Below are positions 1 through 64,000 of a DNA stretch of 64,000 bases, in pieces. The number at the start of each line of letters is the position of its first letter. Positions within the stretch are counted from its first letter, which is position 1. Under the pieces are notes generated by a model, which was not told the DNA's origin, did no database searches, and saw only the letters and a list, made by a program, of their open reading frames with translations. The DNA comes from Leptodontidium sp. MPI-SDFR-AT-0119 (taxonomy: Eukaryota > Ascomycota > Leotiomycetes > Helotiales > Leptodontidiaceae): NCBI GenBank assembly GCA_020726505.1, contig JAHLEZ010000001.1, positions 6,634,001 through 6,698,000 on the forward strand, in the 5' to 3' direction. A program made the translations under genes and the position numbers.

Positions 1-575
1 TACTTGGGCGGAAAGTCTCTAACAGATGACAAGAACTGGGCACCGAATATGAACGCTGTTCGAGCAACGATACGGTTCGCAATAGCCACAGGCCGACTTG
101 ATGCGAACCAACTACAGATAAATCAGGACACCTAATCCACTACACCCGACCTCACCCACTATCACCTCGTGCCACAGACAGCAGGCACCGCTTCAGTTGC
201 CGAAGATAGGATGCTGAACACTTGGAGAATTGCCTTCAAGCTAGCCTACTAACAATACTACTAACCCACGAGAATCCGCAAGAAATAGGAAAGAAGAGGA
301 AACATAGGCTAGAAATGAACTCTGTATGGGCTCGAAGGAGACTAGGACAATTCTTGGGAAATGTATTAGTAGATCAGTGATAGTTGCCCTCTCGGCTCAG
401 CCGCCGGGCGTAATAAATTGTGTGTGTGTGTACTGTAACTTCATGAGACCCAGTGCCATTGATAGAGAGCTGTTTGCTTTCCGGGACTACATACCACACT
501 CGATGTGAAGTGTCGTCATCGAGCCTCAAAGGAAACGGTGGAAGAAAAGCTCAGCATTGAATCGAATCTCAAAGT
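1..575. other. Gene-poor left edge
   Basis: I see no convincing gene here. The one ORF over 50 codons (326-508) has no recognisable domain, no splice context and a short TG run. The stretch leads into a dispersed repeat at 576. Confidence 0.5.
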
Positions 576-780
576 GTCGGTGCAGTACCGGTTCAAGCAC
601 CACGTAGTATATCGATATATCAGTATGGCGACAGAGTAAACAATGTATGGTTGAAAAATCTGCTATTTTCTAAGAGAGTGCGAGGAGGGCCAGACTATAT
701 ACTACGAAACCCCATCGAATGTGCACCGAAACCATTCCGGCTAGGCTTTGACCCCTGACCTCGACCCGCACCCCCTTTTC
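576..780 (+). repeat. Dispersed repeat family A, copy 1
   Basis: This segment matches 11463-11678 on the same strand with only scattered differences. Shared blocks include the start around GTCGGTGCAGTACCGGTTCA, a middle block reading ACTATATACTACGAAACCCC, and an end around GACCCGCACCCCCTTTT. No ORF is shared by both copies, so I cannot name the element. Many differences are transitions, as expected for an old copy. Confidence 0.75.
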
Positions 781-1325
781 CGGAATGGTGGGGTGGGGAC
801 TTGCAGGCCGGCAAAGGGTGAACAGGGGATCAATGCTGGCAGCATTGACAGAATGCTACATGCAAAAGCTAGGTGCTATAGTTAAGGGTTTCAAACAGAG
901 AAAGTAGAATCGCAAGCTGTCCAGTGCAAGTGTGTTGGTTTAGTGGTTTAGTAGGGATTTATTTAAGATTTCAAAATCAGGCCACGGGGTCAATCACGAA
1001 AGGCAACTTCACATTTCTCCAAGGTCTGGACAGGAGCGCGGTATCCATAAATGTCAGGCGCGACACAGCCCCAGCCACCGCGCCAAGCGTTCATTTACAG
1101 TAACGAAGTGTCGCCCAGAAACCGAAGAAACCATCGAAGGGTAGTCGCTTACGACAATCATTTCACGACCAGCTCTACAATACAGAAAGAACCCGGACAT
1201 TATCAGCAGCGAGGTGCGAAGTTCGTCAGAGCGCTGATCCTTCAGAGGATTATACTACAGTTTTCCTTGGCCATGTACAATTGTACGTCATATCTAAGCG
1301 CCAGCATCGTTGTTGTATTCTTGAG

Positions 1326-1485
1326 CTCCAGGTATCTCCCAAGAGCCAGATCACTCCCGGAATCTTTTCTCCTGGGAGGCCATAACGATTCCAAGAGCCC
1401 AAGGGCTCCCAGGAGTAAAGCTCCTGGAAGCCTTCCTCCCAGGAAACCTGCTACTCTTGGGAGCATATGGGTTCCTGGAATCCAC
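1326..1485. repeat. Cluster of palindromic CTCCCAGGA / TCCTGGGAG motifs
   Basis: Within about 160 bases the words CTCCTGGGAGG, GCTCCCAGGAG, GCTCCTGGAAG, CTCCCAGGAAA, CTCTTGGGAGC and GTTCCTGGAA alternate in both orientations at spacings of about 20-40 bases. The transcript could fold into several small hairpins. No tandem unit or coding frame explains it. ORFs on both strands cross it but look like chance. Confidence 0.5.
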
Positions 1486-1603
1486 ACACCCGAAACCAAA
1501 AAGAAAATATTGATCAAATCAAGATGACTTAACTTACCCTTGATTCTGGTGCCACAGTTCGTATATGATGAATATATCTGTGACCGAGAGGCTCTCACTG
1601 GTT

Positions 1604-1790
1604 TGGATCTTCTCTCGAACCCTAAAGTATTGCTCCTCCATTGAAGGTAGCGGTGTTATGGTCACGTGCCGGCATGGCGGCCATGCGAACTTGATTTTTC
1701 GCATGCCCACCAGTCTCGCATATTCTCGACGTATGGGTGGCTCCGCACCTTCTCCCACACAAACCGATGTTGGTCACAATTCAGGCGTCT
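1604..1790 (-). repeat. Dispersed repeat family B, inverted copy
   Basis: Read on the minus strand this matches 2265-2412 and 23715-23950. The shared core encodes R-K-I-K-F-A-W in one frame and M-E-E-Q-Y-F further on, so the family may derive from coding DNA. In this copy the frame is open (minus-strand ORF 1534-1758). Upstream it also shares with the 23.7 kb copy a block reading AACATCGGTTTGTGTGGGAG. Confidence 0.7.
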
Positions 1791-2264
1791 ATTCTCCTTA
1801 ACTTCGACCCCAAAGTTGATGTAATTTATAGGGGGCATGGTTTTCGGGTAGCGTGGTGTTAGTGAGGTATTTCGTGTAGGAAGATTTGACGGAGGTGGTT
1901 GAGAGTATGGAGGCTTCGCATGAAAGAATCTTTCCTAACGATGATATCGTAAAGCTGAGCAGGAAAAGCGGGGGCAGAAATAAGCTTTCGTTGGTGGCCT
2001 TATCTGTGGAAAACGAGGGGTCGTTGATTGGAAGCAAAGTGCCCAGGGTTTGCGGGTTCGCGGCTCTCTATTCACACAAGGAGAGCAGAAGGCTGGTGCA
2101 AGCTCTCCAACCCAGTCGTTTTGAATTCAAGAATCCTGGGTGGTGGCATTGCTTCAGACCAGATATACAGCCTTATTTCCAGGGCCAGCCTTTCAATAGG
2201 GTGGAAAAAAAGGGGATCGCTTTGGGAGGATGTAAGTTGTTGCTGTTGAGTACTGGGAGAAGGT

Positions 2265-2412
2265 GTGGAGCCATCCACGTGGACAGGCGAAAAATCAAGT
2301 TCGCATGGTCGCCATACCAGCACGCGACCACAGCATAGCTACTTCAGTGGAGGAACAATATTTTGGGTTTCGAGAGAAGTCCACCAGTCCAAACCAGAGT
2401 CCGAGAGTCTCC
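2265..2412 (+). repeat. Dispersed repeat family B, direct copy
   Basis: This matches the minus strand of 1604-1790 and the plus strand of 23820-23945. The R-K-I-K-F-A-W-S frame is kept and then broken by TAG. The next segment, about 2455-2570, is also shared with the 23.9 kb locus, so the two loci carry the same larger degraded unit. Confidence 0.7.
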
Positions 2413-2454
2413 CGGCCACAAACATGCCTATCGCCAATAGCCACACAACCAGAC

Positions 2455-2575
2455 AACAAGCCCGAATGCGGAAACCGCGACCGTGGAGCGCATGCACAAG
2501 CTCGGTGCTGCTTTCGCGGGGCAGAAGAACGTCTCGTCCCGCTCTTCCTCCTTCTTCATCAACAACCCCAAAGTC
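2455..2575 (+). pseudogene. Exon-like fragment of an unknown gene (family C), copy 1
   Basis: One frame reads E-R-M-H-K-L-G-A-A-F-A-G-Q-K-N-V-S and then S-S-S-F-F-I-N-N-P-K. The same peptide appears at 23990-24102 with conservative changes (R-V-H-R for R-M-H-K; T-R-S for S-R-S). Several DNA differences between the copies are at codon third positions, which suggests a protein-coding ancestor under selection before decay. I do not recognise the protein, and neither copy sits in a long ORF with a start. Confidence 0.5.
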
Positions 2576-2719
2576 TCCGACTCTACGACTCTGCGGCCGG
2601 CGCTTGAACGTCACGATCTGGCGAGAAGAGGGAGCGAAACAAATGCGAAGATAGAGTCCAAGTCTAGAACAGAATGGTGTTACGGCAGAAACAAGGAAGC
2701 TGTGGGTCTCCCAGGGTAA

Positions 2720-3073
2720 TATCAAAATTGGCTAGTGTGCCCGGTTCCTGCCTCAACTGACGAGACCAGCCAACCTGCAATTCTGTGAAACTGTAGATGG
2801 GCGGGGTGAGCCTGGGGATGTGAGAGCGCCTGTCCGATCATGATGGAATTAATGCAAAAGGACTTTAAGGACGATGGCGTGGCTGGCGTGGACAATTGCG
2901 TCGTTGGCCATCTGATTGCGAAACTGACAACTCAATTCCGCCGCACATTTTATACCCGGGAAATTCTTCTAACTTATACGGACTTAAATTAAGCATGATG
3001 CCCCGTGGGCAAACTAAATACTTTTGTATAGACTAAATTTTAGGTATACTCAAGTTCAAGTTTATGCCTCTGA
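2720..3073. other. AT-rich non-coding stretch before the solo LTR
   Basis: No ORF or RNA gene is supported. Towards 3000-3070 and again at 3400-3680 there are variants of the words TAAATTTTAGGTATAC and GGCATATGCCCCTTT, so the LTR interrupted an older degenerate AT-rich repeat. Confidence 0.45.
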
Positions 3074-3375
3074 TGTTACGACCTACGATGCGCCTCGTAT
3101 TCTAACCGACACGGGCTCGTAGCATCGCTGGCTATGCGACGGCGCTAAGCCTAATAGGGAAGACTAGGTGGTGAGCCTGCGACATATTGACGTGAATGGC
3201 ACTCGACTACGCTAGGCTCCATTAGGAGGGTCCTTCATGTATATATACTCGAGCCCTCCCTTACGGAGAGCTCTCCTTTCCTCCTTGTCTTTTCTTCTCG
3301 ATTCTGAGCGTAGCTAGAGGCCCCAATACAAAGCTAGAGTCAACTCGCCGTATCAACCTTTGGCCAGCCGTAACA
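3074..3375 (+). mobile_element. Solo LTR of a retrotransposon, with 5-bp target duplication
   Basis: The 302-bp block begins TGTTACG and ends CGTAACA, perfect 7-bp inverted ends of the TG...CA type expected for LTRs. It is flanked on both sides by the same five bases, TCTGA (3069-3073 and 3376-3380), the staggered-cut duplication made by retroelement integrases. Inside are a TATATATA box near 3240 and a pyrimidine-rich block. No internal retroelement genes adjoin it, so it is a solo LTR left by recombination. The intact duplication suggests moderate age. Copia or gypsy class cannot be told from the LTR alone. Confidence 0.88.
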
Positions 3376-3380
3376 TCTGA

Positions 3381-3700
3381 CGCCGGGTATATTCTTTATC
3401 GACTTGGTCATAAGATTATGGTAAATTTAGGCATATGCCCCTTTAGTAATTAAAACCTTTTTGTCTAAACCAATTCTTGAGCATATGACCTCTTGACAAA
3501 TGACAGCATACATATGTCCTCTTAGTAAACGAAATCCTCTTTTGTAGGCTAAATTTTAAGTATACGCAAATTTAGGTATACACAAGCGAGGCCAGGGAAA
3601 TCTAATCATATAGACTTAATCTTAAGCTTACGTAAATGTAGGTATATGCCCTTTTGGCAAATGGATTTCCCGTCTATCGGTTTTGACACAACTGGGGTTA
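3381..3700. repeat. Degenerate AT-rich repeat (TAAATTTTAGGTATAC-like words)
   Basis: Several loose copies of a word resembling (T)AAATTT(A)AGGTATAC and of GCATATGCCCCTTT occur at 3424, 3480, 3510, 3545, 3575 and 3635. They continue the motifs seen left of the LTR. No coding frame is present. Confidence 0.4.
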
Positions 3701-4023
3701 TACGTTGCAAGGCTACAGAACAGCAGTTCAATTCGAGCATCGAACATCAGACACAGATCCCGATGTGACCCAGAATGCCAGGGATGCTTTGTCTATACTT
3801 GAATCTACACAGGACTTTGTTGAAAAGGAGCGTAGTCAGCAATCGCGAATCACACGGGTTTCAACTACCACGTCCCGATGCGTTTCTGCCACCGGAAGTA
3901 CTTCGAGCCTCGCAAATCTACATAATGAAGGATTGTCACCACCACCAAAAGATGCTCCAGATAATTGTCCGCACCCTCTGGAGTCGGCGTGGTTACCATT
4001 CTTGACAAGCGATTGGGCGATAA

Positions 4024-4779
4024 TGGGTAAGCTTTCAGACCCACTTCTGTTGTGGACCAAGGATATGGTCTCTGACTTTCCACAAATGCAGCGAGCTGGT
4101 TGGAAACATGTGTCCTTGTGGTGGGAACTGTTCAAATGGGACCAGCGGCGGCGGTTGCGTCCAGCCGAAGGATGCTGATTACGGCAATTGATGGACAGGC
4201 GGAAATGCTTTCTTTTGCAATGATACTCGCAGAGTGCCCAATAAGCCAATCAGTCAGTCATCAGCTGAAGAAAAATCGAAGCTGATTGGCTTAAGAGTAC
4301 TAGGCTAGCTGACTGACTTAGCTTATTAACTTATAAGCCGCTTATAAGCCGGATTATGAGTAAAACGTGACTTTAGGTCACGTTTAAAAGATATTTGAAT
4401 AATAAAATAATACGAGTTTAAAGCTTTAAACACATAATTTAAACGTACAAGTATATTATTAAGAAGTAATAGTAGTATGAAGGTGTTATTTTTCGTTTTA
4501 AAATGATTTTTATTTCCTTAAAAATTAAGTCAAAAAATCTTAAAACTTTTGATTTTCAAGGGATTTTTGAAGTAATTTGATAATAAAATACACCTAAAAT
4601 TAACTTACATAATACCTATGAGCTTATAAGCTAATGATAAGCTGAGAATATCTCAACTGATTGACTTAAGGTTAAGGCTGAGCTGACTGACTTATAAGAA
4701 ATCGCCAGCTGATTGGCTAGCTTATAAGCCGGGTGGCTTATTGGGCACTCTGGATACTCGGACCAGGGTTGATTGTTAA
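4024..4779 (+). pseudogene. Relic of a cysteine-rich coding segment interrupted by the hAT MITE
   Basis: The frame starting after the TAA at 4021 reads a short cysteine-rich stretch including H-F-C-C-G-P and then C-P-C-G-G-N-C-S-N-G-T-S-G-G-G-C. It meets a TGA at 4189, continues open as W-T-G-G-N-A-F-F-C-N-D-T, and is then cut by the MITE at 4230. Beyond the MITE the frame resumes for a few codons to TAA at 4777. Spaced cysteines and glycines suggest a small secreted or carbohydrate-binding protein, but I recognise no family. It could also be chance. Confidence 0.3.
4230..4752. mobile_element. hAT-type MITE (non-autonomous DNA transposon)
   Basis: The element has perfect 19-bp terminal inverted repeats, CAGAGTGCCCAATAAGCCA at 4230-4248 and its reverse complement at 4734-4752. 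An 8-bp direct duplication, GATACTCG, flanks it at 4222-4229 and 4753-4760. An 8-bp duplication and ends starting CAGAG are hallmarks of the hAT superfamily. The 523-bp interior is AT-rich, has no transposase frame, and carries sub-terminal inverted words (CAGCTGATTGGCT, CTTATAAGCC) repeated near both ends. Perfect ends and duplication point to a recent insertion. Confidence 0.93.
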
Positions 4780-4970
4780 TTCAGGGTTCCAGCGAGGTGC
4801 CATCGCAGGTGGTACTGAGTAACGCAACGATGAAAAATACGACAACTGCGGCACCTATTAACAACCCGAAGCCCATAATAACCTACGACTTAAGAATACA
4901 TTGGATTTTGGTGTTTTAAACGTAGGACATAAGATGTAAGGCGAAATCTATCGCATTCTCTTATACTCTC

Positions 4971-5157
4971 CCGTCTCGCAAGCACATGTTCTCGCAAGCT
5001 ACTCCTCACATAAGTACTCTCTTCTCCTGAGTACTTCCCTCTCGTAAGCACTCTCTTCTCCTGAGTACTCTCCTCTCGTGAGCACTCTCATATCGTGAGC
5101 ATTTCCTCTCTTTTAAGTATTCCCTCGTGAGCATTTCCCTCGTAAGTACTCTCTTCC
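4971..5157 (+). repeat. Degenerate short tandem repeats (CTCTCGTAAGCACTC-like)
   Basis: About ten loose copies of words such as CTCTCGTAAGCACTC, CTCCTGAGTACTC and CCCTCGTGAGCATTTC follow each other at spacings of about 15-25 bases. The array is imperfect and non-coding. It ends in a GA microsatellite. Confidence 0.5.
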
Positions 5158-5165
5158 AAAGGTAT

Positions 5166-5185
5166 AGAGAGAGAGAGAGAGAGAG
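5166..5185. repeat. (GA)n microsatellite
   Basis: Ten uninterrupted GA/AG dinucleotides follow directly on the degenerate repeats at 4971-5157. Confidence 0.9.
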
Positions 5186-7516
5186 CGCGCACATAAGAGG
5201 GAAGAGCATACGAGGGAGCCAAGAGCGTTTAAATCAAGGCTAGTGCATCTTCCGAGTAGCTAAAACGCTTCTTCCTTACTTCCCCGCCTCTTTTTTCTTC
5301 TTAGTTTTCCTCCCTTTTCCCTCCCTCCCTCTTTATCTTACAGTAGAAGGCGAAAGGGGTGTCGTTTATTTTCTGGTTAATGTTTTTAGCGAAGTCCACT
5401 TGTGGACTATTGTGGCTGTGCACCCGTGGCCTGTTGTCCCAGGTACAGTACAATCCGCCGCTAATAGATTACGCAAATTCTTGGCTACTGCACTGTACAT
5501 TATTCCATGCCTCATGCTCAAGTTGTAAAAACACGGTTCGATGACCTGGCACTCGCTAAAACCCCTACTGCACACAATTGTGTATTGCCTAGGATGTTGT
5601 TCCCCCTTGGCACCGTGGGCAAATACGGGCCTTGTTACAAAAGCAATGCAGTCTTGGTAGTAAATGGCGTTTGCAATACGAGTCGAAAATTTGGCTTCTG
5701 CTAGCACCGTGCATAGCTGCCTATGACTTTCATCGAGAGCCGTCAAAGTGTGGGTGTACGATTTAAGAACCTAATTCGCTAGAATAAAAACGGGTTTTTA
5801 CATATACTCTGCTATAGTATGATACATAATTGCGTGCCTGCAGCGATAGGGCAGTTTTAACGAGGAAACATGTGAGCAAGTTACAAACGATACACATATT
5901 TGACTGTCCAGGCTCACAACGTCCGGCTAAAAGATCAAACGCAGTTACTGATTTAAGCAGAACGGTTTCATGGAACCGTTTCGCGGGTCCGGCAGAAAGG
6001 TCGACTGCCTAGATTTCAAAGCTATTGCGCAACTTAATTATCTTCGATTTGTGAATACGAACTAGACTATGTTTACTAGTCTCCTAAGGTATTTGCCCTT
6101 TATCGTTAATTTAGATTTAGAAGAAATAAAACACTTTCGCTTTATGCGTGCCACTGCAACTACCCTTTCTGGAGTGACTTAAGTACCCGTCACCGTCGTT
6201 GAAGCATTTACTTCTGTCCTTAGTGGACCACGCGTAGTGGCCTCATAATCTTACGTTATGTATAATGTTACTAAAGAATGAAAATAGTAGTAGATAGGGA
6301 TAGTAATTTATCGATCTACATAGGGAATAGCACGTAGTTTATTTTGACTAATGCACAAACCTTAGTTCCTGAAGCTTGATGCCGTGTACTATCTGTTTAT
6401 ACATGGCCTTTGAAAGCCTGCAAGTGTTTAAGAACACCTCCCTGAGACTTACACGTTAAGTAACAATACTCTATCTGCGGATCTTTCCTTTGAGATGACG
6501 GCGTTCAGTATGATCCATTATCTTCGAAGGGCGGCAAAAAGAACCCGTTCGTTCTTCGTAGCTCCTCGATTCGTCTCCAAAACAAAACAGGTACTGCGTC
6601 TTGCCGCAGACAAGGGGAAAGATAGGAGCCAGGCGTCCAAGATCAGGAGACTCTTCCTTAAGTAAAGCTCGTGGAAGCTAGGCGACGGGAAATCGGTAGC
6701 GTGAGGCGACCTCACGAAAATCGCAGAGTGCCTGCATTAGCTTAGTGGTCTCTATGCGGCGGTTGACAGCATCTTGGAAGGTGATATCGGTGACGCGAGT
6801 GCAGATGAGGTTAACAACTTGTATTCTTCAAGGGAACTGGTTCTGAACCACGGGCCCGATGTACTCGCCCTCCTCCTATTTGTAATTCTGCTACTCAATG
6901 TCTTCTGTAAGGCGGCGGCGGAAGTAGTCTGCCCGGTATTTCTTAGAGATTTATGTTACGACGCCGGCTCCTCGCACTGCCGATGGTGGTAGTGAGTCGC
7001 CGAATTCTGCCTCCACATCCGTCCCTTGATCTCTGTATACCCCGGCCTTTAATTACTCTCACTCCTGCTCGAGTGCGGTAATATTAGGATTGGGAGGGAG
7101 CGCGGCTAGGACCACATCGGGGACGTGGATCGGGACATGGATTGCGTATGAGGCTCGTATGCGTCAGTATGCGAAGGATACCGTCGGCAAAGGGACGCTT
7201 AAGGACGGCAGACTGAACCTCAACCCGCACGCGCTCGTTGATAAAAGACCTATTAGACGACCGAGGTCGGGTTGTGTCGCATGACCTGATCGGTCCGCCT
7301 GCCCCGCCATTGCACTGTCTTGGCCCGGCGAACCCCGCGATAGGGATGACGTGTCTTATACGAAGGTAAGGCTGATGGTGTCCGTTGATGAATTTTGACA
7401 AACTACACTTTCTATCTTGATTACATGACCCCAGCTGCTCGAGAATTCGGGTCAAGTTTGCGCATTCTGTTACTCACTTGTTTTGTTCTGTGAAGTCTAG
7501 TATTAAAGGCTTTCAA
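5186..7516. other. Gene-poor stretch upstream of the micro-exon HET gene
   Basis: ORFs here are short, overlap on opposite strands and show no family motif or splice context. The longest, minus strand 5366-5746 (126 codons), resembles nothing I know. Base composition drops to AT-rich around 5750-6500 and rises to GC-richer at 6900-7350. I see no tRNA, LTR pair or TIR. Promoter elements for the gene starting at 7517 should lie just upstream, but no clear TATA box stands out. Confidence 0.4.
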
Positions 7517-10500
7517 ATGGCGACGAGTTCTTCCAACTTTCTCGTTAGTAGGAGGCATCATGGCGTATATTGGAAAGTAAGTGCTATATTCTGAAAAATT
7601 ATCTGTTGCTAATAGTAATAATAATATAGGAGGTAAGTAGTAGCAGTGTTGAGAACAGAGAGAAGAGAGTCGCTGATCGCAGGCATCTTGGTGGTGATTT
7701 TAGGGTGTAAGTAATAGTAGTGTCGAGAATAAAAACAACAGAGTTGCTGACCGCAGGCGTCTTGGTGGTGATTTTAGTGGGTAAGTAGTAGTAGTATCGA
7801 AAAGAGAGAGAAGAGAGTCGCTAATCGTAAGCGTCTTGGTGATGATTTTAGAATGTAAGTAGTAGTAGTATCGAGAATAGAGAGAATAAAGTCGCTGATC
7901 ATAGGTATCTTGGTGGTGATTTTAGGTTGTAAGTAGTAGTAGTGTCGAGAATAGAAAGAAGAGAGTCACTGATTATAATTGTCTTGGTGGTAATTTTAGG
8001 CTGTAAGTAGTAGAAGTGTCGAGAATAAGAGAGAAGAGAGTCGCTAATCGCAGGCGTCTTGGTGGTGATTTTAGAGTGTAAGTAGTAGTAGTGCCGAGAA
8101 CAGAAAGAAGAGAGTCGCTAATCGCAAGCGTCTTGGTGGTGATTTCAGGGTGTAAGTAATAGCAGTATCGAGAACAGAGAGAAAAGAGTCGCTAACAGCA
8201 GGCGCCTTGGTGGTGATTTTAGCGTGTAAGTAGTAGTAGTGTTAAGAACAGAGATAAGAGAGTTGCTAACCGCAGGCGTCTTGGTGATGATTTCAGCTTG
8301 TAAGTAGTAGCAGTGTCGAGAACAGAGACAATAGAATCGCTGACCGCAAGTGTCTTGGTAATGATTTTAGTATGTAAGTAGTAATAGTGTCGAGAATAGA
8401 GAAAACAGAGTTGCTAACTACAGGCGTCTTGGTGGTGATTTTAGGTTGTAAGTAGTAATAGTGTCGAGAACAGAGAGAAGAGAGTCGCTGACTATAGTTG
8501 TCTTGGTGGTAATTTCAGCCTGTAAGTAGTAGTACTATCGAGAACAGAGAGAAGAGAGTCGCTGACCGCAGGCGTCTTGGTAATGATTTCAGGATGTAAG
8601 TAATAGTAGTATCGAGAATAGAGAGAACAGAATCGCTAACCGCAGGCGTCTTGGTGGTGATTTTAGGAAGTAAGTAGTAGTAATATCGAGAATAGAAAAA
8701 AAAGAGTCGCTGACCGCAGGCGTCTTGGTGGTGATTTTAGCATGTAAGTAATAGTAGTATCGAGAATAAAAGGAAGGGAATCACTAACCGCAGGCGCCTT
8801 GGTGGTGATTTTAGCGTGTAAGTAGTAGTAGTGTTGAGAACAGAAAGAAGAGATTCGCTAATGTTATGTCTTAGGAAGTACGTATAATTGGATTAACCCG
8901 GTAATATGGCTAATTGGCATTTTTAAAACTTTTGCTAGGCGGTAAGTTAGCCTATACACTTCTCCATATCATTCAATGCATATGTAGATTAAAAAAATAC
9001 AGGAAGCTAAGGACGAATGGACCCCCTCGCCTGACAGCAAAATCCGGTTGGATTTGTCTTCAAAATTATGCAATCGCTGTCGCACGATCGACCTAGGGAC
9101 TTATCTCTCTTCGTTACCTTATCTAAATAACAGCTGTGATCTGTGTCAAATCCTCTCTAAAATCCCCGAGGATGCTAGGAACAAAAATCCTGAGATGCGG
9201 CTGTCTGAAGCTTCGGAATACGTAAGGATTCGTGCTGTACCTGGTCTGTGCTCTACTTTGTTGTGCTGGATAGATGCTAATACTATTTAGAGTCGAAACC
9301 AAAACACATTTCAAACCCCAAAGGTAATTCTAGAAGCTCGCTCCGTTTGGAACTAGTTAGGGAATGGATTCGAATATGTGACGAAGGCCAATGCTCGCGA
9401 AGTGGTGGATGCTGTCCTGATCCCGATAGAAGTCGGATGCCAACCCGAGTCATTGATGTGGGAGATGGCTACACTGCGTGCCTTGTTTTGACAGACAAAG
9501 AAAATATGAGTGAAGGAGCGCAATACATTGCTTTGTCCCATTGCTGGGGCATGCTTTCGGAAAAACAGAGGGAAAAGTCGCGTACTACTACTAACAACGA
9601 GAAGGAATGGAGGACGCAAGGATTCCCAGTTAAAGAATTGCCACGGACATTTCAAGATGCAATCAGCGTCACTCGAGAACTCGGTCAGCGATATCTCTGG
9701 ATCGATTCGCTTTGCATTATTCAAGGAGAGGGCGGAGACTGGGCTACTGAAGCTACGAAGATGGAAGCAGTCTTCAAGAATGCTTACTGTACGATAGCTG
9801 CCACCTCTGCTAAAGACTCAACCGATGGATTTCTCAACCGGCCGCTTAAAGAGATAGATTTGCGGTATGTGGTAGTGCCTAGGTCCTCTAAGCCCTCAGA
9901 CGGCAAGGTCTATATTTGCACGTCAATCGATGACGATTTCGATGGCGACGTGACGAAGGGGGTCTTGAATACACGAGCTTGGGTGTTACAAGAACGAGCC
10001 TTGTCACGCCGAACGATCCATTTCACGAAGAGGCAAACGTATTGGGAGTGTGGCGGTGGGGTACGTTGCGAAACGCTCACTCATATGAAGAAGTAAGTCT
10101 ACATCTAGGGTTTAGTTTAAAGGCACCGTTTCATCTTTACAATTCGCTTTTCCTTATTTATGACCGAGCATTTACCTAAATAAACCTACTAATATCTAAT
10201 CAAATCAGCGCGAACTTGTCGTTTCAAAGTGACCCAGAATTTCCTCGCTCTATTAAATATCGTTATGTGTCTACTCAAATACAGCTTTTCCAATCTCTCT
10301 TCAGAAATTACTCGACATTTGGCATTGCAGAGCACACAGACAGACCCGTTGCGATTGAGTCACTAGCTAAGGCGTTGGCTAAAGCTCTCGATACTGTGGT
10401 CTACTATGGGATCTTCGAATGCTTCCTCCACCGAAGTCTCATGTGGCAACCGGCACAAAATGCTTCGCTTGAGAAGATAACCTATGAGGATAATAGGATG

Positions 10501-10971
10501 CCTCCATCATGGTCTTGGATGCTATATCACGGGCAGATCCAGTATTTGCAACTGGAATTTAGAGAAGTTGAGTGGGATCATAGTGTTCAATTTATAGACG
10601 ACAAGCCGAGCGACTCGGGTACTAGCTCTAAGGGTCATGGGTATGTCTTGGAAGCTCGGGTGAGACGACTGCGAGATTGCAAGGTCAACTCCGAGGGCGT
10701 TATACTCGACAATGATGCCAACGAAGTCGGACTTGTAAACTTTGATACTCAATCAGGCAACTTCCCTCCAGAAGGACCTTGTGCTATCATGGGAAGAGAG
10801 ACTAGAGATGATGGTGATGTTGATGGTTTGGAACGGAAATATTACGTGTTATTTTTGGCAGAAGGTGCGATGCAACTAGGGCGCGGAACATTTACGAGGG
10901 TTGGAATGGGTTCGATCCAGCAACGTTTTCTACATTTTAGTGATCAAGACGATATGGCACGGATCTTCTAG
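7517..10971 (+). CDS. HET-domain protein whose 5' end is split into 19 three-base exons
   Basis: HET domains act in fungal heterokaryon incompatibility, triggering cell death on non-self contact. Exon 1 (7517-7576) has a good ATG context and 20 codons. Nineteen one-codon exons follow, at 7630, 7704, 7778, 7852, 7926, 8000, 8075, 8149, 8223, 8297, 8371, 8445, 8519, 8593, 8667, 8741, 8815, 8875 and 8939. The next acceptor, 9002, enters in frame a typical HET N-terminus (L-C-N-R-C-R-T-I-D-L, then C-D-L-C). The HET core from about 9347 has Y-I-A-L-S-H-C-W-G, Y-L-W-I-D-S-L-C-I-I-Q and T-R-A-W-V-L-Q-E-R-A. A 116-nt phase-2 intron (10093-10208) leads to the last exon; TAG ends at 10971. One junction is unresolved: between 9222 and 9350 the frame changes. 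A good-looking 69-nt intron (9222-9290) removes a TAG but leaves the next exon out of phase. Weak donors at 9232 or 9244 would fix it. Otherwise the gene is damaged there. Confidence 0.75.
7633..8874 (+). repeat. Tandem array of 74-bp units, each a complete intron plus one codon
   Basis: Seventeen units begin at 7633, 7707, 7781, 7855, 7929, 8003, 8078, 8152, 8226, 8300, 8374, 8448, 8522, 8596, 8670, 8744 and 8818. The period is 74 bp (75 once; the last is shortened). Every unit starts GTAAGT, has CTRAY about 25-30 bases before its end, and ends TTTTAG, TTTCAG or CTTAG. Exactly three bases then precede the next GTAAGT. Those three bases differ between units while the rest is strongly conserved. 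Intron 1 (7577-7629), intron 19 (8878-8938) and intron 20 (8942-9002) have the same layout but unrelated interiors. Confidence 0.95.
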
Positions 10972-11462
10972 TATGTTCTATTCGCAGTTCGATTTTGTGT
11001 TTCACCTTTTTTCTTCTTGGACGAGGGTTGGATTCCTTTCTTCTTCCGTCTCTTAGCAAACAAACAGGCCTAATAGACATAAGAATTAAGCGCAGAGAAG
11101 AGTGCCTCAAAAGCTGAGCAGGCATAGGAGTTGAATTTGAACGCTTAATCCTTTTAAGGTCTCCCCAAATCTTAAATTTCAACTAAATAGAATTTCCCGC
11201 AGTATAATTTCCCGGGCAACTCCTGTCATGAAACCTTTGGAAGCAGCTTCTGAAGTGCTATCAGGGGTCCTTCGACTTGGATTAGGTTGGTCTAGAGATA
11301 GCAAATGGAGGCGGCGGTGGGGTTTTTGATAGCATGGTGGGATATAGAGCAGAGGAGCTGATTGATCCGAGGGTAGAGGATGGAAGCGGTGAAGTTGTAC
11401 TTATGTGTCGAGTTCGTGAGGCATGAAATGTCGGGGAGAGACATTGTTTTTGTTGCTCTACC
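10972..11462. other. 3' flank of the HET gene
   Basis: No gene is supported. Short ORFs on both strands overlap and lack motifs. The stretch ends at the second copy of repeat family A. Confidence 0.4.
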
Positions 11463-11678
11463 TGTCGGTGCAGTACCGGTTCATGTACCACGCCGCATGT
11501 GTGAATATATTCTAATGCGAGTATGGCGACAGAGTAATAAATGTATGGTTCAAAATCTGTGTCTATTCTAAGAGAGTGTGAGGAGAGCCAAACTATATAC
11601 TACGAAACCCCACCGAATCTCCACCGAAACCAGTCCGGCTAAGCTCTGACCCCTGACTTTGACCCGCACCCCCTTTTT
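11463..11678 (+). repeat. Dispersed repeat family A, copy 2
   Basis: Same-strand match to 576-780, starting GTCGGTGCAGTACCGGTTCA and ending near GACCCGCACCCCCTTTTT. The sequences outside the two copies are unrelated, so the copies mark element boundaries to within a few bases. No terminal inverted repeat or target duplication is evident. Confidence 0.75.
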
Positions 11679-12321
11679 CAGACCGAAGTATGCTCATGTA
11701 GGGACCTGTGAACCAACACTACCAGAAGATGTTTGGATCTATGGTTTTGGCCATGTCACATGACTAGTGGCGAGAGGCTCTCATAGAGTGCCGTAGAAAG
11801 CCGAGAAACTCCGAGCAAGTGGCAGCTATTCCCTTTCGCCCTAATCTTTGTTGACTTAGAGGCATGTTAACACGGACAACAACGACTTGCGGGACGGCTA
11901 ATGGGCTTCAAATTATAATAACCCCGTGTTTTTGACTTCTGACAGCCCCATAACCGGCATAGACGCCGAACCAGTTAGCCTAGTAGTGTAGTCGAACCTG
12001 CCGATCAGCTAAGCGACAGATAAGCATTACCACTTCTCCGACTCAGTGGATGGGATAGTAAGAAGTAATATGATAAGCATATCCTAGTGTGCATCTATTA
12101 TAACTTTCAGTGGAAGATCTCTTAGCGTAAGAAGATCATAGCTAGGCGTGTCTTTTCAAAAAGTTCTAACCCCGACTTGATAACATCTTTAAGATAAAGA
12201 TAAATTCCTAGGAGATGAATATACGTGCGAGGAAACGATAATCGAACTCTCTGTTAAGCGAAGTCGTCGACGCGACCTAACGAAACGATACAAGAAGCTG
12301 GAGATCGACTGGTAGTTAGTT

Positions 12322-12726
12322 GACGAGCACCTGGAAGGTTTGAGTCATTTGTTTAGTATAGGGAGGAAGATAACCTTCAGTATAGAGTTTGTTTACAAGG
12401 AAGTTACTTGTGATTCTATAACGGCGAAAGGCAAGAAGAAAAAAAGCGCGACAAATGCTTAAAGGCTTTAGAGAGCCGCCGATGCTAGTCTTTGGACTCG
12501 AGTCTACGAGCACTATCGTTATAAAGCCAAACACTGTAAGTAAGGACCCCACTGCTGGCCGGACAAGCGAGGGAATCACTAGAGGTTGCTGCCGGGCTAG
12601 CTAGAAGAGATCGTTGGACATATCAAAAAGAAGCTACAAGAAGGGGAGACGGAGGAGGACGTCGATGTCAGCATCGAGATCCCAGCCCACATAATCAAAA
12701 ATATATTAGATAATATTCTGGGCCCC
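12322..12726 (+). pseudogene. Decayed coding fragment of a repeated fungal gene, stops all of TAA/TAG type
   Basis: One frame reads almost continuously: D-E-H-L-E-G-L-S-H-L-F-S-I-G-R-K-I-T-F-S, later R-A-A-D-A-S-L-W-T-R-V-Y-E-H-Y, G-P-H-C-W-P-D and E-E-I-V-G-H-I-K-K-K. It is broken by five in-frame stops, all TAA or TAG in places where CAA or CAG (Gln) would fit. That is what C-to-T change at CpA by RIP would give. It resembles a family often found repeated in fungal genomes, probably transposon-related, that I remember only loosely. No start or end is preserved. Confidence 0.6.
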
Positions 12727-13271
12727 ACCTACCATATAGGGATTAGCGTATCATGTGACTAGTAAGCAACAGGCGGGCCGCGATACCTTTTTGAGCTGTC
12801 CCGAATACGTAAACGCTGCTCCTAAAAGAATGAATTTGAAAGCCTCCAAAATAGTGTAAGTCCCTAGGATCCAGTGTTGGGCATCTGATGGATCTTTGTG
12901 GGATCCATGGGATCCTAAGGCAGGAAGGTTCTATATAGGTAGATAGCATTCCCTTCTAGTAGGAGTTCGTGCTCAACTTCAAATAGTATTCTTTACCCAA
13001 TACTTAATAACCAAACCTACCCAGTGACACATCGGTATCACTAGACTTCTATTCTGATACACCTGTCTTCACACGTCAAAGGCCTCTAGTCCCTACACCG
13101 GTACCGACTACGACAGAGACCTAGGATCATTACAAAGAGGGTTGACAGAAGATAATTGGATTATCAACATTTATCCCGAATAATAGACGACAATATTAGA
13201 TTCATCCGCGGCCGATCAATAAGTGAAATGCTTATAAAGGCAATCTTAGCACTAAAAAAGCGCTAGTAATA
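12727..13271. other. Non-coding stretch between relic and ankyrin gene end
   Basis: Nothing is supported here: short ORFs only, AT-rich, no repeat seen elsewhere in the window. It contains the 3' flank of the minus-strand NACHT-ankyrin gene. Confidence 0.4.
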
Positions 13272-16200
13272 TCAAATGCATGCACCAAAAGACTTCAAGA
13301 GTTCTATAATCTCCAAGTGGCCGCCCTCAGCAGCTGCTTGTAGCGCAGTCCGTCCACCCATACCAGGACCAACAGCATTGACATCAGCCTTAGCATCGAG
13401 GAGTCTCTGAACGACGTCCAAGTGGCCGCCCTCTGCAGCTGCTTGCAGCGCAGTCCGTCCATCCCAAGCAGCAGCAGCATTGACATCAGCCTTAGTATTG
13501 AGGAGTCTCTGAACGACCTCCAAGTGGCCACCCTCAGCAGCTGCTTGTAGCGCAGTCCGTCCATTACTAGCAGCAGAAGCAGTAGCATTGACATTAGCCT
13601 TAGCATCGAGGAGTCTCTGAACGACCTCCAAGTGGCCGCCCCCTGCAGCTGCTTGTAGCGCAGTCCGTCCACGCCAACCAGCAACAGCATTGACATCAGC
13701 CTTAGCATCGAGGAGTCTTTGAACGATCTCCAAGTAGCCGCCCTCAGCAGCTGCTTGCAACGCAGTCCGTCCACCTCCATAAGCAGCAGCAGCATTGACA
13801 TCAGCCTTAGTATTGAGGAGTCTCTGAACGACCTCCAAGTGGCCACCCTCAGCAGCTGCTTGTAGCGCAGTCCGTCCATTACTAGCAGCAGAAGCAGTAG
13901 CATTGACATTAGCCTTAGCATCGAGGAGTCTCTGAACGACCTCCAAGTGGCCGCCCCCTGCAGCTGCTTGTAGCGCAGTCCGTCCACCCCAATCAGCAGC
14001 AGCAGCATTGACATTAGCCTTAGCATCGAGAAGTCTTTGAAGGACTTCCAAGTGGCCGCCCTCAGCAGCTGCTTGCAACGCAGTCCGTCCACCTCCATAA
14101 GCAGCAGCAGCATTAACATCAGCCTTAGCATCGAGGAGTCTTTGAACGACCTCCAAGTGGCCGCCCCCTGCAGCTGCTTGCAGCGCAGTCCGTCCATAAC
14201 TATTAGCAGCAGCGGCATTGACATCAGCCTTAGCATCGAGGAGTCTCTGAAGGACCTCCAAGTGGCCGCCCCCTACAGCTGCTTGTAGCGCAGTCCGTCC
14301 ATCATTATCAGCAGCAGCAGCATTGACATCAGCCTTAGCATCGAGGAGTCTCTGAACGACCTCCAAGTGGCCGCCCCCTGCAGCTGCTTGTAGCGCAGTC
14401 CGTCCACGCCAACCAGCAACAGCATTGACATCAGCCTTGGCATCGAGGAGTCTCTGAACGACGTCCAAGTGGCCGCCCTCCGCAGCTGCTTGCAGTGCAG
14501 TTCGACTACCCCCCTCACCAACAGTAGCAGCAGCAGCATTGACATCAGCCTTAGCATCGAGGAGTCTTTCAACAACCTCCAAGTGGCCGCCCTTAGCAGC
14601 ATGTAGAAGTCCCTGTGATAACCCTTTCTCGTGCTTGACGAAGTTAATCAAGATGTTTATATAATTCAGGCGGCCAAGTACTGCATAGTGGCACATCAAG
14701 GCATCCCCTTCTGTGGAACTTAGTCCAGCAATAGATACAATTTGTAGAAACACTGCAAAATGGTCGTGCTTGTCAATCCATTCGTAAACGGCAGGGACTC
14801 GGTCGTGAAACTCTGCCTGTGACCAAGGAGTTCTCGCTAGACCGTGCGAGCCGCGTATCATTTGCTTCCACAGATTCCAAGTTATAGATTTGCCCTCTTC
14901 AAAATTGCGGGTGTGAAGTAGCCAGTAGTCTAAAGCGTACTCGAGGAAAGGGTGTCCTAACTGTAGCGTAGCCATCGAGTCTTCAAGACTATTCTTGATC
15001 ACTATCATGCTCTCCTTATTGTTTGTGGATTTTTGATGGCTCTGGGGGTGTAGCCTCTGCGTCATATGCATTATGCGTGATGTGACTCCTTCAACTTCCA
15101 CGGTTTTCTCAATAATGTAGTTCGGAAGACGAGTTGGCAGGGCCGCAGGATTTCGGATCAAATCAGTCTTGAAATCGTTCGAGTTGAGGTAGGTTACACA
15201 TATCTCGCCAATGAAATGATCGGCTTCTTCCAACTTGATATGAAAACTCTGTAGGCTCGAGTCTGATGGTTGTTCTAGGAGATGCTGTAGGACGCTGCGA
15301 TGAGTGAATTGAACAATTTGTAATTCCTCGTCTAGCTGGACCAGATTCTCACACCAGGCAGTGATGCGCTCCAGGCCGCTTGGTCTCTTTCCTCTGATGG
15401 AATAGGGTATGCCAGGCTCATATGAGAGGGCTTCCCTCAGCATATCAAGTGTGAGCGCTCGTTTGGTTGCTGCAGCCCATTGGAAAATGTGGCTGGCAGT
15501 TTTGGCAGAGCCACGCTTCACGATCCGTTTCATAGCGCGGTCGAAAGTTTCTCCCAAGTTTTTAGGGAGAGTTCTAAGCACTTCCCGGATCTCGTCGTCG
15601 CAAGTGCATTCGCATATTTCCGCAATTTGGTAGTCGACCCAGAGAAACCTGCCAAACTTAGTAAAGCTATTCGATCTTCAAGGAGTAAGCACACACATGC
15701 CGTTCGCACCATCAATCAACGCTTCAATGATTTCCTGAGCTAAAGCAGGGTCCTGTAAAATGAGTTGTTCCTGTGGAATGACCTGTTCTTGTAGTATGAG
15801 TTGTTCCCCCTGCCTGAGAGTTATGGTCTCTCGCGTGTATGCCTCAATATCGGCCTGGACTTCACGACAGTTGGTAGACTTCTCCTGAGAAGCTGGAAAC
15901 CATCTTCGAATATCCGTTGATACGCTGCTTCGGCCGACAAGGAAAAGCTTCGCTTTAGAATTGGGAATTGATATGATAGATGAGAGACTTCGAAGCAGGA
16001 CGTTACGCTCCTCCTTTTCGAATTCATCCAAAGCATCGATGACAATATAGAACGTAGAAAATTTGTTACACAGTGCTGAAGTAACTTGTCAATTGTGTCC
16101 ATGTCTACGTAAGTGGTCTCAAATCCGCTTAGCTGTCTCTCGACTTCCCCAGTTATGTTGTCGGGCTTGAGGGACTGTCGGATGATAGATCTTAGTACGG

Positions 16201-17553
16201 TTGCGGCGCTAAGTGACATAGAGTCGTCAAAGCGAGGAAAGACGAAAGTGGTAAGCTCATCAGTTCTTGTTCTCTCGCAAAAAAGGCAGTCAATGACACT
16301 CGATCTGAAGTCCTCGTCAGCAAACGAAATGCAGAAAGCAGAAGGAGTACTAGCGTAAGCACCGTCTTCCCGGAACCAACTACGAGTAGATTAGTATGGC
16401 TTCAAAGCAAAGCAGTAAACTTACGCTTGCCGGTCAAGATAAATACCGAGGGCGCTTCACTATCCTTCCACTTGGCAAATTCTGGAGTTGAAAACAACCA
16501 CGTAGCGGTGTTAACATGCCGCTTTTTGCGAGCCTGATGGAAGTTCATTTGGTGTGCATACGTTGACAATGAGTCCAGGAGTTTCGTTTTCTTTCCCCCT
16601 GCCATCGTTAGTGTAAGATCGACAAGTCAGCCGTGAAACTTACTTAGCAGGTCCTGGTCTCTTTGCATTTGCCATTCTCTGGTACTTTCAAGTTCTTTCT
16701 GAGATCGGGACGCGAAAATCGATAACTGGTTTCTATGTTTGGCTGCACGCTTTCGTTCTTGCTCCTGACACTCCTGTTCTTTTCGATCAGACGTAGCTTT
16801 GGCCAGAGCAATAGCCTTCTTGACATCATTGGCACAGCTCTGGATGCTCTCGATCTGGGGACGAAGCTTGCTGCGCAAATCCGTTGTTATTTTCCATACC
16901 CCTTCAGTCTCCAGATTAGCAAAGCTCGCTATGATGTATTGTGGTCACTTGCATGGCTGTCGTGTTAGCAGAATGGCCTGCTTGCACAATTGAACAATGG
17001 AGGCATGGAATCTGCATATTGACTCCCGAAGTGCGGGCGAGTTAGGAAAGAGAAGCTGATATTCATCGAATTGGGGGGAAAGTTTATTAAGATTCATGAA
17101 CAGGTCAGCAAGGGATTCGAAGTACGACGTGATGTTGGCTGCAATCTAGAAGCATTGTTGGGTTCAGCTCAAACACCATTTCGCCTCCTCGAGTCTCGAC
17201 GGATGACTTACAAGTATTGTAAGCTTTACACTGCCCCACACAAGTGCTGCAATATCCGGATGGGATGAAACGAAGGTCTCGACGATCGTAGAGAACTGCT
17301 GGATTGACTGCAGCATGGAATACGCCCGAGCGCCGATGCTTTTTCCTCGTCGAGTCGAATTTGATGCATCCAGCTTGGCAGTGAAGACGAGTGCAGCGGC
17401 AGCATCGGGCACACCTTTAATCTGCTGTAGCTGCTTTCTCTCATTGTCAGTGAGGACGCTTCCGAACTCTGAGAGCGCAATTTCGAGCGACTTTGTCACC
17501 GATCCATCCGTGTTAACAGTCCGAGATGTGCTACCAAGAGCCACAACAGACAT
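13272..17553 (-). CDS. STAND receptor: DUF7708-like N-terminus, NACHT, 13 ankyrin repeats (possibly damaged)
   Basis: STAND (NLR-like) proteins sense ligands through C-terminal repeats and signal through an N-terminal domain. The N-terminus from 17553 carries A-A-L-V-W-G-S-V-K-L-T-I and the F-E-S-L-A-D-L-F helix block usual in DUF7708. After a coiled-coil exon (16627-16900) come Walker A T-G-K-L-G-S-G-K-T (split by a 45-nt intron, 16380-16424), R-F-D-D-S-M-S-L-S, Walker B F-Y-I-V-I-D-A-L-D-E near 16040, and G-M-F-L-W-V across a 48-nt intron (15649-15696). Ankyrin repeats fill the end. A GC-AG intron at 16305-16354 fits the frame after Walker A. Two problems remain: a one-base frame change near 16075, between Walker A and B, and an unresolved junction at 16900-16950. 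The gene may therefore be a recent pseudogene, although the long ankyrin frame is intact. Confidence 0.7.
13275..14610 (-). repeat. Thirteen high-identity ankyrin repeats (about 99-108 bp each)
   Basis: The unit A-L-Q-A-A-A-E-G-G-H-L-E-V-V-Q-R-L-L plus D-A-K-A-D-V-N-A recurs 13 times with few changes. Variation concentrates in the loop just before G-R-T: G-E-G-G-S, G-W-R, D-N-D, N-S-Y, Y-G-G, D-W-G, S-A-A-S-N, W-D and G-P-G-M-G. Blocks of two or three repeats are themselves duplicated (G-W-R, S-A-A-S-N and Y-G-G types recur in order). This indicates ongoing repeat shuffling. Confidence 0.92.
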
Positions 17554-18094
17554 CTTCGGCTGCTGCAGTCGACCGTAGTCAATCGTGCGAGTAGTCCTTA
17601 GTAAGCGAACGGGTGGTGAACACGTCGGAAGCGGTGGTGATCGGGGAGAAAAGTGCTACGATAGACGAAAGCAGCACAGAGAAGAAGATAAAATGGAAGA
17701 TGATATTTACTGAGAGAGGAAAGGTAGTCTTTAAGATGGGACCGAGAAGATGGGATAGGGCTGTAGGCATCACGGCTGCAGCCTGGTAGGCGCAGGTATG
17801 GGCTGAACTGCGGGGGCAACGTGTCTGCAAAGCCACACGAAGCAGATCCAGCCGACCTGTGAAGTTTTCAGCTCCGAGAGATTTGTAGTGGACAATTTTG
17901 ATTTTTGACAAAGATTACATAGCACTCTATACGGATTCGCCTTTCGCAGTGTTTTTCGAAGCATGGAAGACATGTTAAGTACTGTATTTAAGATAAGCTC
18001 ATAGGCGTCGTGACGTGCTTGCGACTTGCTAGTCACATGATAATTTGCTTAGCCTCTTCTGGTAGGTGGGGCTAAGAATCTTCTCGCGAGTGTG
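17554..18094. other. 5' flank of the STAND gene
   Basis: No gene is supported. Minus-strand ORFs of 73-110 codons here lack motifs. The promoter of the minus-strand STAND gene should lie in this stretch. Confidence 0.35.
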
Positions 18095-18315
18095 GAGGGG
18101 AAGCCGATTTTGTAAGCGACTGTATCGTTCCCTATGATAGGCTAATCAGCAGCAAGGCGGGCAGGCGCGACTTTTCACCAATGGCCCTTCGAGATTCTTA
18201 CAGTAGACATATGGACATTTATGATAACCCTTATATGACCAAGTAATTACGACGATGCTCCTCCCACATCATCTCACCAACCAACTACAGTCGCCTGCAA
18301 AATCGGCTTCCCCTC
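18095..18315. mobile_element. Small TIR element (MITE-like)
   Basis: Terminal inverted repeats of 30 bp (18095-18124 and 18286-18315) match with two mismatches. Each begins GAGGGGAAGCCGATTTTG from the outside. The 221-bp element has no ORF. No clear target duplication is visible, so the superfamily is open. Related single ends occur at 23392-23420 and, weaker, at 21012-21035. Confidence 0.75.
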
Positions 18316-18696
18316 GGCATCCATTTGAAGATTCAGATCTGCACCGAGAGCATAGGACTGGGCAAGGTATAGCGTGTATTTACTGTATTCATACGTGTTG
18401 TACAAGGCCTTTAATTTAATATCTGGCAGCAGGCGCCAAGTGCTTATTAAAGATGACAGGATAAATTTGAACCTTCTACAGCCGCTTGTACAATCGGCTT
18501 TCCTTTCACTGCAGCGAATTTAGAATGGTTCTTGGACGTTCGCCCACCACCAGCCGTGCATCAAAAGAGGCCAAGCGAAACCTTACATACGGGAGACTCA
18601 AGGAGCCCGCCTCCGCGGCATATAGAGGCTGTACAAATTGCTCTAGTACCTCAGTCGTTGAAGTAGTTATCGAAATTATAGCTTCAATCATCCACC

Positions 18697-20657
18697 ATGA
18701 CGGAGTATCAGCACTTTATTCCCCAGCTACTCCTTCGCAACTATTCTCATCCCTACAAGCCACCTAAAAAAAGCTCATCCCAACCAAGAACTAAGTCACG
18801 ACCTGAGAAAGGCAAATACAGAGGAGACAAGGTGCTCAATGTCGTGGACTTCTCCTCCGATGAACCCCAACTGCGCAAAGCCCCAGTATCTCGTTGGTTC
18901 GGCCAGGATAATATGTACGTGGAAGTCGCCAATGCTATCAAAGCTAAGAAAGACGTGGAGCGAGAGCTTGCCAAACTCGAACAGCAGACGTCGATAATAC
19001 TCCAGAAAATCAAGAAAGCCAACGACTAGGGTGAGTCCGACATATGGCCCACCAGTGTGGAGAGGAACATTCTACGCAAGTTTCTCTTTATCATGAAGTA
19101 TCGAGGACCCGGGTTCTATACGAAATGCTTCGACGATGATACACAAACATATGACTCTAAAGATAAGCACATTCTTAGAGCCTATATGGCTGAGAAAGGG
19201 ATGACAAGCCCGAGAGAAGTGTGGCTGCACAATCTTCGCACCATTCTGGATCTCGATATGGATGCCTGCGGAGGAGAATGGACGGAGAAACCTCCCGAAT
19301 TGATATTTCCCGCTGATGCGGCAATGTTTATATTCCATGTACAATCTTCCTACATGGCATTCTGCACGCCTGAGGAGAAGCATGATGAGTTCATCCTAAC
19401 TGACCAATGCTACAACGTCTTCGAAAGGCCCATAAACTATACTTTCTGTGCCAAAACAAACGAGTATCTCGGAGCTACATACTTATGCTAACACGAATTT
19501 GGGCCTGTATCCCCTCAACTTATCATTGTTCTCCGTAGCAATACTCTACCGAACGCTCTGGAAGATGGCATTTCTACAATTCAGAGAACACGTCAGCTAA
19601 TGCACGACATGGCAGCGGCCCAATTTCCAGATCCGCAGATGGTCAAGTCTATCTTAGCCAATCTGCCGGTGACCAAGGCAGGCAACAGCTATACGAAAGT
19701 CGTCGACGGCAAACCAGAGCACGCGTCGGGCAAGCCAGGCTTACCTATGGCTCGAGATAAGTTTTGCTTCCGCTTCTGGCCGATTTCGACACAGTACGTG
19801 AATACAATCAACTTCGTCTTTTTAGACAATATTCTGCATTGCAAGAGTATTGTATACGGTACACATCTCCCCTTTGAACGAACCCTGGAGGCCTATTTGA
19901 CAACTAGCGCGCACGGTTTGAAGAAAGTTGGCATTGGGGAGCATGGGGCCCATACGAGCCGCCGCGATTGCCTGAAGAAACTCTCCGTCATGCTCGGGGT
20001 GAGAATTTTCCTATCTGGGTCGATGAAGAGGGAGAAGCAAGCCAGCCATGTGTGCAGTATCTTGATGATATGTGGCTGGAAGTGATAAAGAAGTTATTTG
20101 AACACCAACCTGAACTTCCACGACCAGAAGCAACCTTATTCTGGCAAGCATACTCCGTGTTAGGTAAGAAAGTCAAATCATAGTGGTAACTTAAAACAAA
20201 GAACTGATTATGGAACTATCTAGGGGGATCCAAAGGGACCTTTGTCAGAGACCTTGAACAATCATGGAAGCTGCACAAGCTTCAAACATATGTAGCCAGC
20301 TGGACTATAGATCTGGACAACAGTCTCCGACTAGAAGCACTTGCGAACGCTGTTGACTTTATCCTTCAAAATCTCCCTAGGCGCGTTTGGCTATATGTGA
20401 AGCACTGACGATGGATGTTTTCGGATGAATATGCGATGTATCAGGAGAAGTTTGTCGGGAACGGGCCTATTTTCGCCGCCAAGACAAATGCACTATTCAC
20501 AATAGGGCCAGAGGATGAAGTTGTTATAGGTGAGCGCTTCGTAACATAGATTTATGTCGTGGGGAAAACGTTCATTAATACAGTATAGCCAATTCAACGA
20601 TCAGCCCACAAGGTTTATCTGACCTGATCTACTTGGCTGATGTCTTCATTCGTAGAT
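18697..20657 (+). pseudogene. DUF4238 family pseudogene
   Basis: The start M-T-E-Y-Q-H-F-I-P-Q-L-L-L-R-N-Y-S-H-P is the conserved opening of fungal DUF4238 proteins, whose biochemical role is unknown. The frame runs on through H-E-F-G-P-V-S-P and L-R-S-N-T-L-P, also typical. It is broken by TAG at 19027, TAA at 19489, a frameshift near 19930-19945 (after L-K-K-V-G; the frame H-W-G-A-W-G-P-Y-E-P-P-R-L-P continues one base off), and TGA near 20407. Two introns still look intact: one from a GTAAGA donor just after 20160 to a TCTAG acceptor near 20223, and another from a GTGAGC donor near 20530. The last exon ends D-V-F-I-R-R-stop near 20657. At least four lesions make it dead. Confidence 0.8.
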
Positions 20658-20740
20658 GACGAATTTTGATGGTAACTAGAAACATTTACAGACAAAAATG
20701 CCACCGCGCGGGTTTGCGGGTTTATGGATTTACGGGTGTG

Positions 20741-20820
20741 GATATGGAGGGCTGTTTACTTGGCGGTTGTTCATGATATGTATATGGAGGGCTGTTTACT
20801 TGGCGATTGTTCATGATATG
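20741..20820 (+). repeat. Two-copy 40-bp tandem repeat
   Basis: Units 20741-20780 and 20781-20820 are nearly identical, each holding ATGGAGGGCTGTTTACTTGG and GTTCATGATATGT. They lie just beyond the DUF4238 relic and code for nothing recognisable. Confidence 0.85.
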
Positions 20821-21237
20821 TATGTGTTCGATGGGATATTCTCTAATTAGTTCAAGAATTACTCTCCCTTCACAGTTTCGTAATTGTCTTGTAAAATGAA
20901 CTTGGAAAAACACGAATATAACATGTAATCCTTGAACCATTCGAGAAGCTTCAAGCTCATGCTCTACGCGCGAAGCGCTCACTTGAATGGAATATCTCAG
21001 GTAACGTTATTGTACAGTCACTTTTAAAATCGGCTCGAACGTAACATGGCCGTAGGGCTGAGGATCACATGTGAAATGTGGACTGCTCCCTGAGGATGAT
21101 GTGGCACGACGGATATTAGCGCTTACCTCGGAAAGCATTTTTTGCTGAAATCACGATGCTGACTTTTTACTTCGTCTGAATGTGTTAGTTCTCTCTCTTC
21201 AAGTTCGAGTAGGTCCGCTAGCTACCACTAAGCAGGC

Positions 21238-23311
21238 ATGGCTCAGTCTAAGACAGTTTCTAGATCATCCAGCGGCTCTAGCCTCGAAGACTTGGTCCCA
21301 CATGCTTGTCGTCATTGCGGCCTGATTTTGTTCTGCTTTTCTGAATACACACCATTGACTTTCTCATACCGCGAAGTTCTCACATACGCCGCCGATGGAT
21401 GCGACTTGTTCGCTAGTCGTCTGATGGCTCGTGACTTTGAAGATTTCGGGATCAGAGAATTACAGAGTTTGCGGCTTCAAGTGGAAATAATCTGGGAAAA
21501 TTCTAAGCCAGGTTCTACCTTCCATAGGATTGGTTTCCAGTGGATGAAAGACAATGTTACTGTATTTAATTCAGATGTAGAGCCTTACCCGGGAGAGTAG
21601 AAAGATGAGCTTCATGTCTTTACTACGAAAGGTATCCTATTTCATCCGCACTGAAGAATGTAGCTAAACGTCGGATGTCAGATAGTCCCACAAGCCGCTA
21701 TATCGACACTAGGCCCCTTATTCAATCGCCGGGCTCTGAGGCTAGCATGTCATGGGTAGGGCTTCAGCTGCAGGACTGCCGAGATAATCACGAGAAATGT
21801 GGGAAGGAGGAAAATCTGATGGAATCAATGCCGACTCGAGTCATTGAAGTTGGAACTCCTGGAGACATGTACGTTCACTTGGAAGAACCGAGCGCTGGAA
21901 AGACAGAGTCGTATGTAGCTCTGAGCTACTCTAGGGAGGTGGCCAGGAAGAAATCATGACAACTAAAGCCAATCGACCTGAAAAGCTCCGGGAAATCGCA
22001 TTGGAGAGCCTGCCACAAACGATCCAGGATGCGATTACAGTTACTCGAGAGCTTAGATACAAGTACCTTTGGGTGGACGCTATATATATCGTACAGGATG
22101 ACGAGGAAGATTGTGCACGGGAGGTATCTGCAATGTCGCTTGTCTACTCTGGAGCTTCTCTGACAATCTCCGCTGCAAAGGCTGATAACAGCAAGCAAGG
22201 ATTTCTTCAGCAACGGGATCTTGTACAATCTTATGGACTGGTCTTTGAGCTTCCTTGTAAATTACACCGCGAAGGAGGGGAAACACACATTCTACTGCAC
22301 GAGAACTGTGTCCAGAACAAAATACTGGAAAATATTGACAGCAGAGGGTGGACATTACAAGAACACTTGCTAGCCAAGCGTCTGCTACGTTATGGCTCTA
22401 ATCAGATAGAGTGGAAATGTCGGGAGCAAATTTCCTATGATGGCGGGTGTACATGTCGAGGCCCGCACCAGGACCTCGATCTAATGTATTTCACAGGTCC
22501 CGTCGAGGAACGCCACACCAAAGCGATCCGTCTAGAGAACGGTCAGGGAAAATACGACATGATTAATTGGGAGATCTTGGTTCGAGATTACTCTCGCCGT
22601 AGCTTATTAAAGTTGTCGGACAAGCTTCCCGCCTTTGGCGCTATCGTTGCGAACTTTGCAAAGACGATGAAATGGGACTCGTCAGATTACTATGCTGGAC
22701 TATGGAAGTCGGACATCCACATGCAGCTATCCTGGCGAAGGGATCTTACAGAACCTTCAAGCATGGAAAAGGGTTCTGGAACTTCAGGGTACATGGAAAC
22801 TTCTTGTCCTTCCTGGTCATGGGCTTCGCTGAGAGATCCTATCGACTTCGAGCCTCACCACTTTCGCTGGGGCAAGGGTACCTTGGAAGGAGTTGAATGC
22901 AAAATCGACCCAAAGATATCAGGTTATAGGTATGGGGAGGTAAAATCTGCGCGATTGACAGTTCGGGGTTACGTACAACAGGTACGTTGGACTGGCCATC
23001 TGTTCAGGCAGGCGACTTGCGATGATACCTGCGAGTCTATGACAGTTTTGCCTATTTCTGTTGTCTGGGACACATTTTTAAAACCTCCTCCCGGGTCTTA
23101 TTACTGCCTGGAAGTTCGTCCCGTAAGCTCGGGCATATGTGGTATCATCCTCAATGAGATCGATGGTCAAAGATTTCAGCGGGTCGGTTATTTTGAATAC
23201 CGTACAGGCGAGCTGAAGTCAAAAGTTCTTGAACAGCTTGTTGCAGAAAAGATGTCGTCGAAATTCTCTTGGTCACATGCTGGCGGAACTAGGACTATTA
23301 TAATCGTTTGA
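21238..23311 (+). pseudogene. HET-domain pseudogene (two lesions)
   Basis: Exon 1 starts M-A-Q-S-K-T-V-S at 21238 and holds an HET N-terminal region with C-R-H-C. A 50-nt intron (21632-21681) joins it in phase to exon 2, which has T-R-V-I-E-V-G, Y-V-A-L-S-Y, P-Q-T-I-Q-D-A-I-T-V-T-R-E-L, Y-L-W-V-D-A and R-G-W-T-L-Q-E. Two breaks are visible: an in-frame TAG at 21598, and loss of one base near 21933 exactly in the C-W-G motif of the HET core, after which the frame continues at M-T-T-K-A-N-R-P. The long frame after 21956 is otherwise open, so the damage is recent. If read through it would be a complete HET protein. Confidence 0.8.
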
Positions 23312-23391
23312 TGTCTCGGATTATCCGCGATATAGTGGATTCTCAAGTCGACTTCAGTATGTACGTTGGCTTAGAAATCTAGCGAACTTTT

Positions 23392-23420
23392 AGGGGAAGC
23401 CGATTTTGTAACCGACTGTA
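23392..23420 (+). repeat. Isolated end of the 18.1 kb TIR element
   Basis: This 29-bp block matches the left inverted repeat at 18096-18124 with one mismatch. No partner end is found within 400 bases to the right. It sits 80 bp after the HET pseudogene. Confidence 0.7.
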
Positions 23421-23714
23421 AGAACAAGAGCAAAGGCAAAATGAGCAGCGTCAATACCCAAACACCAGATGACTACATATAAGATCGCATATTCTCAGAA
23501 GAGCCTCCTTGTGCGTCCCTCTGGAATTCATTGCCCGAGTCAATGACGACTTCTAAATGAGAATAGGACATCACAATCCCTTCCCAGGACGCCAAGGCAT
23601 GCGCTGCCCGGACCACATTCCTGATCTGAAGGAGGAACCTGTCAGTGAATGATCTCATAACTTCGACGAAACAGGTACCTACCTGGCGACTATTGGATAG
23701 TGGGATTAAGTCAA

Positions 23715-23950
23715 CTTTGGGGTCCAGACGCCTGAAGTTCCCAACATCGGTTTGTGTGGGAGAAGGTGTAGAGCTATTCATACGCTGAGAATGTGCGATC
23801 ACGGAAGACTGGTAGGCATGCGAAAAATCAAGTTCGCATAGTCGCCATACTAGCACGCGACCACAGTATAGCTACTTCAGTAGAGGAATAATACTTTGGG
23901 TTTCGAGAGAAGTCCAAACTAGAGTCTGAGAGTCTCTCGAACATGCTCAT
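23715..23950 (+). repeat. Dispersed repeat family B, copy 3 (RIP-like decay)
   Basis: This matches 2265-2412 on the same strand and 1604-1790 inverted. Compared with the 2.3 kb copy, Trp TGG codons have become TAG, CAG has become TAG and GCA has become GTA. Almost all changes are C-to-T or G-to-A. Confidence 0.75.
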
Positions 23951-23989
23951 CATCTCTACAGCTGTCAGCTAGACGACCAGACAACAAGC

Positions 23990-24102
23990 CCTAATACGGA
24001 AACCGCGAGCGCAGAGCGCGTGCACAGGCTCGGTGCCGCTTTTGCGGGGCAGAAGAACGTCTCGACTCGCTCTTCGTCCTTCTTTATTAACAACCCTAAA
24101 GA
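23990..24102 (+). pseudogene. Exon-like fragment of an unknown gene (family C), copy 2
   Basis: This reads E-R-V-H-R-L-G-A-A-F-A-G-Q-K-N-V-S-T-R and then S-S-S-F-F-I-N-N-P-K, matching the fragment at 2455-2575. It again lies just downstream of a family B repeat, so the B plus C order is conserved between the loci. Confidence 0.5.
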
Positions 24103-24515
24103 CAAACTCAATTTTAGATATATTCTCTTTTGAAGCGAGGTTTTGGTGTTTGTTGGGAAATTCATTTCCCCGGTGGCAGCGTAACGGATAAGGGAGCGCG
24201 CTACAGAACATCAGTCGGTGTGACAGGCGTGGTTTGGCGGTTGAATAACATCTTATAGACTATGTTTTTCTAAGCTGGGTTTAGTACGAGGTCGAACGTA
24301 ATGACCCTTCTCTCGGAATTTCGACAAGCTGTGGTCAGGAATTCTAACGTGCCATGTTAGCACCTGGCTGGGAAGAGGGATAATTATGATACTTACAGGC
24401 CAGGTCGTTAGTCTCCTCGAAACACGTAATCAAAAAGATACCTTACTCTTGATAGAGGCTCCTTCTTGCTAATCCAGACAGCAACCCCACCCCTGCTCTG
24501 AGTGGCGCGGCAGAA

Positions 24516-24660
24516 ATTTGTCGCTATTGATAAGGATCCTTTAAGGTGGTCCCGACGACGAGTACCAGGTCCGGTCCTGCCTTTAGATCACTCTGGATAG
24601 TCTGCAAGATGCCTGTGTCGTCAGGGTGAGGCTCGCCATACAATAGCACATCAAGTCCCT
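24516..24660 (-). pseudogene. Sirtuin (Sir2 family) fragment
   Basis: The minus strand reads V-L-L-Y-G-E-P-H-P, then S-D-L-K-A-G-P-D-L-V-L-V-V-G-T-T-L-K. This is the NAD-binding core segment shared by fungal Hst3/Hst4-like sirtuins, which are NAD-dependent protein deacylases. A TAG follows within a few codons, and W-I-S-K-K-E-P resembles the next conserved segment about 60 bases further on. The upstream half, with the zinc cysteines, is absent. It is a truncated remnant. Confidence 0.65.
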
Positions 24661-24671
24661 ACGAATACCAT

Positions 24672-25420
24672 GTGCGAGTCGTGTCTGATGCTATCCATAG
24701 TTCTAGAGATAGAGGCGTTGCGATCCATACCATCAGCTTATCGGGGTTCGACCTTCCGTACTACCGTACGTGGGAAGTTCCCGACCTGAGCTCCTTGTCA
24801 GAGTCTCTAAGAAAGCTGCTGGAGTCCGTTAAGGTCCTACGCCTGAGTTACTCGAGTTTTCCTCTGGAACTACTGTCCTGCCGCGCACTGGATCTTTATC
24901 AGCTTGATATGTGCCGTATAGTAGCCGAACATAATACTCTGGAGGACTTCCTGGAAATAAGTAGAAGATCCATTCGCTCTATTAGCTTTCACGATGTTAA
25001 GGTTACCGGATTAAGCCCACTGGAGAGCAATCTTTCTGAGCTGTCCTCAAGCATGCTCTGTAAAATACTAAAAGTGTCACAGTCGGTGCCATATCGAGCA
25101 GCTGATTGTCGCTGCCTTCCATTTTGGAAAAAAGGATGGAGGTTAATATTGAATGATAGCCACCTCCAGCGTTCGGAAAGATGAGGTAGGCGGCCGGGAG
25201 CTCGAGGGGCAAACGGATTACGTACCAGCACGAGGAGGACTCTATAAGAATTACCGGCGTTCTTCATGAGGCGCTCAAGCTGTGCCATTTATCCTTTCAT
25301 TTTGATCGATTTTCTCTCGAGGGCTGGGAGTTTTCCTCGTTCGCTACCCTAAAGCTTGCTTACTATCACCCGTTGATCGAATTGTCTTCCCTCGAGCAGG
25401 TATGTTTGAAATCTGATTGA
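24672..25420 (+). pseudogene. Leucine-rich-repeat / F-box-like relic
   Basis: The first frame (24672-25184) has spaced leucine motifs such as L-R-L-S-Y-S-S-F-P-L-E-L-L and L-D-L-Y-Q-L-D-M. A second frame, from about 25214, reads V-L-H-E-A-L-K-L-C-H-L-S-F-H-F-D-R-F and F-A-T-L-K-L-A-Y-Y-H-P-L-I-E-L-S-S-L. Together they resemble the leucine-rich body of fungal F-box proteins, which recruit substrates to SCF ubiquitin ligases. The frame change near 25190 and the missing F-box suggest a broken or partial gene, though an intron cannot be excluded. Confidence 0.4.
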
Positions 25421-25669
25421 TTCATGAGGTTTTATACTAGAGCGCTTCTTCCCTTCCCCGATTTTCACCATCCATGTCCCCCTCATTATCAATGATTTCG
25501 CCAAGTGACTACCTGTATTCCAAAGAAACAACACATCCCACTAGCAGATTAGCGAAACGCTCTTACTAACTGCTCAACTTTCTCCCTCTTCCTCATGGCC
25601 CTTGTAGCTTCATTGTATCCTCTCCTACAGCGGTAGGAGGATTAAAAAAAACAAGTCCTCGCGATTCTA

Positions 25670-26712
25670 TTACTCGTACTCTGTTTTGCTTCCTTCGTTC
25701 ATAGCGCCTCCAGTCTTCCATTGGGCACTTGGGCTCGGCGGTCCTGTTGTCGAACTTCCTCTTGAAGCCCTCCTTCCATGTCCCAAAACACGCCTGCTCG
25801 CCTCTTTTCTCGCATTCACCATTGCTTTATTGATATAGTCTTCTTTCTCCTCCTGGCCAACTTTCCCGCGTACTACCAACGGCGACCACTCTGGGAGTCC
25901 TACTCCAGGATGAATTACGGTCGGCTCCGAGTTTGGCCAGCTGCCAGGCGGGAGCCTGTCTTGGATCCGAACCGAAACCCGAGGGAAAAGGGTGAACACT
26001 CGGGGATAAGTGTTTGATACCAGGTCTGGATCTGGGCCATCTCCGTTAAATGGCAATGCTTGATCAAACTGCCGAGACCGCCACTCTTCGCGATGTGCAC
26101 GATCCAGCAGCGGATTTATAGTTATTTCCAAGCCGCCAGCTTGCGCATTATTCCAGACATCAGCTGACGAGTTCGCAACTGCGTGAGACGAACTGACCAG
26201 TGGGGAGAGGGAAAGGAAACCCTTGGAAATGACACTATCGGCTCCGATAGAACCTGTGGAAGGAAGTTTCTTGGATTCGAGAACAGGCGAAGCCACCGTG
26301 TCAACTTGTAACGATTGAAGAGCTCGCATCGTGAGAGCTATCCAGACGTTGGCTATGTTTCCGTCCTGGCTAGATTTGTCGAGACTGTCCGATGTCATGC
26401 TGAGGCAACTACTGGATCCGGACTGCAGTAAGGTGAGCTCGGAGCTGAAGGGTTTCCAGATGTCTTCGCATATAGCGTTGGAGATAATGCGTTGAGCATG
26501 AGCAGCGCGTAGGTCACGTGAATTATTAGAATCATCAATAGAAACAGGCCTGGAGTAGGGATCTACAGTGGCGAGTTCCTCGTGGATCTTTTCTAAGTCC
26601 TGCTGCACGTTAAAAAGGATGTATGGCGGGCGGGAAGAAGCATTCTTACCTTTTCTTCTATATCATAGAAGTATTTCCTCATGAAGATAACAGTACTAAT
26701 GAGAGTGAGCAT
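25670..26712 (-). CDS. Unknown fungal protein with hydrophobic N-terminus
   Basis: Exon 1 (26712-26650) encodes 21 residues, M-L-T-L-I-S-T-V-I-F followed by M-R-K-Y-F-Y-D-I-E-E-K. A 47-nt GT-AG intron (26603-26649) joins it in phase to exon 2, giving 331 residues. I recognise no domain. The first ten residues are hydrophobic, and the last third is rich in charged residues and serine. An exon further upstream is possible because the first exon is short. It lies between relics on one side and the HNWD gene on the other. Confidence 0.6.
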
Positions 26713-28406
26713 GAGTATGTGGGATTGGGGGAGATGGGAGGGAGGGGGGTAGGTTCTGGGATAGTGGATTATGAGTTATATGCTTGCTTGAGGACGGGAG
26801 TGATCCACATGAGACCTTGGGAAAGGAATACTAGGGACAATTCACTTCGAAAATAAGATATTTTGGGATTTTAGTTGCATTTTCGTTCTTGTAACAGTTT
26901 TAAAATAATGAATATTGACATAAAATAACGCCCCTACTATTGTATTGGGCCCGATATTTGACCTAGCAGATTTATTGTCCCATCTTCAATGTTGTTGTGT
27001 TCTCCTTATGTAATGTTCCCCCCAATGTCCTGAAAAAGTCGAATATCCCACCCGCCCCACGTCGGGTCGCGGCTGTGCCATGGATCGTTGTCGCTGAGGG
27101 GGGATAGTATCTGGAATCCTGGTCGGTCGGAAGATACCACCGCGGAGCCAGGCCGTTGCACTAGTAGTGGAACCGAGTCGTCTGTCCTTGGTCAGCACCC
27201 CCTGCTAGCGCTGGCAATGTCTCACCAGAGGGATAATTTTCAGCCTCACGGCAAAATCAGCTGATTACTTCCCCAGATTTCAACAAAGGGCCAAAGCTTA
27301 TATTGACGGCAGCGCCTCTTTGCTTCAGCTCGAGTCTGTGATACGCTAGGTTCCCCCCCGATGGCGTGCTTTATGGCCGAACTTGGATTAGAGAAGCGGC
27401 ATGATGTTCAGCACGAGGCTTTGTGGTCCCCCTCATATGCCACTTTGAAACCTCAACGTCGAGGCGTTGTTGATTCTCATGTTTTCCATTGAGAGAAGAT
27501 TTCATTGACGGGCACTCTCCTTTGGACTAAGCCAGCTCGCGAACTTTAATCTCTAGAGCTTTGCCTCTTAAACTTTCCCACGGGTCAATCCGAGAAACTT
27601 CAGCTCCATGCATTAATCTCTCAAATATGTCAGAAAACGCCTTGTGCGAACAGCCAGAGACACCCCCTCTCCCGAATGAGAAAAAATGCCGCACAACAAT
27701 TGTTCTCCTGGGAACTACGGTAGTGGTTCCGAGCCCCTACCGAGAGACCGGCAGTTTCCCGTGGCGCAAAGTTGGCAGCCAACAATCTTAGCTGCTGTAG
27801 TACTTGACTCGCGACTCAGCCATAGCTGGTCAAAACTCGCGGGCAAAAAAACTTAAGTTTTTCACTCTCAACCAAATTAATATAAAATTAACGAGGGTTA
27901 AAATAGCTATGATATCTCGATCAAGTGGGCTAATCGGGGTTTTTGAGTTAAAAGATAATAATTAGGCGGTGACAACAAGACTTACCCGCTGATTAACAAA
28001 ATAGTGGAGAAAACAGCCACACCGCAGAGTGCGGCGAGGTCTGAGTGCTCACGCACTTATCCCCAGAAAACGCCCAAAGCACTTCATAATCTGTGAAATT
28101 GGTAGTCTTGGTTAAAAAGCTATCCCCTGGTCCTCGACGGCTGCGGTCACTATGATTGGCAGCGACTCATTCTTTTTACTTTTAGTTCTGGTTGTGGCTT
28201 TGGTTGCTTTTCATTGAGAAGGCTTCCGTATGAACTTAGTACGGTTTTAAGATTCGATTTTTTGCAGAATGATAAAGCTATAAATAGAATAAAACAGAAA
28301 TGGACGACAAGTTCCCGAAATCTTCACCTTCGCATCTATGCCAACTCGACGGCTAAATAACTACCGAGAACCCCTCTCTCTTACATTCCTGGAACCTAAT
28401 CGAATT
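26713..28406. other. Intergenic stretch upstream of the HNWD gene
   Basis: No gene is supported. A 40-base block near 27197-27236 (CCCCTGCTAGCGCTGG then TGTCTCA) recurs near 40925-40965 with changes. About 27830-27960 is AT-rich. The HNWD promoter should lie in the last few hundred bases; no clear TATA box is seen. Confidence 0.4.
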
Positions 28407-31400
28407 ATGCGTCTGCTACAATACAACAACGATGGCGAGTTCAGCCTGACCCGGTTCTTTGACGATATTCCCCCATATGCTATACTCTCACACACATGGG
28501 GACCAGAGGAGGTCACCTTCGAGGACATGAAGAAGGGGAATGGAACAACCAGGGCGGCGTTTGACAAGATCCGATTTTGCGGAGAACAGGCTAGACGTGA
28601 CGACTTGCAATACTTCTGGGTTGATACGTGTTGCATTGACAAATCGAGTAGTGCTGAGCTCGCAGAAGCCATTAACTCTATGTTTCGATGGTACCGCGAT
28701 GCGGCGAAATGCTACGTCCTTTTGTCGGACGTTCCGAGAACGGACGTCGACATCACTGACCAGTCCTATCAGCAGCCCTGGGAATCGGCATTCCGAACAA
28801 GCAGATGGTTGACACGAGGCTGGACCCTTCAAGAGCTTCTTGCCCCTAAGTCGGTCGAGTTCTTCTCCCAAGAAGGCGAGCGAATAGGTGATAAGAGGAC
28901 GCTAGAGCAACAAGTCCACGAGGTAACAGGAATCGCGGTTCCCGCGCTTCGGGGAGCACCTCTGTCACAATTTGACGTCGAAGACCGGTTATCATGGGCA
29001 GAAGACCGCCAGACTACACGCGAAGAGGATAAGGCATACTCGCTATTTGGCGTTTTCGATATCCAGATCCCCCTCCTCTATGGCGAAGGGGGAAAGAAAG
29101 CGTTGAAGCGGCTCCGAGAGGAGATTGACAAACCTCTAAGGGACAAAGCGTTTAAACGGCTCTGCAAGGAAGGAGACATATCTTTAAAGAGTGAGTTCCA
29201 GAAATTTGATCTTACACTTTTATCCGACGGACTGCTGCCAGGGTTGACTTTCCTTCACGTGACCCAGCTAGGACTCTAAGGGTCCCTGGAGCAACAGCCC
29301 GTAGCGTCTGATCGACAAGCCGAAGCGAGAAGTCAACCCTGGCAGCTGCCCGTCGGATAGCAATTAAGAAAAGCGCTAATCCTCAATTCAGAGCTCGACC
29401 GTCTTCCATCCGCTGCGGGGGCGGCGTTCAATTCATTCGACCGCCAACAAGATCCCACCTGCCTTCCCGACACCCGTGTTGGCCTGCTACAAGAGATATA
29501 CGACTGGACCGATGGACAAGATGAGCGGTGCGTATTCTGGCTCAATGGTTTGGCCGGCACAGGGAAATCGACAATTGCACGGACTATTGCACGGAGTTAC
29601 TATAAGGAAGAGCGCCTTGGGGCCAGCTTCTTCTTCTCAAGAGGTGGCGGAGATGTGAGCCATGCCGGCAAGTTCTTTACAAGTATTGCCGTGCAGCTCG
29701 CCAACAACATACCGTCTCTCCGACGCTACATTTGTGATGCCATTTCTAACTGCAAAGATATTGCAAGCCAGTCCTTCCGTGACCAGTGGAGCCAGCTTAT
29801 CCTCTTTCCATTGACAAAGCTTGGCAGCGACTCGTCATCGTCCTCTTACGTGTTAGTAATCGATGCCCTAGATGAGTGCGACAAAGATGAGCATATTCGG
29901 ATGATTTTGCAACTCTTAGCTGAGCCTCGAACACTAAAAACTGCTCGTCTTCGGGTCTTTTTAACAAGCAGACCTGAAATCTCGATACGCCATGGCTTTT
30001 ACCAGATGCCCGACTCCGAACACCAAGACTTCGTACTCCACAACGTGCCGCCTACGATTGTCAACCACGATATCTCCCTATTCCTGGAATACAATCTAAG
30101 GATAATCAGGCAGGAGTGTACTCTTGGCGCAGATTGGCCAGGCGAAGTGGTTCTGCAACAGCTGGTTCTATACGCTTGTGGTCTCTTTATTTGGGCGGCA
30201 ACGGCATGTCGGTTTATCCGTGAAGGGAGGCGATTCGCACGCGAGAGACTGGATATAATTCTCAAGGGCAGCAGCAGCGCTATTATCGAACCAGAGAAAC
30301 ACCTCGACGAGATTTACCTTGCTGTCCTCCAGAACTCGATCTCCCCGAAATATTCGGACAAAGAGAAAAAGAAGGTATACGATATGTTAAAGTATACGCT
30401 TGGAAGTCTAGTAGTGTTGCTCTTACCTCTTTCTACCTCTTCATTGAGCAGGCTCTTGTACCTTCCTAGGGAAGATGTCGACGCGACCTTTAACGACCTT
30501 TATGCGATCCTTGATATTCCAGAAGACCCGACTCGCCAGCTCCGCCTCCATCACCCTTCATTTCGCGACTTCCTCCTCAGCAAAGATCGATGTGGGGATT
30601 TCTGGGTAGATGAGAAGGATGCACACCAGATATTAGCTACTGGCTGCATACAGCTCATGTCCCAGACACTCAAGAAGGACATTTGCGGAATACATGCTCC
30701 TGGTAATCAAGCTAGCCAAATTGAGAGCAGTCGTCTTCAGAAATGCCTTCCGCCTGAAGTTCAATACGCATGCCTCTACTGGGTTCAGCATCTGCAAAGG
30801 TGTGGTTCTCAGGTTTTTAATAGCGAAGAAGCTCACCGGTTTCTGCAGGTTCATTTACTGCACTGGCTTGAAGCGCTTGGCTGGATGGGGAAGGCTTCAG
30901 AGGGGATTCAAGCAATATTGTCCTTAGAGGCTCATGTTTCTGTTTCGGTGAGCTATCTGTCTATTGTTTATAAGAGTCTAACTAACTTGTCCTTAGGTTA
31001 ATAAAAGCCCCAATTTGCATGCATTTATCCATGATGCAAAGCGATTTGCCTTATATAACCGATCTGTTATTGAAAAGGCACCCCTTCAATTATATTGCTC
31101 TGCTCTTGTCTTTGCGCCAGAAAATAGCATTATTCGAAAGAAGTTCAAGAGTTGTATCCTAGATTGGATTCAGCTGAAACCAAAAGTGCAAGCACACTGG
31201 AACGCGGTGCAGCAGACGCTCGAGGGCCACACTGGCTCTGTCTACTCCGTAGCCTTCTCACCCGACGACAAGCAGGTCGTGTCTGGCTCTGAGGATCGGA
31301 CGGTGCGGCTCTGGGACGCGGCCACGGGAGCCCTGCAGCAGACGCTTAGGGGCCACACTAACCAAGTCTACTCCGTGGCCTTCTCACCTGACGGCAAGCA

Positions 31401-32937
31401 GGTCGTGTCTGGCTCATACGATCGGACGGTGCGGCTCTGGGACGCGGCCACGGGAGCCCTGCAGCAGACGCTCGAGGGCCACACTGGCCAGGTCTACCAC
31501 GTGGCCTTCTCACCCGACGGCAAGCAGGTCGTGTCTGGCTCATACGATCGGACGGTGCGGCTCTGGGACGTGGCCACGGGAGCCCTGCAGCAGACGCTCG
31601 AGGGCCACACTGGCTCTGTCTACTCCGTAGCCTTCTCACCCGACGACAAGCAGGTCGTGTCTGGCTCTGTAGATCGGACGGTGCGGCTCTGGGACGCGGC
31701 CACGGGAGCCCTGCAGCAGACGCTCGAGGGCCACACTAGCCTTATCAACTCCGTGGCCTTCTCACCCGACGGCAAGCAGGTCGCGTCTGGCTCATACGAT
31801 CGGACGATGCGGCTCTGGGACGCGGCCACAGGAGCCCTGCAGCAGACGCTTAGGGGCCACACTGACCAGGTCTACTCCGTGGCCTTCTCACCTGACGGCA
31901 AGCAGGTCGTGTCTGGCTCATACGATCGGACGGTGCGGCTCTGGGACGCGGCCACGGGAGCCCTGCAGCAGACGCTCGAGGGCCACACTGGCCAGGTCTA
32001 CCACGTGGCCTTCTCACCCGACGGCAAGCAGGTCGTGTCTGGCTCATACGATCGGACGGTGCGGCTCTGGGACGTGGCCACGGGAGCCCGGCAGCAGACG
32101 CTCAGGGGCCACACTGGCTCTATCTACTCCGTAGCCTTCTCACCCGACGGCAAGCAGGTCGTGTCTGGCTCTGAGGATCGGACGGTGCGGCTCTGGGACG
32201 TGGCCACGGGAGCCCTGCAGCAGACGCTCGAGGGCCACACTGGCTCTGTCTACTCCGTAGCCTTCTCACCCGACGGCAAGCAGGTCGTGTCTGGCTCTGA
32301 GGATCGGACGGTGCGGCTCTGGGACGCGGCCACAGGAGCCTTACAGCAGACGCTCGAGGGCCACACTAGCTCTATTAACTCCGTGGCCTTCTCACCCGAC
32401 GGCAAGCAGGTCGTGTCTGGCTCTGGGGATCGGACGGTGCGGCTCTGGGACGTGGCCACGGGAGCCCGGCAGCAGACGCTCGAGGGCCACACTAGCTCTA
32501 TTAACTCCGTGGCCTTTTCACCCGACGGCAAGCAGGTCGTGTCTGGCTCATACGATCGGACGGTGCGGCTCTGGGACGCGGCCACGGGAGCCTTACAGCA
32601 AACGCTCGAGGGCCACACTGGCTCTGTTAACTCCGTGGCCTTTTCACCCGACGGCAAGCAGGTCGTGTCTGGCTCTCACGATCGGACGATGCGGCTCTGG
32701 GACGCGGCCACAGGAGCCCTGCAGCAGACGCTCGAGGGCCACACTAGCTCCTTGCCATTGCCAATCTTACGAGTATCCAATCATTGGGTAGTGGAAGGCG
32801 ATACGAATATTCTTTGGCTGCCTCCCGATTATCGGAAAACTCATTCAGCTACTTGGAACAGAAGTCTTGTTATAGGGCATGCATCTGGGAGAATTTCATT
32901 CTTTTGCTTTAAAAAGGAAGCAAAGCTTGTTATGTAG
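28407..32937 (+). CDS. HET-NACHT-WD40 protein (HNWD family, het-e/het-d-like)
   Basis: This is a vegetative incompatibility receptor of the type known from Podospora het-d, het-e and het-r. The HET domain opens M-R-L-L-Q-Y-N, with Y-A-I-L-S-H-T-W-G, F-W-V-D-T-C-C-I-D and T-R-G-W-T-L-Q-E-L-L. A 201-nt intron (29191-29391) joins it to NACHT, with Walker A G-L-A-G-T-G-K-S-T near residue 315 and Walker B Y-V-L-V-I-D-A-L-D-E. A 49-nt intron (30948-30996) leads to the WD40 exon; repeats begin near residue 854 of about 1,426. Both introns fit the phase and no stop interrupts the model, so the gene looks intact. An in-frame ATG at 28338 is an alternative start, but M-R-L-L is usual. NACHT is a nucleotide-driven switch and the WD40 array is the sensor. 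Confidence 0.93.
31219..32730 (+). repeat. Twelve 126-bp WD40 repeats, near-identical
   Basis: Twelve exact 126-bp units, each 42 residues from L-E/R-G-H-T to A-L-Q-Q-T, are followed by one degenerate unit. Changes fall at a few sites: G-S-V-Y, N-Q-V-Y, G-Q-V-Y, S-L-I-N, D-Q-V-Y, S-S-I-N or G-S-V-N after G-H-T; E, Y, V, G or H before D-R-T; and A or V in W-D-x-A-T. These sites correspond to ones reported as hypervariable and under selection in Podospora HNWD genes. Units 2-3 and 6-7 are near-duplicate pairs, showing block duplication. Confidence 0.95.
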
Positions 32938-33959
32938 AATTAAAAAAATATCTTTATTTCTTGGAGAGTCCTAGGGAACCATCTACTTACAACAGCATGT
33001 TCAGCGGTACTCTCAAGTCTGATGGAGTCTCAACCTTATTTTGGATTCAGTGAAGATGGGACACGCGCACTAAATATCATTTCGCTTCAAACCTGACCGG
33101 TCGACTTCTCACTAATAGTAGGAGGTATATCCATGACGGACTGTTTACGATATGTACATAAAGGCACCTTCCGTGTGTTGCGCCCCACTCGATGCAGCTT
33201 CGGTTGGCAAATTGATCCGGTTGCTCTCTCGAGTTATCGATTAGGACAGGGCAATATATGAGATCTTACTCGCTGGCTCCAGTCACTCTATTATTGCTTT
33301 GCTGCCTGCTGATCATCCAGTAGACTTGACCCGCCCGAGAGCACTAATTGCTACCGCACAAGTTTTCACAGGACGTAATTCCATCAGGGTCGTATCTTTG
33401 ACCAGCTCCGCTACTCCATTGAGTCCATTCAGATAAATGTTATAATACATTGAATGTACAAAGACGTCGTACATGTTCTGCAAACAAGTGGAATAATGTA
33501 TCACTGAGCCCATGTGGTCGTGTAGTGCCTTTGTGTGGATAACCCACTTCTTTTAGCATCTATCACCATCCCAAGAAATAGCATAAAAGAAAAGGACTAG
33601 GATGGCTTGGTACAAAACCCTCCCCCTGCAAAAACAATTATTTCTACCTGGATAACTTCCATGATGAATAGTCTAAGAGGGATCATCAAGAATAAGCTAG
33701 GATTTCGAATGTTGTTGTTCCCTCTCGGATAATGGAAGAATGAACGCGGTTTACATCTCGGAATGGATAGGTACGAGAAGCTTGTCAATTGCATTCCATT
33801 GACAAGGAACGACATGATCTGCAATTTTGTAGATAATGACCGGAAAGTGGCAGGAACTGAGGAAGTGTGTCACTCACTACGCTCCCCAGACTACCGGTGA
33901 GGATGCTATTGCTGTTTCTGGGTGATTTAGCTACTTAACGTGAGCCAGTCGGAAATCTG
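32938..33959. other. 3' flank of the HNWD gene
   Basis: Nothing is supported: short ORFs on the minus strand only, no motif, no repeat with other parts of the window. The start is AT-rich and may hold the poly(A) signal of the HNWD gene. Confidence 0.4.
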
Positions 33960-34754
33960 CTACAAGTACCCTGCAGGTTTCGTGTCTAATGCAAAGTCCT
34001 TCTTCATGGTTCCGAGCTCTTTCTCCAAATCTTCCCTCTCACTCTTGAATGAATTTGTAACTCTGTCGAGGATGTCATATTGTTTTTTGAGTTTCTCCAA
34101 CTCCTCTACTCGGGCTTTGATCATCCTCTGCTGCTGTTTCGTTACCGTCAAAAGTCGCCCTTGCTCAGCCTCTGAGGCTGTCGCTTTCTTGCTGTTCTCT
34201 TGGCTTTTTTGAGCGAACTCAACTTCCAGCTCCTTCACCGTCGATTGACACCGCACACGTGCTTTTGAGGCATGATTCTTGATAGGCTCACCGAGGCAAG
34301 CGAGAATTGGTTTGCTGTGGGTAGTGTTGGATGATTGCTTGGCTTGATTTGATAAGCTCGATATTGCGGCCGGCATATGTATTCCGGTACCCGCAGCTCC
34401 GTCAAGTTCGCTCGCAAACAATAACTTACCTCCTCCCCATATGGCCAATGAGCTAGTAATGTAGATCCTCCTCATTAATGTTCTCGTCGGCTTCCTATGG
34501 TTGCAGGTATCATATTCTGCTAGTGGGTGGCAAGTGGCCAGCCTCGTTAGCCTCACATTTGTTCCAGCCCTGCAATTTTTCATCCTCAGTTCTGTATGAA
34601 CGCTCAAGATTACAAGAGTGACGAGGATCGAATGAATCACTGTGTGACACGGCTCGTCGTTGACTGTATCCATTGATGCAAAATGGCTACTGATTATTGG
34701 CTGTTGCTGGTTGACGTTATGCGGCCTGCTCGATGGGGTGTCTGAAACCACCAA
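33960..34754 (-). CDS. Hypothetical protein with C-terminal coiled coil (exon structure uncertain)
   Basis: The C-terminal 110 residues (33960-34290) are a clear coiled coil, with heptad-spaced leucines and charged residues (V-E-E-L-E-K-L-K-K-Q-Y-D-I-L-D-R-V). The ORF is open for 264 codons, but a good GTAAGT donor on the minus strand near 34429 suggests part of it is intron. The true start may lie upstream of 34754. I recognise no family. It is adjacent to and divergent from the deaminase gene at 35174. Confidence 0.4.
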   Translation of the reverse strand: MVVSDTPSSRPHNVNQQQPIISSHFASMDTVNDEPCHTVIHSILVTLVILSVHTELRMKNCRAGTNVRLTRLATCHPLAEYDTCNHRKPTRTLMRRIYITSSLAIWGGGKLLFASELDGAAGTGIHMPAAISSLSNQAKQSSNTTHSKPILACLGEPIKNHASKARVRCQSTVKELEVEFAQKSQENSKKATASEAEQGRLLTVTKQQQRMIKARVEELEKLKKQYDILDRVTNSFKSEREDLEKELGTMKKDFALDTKPAGYL

Positions 34755-35173
34755 TTATTCAGCATCTGCGGCTTTTGATGGCACCATTCCTGTAACTCGA
34801 CGTCTCAAGTTGGAGTTCTGCCGAGGAGCTCACGAAGGAGTCATGATTAGTGCTTGAAAGGAAGACTGAGCAACTTCGGTGGCTGATGTGGGCAAAAGCG
34901 GAAGCAGGAAAAAAGATTCAATGTCGAGGGTATGAATGTATTTTTGCTACGTGAGGCATCTCCAATTCAACAACATCTATCTAAACATCGCAGCCATAGA
35001 GCCTACTGTGAAGCTGGTGAGCTCGGCAAGACATTCCAGTCCAAAGCCATGACTAATCACAAGAGCCTCAAGGAGGGGTAAAGACTCGGTTGAAGCTCGG
35101 GGGGCCAAACACATGCGGTTGTGTCACTAGAACATCATCCTACTATAATTCAACAAGTACTCCACTGTTGAAG

Positions 35174-36906
35174 ATGGCACGTAGACGGTCATTAAAATCT
35201 GCTAAAGCCCAATCACAGCCTTTGAGTAACCAAGCACTTAAGAAGAAGAAGAGGAAGCGAAAGCTTGCGATGGACAGGAACGAACCCACAGCCAGGAAAG
35301 GTCCGCGGCTCAATTCAGAAGATCGACTGAGAAGCCGTTTCTATGAGCCGTTAATCCTCCTTCATCTTATGGACCGAAATGGGGAGCTCCGGGTTTCACG
35401 TTGCCCCTCAGAGGATCGAGTCACAGATCATCTACAACTGCGTGAATTGAGGCGGGCATTCTTGGACCAACTTGCCTATGTGTGTGACCACGTCAAGGGT
35501 GGGGATACCGTTACAGCTATTGCTCTAGAAGCACAACCATTCAGTGTTACTTTCTGGGTCACATCCAATACCAACTTCTCGATGGCGACAGCCTCTTTTC
35601 TCCAGGAGATATTGAGCACCTTGCAAAGCCTTACATTTTCCCTATCCGACAATTCAACAGCTAGCACAGAGAATGAACTTTTTCAGCGCTGTGTTGACTT
35701 CAATATGAAGAGGATCAAAGCATATTACACCCTTCTACAGAGCCCCCTCAAAAAATGCTTGACATTTCTAAGAAGTTCGGATGAACAAGAAGGTAAGAAG
35801 CCACAACCCACTTCTATTTAGACGCCCACCTTATCAAGTCCAATAGATCAAGCACTTGCGGAGTGGCTCGAAGAATTTCGAAGCTTCATTGATGACTTGC
35901 CAACCCTATGTCGCTTTTCATACGAGCAGAGGCATAGCCAGCATATGAGGTGGCTCCAAAAGCATATCGGTGACAGCCCTCCGAAGATGGGCTCGGCTGA
36001 GTCTAGGAGACAGAACTTTGTCATCACCCGGCACTACATTGGACGTCTCGGATCTCATCTAAAAGCCGCGAAAATACTCATTGTTGCTGGTCAGAGAATG
36101 CCAGATTTGTTTGAAGACTTCGCTGTCAGGATTTGGCCTTCACCAAAATCACCATCGTTACCTCCTCCGACTGACCAGCTGACAACATTAGAGGGGATCA
36201 TAAAGCGAATGCTCCCGAAGGATTCAGAAGAGATTATGCAATATCAAGAGGCCCTGGCAAGTATGGATGCTAAGTTCAACATCCAAGACCGTCTTCAAGC
36301 CCAGTTCCAAGATAAGGATTTCAAGCCGAGGGTCCACGCGGAACTGAATTTACTGGAGTGCTTTTACACCAAGCGTTTGGCATTTGTTGATGATGACAGA
36401 TTTATTGGTTGCAGCAAACCAGCGTGCTATTGCTGCTACCACTACATTTGTCTTCACCCAGGCGGGTTTGTACGGCCACCCTCTCATGGCGTTCGATATC
36501 TCAGTTGGCGCCCCCCGGATCTTATTGATACGGCAGGGACGAAAGAGAAGAATCTTCAACGGGATATCATGAATAAATTGATTGCCCAGATCAGACTAGA
36601 TGCTTTCCGACAAATCGAGCAGCGTAGAGGACCCAGTCTGTGGCATCCGGATTCAACGACTGGAATTACTCATTCACTAGAGCTCAACGAATTTGCGTCA
36701 GGATTACTCCCTCGTAGGTGCATTATACAGCCTTACACTAAATGTCCTCTGACTTAGTTGTAGCCCGTTTCTCGGCCAATGAAAAGAAGCCCCTGGCCAG
36801 AAGCGGGGATTGTAATAGCCAGGATAACGAGATCGACTCCTCAGCGACGTCTGATTCCTGGCAAGGGTGTGACAGTTCAGATTCAGATGGCGGCGCTCTA
36901 CCGTGA
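35174..36906 (+). CDS. OTT_1508-type deaminase family protein
   Basis: This family belongs to the zinc-dependent cytidine deaminase fold and is expanded in fungi; substrates are unknown. The catalytic motifs are visible: H-A-E-L-N-L-L-E, supplying a zinc ligand and the proton shuttle, and G-C-S-K-P-A-C-Y-C-C-Y-H-Y, supplying the cysteine ligands. Exon 1 starts M-A-R-R-R-S-L-K at 35174 and has a basic stretch (K-K-K-K-R-K-R-K), a likely nuclear signal. Introns at 35793-35846 and 36714-36757 fit the phases and give 544 residues. The last exon ends in an acidic serine tail (D-S-S-D-S-D-G-G). If the second intron is not spliced, the protein stops at 36757. A neighbour of STAND genes, it could act in the same conflict setting, but that is inference. 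Confidence 0.8.
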
Positions 36907-37334
36907 GGGGTTTCTTGAAGCGCTACCGATGAATCTCGCAGGCTTTGTTCTTGGGCTATCAATGGTTGTACACTTGTGTTTGGAGATGGCGGATGTGGGC
37001 CAACCACCTTATGATCTGTGAGCTTTTACGGGTATTCAAGATTGGTGTGATATTCTAAATACAGCAAAACAACAGCCATAAACATAAAGATTCTCTTGAA
37101 TAACGAGTGTGAACCGGTGACCTGCGAAAGAGACCGTGCCTAATTTCAACTCACGCCATATCAGTATTCTCCACCAGCTGTTGCGTCTCAGACCTGGAAG
37201 TGAAGTTGAAGAGAAGAGGCCTAGGGACGATTGAGAAACTGTCTGCCTCGATGCATCACCTTCGTGCCTGCAATCATAACGAATCTCCTCTGCTCGAACA
37301 CTGCCTCCTCAATAACAAGTTTGTGAATTTCAAA

Positions 37335-38735
37335 GGACTGCGCTGAGGAACGCCAAGACAGCCAAACAAGTAGCTCCAAGGGTCAAGGCTATTATTCATG
37401 TATTCCATCCCAAGTTTCCCAGAATAGAGGATGCAGCTGCCTTGGACAAATCTTTGGAGCTGCTACGCGATACCTACAATGCCATTTTCGCCACGGCATA
37501 TGATCAAGACAATTATAAGCCGGGCATAACGATTGCCCTGGCCCACCTTGGTACGGCATTGCTAGATTGGCGATCTCCACAGGTATGTCATTTACTTCTA
37601 GAAAATCATTGTCTGCGATTTTGTTACGGAATCTGGATTGCTTCCCCTTATTCAGGAATTTGATAATAATCAGAACACTTTTATATTGGCTTGGGAAGTT
37701 GGGGTTCTAATACCTATTATCAAGCAGCCAGTGTCAGGCAGACTGCTCATCGCCCAACATATTCTCATAATCGTATAATTAAACATCGTTGCACGTCTAG
37801 TGCTAACTCCTATTTTTAGCCCCGGGGAACAGAAATTGCTTTAATAGCTATCCGAATATTCATCGATACACTGATTATTGATAACGATCCCAATAGAAAA
37901 TTACCGGCGCAGATCGCTATTGTACTCCCACCTCTAGAGGAAGACGATATTCGCGAGGATAAAAGAGATGAGGAATTTAGGCTAGAGGTCGAGAAATATT
38001 ACGCTACAAAATTACCGTGCGTTTGAGAGGTGAAGTTTATTGAAATTTGCTGATAAGAGTCTAGGAAGCTACTCAAGAACGTGGTTACGCTTAGCACTTG
38101 GGCGTCCTCCCCGGCCGCCCCCTCCAGTACAAAACCCAATAATCAAGCCTGCAGCAAAGACTGCAGGAAACAGTGGAGGAAACGTGGGAGCCAAGAGGGA
38201 GAAGAAAGCTTCTGATAAGAAGGCTGCGGAGAAAAAGACCACTGGCAAGAAGGCTGCGAAGAACAATTAGACGTTGACAACCAACCGTACAGAAACTGGA
38301 CCGAGCTCTTCAGAAGGAGACGTTCGACTGGCAAAAGTTACTCGTACTACGCGTGCAGAGGCAGTAAAGAAGAAGGCCGTAGTGGGGAAGGCTAAAGCAA
38401 CTCCAGCAGTCAAAAAGACTCCAGTCGCGAAGAAGGCTGCAGCTGCGAAAACACCAGCTCCCACAGTATCAGTACAGAGAATACCAGCTACAAAACCGCC
38501 AACTGTAGTACCACCACCTAAAGCAAAGCCCGCCAAGTCGACAAGGAGGGTGGTGGTTGTTTCCGACTCGGATTCAGACTCAAACTCAGACGAATTATTC
38601 CTACCACCTAACAAAATCGGGTTACCCAGGGTAACTCGTGCGCAGAAGGCAGCTCGGGATAATAGTCCTCTAGGGAAGAGAGCTAGAGATGATGCTGATG
38701 ATGCAGGTGGGAATAGTCGAACAAAGAGACCATAG
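37335..38735 (+). CDS. Lysine-rich unknown protein, multi-exon, possibly degraded
   Basis: A first coding block (about 37335-37582) reads V-F-H-P-K-F-P-R-I-E-D and A-H-L-G-T-A-L-L-D-W. A second (37820-38016) follows a textbook acceptor (GCTAACTCC then TTTTTAG) and reads E-I-A-L-I-A-I-R-I-F-I-D-T-L. A third (about 38065-38735) is rich in K-K-A-A and ends with S-D-S-D-S-D-S-N-S-D and K-R-A-R-D-D-A, like a nuclear chromatin-associated tail. The splice after 38016 leads into a different frame from the lysine-rich one, and a TAG at 38268 interrupts that frame, so either more introns exist or the gene is decaying. No family recognised. Confidence 0.4.
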
Positions 38736-39265
38736 AAGACTTAAGGTTCTGTGTTGGATGTTGAGTTGGTTATGCATATTGGAACTTTGGGTTAGAGTTT
38801 AGAGATGGGATACCGATATTGTATGTTTCTGTTTGAACTTGTTTATTTGTAGAATCTGATCGTTTTGTCCTTTTCTTGAAAGTGTTTGGCACATGATGCT
38901 GCTTTGGTCGAGAATTGGGTCGGACACCTCGGCGCATCGAAGTTAATCGCCACAAGCGATGAAGTGAATCCTGTTCGATACTAGCTGGCTGAACGAGTTG
39001 TTATGACCTCTCTCACTTCATCCTATTACTTGACCTTCTTTTTGTTAGCATCTAAATAACATATACAAGAAATTGAACCCGTTTTCAAAGATTTTCCTAA
39101 AGAGGCCGGGCCGCAGGTAGGAAAATTTGTTAATTGCACTTTTTGATATCTCTTGCTCTTCCTAGTTACCGTAGCGCCTCTAACTTATGTCCCAAAACTC
39201 CCTGTACAAAACCCGCTATTCATTCCCCTATCCACGAGGAAATATAAATATCGATGGGGTCAATT
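38736..39265. other. Convergent intergenic stretch
   Basis: This lies between the 3' ends of the lysine-rich gene (plus) and MTD1 (minus). No gene is seen. AT-rich, as usual for fungal 3' flanks. Confidence 0.4.
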
Positions 39266-40530
39266 TTATGCCTTTTTCGTTGCATTATCCTTGGAAAGTG
39301 TCTGTACATCGCGAGAAAGATCAGCAAAACGCAAATATTTTGGGATATGAGTTTAAAGTAAGGGGAGGGGCACTTACCAAAAGATTTCTCAATAGTACTG
39401 CAATTGTGACCTTTCCAATAGCCGGTACATATATACTAGCATGTTCCTTTACTACCGCAGTATCGAAATTCTTCTCGCTAGAGAAGTTTATACATACAGC
39501 TCCGTCTCTGATCAGTTTTGGATCTACCTTATAGTTCTTGCCCGGCACACCACTGATCACAACGTCGCTTAGAGCTAAGCATCGTTCCAGCTCCCAGCCC
39601 TCCTTTGGGTGGACTTCGTGCTTGTGATTCTTGATTCCAGTGCCGCGAGTGAAGAGTTGTATGCCATCTAAGTCTACAGAGTAGACGTGAGCTCCATCGT
39701 TCGCGAGCAGGGCAGCCAATGGCCTCCCTACAACTTCAGAGCGATTTATAACAGTGATGGTCTTTCCAAACAGCCTATTCCCATATGGTATAACAGTATT
39801 ATATATCTGCAGATATTCCAGAACCTTAACAACAGCGAGAGGTGTGCAAGGAAGGATTGACTTGTGCTTATTTGTGGGAGGATCGAGGAATCGGATATTC
39901 TGGTACATGTTGAACACGTATTTGTGGGAGAGACCTTCGACATCTTTGGCTGGGGAAACGAGTTGTTGAATATAGTAATCTTGACGAGAGGTACTGGGGA
40001 AGATGGGGTAGTATACGATGATGCCGTGGACTGAGGAATCGGAGTTTGCGGCTAGGATTGCTTCCTCGACGTCTTCTTTGGAAATGGTGCGGATTTCAAA
40101 GAGGAAACCACTGTGAGGTGTTAGCAAACACTTCTATATGTTTTGAATTGTCTTCAAGCAATGTTTAGATCAAATCCAGCAAAGCTTTTCCCCACTACCT
40201 CCAGCTCTGGAACAGCCGCTCGGATCATTTTAAATATGTTTATTCCCCCCGTGACCTAGACGATTCGAATCATAGAACCTGTTCTATCACTTACTTCTCC
40301 TTGCAAGTCTTTGCAGAATACTCAGCATAAACCTGAGCAGCAGGATCCTTATTCGCCAGGAACCCAACCAGCTTGGGCTTGAAATTCAACTCTGTCAACC
40401 CTTGTGCCACCTCTCCAAGTAAACTCTTCGCAATCGTATTTGCTAGGATGACTTTGCAGGTTGGGACGACTGATGGAGGGGTAGTCGACTCGGGGACAGG
40501 TTTCGAAGGAGTCGCTGTTTCGGAAGACAT
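39266..40530 (-). CDS. MTD1: Methylenetetrahydrofolate dehydrogenase [NAD+]
   Basis: This cytosolic enzyme oxidises 5,10-methylene-THF to methenyl-THF with NAD+ in one-carbon metabolism. The protein follows yeast Mtd1 throughout: L-V-G-F-L-A-N-K-D-P-A-A, G-I-I-V-Y-Y-P-I-F, D-V-E-G-L-S-H-K-Y, S-I-L-P-C-T-P-L-A-V-V-K, V-I-N-R-S-E-V-V-G-R-P-L-A-A-L-L-A and V-T-I-A-V-L-L-R-N-L-L. Three exons (40530-40295, 40110-39378, 39301-39266) with introns of 184 and 76 nt give 334 residues, close to yeast (320). The last exon is only 36 nt and ends K-D-N-A-T-K-K-A-stop. The start M-S-S-E-T-A-T-P at 40530 is chosen because the in-frame upstream extension (to 40623) is not conserved. Confidence 0.93.
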
Positions 40531-41445
40531 CGTGTATAGATAATGCAATGCGTGCAATGTGATACAATAGACGGTTCTTTTGTATTCTCTGGGGAAGTCA
40601 ATGCCCGGGCGACAGCTAGGCAATTATTTGTTCATGAGAAGAATAAAGTCTGGAGAAAAATTTCCCTTATCGAGCGATAAGACGAGGGGAAATTATTTGG
40701 AGGGGTAATTTCATTGCCGCTTTTAGCAACATCTGCCAAATGTCTTGGGTTTAATTCACAGTTCATAAGGTACGTCTGTTCAGAATACAAGTTATCTAGG
40801 TATATAATATGCTTATGGAAGAAGTTTTATCCAAGTCCAGCAGGAAAGCAAAGCCAGGGTTCTAATTGGTCCAAGAGGAGGTCACAGTTGAGCCTCATCC
40901 TCTGGTGAATAACAGCTTCTCGTTTTATGCCCCTGCTAGCGCTGGGTAACGTCTCAGCGGACGAAGGGATACCCCTTTTCCTTCGATTCTCGGCGCCTTT
41001 TACTCCGTAGGCTCTCCGAGGGTTTAATAATAAATAATAATTATTACTCTATTTAACAAGCAGACGGCAAACTAGCTACTATTTTCAGGGGGGTTTGGCC
41101 GCTGCTTTCTGCAGCCGACTTGTTAAAATCTCGCGCTGCTCTAACGTTCGCGACCCTGATAGCCAAGACGGCACGACCCTAGCCGACTTGTAAGAAAAGA
41201 CAGCCGCTTTTCTGTTCTCGTTTGTGTCCTGCTTGGTGGCTGCACAGAAATTGGGCTATCTCTATACTCTACTAAGTAAAAGACTTTAGATCGACCAGAC
41301 ATCTAGGAACTTGTTCTTACAATGCTGTTTACACACTTATAATTCTAGATTAGTTCTCATAAATAGCAGAATCCGGAAAGGGAGCGAAGCTGTGCTTATA
41401 TGAGGTTCTATTGATTACTATAATACAAATCACGAATCAATCTGA
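40531..41445. other. Intergenic stretch with a short dispersed block
   Basis: No gene. The MTD1 promoter lies at its left end. Around 40925-40965 a block with CCCCTGCTAGCGCTGG recurs from 27197-27236. The stretch ends in a long C run. Confidence 0.4.
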
Positions 41446-41468
41446 CCCCCCCCCCCCCCCCCCCCCCC
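41446..41468 (+). repeat. Homopolymer run of 23 C
   Basis: Twenty-three consecutive C lie 55 bases beyond the stop codon of the minus-strand gene at 41523-43408 (G run on the coding strand). Its exact length may be unreliable. Confidence 0.9.
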
Positions 41469-41522
41469 GGAGAAAAACGACAAACCCAGGCACTAAAACC
41501 AACCCTTAATCCTACAGTAGAA

Positions 41523-43408
41523 TCATTTCTTAGAAGAATTTTTGGTGACGAATGGGTCTAAGTCATCGTCCAAGCCAGCCGCGCCAGCTTTTCGCTTCTC
41601 AGGTGCCGACACAACCTTCCATCCATCCTCGATCAATCCGTCGACTGCGTCGGCGAAGCACAATAAGCGGTCACCGTTGTACAGAGACTGGATGTCAGAC
41701 CAGTGCATGAACCCGGCAACTTCTCCAGTGGTTTCTTCCCGAGGAAGCTGCTTGTTTAGTGGCGTAGCCGAACCAGCCAAAGAAGGCGTTCCAGGGCCTT
41801 TGCCAGACGGTGTTCTCTTCTCGGGAGTCGAAACCTGGGGCGAGGATGCTTGGCCAGTAGGAGTTTCGTTACGCGGCGTTGGCGTCTTCCCTTGTGCTCC
41901 GGTCTGAGTGCTATCTGGAAGCTCGTCTTCTCGAGCGCGAATAATCGCCGCACCGCAAACTCCTTCCCGGATTTTCGGCTGCCTGTTGATCTCCGGCGCG
42001 GAAGTCGTATATATGCCTTGAACAAGCTTGATATATCTTCCAGGCCCAGGGAGTGCGCTCGGGTCACTAAACAAGTCTTTGCCTCTCTTGTTAGCTTTGT
42101 AGACTCTCCTGCCATTGCTAGCGAGTTGCTGTGGTCCGGTCACAAAGCTATCGATCCAGAATGATTCGTTAACCCTTTTCAAATCGCTACTGTGTAAAAG
42201 ACTAGAGGCATAACTATTCAGATCCAAGAATCGGTTGCTAAATGGTTTATCTAATTTTGCGACTCCGATGTTACTGGACTTTATTCGTTCTATGACCAAT
42301 CCAACGACCGTTCCGTCTGCCCAGTCGCCTTGCTTTACGGTGTAGTCCTCATGGCCAAGTTTGATATCAGACTCAAGCTGCTGATCCCAGCAGTGGATGG
42401 CCACCGTCAATCCGATCTTCTGTTCTTTCTGAACCTGAATACCTGCGCTAATCAACGTATTATTTTTAGACGATAGCATCGAACCAGGATAGAAGCACCC
42501 GTAGGTCTTCACATAGTCTATATCGTCATACTGGCCATCGAACTTTGTTGGATTTGGTTCCTTCAAACGTTTCAGCTCTTGCCCGTGAATTAGTCCATTG
42601 TGATATCTCAGGGCCACGTCCGTCTTTGAAATCACACACGGTAAAGAATCCAAACGCTTCTTATGTTGCTCATCGTCGATCTCCTTGAGTTCCACCACGA
42701 TTCGATGGTTGATGTAAGAAATCGCAAGAGCTTCCGGAAAATGCTGATCCATAATGGTCGATAGAGTTGTAGCGTTCGGGATATGGAAAACCTCAAGATC
42801 AGCGAGCAGGTTCTGCTCTAGGGATATCCATCGCTTGTCCTTACTACGGCCCATGTCTCCAAGGTCCATATCCTACGGGCAAAATTAGTATGGGGCTTTC
42901 TGGTATACATGGGGAGATAAGTGCCAAATCTCACCTGTGGATACTTGTCTTTTCCTTGTACAAGCCAAACGGCAACAAGGCCTGCAATCATGAAAGGCCG
43001 CTCAGAGGGTGGCGGCACTGTATCCTTGCACCACACAACTAGATATGGCAAACTTTCTGAAACCGACTCGGCTTGGTAGTGCTTCTCGAGGTATTCACAT
43101 AATATGTCGAGCCAAGCGGCACCTATAAGGCGAAACGTCCCTTGGTCATCGACGTATGAGAACTCTTCAAAGTCAAGAGCTGCTGTCTTTGGGTTGCGCA
43201 TCGTGAGATCCAGATCTTGTAGCTCTTTCTGGAGTAGCGGATTACTGGCACTGCTGCTGTGAGATTGACTACGCTGTTTTTGTTGTTCTGACGTCAATCC
43301 TGATCTCCACTTCTGTGGGCTAAACGAAGGGCGCTTCCTCCGCGTCACCGCTCGAAGTGTAGGTCCTGTAGTGACCGATGAACGAGGTGAAGGCTTTGAA
43401 GCAGACAT
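41523..43408 (-). CDS. Conserved fungal protein of unknown function, GxCGA motif
   Basis: Two exons (43408-42935 and 42872-41523), with a 62-nt intron, encode 607 residues. The N-terminus is basic and serine-rich (S-P-R-S-S-V-T-T). The middle is globular, with D-Q-G-T-F-R-L-I-G-A-A-W-L-D and D-L-G-D-M-G-R-S-K-D-K-R-W. Near the C-terminus V-C-G-A-A-I-I-R lies before a proline/threonine-rich insert and E-V-A-G-F-M-H-W-S. The G-V-C-G-A pattern resembles the active-site region of trypsin-fold proteins, but Gly-Asp-Ser-Gly is not present, so catalysis is doubtful. I know of no assigned function. Confidence 0.75.
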
Positions 43409-43965
43409 GTCGACGTACTAAGGACGATGTAATATGGAGATGTCAGAATATTATCAAGGGTGCGTACATAAGGCTCGGAGTTGCTGCTAATATAGTGGCT
43501 AGGGCTACGCTAATGAACGTGCCTGCAGGAAGTCTACTTGCTCGCTAAACTTTCAGGCTCATGTACCTGAATTACAGGGCTTCATCGCTGCGAATGGCCA
43601 CTAATTTGGATTCTACTAAACCGAAATGGACTTGGCTGCAAGTGAGCGAGAACTTGCCTAACATATTTCACAGGTATCGGACGAATGAGGCATAATAATT
43701 TACATGCCGTATCAAAAATGTTTACATCACCGCCCAAAGCTCTCTGCCTTCTTCCACATCTCTATACTAGATAATATCACAATGGATCTCCAAAGTCGAG
43801 ACCAGCCCCCAAAAGCGGGGTACCTCGCCCCGCTTACTTCTGGCTCCCTCGAACTTCGTCAATATGACACTCAATATCCATCAAGTTATCTAAGGTAGCT
43901 CATTTGAAGTTTCAAAAGACGCCAAAAGAGTAAGTGAAGCTATAGCTTCATTAGAGACCATTGGA
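43409..43965. other. Intergenic stretch upstream of the tRNA
   Basis: One small plus-strand ORF (about 43782-43898; M-D-L-Q-S-R-D-Q-P-P-K-A-G-Y) has a reasonable start context but no homologue I know. The promoter of the minus-strand gene ending at 43408 lies at the left. Confidence 0.35.
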
Positions 43966-44122
43966 CGACCCAGGGAAGATTCGAACTCCCACTTTTAGTT
44001 CACGTTAGAATCTTCAACTCTGAGTCGTTTGGATAGAAGAAAGCACTTACATCTCTAGAGGTTTTGGCTTTAGGAAGCTCCCAAACCGAAATCTAGCGCC
44101 TTAACCATTAGGCCACTGGGCC
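43966..44122 (-). tRNA. tRNA-Arg (anticodon TCG) with a normal intron and an extra 59-nt insert
   Basis: On the minus strand the gene starts GGCCCAG at 44122 and ends CTGGGTC plus a G discriminator at 43966; these form the acceptor stem with one G-T pair. The D arm (GCCT/AGGC with TGGTTA), the anticodon stem CTAGA/TCTAG, anticodon TCG at 44089-44087 and the T arm GGGAG-TTCGAAT-CTTCC are all present. A 25-nt intron at 44085-44061 sits at the usual place, after position 37. A second block (44050-43992, 59 nt) splits the variable loop after position 47. It starts GTAAGT, has TTCTAAC near its end, and finishes AAAAG. Without both blocks the remaining 73 bases fold as a normal tRNA-Arg. Confidence 0.8.
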
Positions 44123-44638
44123 TGAAGCCAGAAGTCACTGGTTCTTTGTAACGTGGTGCTTATTTCGTAAGATATTAAAAACTGTGTTTTGTGGCCAAAG
44201 GAGAAGGAAGTCCCACCGGTCTCGGCTTCTCTTTTCCCGAGCCAGGGCTGTCCTCTACACCAACTTGGATACATTTGAAGTGATGAAGGCTCGAATAACC
44301 GTTGTTGGGAGCCACGCTGTGTTGTTGTTATGGGAAGGTTTCTCTGTCACTTCTAGGTTAAAAACAACTCAAAGGGCCCACCCAACTACTCGATAATCGA
44401 GGAGAGACCTAAAGATCCCTGCCCTGCAAGCAAGGTACAGCACAAGCGAGATCGGAGTTTATTTCCTCCAAGCTGTGACAGAAAACACGACCAGTTGATT
44501 GCGATCCAAACATCTCTCTTCACCGCCACGTTCCAACTATCCACATAGTTGAACTGTGGGAGGAACGGTATCCACTAACTTCGCAATTAGGAGATCCTCT
44601 GCGTCTGCGAAGCTTCAACTTACCAAACCTCAATCGCA

Positions 44639-45838
44639 ATGTCGGCGGCTCTTCCAGGCGGTCGAGAGCTCCCCGCCTCGCAATATGACCTGAGCACCTA
44701 CTGGGGGCGCGTCCGCCATTCAGCAAATATTTCAGATCCGAGGTGAGGAGGGCGTGGTTTATTTCATTGAAGGTGTTATAATTGTCAAGGTCAGCTTCAA
44801 TTGGGCCATACTGACCTTTGGCAGAACACTTCTGGTCAACAAAGCTGGTCTGGAGCATGCGAAGAGTCTGGTCGCTGGATACAAGCAGGGGAAGATAAGT
44901 GAGATGAACGAGGAGCTATGGAAGGCGAAGAAGGTTGTTGACTCGACATTACACCCGGGTAGGTACTGCTGGATTGCACTGGGCTGCAGGTGTTGATTGT
45001 AGCAGATACGGGAGAACCAGTTTTCTTACCTTTCCGAATGTCATCCTTCGTCTTGTCTAATCTGGTGGTCACGGCTGGAATGCTCACACCTGGACTTGGA
45101 GTGAGTTTTGTCTCCTGCACTTTGGCCGTAGTTACTGACCCGTGGCAGACGACTGGAACTCTCCTTTGGCAAATTACCAACCAATCTCTCAACGTCGCAA
45201 TAAACAATGCCAACGCAAACAAATCCACCCCTCTCTCTACCTCGAAGATCGCACAGTCATACTTCCTCGCGGTTGGAGCTTCTTGTACAGTTGCTCTCGG
45301 ACTGAATGCCCTCGTTCCACGACTAAAGCGAGTCAGCCCAGCTACGAAGACGATCCTCACAAGACTGGTTCCCTTTGCCGCAGTGGCAAGTGCTGGTGCT
45401 CTGAACGTGTTCCTGATGCGTGGAGAGGAAATCAGACAAGGAATTGATATCTATCCTGTGCTCTCCGAGTCGGACAAGGCCAAATTGGCCGAGGAAGGAA
45501 AGTCCGAATCCGAGGTTGCTTCTCTTGGAAAGAGCAAGAAAGCTGCTACTCTCGCAGTCTCCGAGACTGCTCTTAGCAGAGTCCTGAACAGTTCTCCAAT
45601 CATGGTCATCCCTCCCTTGGTCCTCGTTAGACTGCAGAAGCAAGAATGGCTGAAGAAGAACCCGAGACTTACTATGCCAGTCAATGTGGGTCTGATCTTC
45701 GCTACCAGTTTGTTCGCTTTGCCTTTGGCGCTTGCGGCTTTCCCTCAAAGACAGGCTGTGGATGCTTCGAGCTTGGAAGAGGAGTTCTGGGGTAAGGGAG
45801 GAGAGCATGGAAAGGTTGTTTTCAACAGAGGCATATGA
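44639..45838 (+). CDS. Sideroflexin (mitochondrial amino-acid carrier family)
   Basis: Sideroflexins are inner-membrane proteins; human SFXN1 imports serine into mitochondria for one-carbon metabolism. The start M-S-A-A-L-P-G-G-R-E-L-P and the blocks M-S-S-F-V-L-S-N-L-V-V-T-A-G-M-L-T-P-G-L, W-Q-I-T-N-Q-S-L-N-V-A-I-N-N-A-N-A and I-M-V-I-P-P-L are diagnostic. Introns at 44743-44824, 44959-45005 and 45101-45148 fit the phases and give 340 residues, normal for the family. The third intron is 48 nt with no stop, so an unspliced transcript would add 16 residues inside a conserved block. It is likely the orthologue of yeast Fsf1. Confidence 0.92.
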
Positions 45839-47064
45839 ACGAACAACGATAGAAGAACATTGTAGACAACACAAGAGCCGTGGGCCTCCTCCTTCGAAAC
45901 AACGAGCTTCAGCATCACAAGAAGATCTATGGCATTTCCGAAGCAGCATTTCACTGCATAGCAGCGCGGCGTTCTTGCTAGATGGTGTTTGTGGGATCTG
46001 GATTGTACTACAGATCAGCCCCTCACTTTAGAGGAAGCTTCTCAAAAATGACGAATAAAGAATCCTTGAAAATTTGAACGGATTGCAATTCATACAAATG
46101 CCTCATTCCATGATACTCTCGTACAACTTATATTTACCAGCAGTTGTTTTCTAACTTTCCTATCCCGCGCTGAACTGGAAGGCTTCTTTCCTGGCATCGT
46201 TTAGAAAGAGTCCTGGAAGAGCTCTACATCAACCAGCCCAGTGAAGAACTATCAGACATTCAGACATTTTTGACCAACTATGATTTAAGATTAGCTGATG
46301 AGTATGTCAGAGTAGGAAACTTAGTATCGGCGCGAGGGAGGTATCTAGAGGTAAGTAGGTTTAGGTACAGGTTCTTCTTGACAAATGAAAATGTTTTGAC
46401 TTTGTGACCATTAAGGCGAATCCCAAATGATGTTGCTTCACGCTCATATGAAGCCACCACCGTGATTCTTTGATGGCCTCCATATTCTTGAACTCAGCCG
46501 GCGTCAGCAGCAGGATTGATTCCGGGATGCCCTCAGAGATGGTCAAGAGATACCCTGGTCAAGTGGAGGATACGATTCCCACCTCACATCTGGAGAATCC
46601 CAACTCAGGACAGGTTCTTTTGAGCATGGGCCTGAGATGAACCTTCTCCTGCTTCTTCTCTCTTTCCTGCTTTGCTTCCTATTCCTTCTCTTCTCGAATA
46701 TATTAGGGGATAATAGTCGGATCCAAAAATGGCATTGGGGCATCTCCTGGCCTAAGCTCGATGACTCTAGGGTCGCCAGGTTAGTAAGAATGAGTAAGTT
46801 AAAAGCGGATATCAGATATTTAATAACCAGGTACTACATTTCTCTTTCCACTCTTCGCGCTAACTTGATCGGTTGATACATTATTCACTGTATATAACTG
46901 ACTCTATGCTTCTCGTTTTGGAGGGAGAAGTGTCCCTTTATAGAGCGGCCTATCATCCAGCAGAATTCCAAGGTACGATCGGTACCTGCATACCGCAGAA
47001 GCCGAAATCTAATTACAGTATCTCAACCATACACAGCTTCTACATCTAGATATCTATCCATCCT
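45839..47064. other. Convergent intergenic stretch
   Basis: No gene is supported. ORFs at 45732-46031 and 46637-46876 overlap real 3' ends or lack motifs. It separates the 3' ends of sideroflexin and RQC1. Confidence 0.4.
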
Positions 47065-49350
47065 TTACTGTTGTGTCAAACCCGGCATATCATCATCAGT
47101 ACCACTCGCATCTCCTGTCCCTAGAGCAGGCGTCTCCTCATCCGTCTCACTCTCATCCATCCCTAATAATCCCGGCATCTCCTCATCAGTATCCGTATTC
47201 CCACCCTCACTCTCTTGCATACGCGGCGGCCCAGATCCCCACAACATGTTAAGAAGTCTCCTCGCGATACCGATATCGACTACGTGTCTATAATCGCCAC
47301 CAATCCCATCAGCTGGTTCGGCATCGTCATCGTCATCGTCATCTTCGTCTGAGTCTTCTGCATCCTGCCTTGCCGCGCCTTGTAGAATTGCAGCTTCGAG
47401 TTCGCGACGCATAGCTTCAGGGAACTCGCCATCGCTCACATCGAAATCGTCGTCGTCCGAGCCGCGGGGGAGACCGGGAATTAATGCACGGAGAGCGGCG
47501 AGGGGGTTGAGGAAGTTCCCGCCAAGACCTCTTTGATCACGAGCTCGACCTTCAATGGCGAGACGTTGAGATTCGTACGAGTAGACGTTGATGTCTGGAG
47601 GCAAGGGATCAGCATCGGAGTTGTTACTTCGGTGGAGAAGATGGCTTGGTGCGAGGGCCATGATGGCGGGTGTGTTGTCCAGATACACGAAACGGACAAC
47701 ATCGAGTGTCATTTCGGAATTTTCGAGCTTAGGGATTGAGTCGGCATTGACTTTTGGAATCGTGTGTGCGATTTCCATTAGCAGCGCGGTGGCTTCAGGG
47801 GTATTCCAGAGATCTTTGGTTTGTAAAACATACATCTCTGTGAAGAGGGATTCAGCGTCGGTACGAGGCATGATTCCCCATATACTAGGTGGTGCGTCTA
47901 AGTTAAGTTCCTTGAATAGGTGGGTGAAGAGCCATGGGAGCTTTTGCATAGAGTCGCTAAGCAACTTTCTGCATTGCGTGCTCTCTTTGAGTTGTAATGC
48001 TGCGAAGGCGAGAGATGGAGTTGTATGTGATGCTGCATGACATTTCCCCAGGTATGAGGGTGCCCATATTTCTGGTATCTCACTCTCGGAAACATCCAGT
48101 AACCAGTTGAACTCTCGAGCCTTGAGCGCAAGTTGGTGGATAAGAAGTCGCATGCAGTATGGATCTTCTTCTGGGTCCAGACTGAGGATCAACTTCGCCC
48201 ATTCCAAAGCTGTTCGGTATGTTCCTTTCATAAGCAGGGACTTGATATACTGGTAGGCCGCCAGCCACAGTTCTCTATTCTCTGGTCGGGCGAAATCTAA
48301 CCGTGCCTTGCCTTGAGCTAACTTCGTATGGAACAAAGAGGTAGCAGCTCTCCCAAAACTAAACAATGCTCGTTCGAGAAGATCTGCCGATAATGCGTGA
48401 TCGGTCTGGTCTTTGGCGATTTTGCTGACTTGGATGAGGAGGGAGATGTGGTAGGCTGGATAATATTAGCAATGCCAGTTGAGGCTGGGATTAGACCTAC
48501 GATTTCTTTGCAAAAGTCCAATCAAATTCTGAGGGTCTCCCATCTCCACAAACCCATGGAAGTTCTGCTGTAAAGTCTGATATGTCTGATCATGCACATA
48601 TCGAAATTCCACCGTTCCATCATCCGTCTTGTCATCTACCACAGCCATTGTCAATCCACCTGTAGTGGCTTTAGGCCAGTCATCCTTTCCCTGAATAAAC
48701 ACATTTCGCCGCAACGTGAGTTCAGATAGACCCTTCCCAGGCTTATGTTGTCCCTTCAATGCCGACTCGAGATCAAGCTGCTGGTTCTGACCCCGCTGTC
48801 TCGGTGCCCTTCCCCCACGTCCACCCGGCTCGTCCATAACCTCGACCGCAGCTTTCCCAAACAGATTCCGCATCTCGTTCGCCACCTTCAAATGTTGTGT
48901 ATTGATCCCCAGCAGAGTGCAGACTCTCTCGTACTCCGGATCCACCGTCAGCCTTGCGTCTAGTTGCTCGCCCCCCGCGGTTTTCTTGAGCGCCAATTCT
49001 CGCAATGCGGCATCGATATCGTCGACATCATCTTTGGGCGCTTCTTTCTCTGCAGATGCCTCTTTCGCCTTCTTGGTTTTCTTTTTCCTTTTCGATTTCT
49101 TTGCCTTCTTCGCCGTGGAAGGTGGGGTAGCTGCCACTACCGGTTCGGGGACATCTTCCTCCTTCTCGTCGTCGTCCTCGTCATCTTCGTTGTCGTCTTC
49201 AAGTGCTGCGAGGTTCGCGAATAGACTAGGCTTTGCCTTCGGAGGGGCGACTGGCTCGTCTTCTGATTCTTCCTCCTCTGCTTGGGCTTGTTGTTGCGCC
49301 TGTTCGAGTTCTCGCTGCTGTTGCAGCTTTCGTAATTGTCTGCTTGACAT
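47065..49350 (-). CDS. RQC1: RQC1/TCF25-like ribosome quality control subunit
   Basis: Rqc1 (TCF25/Nulp1 in animals) is part of the ribosome quality control complex that ubiquitinates stalled nascent chains on 60S subunits with Ltn1 and Cdc48. The N-terminus M-S-S-R-Q-L-R-K-L is followed by acidic and lysine-rich low-complexity runs (K-K-A-K-K-S-K-R-K-K-K-T-K-K). The TCF25 core has F-S-F-G-R-A-A-T-S-L-F-H, G-T-Y-R-T-A-L-E-W-A-K-L-I-L-S-L-D-P-E-E-D-P and R-F-V-Y-L-D-N-T-P. Two exons (49350-48501, 48455-47065) with a 45-nt intron give 746 residues. The tail is acidic, with D-E-E-M-P-G-L repeats. The gene is divergent from the PTC5-like gene. Confidence 0.9.
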
Positions 49351-49892
49351 TGTGAAGATTGGTGGCAAGGTAACCAAAACTCAAATGGAGTGAGATAGAA
49401 TTGGATATTTGGTATGTTGTGGACAGCGTGTGAAGAGTGTGCGATTTTAAATGCAGAATGTTTAGAAATGGACTGGAAAGGCTGTCTCCTCCCCTCGCCT
49501 CGCCTCACAACTCTTTCTCTCGGCCAATGACGCATTCCGCCGGCAGAATTCCGGATTTGGTCTCTACAGGTATCGCAGCACAGCAAGACAAATGAAGGGA
49601 AGGGAAGCAAGCTCCAACTCAGACAACACAATAATACTCGACGCTTTGCTGTACAACCGAGCCTGGGGGATTTTCTTCTTCTTCTCCTTCCACTCCTTTT
49701 ACCATGATGCCACGGCAATAATTCTCACCTTCTTTACAACAACATCTTCGTTCTTCAGCACCCCAGCCTCTCCTCCCGCAATCTATCGCGTCGCCGCCTA
49801 CCGTAGCGTAAACTTCGGACAAGAACAAGCCCTTAAGGCGTCGCAAACAGAGCCCTCGAAACAACCAGGTCTCCCTCAGACTCAACAATCCA
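49351..49892. promoter_or_regulatory. Divergent promoter region between RQC1 and the PP2C gene
   Basis: This 540-bp gap lies between two divergent starts and should carry both promoters. CT-rich tracts (49495-49520 and 49670-49730) are typical of fungal core promoters. No specific factor site can be assigned. Confidence 0.45.
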
Positions 49893-51854
49893 ATGCGTCG
49901 AGCAGCAGTGAGGGCATTCCGGACCGCACGTCTGGTACCCCGCAACAGCACTTCCCTACGAACTCGCAGCGGTGCCTTCCAATCCGCAAGCTATGCTCTA
50001 GGTATCCGAAATTCCTCAGGACGAGCAGACCCTACAACGAAGACTACACCTGCCTCGACCAAGATAGCTGCTGCTTCGAAAGGAGCGTCGTCAATGTATA
50101 TCCGCAGATTCTCGGTCGCTGTTGTTTCTGGCTTGGTGGGTTACGGAGCTTGGTATACGTACAAGTATCAAGCTGGGGATTTCAACGGTCAATCTATCGC
50201 TCAGGCACAACAATCTAGAGGCTTGACTACTTCTCCTACGCTTTACGCACCTCCTCCGACAGGAACGCCAGATGTAGAGAGGAAGGCGGTGATTGTTGGC
50301 GCAGACAACCTATACACTGGAGCTATTACTGGCGACGGGCCTATATCCAAGGACACAGACGAGTCAGGCAGGAAGGTTTTGGAGATGTTGACACCAGATC
50401 AAGCTACGCAGAAGCTACGGAGAAATGAGGAATCGTACCTCGTAGGACGTGGACAGGGCGTTGTCAGATACGATGTAGTCCAAATACCCAGCAATGATCC
50501 CATTGAGGACGATCATGTTGAGAAAATAATTGAATTACCACAAGGGTTGGCAACTGCTGCGGCTGCGCAAAATTCCTCGAGCGACTGGATGTTCTGGGGA
50601 GTTTTCGATGGCCATTCGTGAGTATCTTCCAAGCGAGAGGTCTCATTTTCTAACATCAACAGGGGATGGACTACTTCTGCTAAGCTCCGACAAGTTCTCG
50701 TCAGCTTTGTTGCCAGAGAATTAAACTCCACATACAAAGCTGCTCTTGCAGATCCATCTGTTGATTCGCCTTCATCCGAAGCTATCGAAGCTGCTATCAA
50801 GACCGGTTTCAACCGCTTGGATCACGAAATTGTCCATGAGAGCGTCGAGAAGGTCTTGAAGTCCAAGTCCAAGCTGATTGCCGCCGAACTCCTCGCACCA
50901 GCTCTCTCCGGATCATGTGCTCTTCTCTCCTTCTATGACAGCAACACTAAACTCCTGCGAGTAGCATGTACTGGTGACTCGCGAGCTGTTCTCGGTCGTC
51001 GAGGAGACTCTGGAAAGTGGGTCGCTACCCCATTATCTGTCGATCAAACCGGTAGCAACCCAGACGAGGAAGCCCGCATGCGAAAGCAACATCCTGGAGA
51101 ACCAAATGTCATCCGTAACGGCAGAGTTCTGGGAGGGCTTGAGCCATCGCGAGCATTCGGCGATGCAACATATAAATGGTCCCGCGAAGTCTCCGAACGT
51201 CTGAAGCAATCATACTTTGGCCGCACCCCCTCTCAACTCCTTCGTACGCCCCCATACGTCACAGCCGAGCCCGTAGTAACCACCACCAAGATCCAACCAG
51301 AGAGAGGTGATTTTGTAGTAATGGCTACAGACGGTCTCTGGGAGATGCTCACGAACGAAGAAGTTGTCGGTCTTGTCGGCCAATGGATCGAGAAGCAATC
51401 CGGCGAATCGAACGGCAGTTCTTGGGCCAAGATGTTCTCGCAGCAAAAGGGTCTACCAGTTGAGCAAGGAGGCAAAAAATCTGAGGGCAAGAATGGACAG
51501 AAGACCCCGATTAGACAACAACAGTGGGGTGTTAAGGGTGGTGAGATGGAGAGGTTTGTGGTAGAGGATAAGAATGTCGCTACGCATCTTGTGAGGAATG
51601 CGTTGGGTGGCAAGGATAAGGATATGGTGTGTGCGTTGTTGACTTTGCCTGCGCCGTATTCTAGACGGTATCGGTATGTACTTCCACCCCTCTCCATTTT
51701 TCTTCAAGTTCTATCTATCAGATACTAATTACTCTGCTCTAGGGATGATCTTACAGTCGAAGTCATCTTCTTCGGCAACAGCGACAAGAGCGGAGACGTA
51801 GTCGTCAACAAGGAAGCCAGCGCCTCAGCAGCCGAACCCAAGGCTAAACTATGA
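49893..51854 (+). CDS. PTC5: Mitochondrial PP2C phosphatase (pyruvate dehydrogenase phosphatase type)
   Basis: PP2C enzymes of this type dephosphorylate and activate the pyruvate dehydrogenase E1 subunit in the matrix. The first 35 residues are rich in R, A and S without acidic residues, as in a mitochondrial presequence. A transmembrane-like stretch follows (F-S-V-A-V-V-S-G-L-V-G-Y-G-A-W). Metal-binding motifs are present: W-G-V-F-D-G-H-S-G-W split by intron 1, G-S-C-A-L-L, A-C-T-G-D-S-R-A, L-E-P-S-R-A-F-G-D and V-V-M-A-T-D-G-L-W-E. Introns 50618-50662 and 51674-51742 fit, giving 615 residues. It is the likely orthologue of yeast Ptc5; the symbol is by family resemblance. Confidence 0.88.
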
Positions 51855-53581
51855 GAACCTCCCTTTCCCTTGTCCCTTCCTCCCTCTCAGGCATATAGCA
51901 TAGAGCGAGCGTGCTACATTATGAAAATCATTTCTGTGTCTTGGTCTTTTTACAGATAAGACATCTTTACTTGCGGGTGGCGTGCGTGGTGTGCGTGGCG
52001 TTTGTTCCTCGCTTGCTTTTGGCATGGGCGTAGTGGCATTACCTTGGCATTACCGGGTTCTGATCTGAGTCTTCTCAGACGGTCTAGATAGAGCGATTGG
52101 TGTGGTTTGAGACTAAGAATATATCGTTCTCACGATATGATATCTGATATCTGATCTTGTTTTTCTGTGTTCTGCTGTGTTATGGGTGATTAGTAATTTC
52201 TAGTAATATCTCACTAGTGAGTATCACTATAGTATCTATCGTATACTTCGTACAGGGGTAAATAAATGTTAAGTGGTAGACCCAATTAAAGAGCAGGATC
52301 AGGTATCTTAACCAGATGATTGGTCAGGCCACCCAGAAATTCTGACTTTATGTGGGCCAATTTAACATTTATTACGGCCTATACGTAGTACTATCTATTA
52401 TCGGGGACTTGAGATAGGGGCGTAGTCTTAGTAAGATCTCGTCCTATTTATAACGATGGCATAAACTTTATGCAGCAACGGTTTTGGTATCTTTAATCTT
52501 GTATCAGACAGTGATACAATCGCTAGATGGACTCGCTACCGGTTTAAGTCGTGTCGAGTCGAGCTTTGACCTGCTGCTAGTATTCCTGGTAGTACTCCTT
52601 TTGCTCTCCTAGTCCAGTTGGAAGCGGTTCCGAAACAATATGGGCTGGTGAGACGCCAGGGAGCTTCCGAAGTGTTGAGGTCGGGAGAGCTTGCTGGCTG
52701 AGATAAAAGATTCTAAGGTAAGGAGGGAAAGGAAAATGCAGGTCTCTGAGGAGAGCGGGCCATATGGACAGTTCTCGGCTAGTTTACACTAGATAAGTAC
52801 AGGTAGGTAGGTTCGTCACAGTTAGTACAGTGTGAGCAAAAAGGTAAAATTAATCAGCAGGTCAGGACGGTATGAAATCTCACACTTTTAAAGCTTTTGC
52901 CATAACCAACAAGATATCGTTAGTCTCGTAGTCTTTCCAGGGAGGGGCTTGTTTATGTAGTAGATTCGTGTTCTTTATAGGTGAGGGGGATTCCCTCTAG
53001 CTCTTCAGGTGTTGTGAGGAGCTTGACTAAGCATACTATATTAAACAGGTCTATTATATAGGTATGGAGCTTTACTAATGAAGCAGGGATAGGTCCGATT
53101 TGGAAGCTATAAGCCAAGCTGCAAGTGGAGGGTTGGCTGGGTACGATCTAACAATCCTTAAACTTAATCTGTGAACGGGCAAAAGTATGCAGGGGATAGG
53201 CTAGTATAAGAAACTGGCTTACTGTACTACACGGAGGACTTCGGTCATTCGGAGATGTTATTGAGCGAGACATGGACATGGCTAAACTGCTTGCCTCACC
53301 AGTGGTAGAAGTTTAGAGGTTTCGGGTTCCTTTGTTTTAAATTAGCCGAGGTTCTGATAACGTCAGTTCGCAATGGCTTCCAATTGTGGCGAGTCCGAGC
53401 TATCATACTTTCAGCTTGGGCGAATTATTTAACTCTTACACATCTGAAGCTGTAGTTGATTTATCACGTTTGCTTCTGCTCGGTATTTGGCACAGTTTCC
53501 CACTATGGTTTTACGAGCTGGGATTTAACCGGTATTGAATCTAGTCTAACTTCTATTTTTTTTTCTGCCCATCGTTTTTCT
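51855..53581. other. 1.7-kb gap without a gene
   Basis: No ORF over 60 codons is present on either strand, in line with old, mutated DNA. Part (52560-53180) has an uneven TA-rich texture suggestive of a decayed transposon, but no protein motif, LTR or TIR can be made out. The first 100 bases are the 3' flank of the PP2C gene. Confidence 0.4.
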
Positions 53582-55587
53582 CTAGGTCTGTGTTAGATTT
53601 GGTTTACTTAAATTCAAAAGAACTGCTGCAAATAGACCAGCAATAGCAGCCGTAAGCGTAAGGATCCACCTATCTTTGTTAGATTACTGAAATATAAGTA
53701 TCAGGTGGGATGTAGCTTACGCAGGTTGCATAGCATCGACGAGAATATCTAGGACGTCGCTAATGCTCGAGGATGGGAAGTCACTTAGAGATCCGCTCGT
53801 CCCTGATAATAGTCTTTCGATGCTTGAGGAAGATGTTTCTGGTAGAAGGTCCTGGAACCAAAGAGTGGCTAGGTTTGTGAAGATTGCTGTCGAAGTAGCC
53901 ATTGAAAGTGCGATTCCCCCAACTTGAGCTAGGTCTTTGTGAGCATGGAGGAAATAAAGAGGACTAGGCTTGGTCTTACAGATTATGATAAAAGTCATCG
54001 CTTCTTGTTTTTGGCTCTTGGAGATGTATGGTCCTACCAAAGTATACGGAAGTTGAAGGTATGACCCCATCCCCGCCCCGATTAAAGCTTCAGAAATGTA
54101 GACAAGGGAAGGCGACGAATTGACTTGGAGGCAAACTGCAGATTGTCAGCGCTAGGTGTAAATGAGGATTTTAGCAAGTTCCGGCTTACCCATGTAAACA
54201 AAGCCTGGCAAAGCTACCAGAGTTCCCGCAACAGGCCACCATTCCAGACGACCAATTTTGGACATGAAATAACCAGAGAGTGGCATAATTGCAGACATAG
54301 CAATTATCATAGGAAGCAGCCTGAGTGCTGCATCCAAAGCGGAATCTCCCCTCGTGAACTGAAAGTAAAGAGATACGAAGTTGGCTGGCACGAAAGCCGC
54401 GATGCTACTTGTTGAACCAATGATAAATACCAGTAGGACGTTCCGGTCGAACATCATACCGATAGGGAAGACTCGGTCTTCAGCTGTTGTTCGGAAACAA
54501 AAGAATTGCTGGGTCACGAATAGTGATAAGAATGTAACTGCGAGAGAACTGATGCCAATCATCATTGGACTGGACCAAGGAAAACGGGTGCCTCCCGAAT
54601 TGATGCTTGAGAATAGCGTGATGATGGTGCATATGCTAAGTGCTGCGCCTAATGTGTCGAAATTCTGGAGACGTGATTGAAGAGGAATCTTTGATTTGGA
54701 TGGAATGCTTGGGAGGAGGTAGATGTAGACCGGAGCGAAGGCGCCACAAACTAAGAGGTTGATGTAGAATGCCCATCTCCACGAATCCTTTCCCAATAGA
54801 CCACCGAAGAGTGGACCGATGACTCGACCAATACTCCAGAAAAGGCCGCTGTTTACCCCCACGTTAGCTAGTTCTAGCAAGCATAGGTATGATGAGATCA
54901 CTCACGTAACCCCTAAATAAACAGGTCTTTCTTTTTCGGTCGTAAGCGATGTGAGAATAGTCATAATACCAGTGTAAACTCCGATGCCTCCTACTCCAGC
55001 AAGAACTCGTCCAATGATCAATGCATTCATATTCCATGCCGCCCCACAAAGTGCCGAGCCAAACATGAAGATCGTGAGAAATCCGAGATACAGCGTTTTC
55101 GCGTTGAAAATACTATAAATCTTGCCAATTGGGAGAGTGAGAGACAGAGAACCAAGGCCAAAGCTATATAAAGTCAGGTTTAGGCTGTTCTGAGGAGACG
55201 ACAGATCGAGGGACTCACCCCACAAAGACCCATGGAAGTTTTGATGCCTCGCCCAGCTCACTGACGATGACCGGAATAAGAATGGTTGTGACGCTTTTAT
55301 CTAGGCAGTAAAAGAACATGGCTGAAGCAACGCCGGCAACCAAGAGTGCCCACTACGACGAATTAGCGGCTTCCAATTGTTGCCTTTCGGATGCTATCAC
55401 TTACTGACCACCCCCGAACCCTTTCTTCATCGACATCTTCGCCATCTGACAGTGATTTGAGGTGTGGTTCGCAATCTTCCTCATCACCTTCTCTCTTTTC
55501 GTCCAGAGTTTCCTCCTTACAGCGCTCGAGGTCAAGAGATAGAGACTCATCATTGCCCAATGGTTCGTATTGTGCGGTCATTCTCAT
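53582..55587 (-). CDS. Major facilitator superfamily transporter (DHA14-like)
   Basis: Fungal DHA-type MFS proteins export drugs or metabolites by proton antiport. An acidic N-terminal tail (about 55 residues) precedes helices starting W-A-L-L-V-A-G-V-A-S-A-M-F-F. Typical motifs are L-D-K-S-V-T-T-I (motif D region), L-P-I-G-K-I-Y (motif A region) and S-I-G-R-V-I-G-P-L-F-G-G (motif C, antiporter). Seven exons (55587-55405, 55352-55219, 55163-54906, 54848-54190, 54135-53980, 53934-53721, 53669-53582) keep phase and give 563 residues. The last short exon adds a final helix (L-T-A-A-I-A-G-L-F-A-A-V-L-L). The start could also be the ATG two codons later. No biosynthetic cluster surrounds it, so the substrate is open. 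Confidence 0.88.
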
Positions 55588-56826
55588 CGCTTCCCTGAAA
55601 TTGACGAACAAAAATCATCACCAAAACGAGAGACGAAGTAGAAATGAATATACAGGAAGAAGGAACTGAATATGCAGAAGAGGTCAACATATTTTATGTG
55701 TGAAATACCGGTACACCGGAAGCGTTTAATTAATAGATTAAGTTTTGAGCTAGGGGTAGTCGTTCCCAGGTGAGAGTTTCGTCTCATCTTTGGAAAAGGG
55801 GGCTCAAAATCATAAAACACCCTTGTGAAGTTTAACGACTGCCCAAAATTGGAGTCTGTATTAAACCTTCATAGTCACGGTGGTCTGGACAAAGCTCATC
55901 AGCTCATCAATACCTAATCTAAACTGCAACCGGAAATGACAAATTAATTACTTGTTACGAGCGGAAAGTCACTCCGGCCGCCTGTTCGTGGATTATTCTA
56001 TATTGTCAAACTGGTGAAAGCATTACTAAGTAAAAGATGACTTATCTTATTAGAAAATAAAATAGCTGGAACGACCTCGAAACGTATCTACGACTTGATT
56101 CCAAAAAAAAAAAAAAAAAAAAATTGCCTTTGTAGAGAGAATCATAGAGAATCCAATCAGAGATCCCGTGTTGCCGGCTGAACCGGATTCCAATTCCATG
56201 TGTCGATCCTCGCAAATCGGACCCTACCTAGAACGCGTTTAGAACGCCACTTCGTCGTCCTCGGACAAGAGAGTTTGTCCGGTCTCAAAAGTTCGAGATG
56301 TCGGAAGGGTTAGCCCTGCGACGACGAGTAGCTGTGGGAGTTATGAGACGTGTCGCCTTCTTTGTGCTACTCACGTGCAACACCCTGGGCGAGACTTGTT
56401 AATTAAGGTTTAGATCCAGCTGCCTTGAAATCGCGGAGGTCTTCGCCGCTCTGCTTAAACCAAACAAATCTCGTATCAAAGTGGTGGATGAATTTGGGGG
56501 GTCCTCGTCAGATCTCGTCTCACACACCCCGTTCGCTTCCCACCCCCGCCTAATTACGAGTAATTGATGCCCCCACGCCCCTCGGCTATTACCAGCAACC
56601 TTTTTCACCAGTCTTTTCTCAACCCCGCCGCCTTTTAACCCAACCCCGAGGATGGAACGATATCGGGCTCCTCACAACACCAGACGAGCGACACCGGACA
56701 CCCTCAGCGCAAATACTCAACTAGCCGGACCATTCATTCCCTTCGAGAAGCGTTTGGCGATAACGGCAAAAGCAATTTCCTCGGCAGCCAGGCATCCCTC
56801 GAGTCCTCCTCCCCCGTCCTCTCCGC
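55588..56826. other. Divergent intergenic stretch, MFS and Zn2Cys6 gene
   Basis: This holds a 21-base A run (56103-56123) and CT-rich tracts near 56550-56650 suited to a long 5' leader. A plus-strand ORF at 56652-56915 overlaps the regulator's start in another frame and could be a leader uORF. No separate gene is supported. Confidence 0.4.
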
Positions 56827-59237
56827 ATGGAAGGGGTCCAAGGGGTTGGTGCCGGAGCTGCGAGTGGTGGGGCAACGAGCCCAACTACCAGCATTCGTCC
56901 AGGCACGGCGGGTAGTTACAAGAGGAAGAGGAGTGGTATTGAGTTCGAGAGCAGCCCTGGTAGTGGTGGAGAAGACAATGAAGAAGAGGCAGAGAGACGA
57001 CGACAGCCAGGTGTGAAGAGGGCTTGCAATGAATGTCGACAGCAGAAAGTGAGTCACTATATTATATTGAGAGAGAAAGAGAAGGAAAGAAGGAAAGAAA
57101 GAAAGAAAGAGCCGCATGCGACGCGACAATAGTGCTGGACAATTGCCATTAGAAAACAGAAACTAATCTTTGTGATCCTCTAGTTACGCTGCGATGTCGT
57201 CCAAGATCCCTTCACCGTCTGCTCGCGCTGCAACCGATTGAAGCTGGAATGCAAGATTGAGTCGAACTTCAAGCGCGTGGGCAAGAGAAGCAAGCATGCC
57301 GAAATGGAGAAGCAAATTGAACGCCTGAGACGCAGTCTTCACCGCGCCCAAGCACAAGGATACATGGTTGACGATGAGGAGGAAATCGAGTCACCCCTTG
57401 CGAACGGCTCGTATTCCCGCAACAACCAATCCTTCATGGGCTCTGAAGAGGCGGTCTCGTCACTCCTACACTTGAAGCAGAGCGGATCATACCAATTACC
57501 ACGGATCGTTCATGACATCGAGAATGTTGGATTGACGGAGGTGGCCATCAATGATCTCTTTACCGATTTTTGGATGTGCTATCACCCATATCTCCCATTT
57601 TTGAATCCTCACCAGTCTCCGGACCAATACTATGCACAACACCCTCTGCTCTTCTGGGCTATTGTTGCAGTTGCTGCTCGCAGATATACAGCAGATCCTG
57701 GCTTGTTGACTTCGGTTTCAGGACCTTTGTCGAGACTTCTCTGGCAAACTGTTGGAGAGGTTCCAAACAATCACTATGTTGTCAAGGCATTATGCTTGAT
57801 TTGCACTTGGCCTTTGCCCACAAGCACTACTTCGACAGACCCTACGCATATCCTGTGTGGTGTCATGATGAAGACTGCCACTGGCATTGGACTTCACCGA
57901 CCCAACCATACACAAGACTTCTCTCGGGTCTCGATTGACTTGAATAGAGAGCAATTGCATGACCGAGTCACTACTTGGGCAGTCTGCAATATTGTAGCGC
58001 AAAGTGTGGGTACTGGATATGGACAACCAGCCTCCACCCTTTATGACTGGACACTTGCCGTCAGACCAGGAGAAGATGGACCGTTCACGTTATCTCCAGA
58101 ACTCGAAGCCCGACTTCAAATCGAGCGTTTCTGCGACAAAGTTTCGAAGGAAATGTACAGTAATGCAAGCGATCCTCGAGGTGTAGCAGGTGACGAGCTG
58201 AGAGCAATGTTGACGCGAGTCTATAAGCGAGAATTCAGCGAACTTCGAGTTTCCATTCTCTCCAGAGCGGACCTTTCACCGGTTGTTCAACTCCACCTCA
58301 AAGCTGCTGGTCTTCATCTGCGCTTATCAGCTTTCTTCGATTCGAGCTCTACACCGGGATACGTCAGTGATCTGATGGGGTTATGGCTAGCAACAGTTGA
58401 TTTCTTGGACTACGTTCTGGAACTCGACGCGCCTACACCAGAGAATCCTCGAGGAAGCATTCTTCGCTATGCCACAAACTACATCCTACAGATGATAGAT
58501 GCCGCTTGCTTCACTCTGCTCAAGTTGCTCGGTTCCTTCTTCGCAGCTTCCATCGATTTCGACAGAGGTCGGCTGTTGTTCCATCGCACTATCCAAGTCA
58601 TTCGAAGTATGAGTATCATCAATAATGATCTGCCATGGAGACTTGCCGAACTTATGGTCCAGATGTGGAACGGTGCACGAGTAGAGCAGCGAAGTCAACA
58701 ACAAATGACCAACAACGGCAACGGCAACGGCAACGGTCACGAGCCAAGAGCTACCGTTGATGACAGTCTCCAACTTAAAGTTCGCTGCCGAATGAGCATG
58801 TCGCTAATGTTCGATTCGATCTGGCGCTGGCGCGAAGAGTTCCAAGCCCAAGGGCGCGGCAATCTTGAAGGTCAGCCACTCCATCTCCTTTCCTTTCCTC
58901 CCACGGTGCGCAATTCACTTAAAACTAACGCCTTCTCATAGCAGCCATGAAGAATCCCACTAATCCAGATAGCGCAGCAGAATCCTCTGCTTCCTCTACA
59001 CACATGGACTCTACACTCATGCCACCCTCTCACCAACTTCAGAACCAGCTCCTCAACGCTGCGGGCTCTGTTACGCCAAGTTCGCATGGCTTGCCGTCTG
59101 GTATGATGGGTGGCGTTGGGTACGGAGAGAGCAACTACGAGGTCTTTGACCCCCTAAACTGGATGCTGGATGGTCTGGTCGATTTCCCATACTCGTATGC
59201 AGCTGTCCAGGGCTTGGAGCAGAATGGGATGGGTTGA
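56827..59237 (+). CDS. Zn2Cys6 transcription factor with fungal_trans domain (Leu3/War1-like)
   Basis: This is a nuclear DNA-binding regulator. The binuclear zinc cluster reads C-N-E-C-R-Q-Q-K-L-R-C, then C-S-R-C-N-R-L-K-L-E-C: six cysteines spaced C-x2-C-x6-C-x9-C-x2-C-x6-C. A basic linker (F-K-R-V-G-K-R-S-K) and a coiled coil (E-M-E-K-Q-I-E-R-L-R-R-S-L) follow, then the large middle homology region. Introns 57049-57183 (splitting the zinc cluster) and 58871-58941 (weak GTCAGC donor) keep phase and give 734 residues. An N-G repeat (about 58713-58742) lies late. The linker resembles Leu3-type factors, but target genes cannot be read from sequence. The adjacent, divergent MFS gene is a possible target. 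Confidence 0.85.
57065..57112 (+). repeat. GA-rich / GAAA microsatellite in the first intron of the regulator
   Basis: GAGAGAAAGAGAAGGAAAGAAGG runs into repeated GAAA inside intron 1 (57049-57183), with no effect on the frame. Confidence 0.7.
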
Positions 59238-59899
59238 TTGAGTATCAACTCGATGATAAATTTCGACGCTCTTGTAGCCTGCTACCCAGATCTCGCATTC
59301 GCCTAGCTGCCTTTTTTCGACTAGCCGACTTCGCCTCCTTGGATCTACCTCGATCTGCGCACTCTTCACTTCTCTAGTCTATATTATTTTGGGAAAGGCG
59401 CGCAAGGCGCGCAAGGCGTTCATACGATGTTCCGATCACGACGGCACGAAATTGTTCATCGGAGTGGAGTACGCCGCCAATCGACCATACGACACTGCAT
59501 AGCACAAGCACATAGGCATCATTCTTCATTACTGGTTTTTGTCTTTCTCTTCCTTCTTCTCCGATGATTGGTTCAAAAATCACTTTTTGTTTTCGTTATA
59601 TGATGTCTCGCAGACTCGCAGGCAGCTGTTCTCCTTGACCCTGTACTTGCCGAATATTGGGTGTCTGTTGAGGCGCCATCCTGCAAAGTTCATCTCAACC
59701 TCATGGCGCCGAATTCCGTCATCCTCGATCTCGCCTTCTTCAAACCAATTATCTGCTTCTTCGTTTTTCGACGCCCCCAACCTCCACTCTACCCGCGCCC
59801 CTCCCCTCCCGACACACCACAATTTCGCTGGGGCGATCCGTTTCCCCACTCCATACCGGCCGCCTGTGAGATTCTAGGTTCATTCCGTACTAATATCTA
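59238..59899. other. Intergenic stretch; may hold the first exon of the dioxygenase gene
   Basis: No clear gene. An acceptor with branch site (ACTAATATCTAG) ends at 59899, so the dioxygenase gene probably begins with a short exon somewhere here. An ATG at 59702 is one candidate, but its donor is not clear. CCGCCxxx-type and CT-rich tracts occur. Confidence 0.35.
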
Positions 59900-60955
59900 G
59901 AAATCGATCATTTCCCTTATACAATACCTCCTTCCGTAATCAACTTTGACTCAAACCAACTCCTAACTCCAGTCCACTTCTTCTCTCATGGATCCACGAT
60001 GATGCTTGGTGAGGAATCGGCGTCAGTAAACTACTGGAAGAAGTGTGGAGATGCTGCTCTCGCGAATGGCATCAAACACGTGGTGATGATAGTGAGGAAT
60101 TTCCATTCCGTCCTTCCCTGCTCTTGTATCCGTCTTATATCAACACACCAAATACTAAAACCACACAGGGCGCACATTGGGCAACCTTGGGCGACGAAAT
60201 CGAAGTAGCGGCCAACCCGTCTCCCGCCAAATCCCCTGTCGCCTACGTCGAGCCCTCAAAATTCATGCCGTACAAGCTCAACCCCGACATTCCCATGGCG
60301 TCGCGCTGTGTAGAGATGCTCAAGAAAGGTGGCCTGAAAGCAAAACTCAATGAAAAATTCGACTGGATCCACGATACCTATCTGATTCTCATCCGGATGT
60401 TTCCCAATGGCTGTCCACCAACAACAATCATCAGCATAAACGCGAGATACGACCCGCACTACCACGTCAAGGTGGGAGCGGCTCTACGACTGAGAAGTGA
60501 AGATGTATTGTTCATTGGTACTGGAGGAGCGGTGCATAATCTGTATCGAAACAATTGGTTCCAAATGCTACGTTATCGCGTAAGTCATTTTCTCACACCC
60601 CTCCTCCTTCCTCACCTCGCTAAAACCCCGCCCAGATAACTTCGCTATGGAATCACCTCCCGACAGCACCATGCTAGACTTCTGTCAAGAATTGGAGGAT
60701 GCGATCACGAAGAACTCTGGGCCGGATCTGAGGCGTGCGATGACGATGTTGATGAAAGTCCCAAAGTACCATGATGCTCATAGCACGGATGACCATTTCA
60801 TGGCTGCTATGTTTGTAGCTGGCCTCTGTGGCTCGGTGGAGGATGTGGGCACGCCTGCTGAGCTGGGTGCTGAGGATTGGGAGTTGAGGAATATGTGTAA
60901 TAGTCAGTTTACTCTTGGGACGTGGTCTAGGTCGGGTCTTGTTGCCGCTCGGTAG
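59900..60955 (+). CDS. LigB-type extradiol dioxygenase (4,5-DOPA dioxygenase-like)
   Basis: This family uses a non-haem metal to cleave aromatic rings. The metal-binding blocks are present: V-H-F-F-S-H-G-S-T near the start, G-A-H-W, and Y-D-P-H-Y-H-V-K-V-G-A-A-L. T-G-G-A-V-H-N-L follows, as in DOPA dioxygenase. The true start lies upstream of 59900 (no ATG in this frame after the acceptor). The intron 60092-60168 fits. The next intron, GTAAGT at 60580 to CCCAG at 60635, leaves the last exon one base out of frame: the expected D-N-F-A-M-E-S-P-P-D would need one more G at the junction. As read, the protein ends early at R-I-T-S-L-W-N-H. Either a rare splice choice or a one-base deletion is involved. 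Confidence 0.7.
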
Positions 60956-61191
60956 TTGTTTACTTGCACTTTGTGTTACAGTTTTGTAAATATTCCTAGG
61001 AAGTCTACAGTATATTTTGAAGATCAGAATTAAGAAATGTGTCCATGGCTGTAGTTTAGTAACTTCACTTCGTGTCTTCATCTCCGTCATTGTAAGTCCG
61101 GAATTACAAATGAGATGTCTCGCCGTCAAATCCAATGAGCGAATAAGTCAGATCATCCAAACTCAATAACCCTACACCCCGAATCAAAGCA

Positions 61192-61560
61192 ATGTCAACC
61201 GACCAACTAACCGACGCCCGCGCCCGCCTCCTCTCCCACTTCACATCCGCGCAAGGCAGCGCCGAGCACGGCTCGAAATGGAACGAGCTCTGGACAGAAG
61301 GATTTCTGCCCTGGGACAAAGGCTTCCCCAACCCAGCTCTCTTAGACCTGCTCTCGCAACGTCAAGATCTCCTCCCTCCCCCTTCACATTTATCTTCATC
61401 TTCACAGCAAAGTAATAAAAGGAAGAAAGCTCTCGTGCCAGACTGATGATGTCCTCCTGTTAAGTGCGCGTGGGTATGACGCGTACGGACTTGAGATCTC
61501 GAGTAAAGCCTTAGAGGAAGCGAAGAAGGTTAAAGGGGAGATGGAAGCGGATGTGGAGAT
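61192..61560 (+). pseudogene. Thiol/thiopurine methyltransferase (TPMT-like) relic lacking SAM motif I
   Basis: The start reads W-N-E-L-W-T-E-G-F-L-P-W-D-K-G-F-P-N-P-A-L, the family signature. It continues to K-K-A-L-V-P, after which the glycine-rich SAM-binding motif (usually G-C-G-x-G) should follow. Instead TGATGA comes, and the next conserved segment resumes in another frame as D-D-V-L-L-L-S-A-R-G-Y-D-A-Y-G-L-E-I-S, near 61445-61510. A short deletion thus removed motif I and the frame. The rest of the enzyme is missing after about 61560. SAM could not bind, so the copy is dead. Confidence 0.7.
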
Positions 61561-61623
61561 GCGCACTAAGTCTTTGCAGAAGCTTCGGTGTTTGATGAAC
61601 TTTATGATGAAAAAGGCGAGGTA

Positions 61624-62305
61624 GATGGAGGCGGCGCTGAGGCCCATCCAGACCCAGTACTCGGGCAACTCCATTTTCGGCACTACTCCCAAATGCTAAA
61701 TTTCTCAAAGACGATCGGAAGCTATTAGTTGTTCTCTTCCAGGGATCGTTTTATCAACTCTAACGGTTATCAGAGGAGGAAGGTGAGATGAAGTCGAGAT
61801 AGGTTGCTAGCGCTTACTGTACAACTTTCCCACAAGCTCTTATATAACCTCTTCTTGAATGTAGCTTCCTAATATCAAGATGAGTCAAACGCGTTCGTTA
61901 CAGTTAACTTGGGCTGCTTCTTCATCCCTTATTGTCTAAATCGACTTTTGTGTGCGTGTTTTGTTAATGGTGACTTAGCTATCACTATTGGGTTTTGCGA
62001 GCTCCCCCTTTAAGCCTCTCCACGTTACATACTTTAGTCTTCGACGGTTTGAATAATGGTGTAGATATAAGTCAAAAATAAAATGCGGAGGGGGATATTG
62101 AAGGAATTCTGAATTGCAAAGAAAGAGCTTTACCCGCTCTAAAGGTTCCCCTGACAAGCCTTGTGCTACTACTGAATTGTCTTGACTAGTTCCGATCTCT
62201 ATTTATAGTTCAGATGCCTACAGTCTAAAGCTTTGACCCAAGCAACTTAGAAAGCCAAAATTTTACTTTGAACAGGTTTGTTTACTTTATTTTATTCGTA
62301 AATGA
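61624..62305. other. Non-coding stretch before the possible LTR
   Basis: A minus-strand ORF (61402-61692) starts M-E-L-P-E-Y-W-V-W with a good membrane helix (A-A-S-I-Y-L-A-F-F-I-I-K-F) but overlaps the methyltransferase relic; I cannot decide whether it is real. The rest shows nothing. Confidence 0.35.
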
Positions 62306-62526
62306 TGTGACGCTTGCTCTGTAAAGAGAGCAATCACGTGTGACAGCGGCCCCACATATCAATACACGGCATATGAAGATAACAAGAGTCTCTTAGAATC
62401 TACAACTAGGTAGGAAAGAAGGTAAAGCGAGAAGAGCTCTATATACAAAGGGGGAGCGCCATGGGGCCAATTAATCTCGGTAAAGCTCGGTTAGTTGGCA
62501 TCCTCTGGGCGCTCCTGACCGTCACA
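62306..62526. mobile_element. Possible solo LTR
   Basis: The block begins TGTGACG and ends CGTCACA, perfect 7-bp inverted TG...CA ends, and holds CTATATAC near 62440. The five bases on either side (AATGA and AAAAG) do not match, so no target duplication is kept. Size (221 bp) suits a small LTR. It lies 210 bp beyond the stop codon of the minus-strand TPR gene. Confidence 0.45.
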
Positions 62527-62736
62527 AAAAGAGCTTAATGGTGGTGTCGCGGGTCGAGGGGTCCTATCACACTATAATAAGATCTTTATAATTTAGATGG
62601 GCGGCGACGACGCGATTAAAATTTTGGAATTAACAAGTTAAGAGTTCGGGAGAGGTGTACAACGTAACTAAAATAAAAAATATATTGGAATTTTGATAAG
62701 TTAATGGCAGAGTCGTGAGAAAGAAGCCTTCATGGC

Positions 62737-64000
62737 TTATCTAATGTTCAGCCGACTGCCCAGCTGGCGGAGTTTCTGCTTAAAAGACCTCGACTTTGCA
62801 GCTCCAGACTTCGTAAACTCATCTTGGCCTACTTTCGACTCAGCAGACGCAGCTTGCAACGCTTGAAGCCGATCTTCAAGTTGCTTACACCGTTTCGAGG
62901 AAGGCCCTTGGACGGTTGCGTATCCGGACAATGCTCGATTATACATTGCCCTTGCCATGTTTATCCGGTCGGTTTGCGAGTAGAGGTCACCAAAAGCGAA
63001 CACGGTATTCAACGCCGGTAAATAAGACAATGCAAGTTCAAGGCTAACAGCGTCCTCATAACCTTGCAGCGCCCGTTCGTACATCGCCTCCGCCTTGGCT
63101 AGCTTGCCTTGGTCCGCATAGAGCATGCCTAGGTTATAGATCGTTAAGAGTGTCGATGTGTGCTTTGGGCCAAATGTATCCTCGAATCCCTTCATCGCTC
63201 GTCTAATCATTATCTCTGCTTTAGCTAGCTGGTGCTGGAGCCGGTATAGGTTCCCAAGATGACACACCGTATAGAATGTAGATGTATGGTTTGGCCCAAG
63301 TGCTTCCTCGAAACCTTGTAGCGCCCGAGTAAACATGGCTTCCGCTTCTACTAGCTTGCCTTGGTTAGAATAGAGCTCGCCTAGGTTGTGAACCGTATTA
63401 AGTGTCGATGTGTGGTCCGGTCCAAGTGCCTCCTTGTAGCCTTGGAGCGCCCGAACGTACATCTTCTCGGCCTCGACCAGCTTGCCTTGGTCGACGTAGA
63501 GTAGGCCTAGGTTGTTGACCGTTAAGAGTGTTGATGTGTGGTCCGGTCCAAGTGCCTTCTCACAGCCTCTTAGCGCTCGAAGATACATCGCCTCGGCCTC
63601 TGCTAGCTTGCCTTGGTCAGAGTAGAGGGTGCCTAGGTTGTGGACCGTATCGAGTGTCGATGTGTGGTCCGGTCCAAGTGCCTCCTCCTTGCCTTGGAGC
63701 GCTCGAAGATACATCTTCTCGGCCTCTGCCAGCTTGCCTTGGTCTTTGTAAAGGGTGCCTAGGTTATTGACCGTTAAGAGTGTTGATGTGTGGTCCGGTC
63801 CAAGTGCCTTCTCACAACCTCTTAGCGCTCGAAGATACATCGCCTCGGCCTCTGCTAGCTTGCCTTGGTCAGAGTAGAGGGTGCCTAGGTTGTGGACCGT
63901 ATCGAGTGTCGATGTGTGGTCCGGTCCAAGTGCCTCCTCCTTGCCTTGGAGCGCCCGAACGTACATCTTCTCGGCCTCTGCCAGCTTGCCCTGGTTGGCG
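62737..64000 (-). CDS. TPR-repeat protein, 5' part beyond the window (probable STAND C-terminus)
   Basis: The frame is open from the right edge to TAA at 62737. It encodes at least eight 42-residue kinesin-light-chain-like TPRs of the form M-Y-x-R-A-L-Q-G-x-E-x-A-L-G-P-D-H-T-S-T-L, then N-L-G-x-L-Y-x-D-Q-G-K-L-A-E-A-E. The repeats nearest the edge alternate in two near-identical types (K-E-E-A and C-E-K-A), so pairs of repeats were duplicated. The last two are degenerate. The tail is basic (F-K-Q-K-L-R-Q-L-G-S-R). In fungi such arrays usually cap NB-ARC or NACHT STAND proteins with hydrolase or HeLo-type N-termini; that part is outside the window. Confidence 0.88.
   Translation of the reverse strand, partial: ANQGKLAEAEKMYVRALQGKEEALGPDHTSTLDTVHNLGTLYSDQGKLAEAEAMYLRALRGCEKALGPDHTSTLLTVNNLGTLYKDQGKLAEAEKMYLRALQGKEEALGPDHTSTLDTVHNLGTLYSDQGKLAEAEAMYLRALRGCEKALGPDHTSTLLTVNNLGLLYVDQGKLVEAEKMYVRALQGYKEALGPDHTSTLNTVHNLGELYSNQGKLVEAEAMFTRALQGFEEALGPNHTSTFYTVCHLGNLYRLQHQLAKAEIMIRRAMKGFEDTFGPKHTSTLLTIYNLGMLYADQGKLAKAEAMYERALQGYEDAVSLELALSYLPALNTVFAFGDLYSQTDRINMARAMYNRALSGYATVQGPSSKRCKQLEDRLQALQAASAESKVGQDEFTKSGAAKSRSFKQKLRQLGSRLNIR

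Follow-up and report, generated by a model that had tools for sequence, protein, structure and literature searches.

A predicted run of one-codon exons, carried mostly by a tandemly repeated intron, at the 5′ end of a HET-domain gene in Leptodontidium sp.

The window analysed here is a 64,000-nucleotide stretch of contig JAHLEZ010000001.1 from Leptodontidium sp. (Helotiales, Ascomycota). It contains a gene whose product matches the Pfam HET family (E-value 1.2e-29, 104 bits against a curated cut-off of 22.5) and whose 5′ part consists of an array of short intron-like segments. The array and HET gene of the window are together called W, and the related loci elsewhere in the genome C14, C56, C4, C69a, C69b and C10. 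The features of W are as follows.

7517..7576, + strand: exon 1, MATSSSNFLVSRRHHGVYWK, ending in phase 0; the annotated protein P0001 has the same start
7577..7629, + strand: intron 1, 53 nt, not a copy of the array unit
7630..7632, + strand: predicted micro-exon 1, GAG (E)
7633..8817, + strand: tandem array with 16 repeats, each made up of an intron of 71 or 72 nt and the codon that follows it
7704-7706, 7778-7780, 7852-7854, 7926-7928, 8000-8002, 8075-8077, 8149-8151, 8223-8225, + strand: predicted micro-exons 2-9, G W N V A S G R
8297-8299, 8371-8373, 8445-8447, 8519-8521, 8593-8595, 8667-8669, 8741-8743, 8815-8817, + strand: predicted micro-exons 10-17, L Y V P D E H R
8818..8874, + strand: shortened last unit, 57-nt intron
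8875-8877, + strand: predicted micro-exon 18, GAA
8878..8938, + strand: intron, 61 nt, GTACGT donor, not a copy of the unit
8939-8941, + strand: predicted micro-exon 19, GCG
8942..9002, + strand: final intron in the run, 61 nt, without CTRAY
9003..9243, + strand: coding exon with a CxxC..CxLC region before HET, end corrected from 9221
9291..10092, + strand: coding exon, Pfam HET match at about 9524-9994
10209..10971, + strand: last coding exon, including the stop codon

The initial annotation had described 20 intron-like segments at 7577-9002, and each boundary was reproduced on rechecking. All 20 segments, of 53-72 nt, begin with GT (19 GTAAGT, one GTACGT) and end in YAG, 19 contain CTRAY, which is absent from the last (8942-9002), and all 19 gaps between them are exactly 3 nt. 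With splicing as predicted, the 19 micro-exon codons translate as EGWNVASGRLYVPDEHREA and enter the HET frame in the way originally proposed, M..YWK-EGWNVASGRLYVPDEHREA-EAKDEW reading on into HET. The end given for the following exon, 9221, had to be moved to 9243, with an intron at 9244-9290, because P0001 and homologues keep VRI.AVP. The original interpretation was supported in part, as to the gene layout, while the true end of this exon, the paralogs and the repeat structure had been missed: positions 7633-8861 form one 74-bp tandem repeat of 16.6 copies with 83% matches (TRF), which covers 16 segments completely (7633-8817) and a 17th for the most part. The repeated element comprises a 71-nt intron and a single codon; of the 20 introns, all but three (the 1st, 19th and 20th, at 7577-7629, 8878-8938 and 8942-9002) are copies. 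The regular spacing of W thus derives mostly from duplication of one intron-plus-codon unit, and does not represent 20 independent coincidences.

The top protein match for W is P0001, an NCBI protein of Leptodontidium sp. (641 aa, 96% identical over the full length), which starts with the same exon 1, treats a single unit as coding (VSSSNIENRKKRVADRRRLG, which corresponds to the unit at 8670) and leaves out the rest. The N-termini of P0008 and P0012 look, by eye, like exon 1; the models of P0002, P0003, P0004 and P0006 start downstream. The P0002 model begins MKKIQDAK.., a start that appears to be placed inside the 3′ end of the last intron; those of P0003, P0004 and P0006 start far downstream. 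These four models would agree with a gene that starts downstream of the array and does not include exon 1. However, P0001 begins at exon 1, the N-termini of P0008 and P0012 are similar by eye, and the first in-frame ATG after 9003 falls beyond the conserved CxxC..CxLC region, so that we find a downstream start barely credible. Between the exon-1-like start and the HET part of P0012 (Dactylonectria), as in P0017 (Fusarium solani), odd stretches were noticed by eye, which may be misread intron units. At the DNA level, no relatives of the gene were found in IMG/VR or GTDB genomes. The AlphaFold model of annotated P0001 gives pLDDT <50 for residues 1-43, which precede the HET part, and thus predicts no fold for them; residues 21-41 of P0001 differ from the predicted tail, and nothing further is drawn from the model. 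A sequence search for the HET fold against the PDB returned no match, and a structure search returned 184 matches at E≤10 and none at E≤0.001, and therefore no enzymatic reading is offered.

In a genome search with the array DNA, at least four other matches were listed, two of which, on C14, belong to one paralog. The C14 paralog is intact: its 23 introns delimit 22 micro-exons reading EGLGLRLTRERFLRREEEEDEL, a content unlike that of W, all gaps are 3 nt, and the HET exons are open. GT is present in 23/23 of its introns, a terminal AG in 23/23 and CTRAY in 22/23; at the sequence level, the introns of both W and C14 have the U2-type pattern of GT..AG ends and a CTRAY branch-like site. Between W and C14, dN/dS is 0.40, 0.25 and 0.84 for the three HET exons and 1.37 for exon 1, the latter value being imprecise because only 13 differences underlie it. 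C56 is a copy with many stops, and its changes look RIP-like by eye. C4 (L008 / L005) is a truncated copy, its array down to GAG, GAA and GCG and joined to a truncated HET start, which shows loss of array units. GAG, the first micro-exon of W, is also the first in C14, C4, C69a and C69b. In the flank of the C14 copy (L002 3886-4275) lies an ORF with a weak DUF3435 match (E-value 0.0046, 16.4 bits, below the 25.8 cut-off), possibly a fragment of a mobile-element gene.

A scan for chains of very short exons covered both strands of these loci, the window and 21 further regions with HET matches or fragments; about 40 more genomic HET matches lie outside it. Chains of 3-nt exons were found in 3 of the 21 regions (the diverged paralogs C69a, C69b and C10, all with introns other than those of W) and in none of the other 18. 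No chains of 4-nt or 6-nt exons occur in the scanned loci and the window on either strand, and the 5-nt and 7-nt chain matches all fell within the 3-nt arrays. C69a has 10 micro-exons, with a repeat unit of 67 bp, and a protein search with the first 150 residues of its product gave nothing at E≤0.001. C69b has three, GAG, GAC and GAC, with a repeat unit of 68 bp (two counted by the scan, the first read by eye). The HET frame is interrupted by stop codons in both of these loci.

The third locus, C10, has five micro-exons (TAC AAT TTT CCC AAA) between six introns of 52-71 nt, which are 45-60% identical pairwise and do not lie in a tandem repeat. All six introns have a plausible donor and CTRAY, five end in YAG and one in AAG, and together they connect an open exon of 413 codons with the HET exon, each of them in phase 0. 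With unrelated introns flanking five predicted 3-nt exons between in-frame coding exons, C10 is the strongest control. Homologues of the C10 product have a protein-kinase domain before HET. One of them, P0122 (Amylocarpus), is annotated with the exact outer boundaries of C10 (NDD/LDDTW join), and the outer exons are joined directly in three (P0122, P0123 and P0124) of the five site-covering homologues that keep the upstream exon end; P0125 keeps one residue and P0126 four residues at the micro-exon site, while a sixth homologue of this type, P0121, uses an earlier donor and has no micro-exon residues. The exon joins of the homologues at this position indicate that the site is common to several genera. 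P0126, a kinase-HET protein of Stipitochalara, has KDIV in place of the five C10 micro-exons, which could be a partly resolved micro-exon run. A K-L pair at the position of the micro-exon AAA and the first codon of the next exon occurs in 3 of 14 aligned HET proteins (P0084, P0104 and P0119), a weak hint, too little to count, that the last C10 micro-exon is translated.

The specificity of the 3-nt spacing was assessed across the whole 77-Mb genome with exact matches to a two-micro-exon motif, GTAAGT-N40..70-AG-NNN-GTAAGT-N40..70-AG-NNN-GTAAGT. The 47 matches lie in six places (C1 16, C14 19, C69a 8, C68 2, C10 1 and C56 1), compared to 0 matches genome-wide for the reversed control motif, 0 for the motif with 4-nt spacing and 0 with 2-nt spacing, and chance spacing was set aside on these counts. 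Of these places, five coincide with 5′ ends within this HET group. The sixth, C68:271117-271242 (- strand), has no HET match nearby among the matches listed. A HET tree of 23 rows was built with six array genes, C56 among them; C4, which is without the domain, was left out. The array genes all fall on the same side of a single branch (86/92 support; recovered in 88% of bootstrap trees; 0/500 shuffles as low) in a tree of which many other forks are weakly supported, and arrays persist among HET paralogs that share about 50% identity or less.

Alignment of 35 units from W and C14 showed that all 11 core splice columns (GTAAGT, branch CT.A, AG) are invariant, compared to 32 of 71 intron columns overall (P = 5e-5), and that the remaining branch columns vary only as CT[AG]A[CT]. 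The same test on 8 splice columns in each array separately is weaker than the pooled one (P = 0.0036 in W, 0.05 in C14). None of 86 GT/AG ends is broken in the live W and C14 arrays, compared to 7 of 26 in C56 (P = 1.8e-5, the seven being counted by eye). Many of the introns being duplicates, their signals are not independent. As judged from these patterns, unit-by-unit splicing of the array is likely. The gene with consecutive one-codon exons that had been claimed for the window is well supported by comparison, from an intact paralog with 22 such exons and diverged paralogs with 10, 5 and 3, from the invariant splice columns and from their decay in C56.

The codons themselves behave differently from the introns. 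Ranked by pairwise difference between units, codon positions 1, 2 and 3 are placed 2, 1 and 21 of 74 columns in W, 3, 1 and 8 of 74 in C14, and 1, 2 and 3 of 67 in C69a; one intron column outranks codon position 1 in C14, and intron columns 30 and 33 of the W unit alignment, three bases apart, are four-state in W and not in C14. The pairwise differences at positions 1/2 (W 0.72/0.76, C14 0.63/0.73, C69a 0.72/0.64) are about 5-8 times those of intron sites, which have means of 0.158, 0.088 and 0.108, respectively. There are 13 codons for 13 amino acids in 16 units of W, and 7 codons in 19 units of C14. At four-fold degenerate third positions, the base is always T in W (9) and C14 (12) and always C in C69a (4), so that 0/108 pairs differ, and this last exon base may be held by splicing. 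Changes in the introns are mostly transitions, whereas those in the codons are mostly transversions. The pattern is of the hnwd kind, the units being alike and a few codons strongly diversified, as seen here between units within one genome of one strain.

These observations bear on two other readings of the array. Firstly, it could leave most transcripts as one 1.43-kb intron (7577-9002), with the unit sites being decoys or relics and the codons untranslated. The frame is kept either way, the C10-type proteins P0122, P0123 and P0124 join the outer exons directly, and P0001 skips all units but one. However, gene finders handle tiny exons poorly, according to PMC8831610, and removal as one intron gives no cause for the invariant splice columns and their decay in C56, for the excess of non-synonymous variation with constant four-fold sites, or for the exact 3-nt spacing between the unrelated introns of C10; we consider it unlikely. 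Secondly, the array could be a neutral minisatellite in an intron or leader, altered by RIP-like mutation, with codons of no meaning. Such an origin would fit W units that are tandem copies and intron differences that are mostly transitions, but not the high ranking of codon positions 1-2 in W, C14 and C69a, where most changes are transversions, nor the persistence of arrays across HET paralogs as diverged as those in the tree, and we hold it to be very improbable.

We infer, with reasonable confidence, that the array is a minisatellite of introns in which each repeat brings one codon; stepwise splicing is predicted to assemble these codons into a tail at the N-terminus that is hypervariable. 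The short introns would likely be removed in order through intron definition, with the growing exon abutting the following GTAAGT after every step; stepwise removal is proposed because a 3-nt exon cannot serve two spliceosomes at once. Recombination among the near-identical introns would add, remove or swap single codons, and, as the unit is an intron plus one codon, its gain, loss or exchange would change the tail by whole residues in frame. The number of micro-exons does differ, with 22 in C14, 19 in W and a reduced copy in C4. Selection would favour new tail residues, as in the specificity part of a self/non-self recognition gene, and the HET domain of the gene would give the response; by analogy with the hnwd genes, the tail may be the specificity segment of a recognition gene. 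This layout likely allows the gene to alter a short tail of its protein by single residues. The broader proposal, to which we give an even chance, is that this is a new device for rewriting protein sequence, present in four lineages of one HET clade of this genome: a specificity tail of 3 to 22 residues written one residue per tandem intron, in which the introns would serve as recombination scaffold and the splice signals as punctuation, and single amino acids could be inserted, deleted or shuffled with the frame intact.

The initial annotation had raised the possibility that exon skipping yields length variants of the N-terminus. Regulated skipping of symmetrical micro-exons could indeed make the locus an isoform generator varying a few residues: with 3-nt micro-exons, skipping any number keeps the frame, and the products of flatworm micro-exon genes (MEGs) are described as varying likewise in PMC4350168 and PMC7653826. 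However, this leaves the divergence of non-synonymous positions between units and paralogs unexplained, and the near-identical introns offer no evident basis for unit choice; we regard it as quite doubtful. Micro-exon number differs among paralogs and the three-base exons are hypervariable at non-synonymous positions, a pattern that favours differences among repeat units and among gene copies over length variants made by exon skipping.

To our knowledge, W would, if spliced as predicted, be the longest known run of one-codon exons. Runs of micro-exons divisible by three, in flatworm MEGs, and isolated 1- to 3-nt exons are already known. Spliced as predicted, the array would also put intron definition and stepwise splicing to a stringent test in nature, and would represent a new means of diversifying a recognition surface.

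In the MEGs of parasitic flatworms, many very small exons with lengths divisible by three follow one another directly (PMC7653826, PMC4350168), and these genes appear limited to platyhelminths according to PMC4350168. Under the operational rule given in PMC7653826 (a minimum of 7 exons, of which half or more are shorter than 70 nt with a length divisible by three), 20 of the 23 exons of the predicted W model qualify by size (the 60-nt exon 1 and 19 of 3 nt), and the predicted gene would count as a MEG, but the W gene belongs to Leptodontidium, an ascomycete, and is therefore not classed as a flatworm MEG. In contrast to the MEGs, W is a fungal HET gene in which every micro-exon is one codon, the introns form a tandem repeat and the splicing is predicted. 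The hnwd / NWD genes of Podospora are allorecognition genes in which tandem units are homogenised and a few codons diversified, as described in PMC2873952; there, however, the repeat unit is a coding WD40 repeat, whereas the W unit is an intron with one codon coding. A minisatellite with an intron as the repeat and one codon as cargo was not found in the open-licence literature searched.

Single exons too small for exon definition, like those of W, are described for the Arabidopsis APC11 gene, with a 1-nt exon for which the authors propose intron definition and stepwise (recursive) splicing (PMC4674806), and for the Drosophila homothorax (hth) gene, with a 3-bp exon (PMC7392893). Unlike those of W, they do not form an array and are not known to be hypervariable. 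In filamentous fungi, functional microexons were previously undescribed according to PMC11121469 on Trichoderma Xlr2, which cites Iotti 2012 on Tuber among its fungal microexon references; in contrast to W, the transcription factor Xlr2 has a single, regulated micro-exon. Like the W array, introners and stwintrons are families of near-identical introns in fungi, but they are spread to many genes, whereas the W array runs head to tail in one gene. A dispersed introner family was set aside as an explanation, array DNA being present only at the loci of its own family among the matches listed.

The compared gene models misread, skip or start beyond such arrays, which constitutes a blind spot of annotation, and the N-termini of other fungal HET proteins may therefore be wrong too.

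Other repeats are present in the window. Tandem arrays of 105- and 126-bp units, at 13311-14600 and 63266-63996, respectively, have unit lengths divisible by three and are probably coding. A pair of long ORFs lies at 29550-32937 (+ strand). A P-loop-like GTGKST stretch is present in the first and about a dozen near-identical WD40-type repeats (126-bp repeat) in the second, and by eye the pair resembles an NLR-like gene of the NWD kind.
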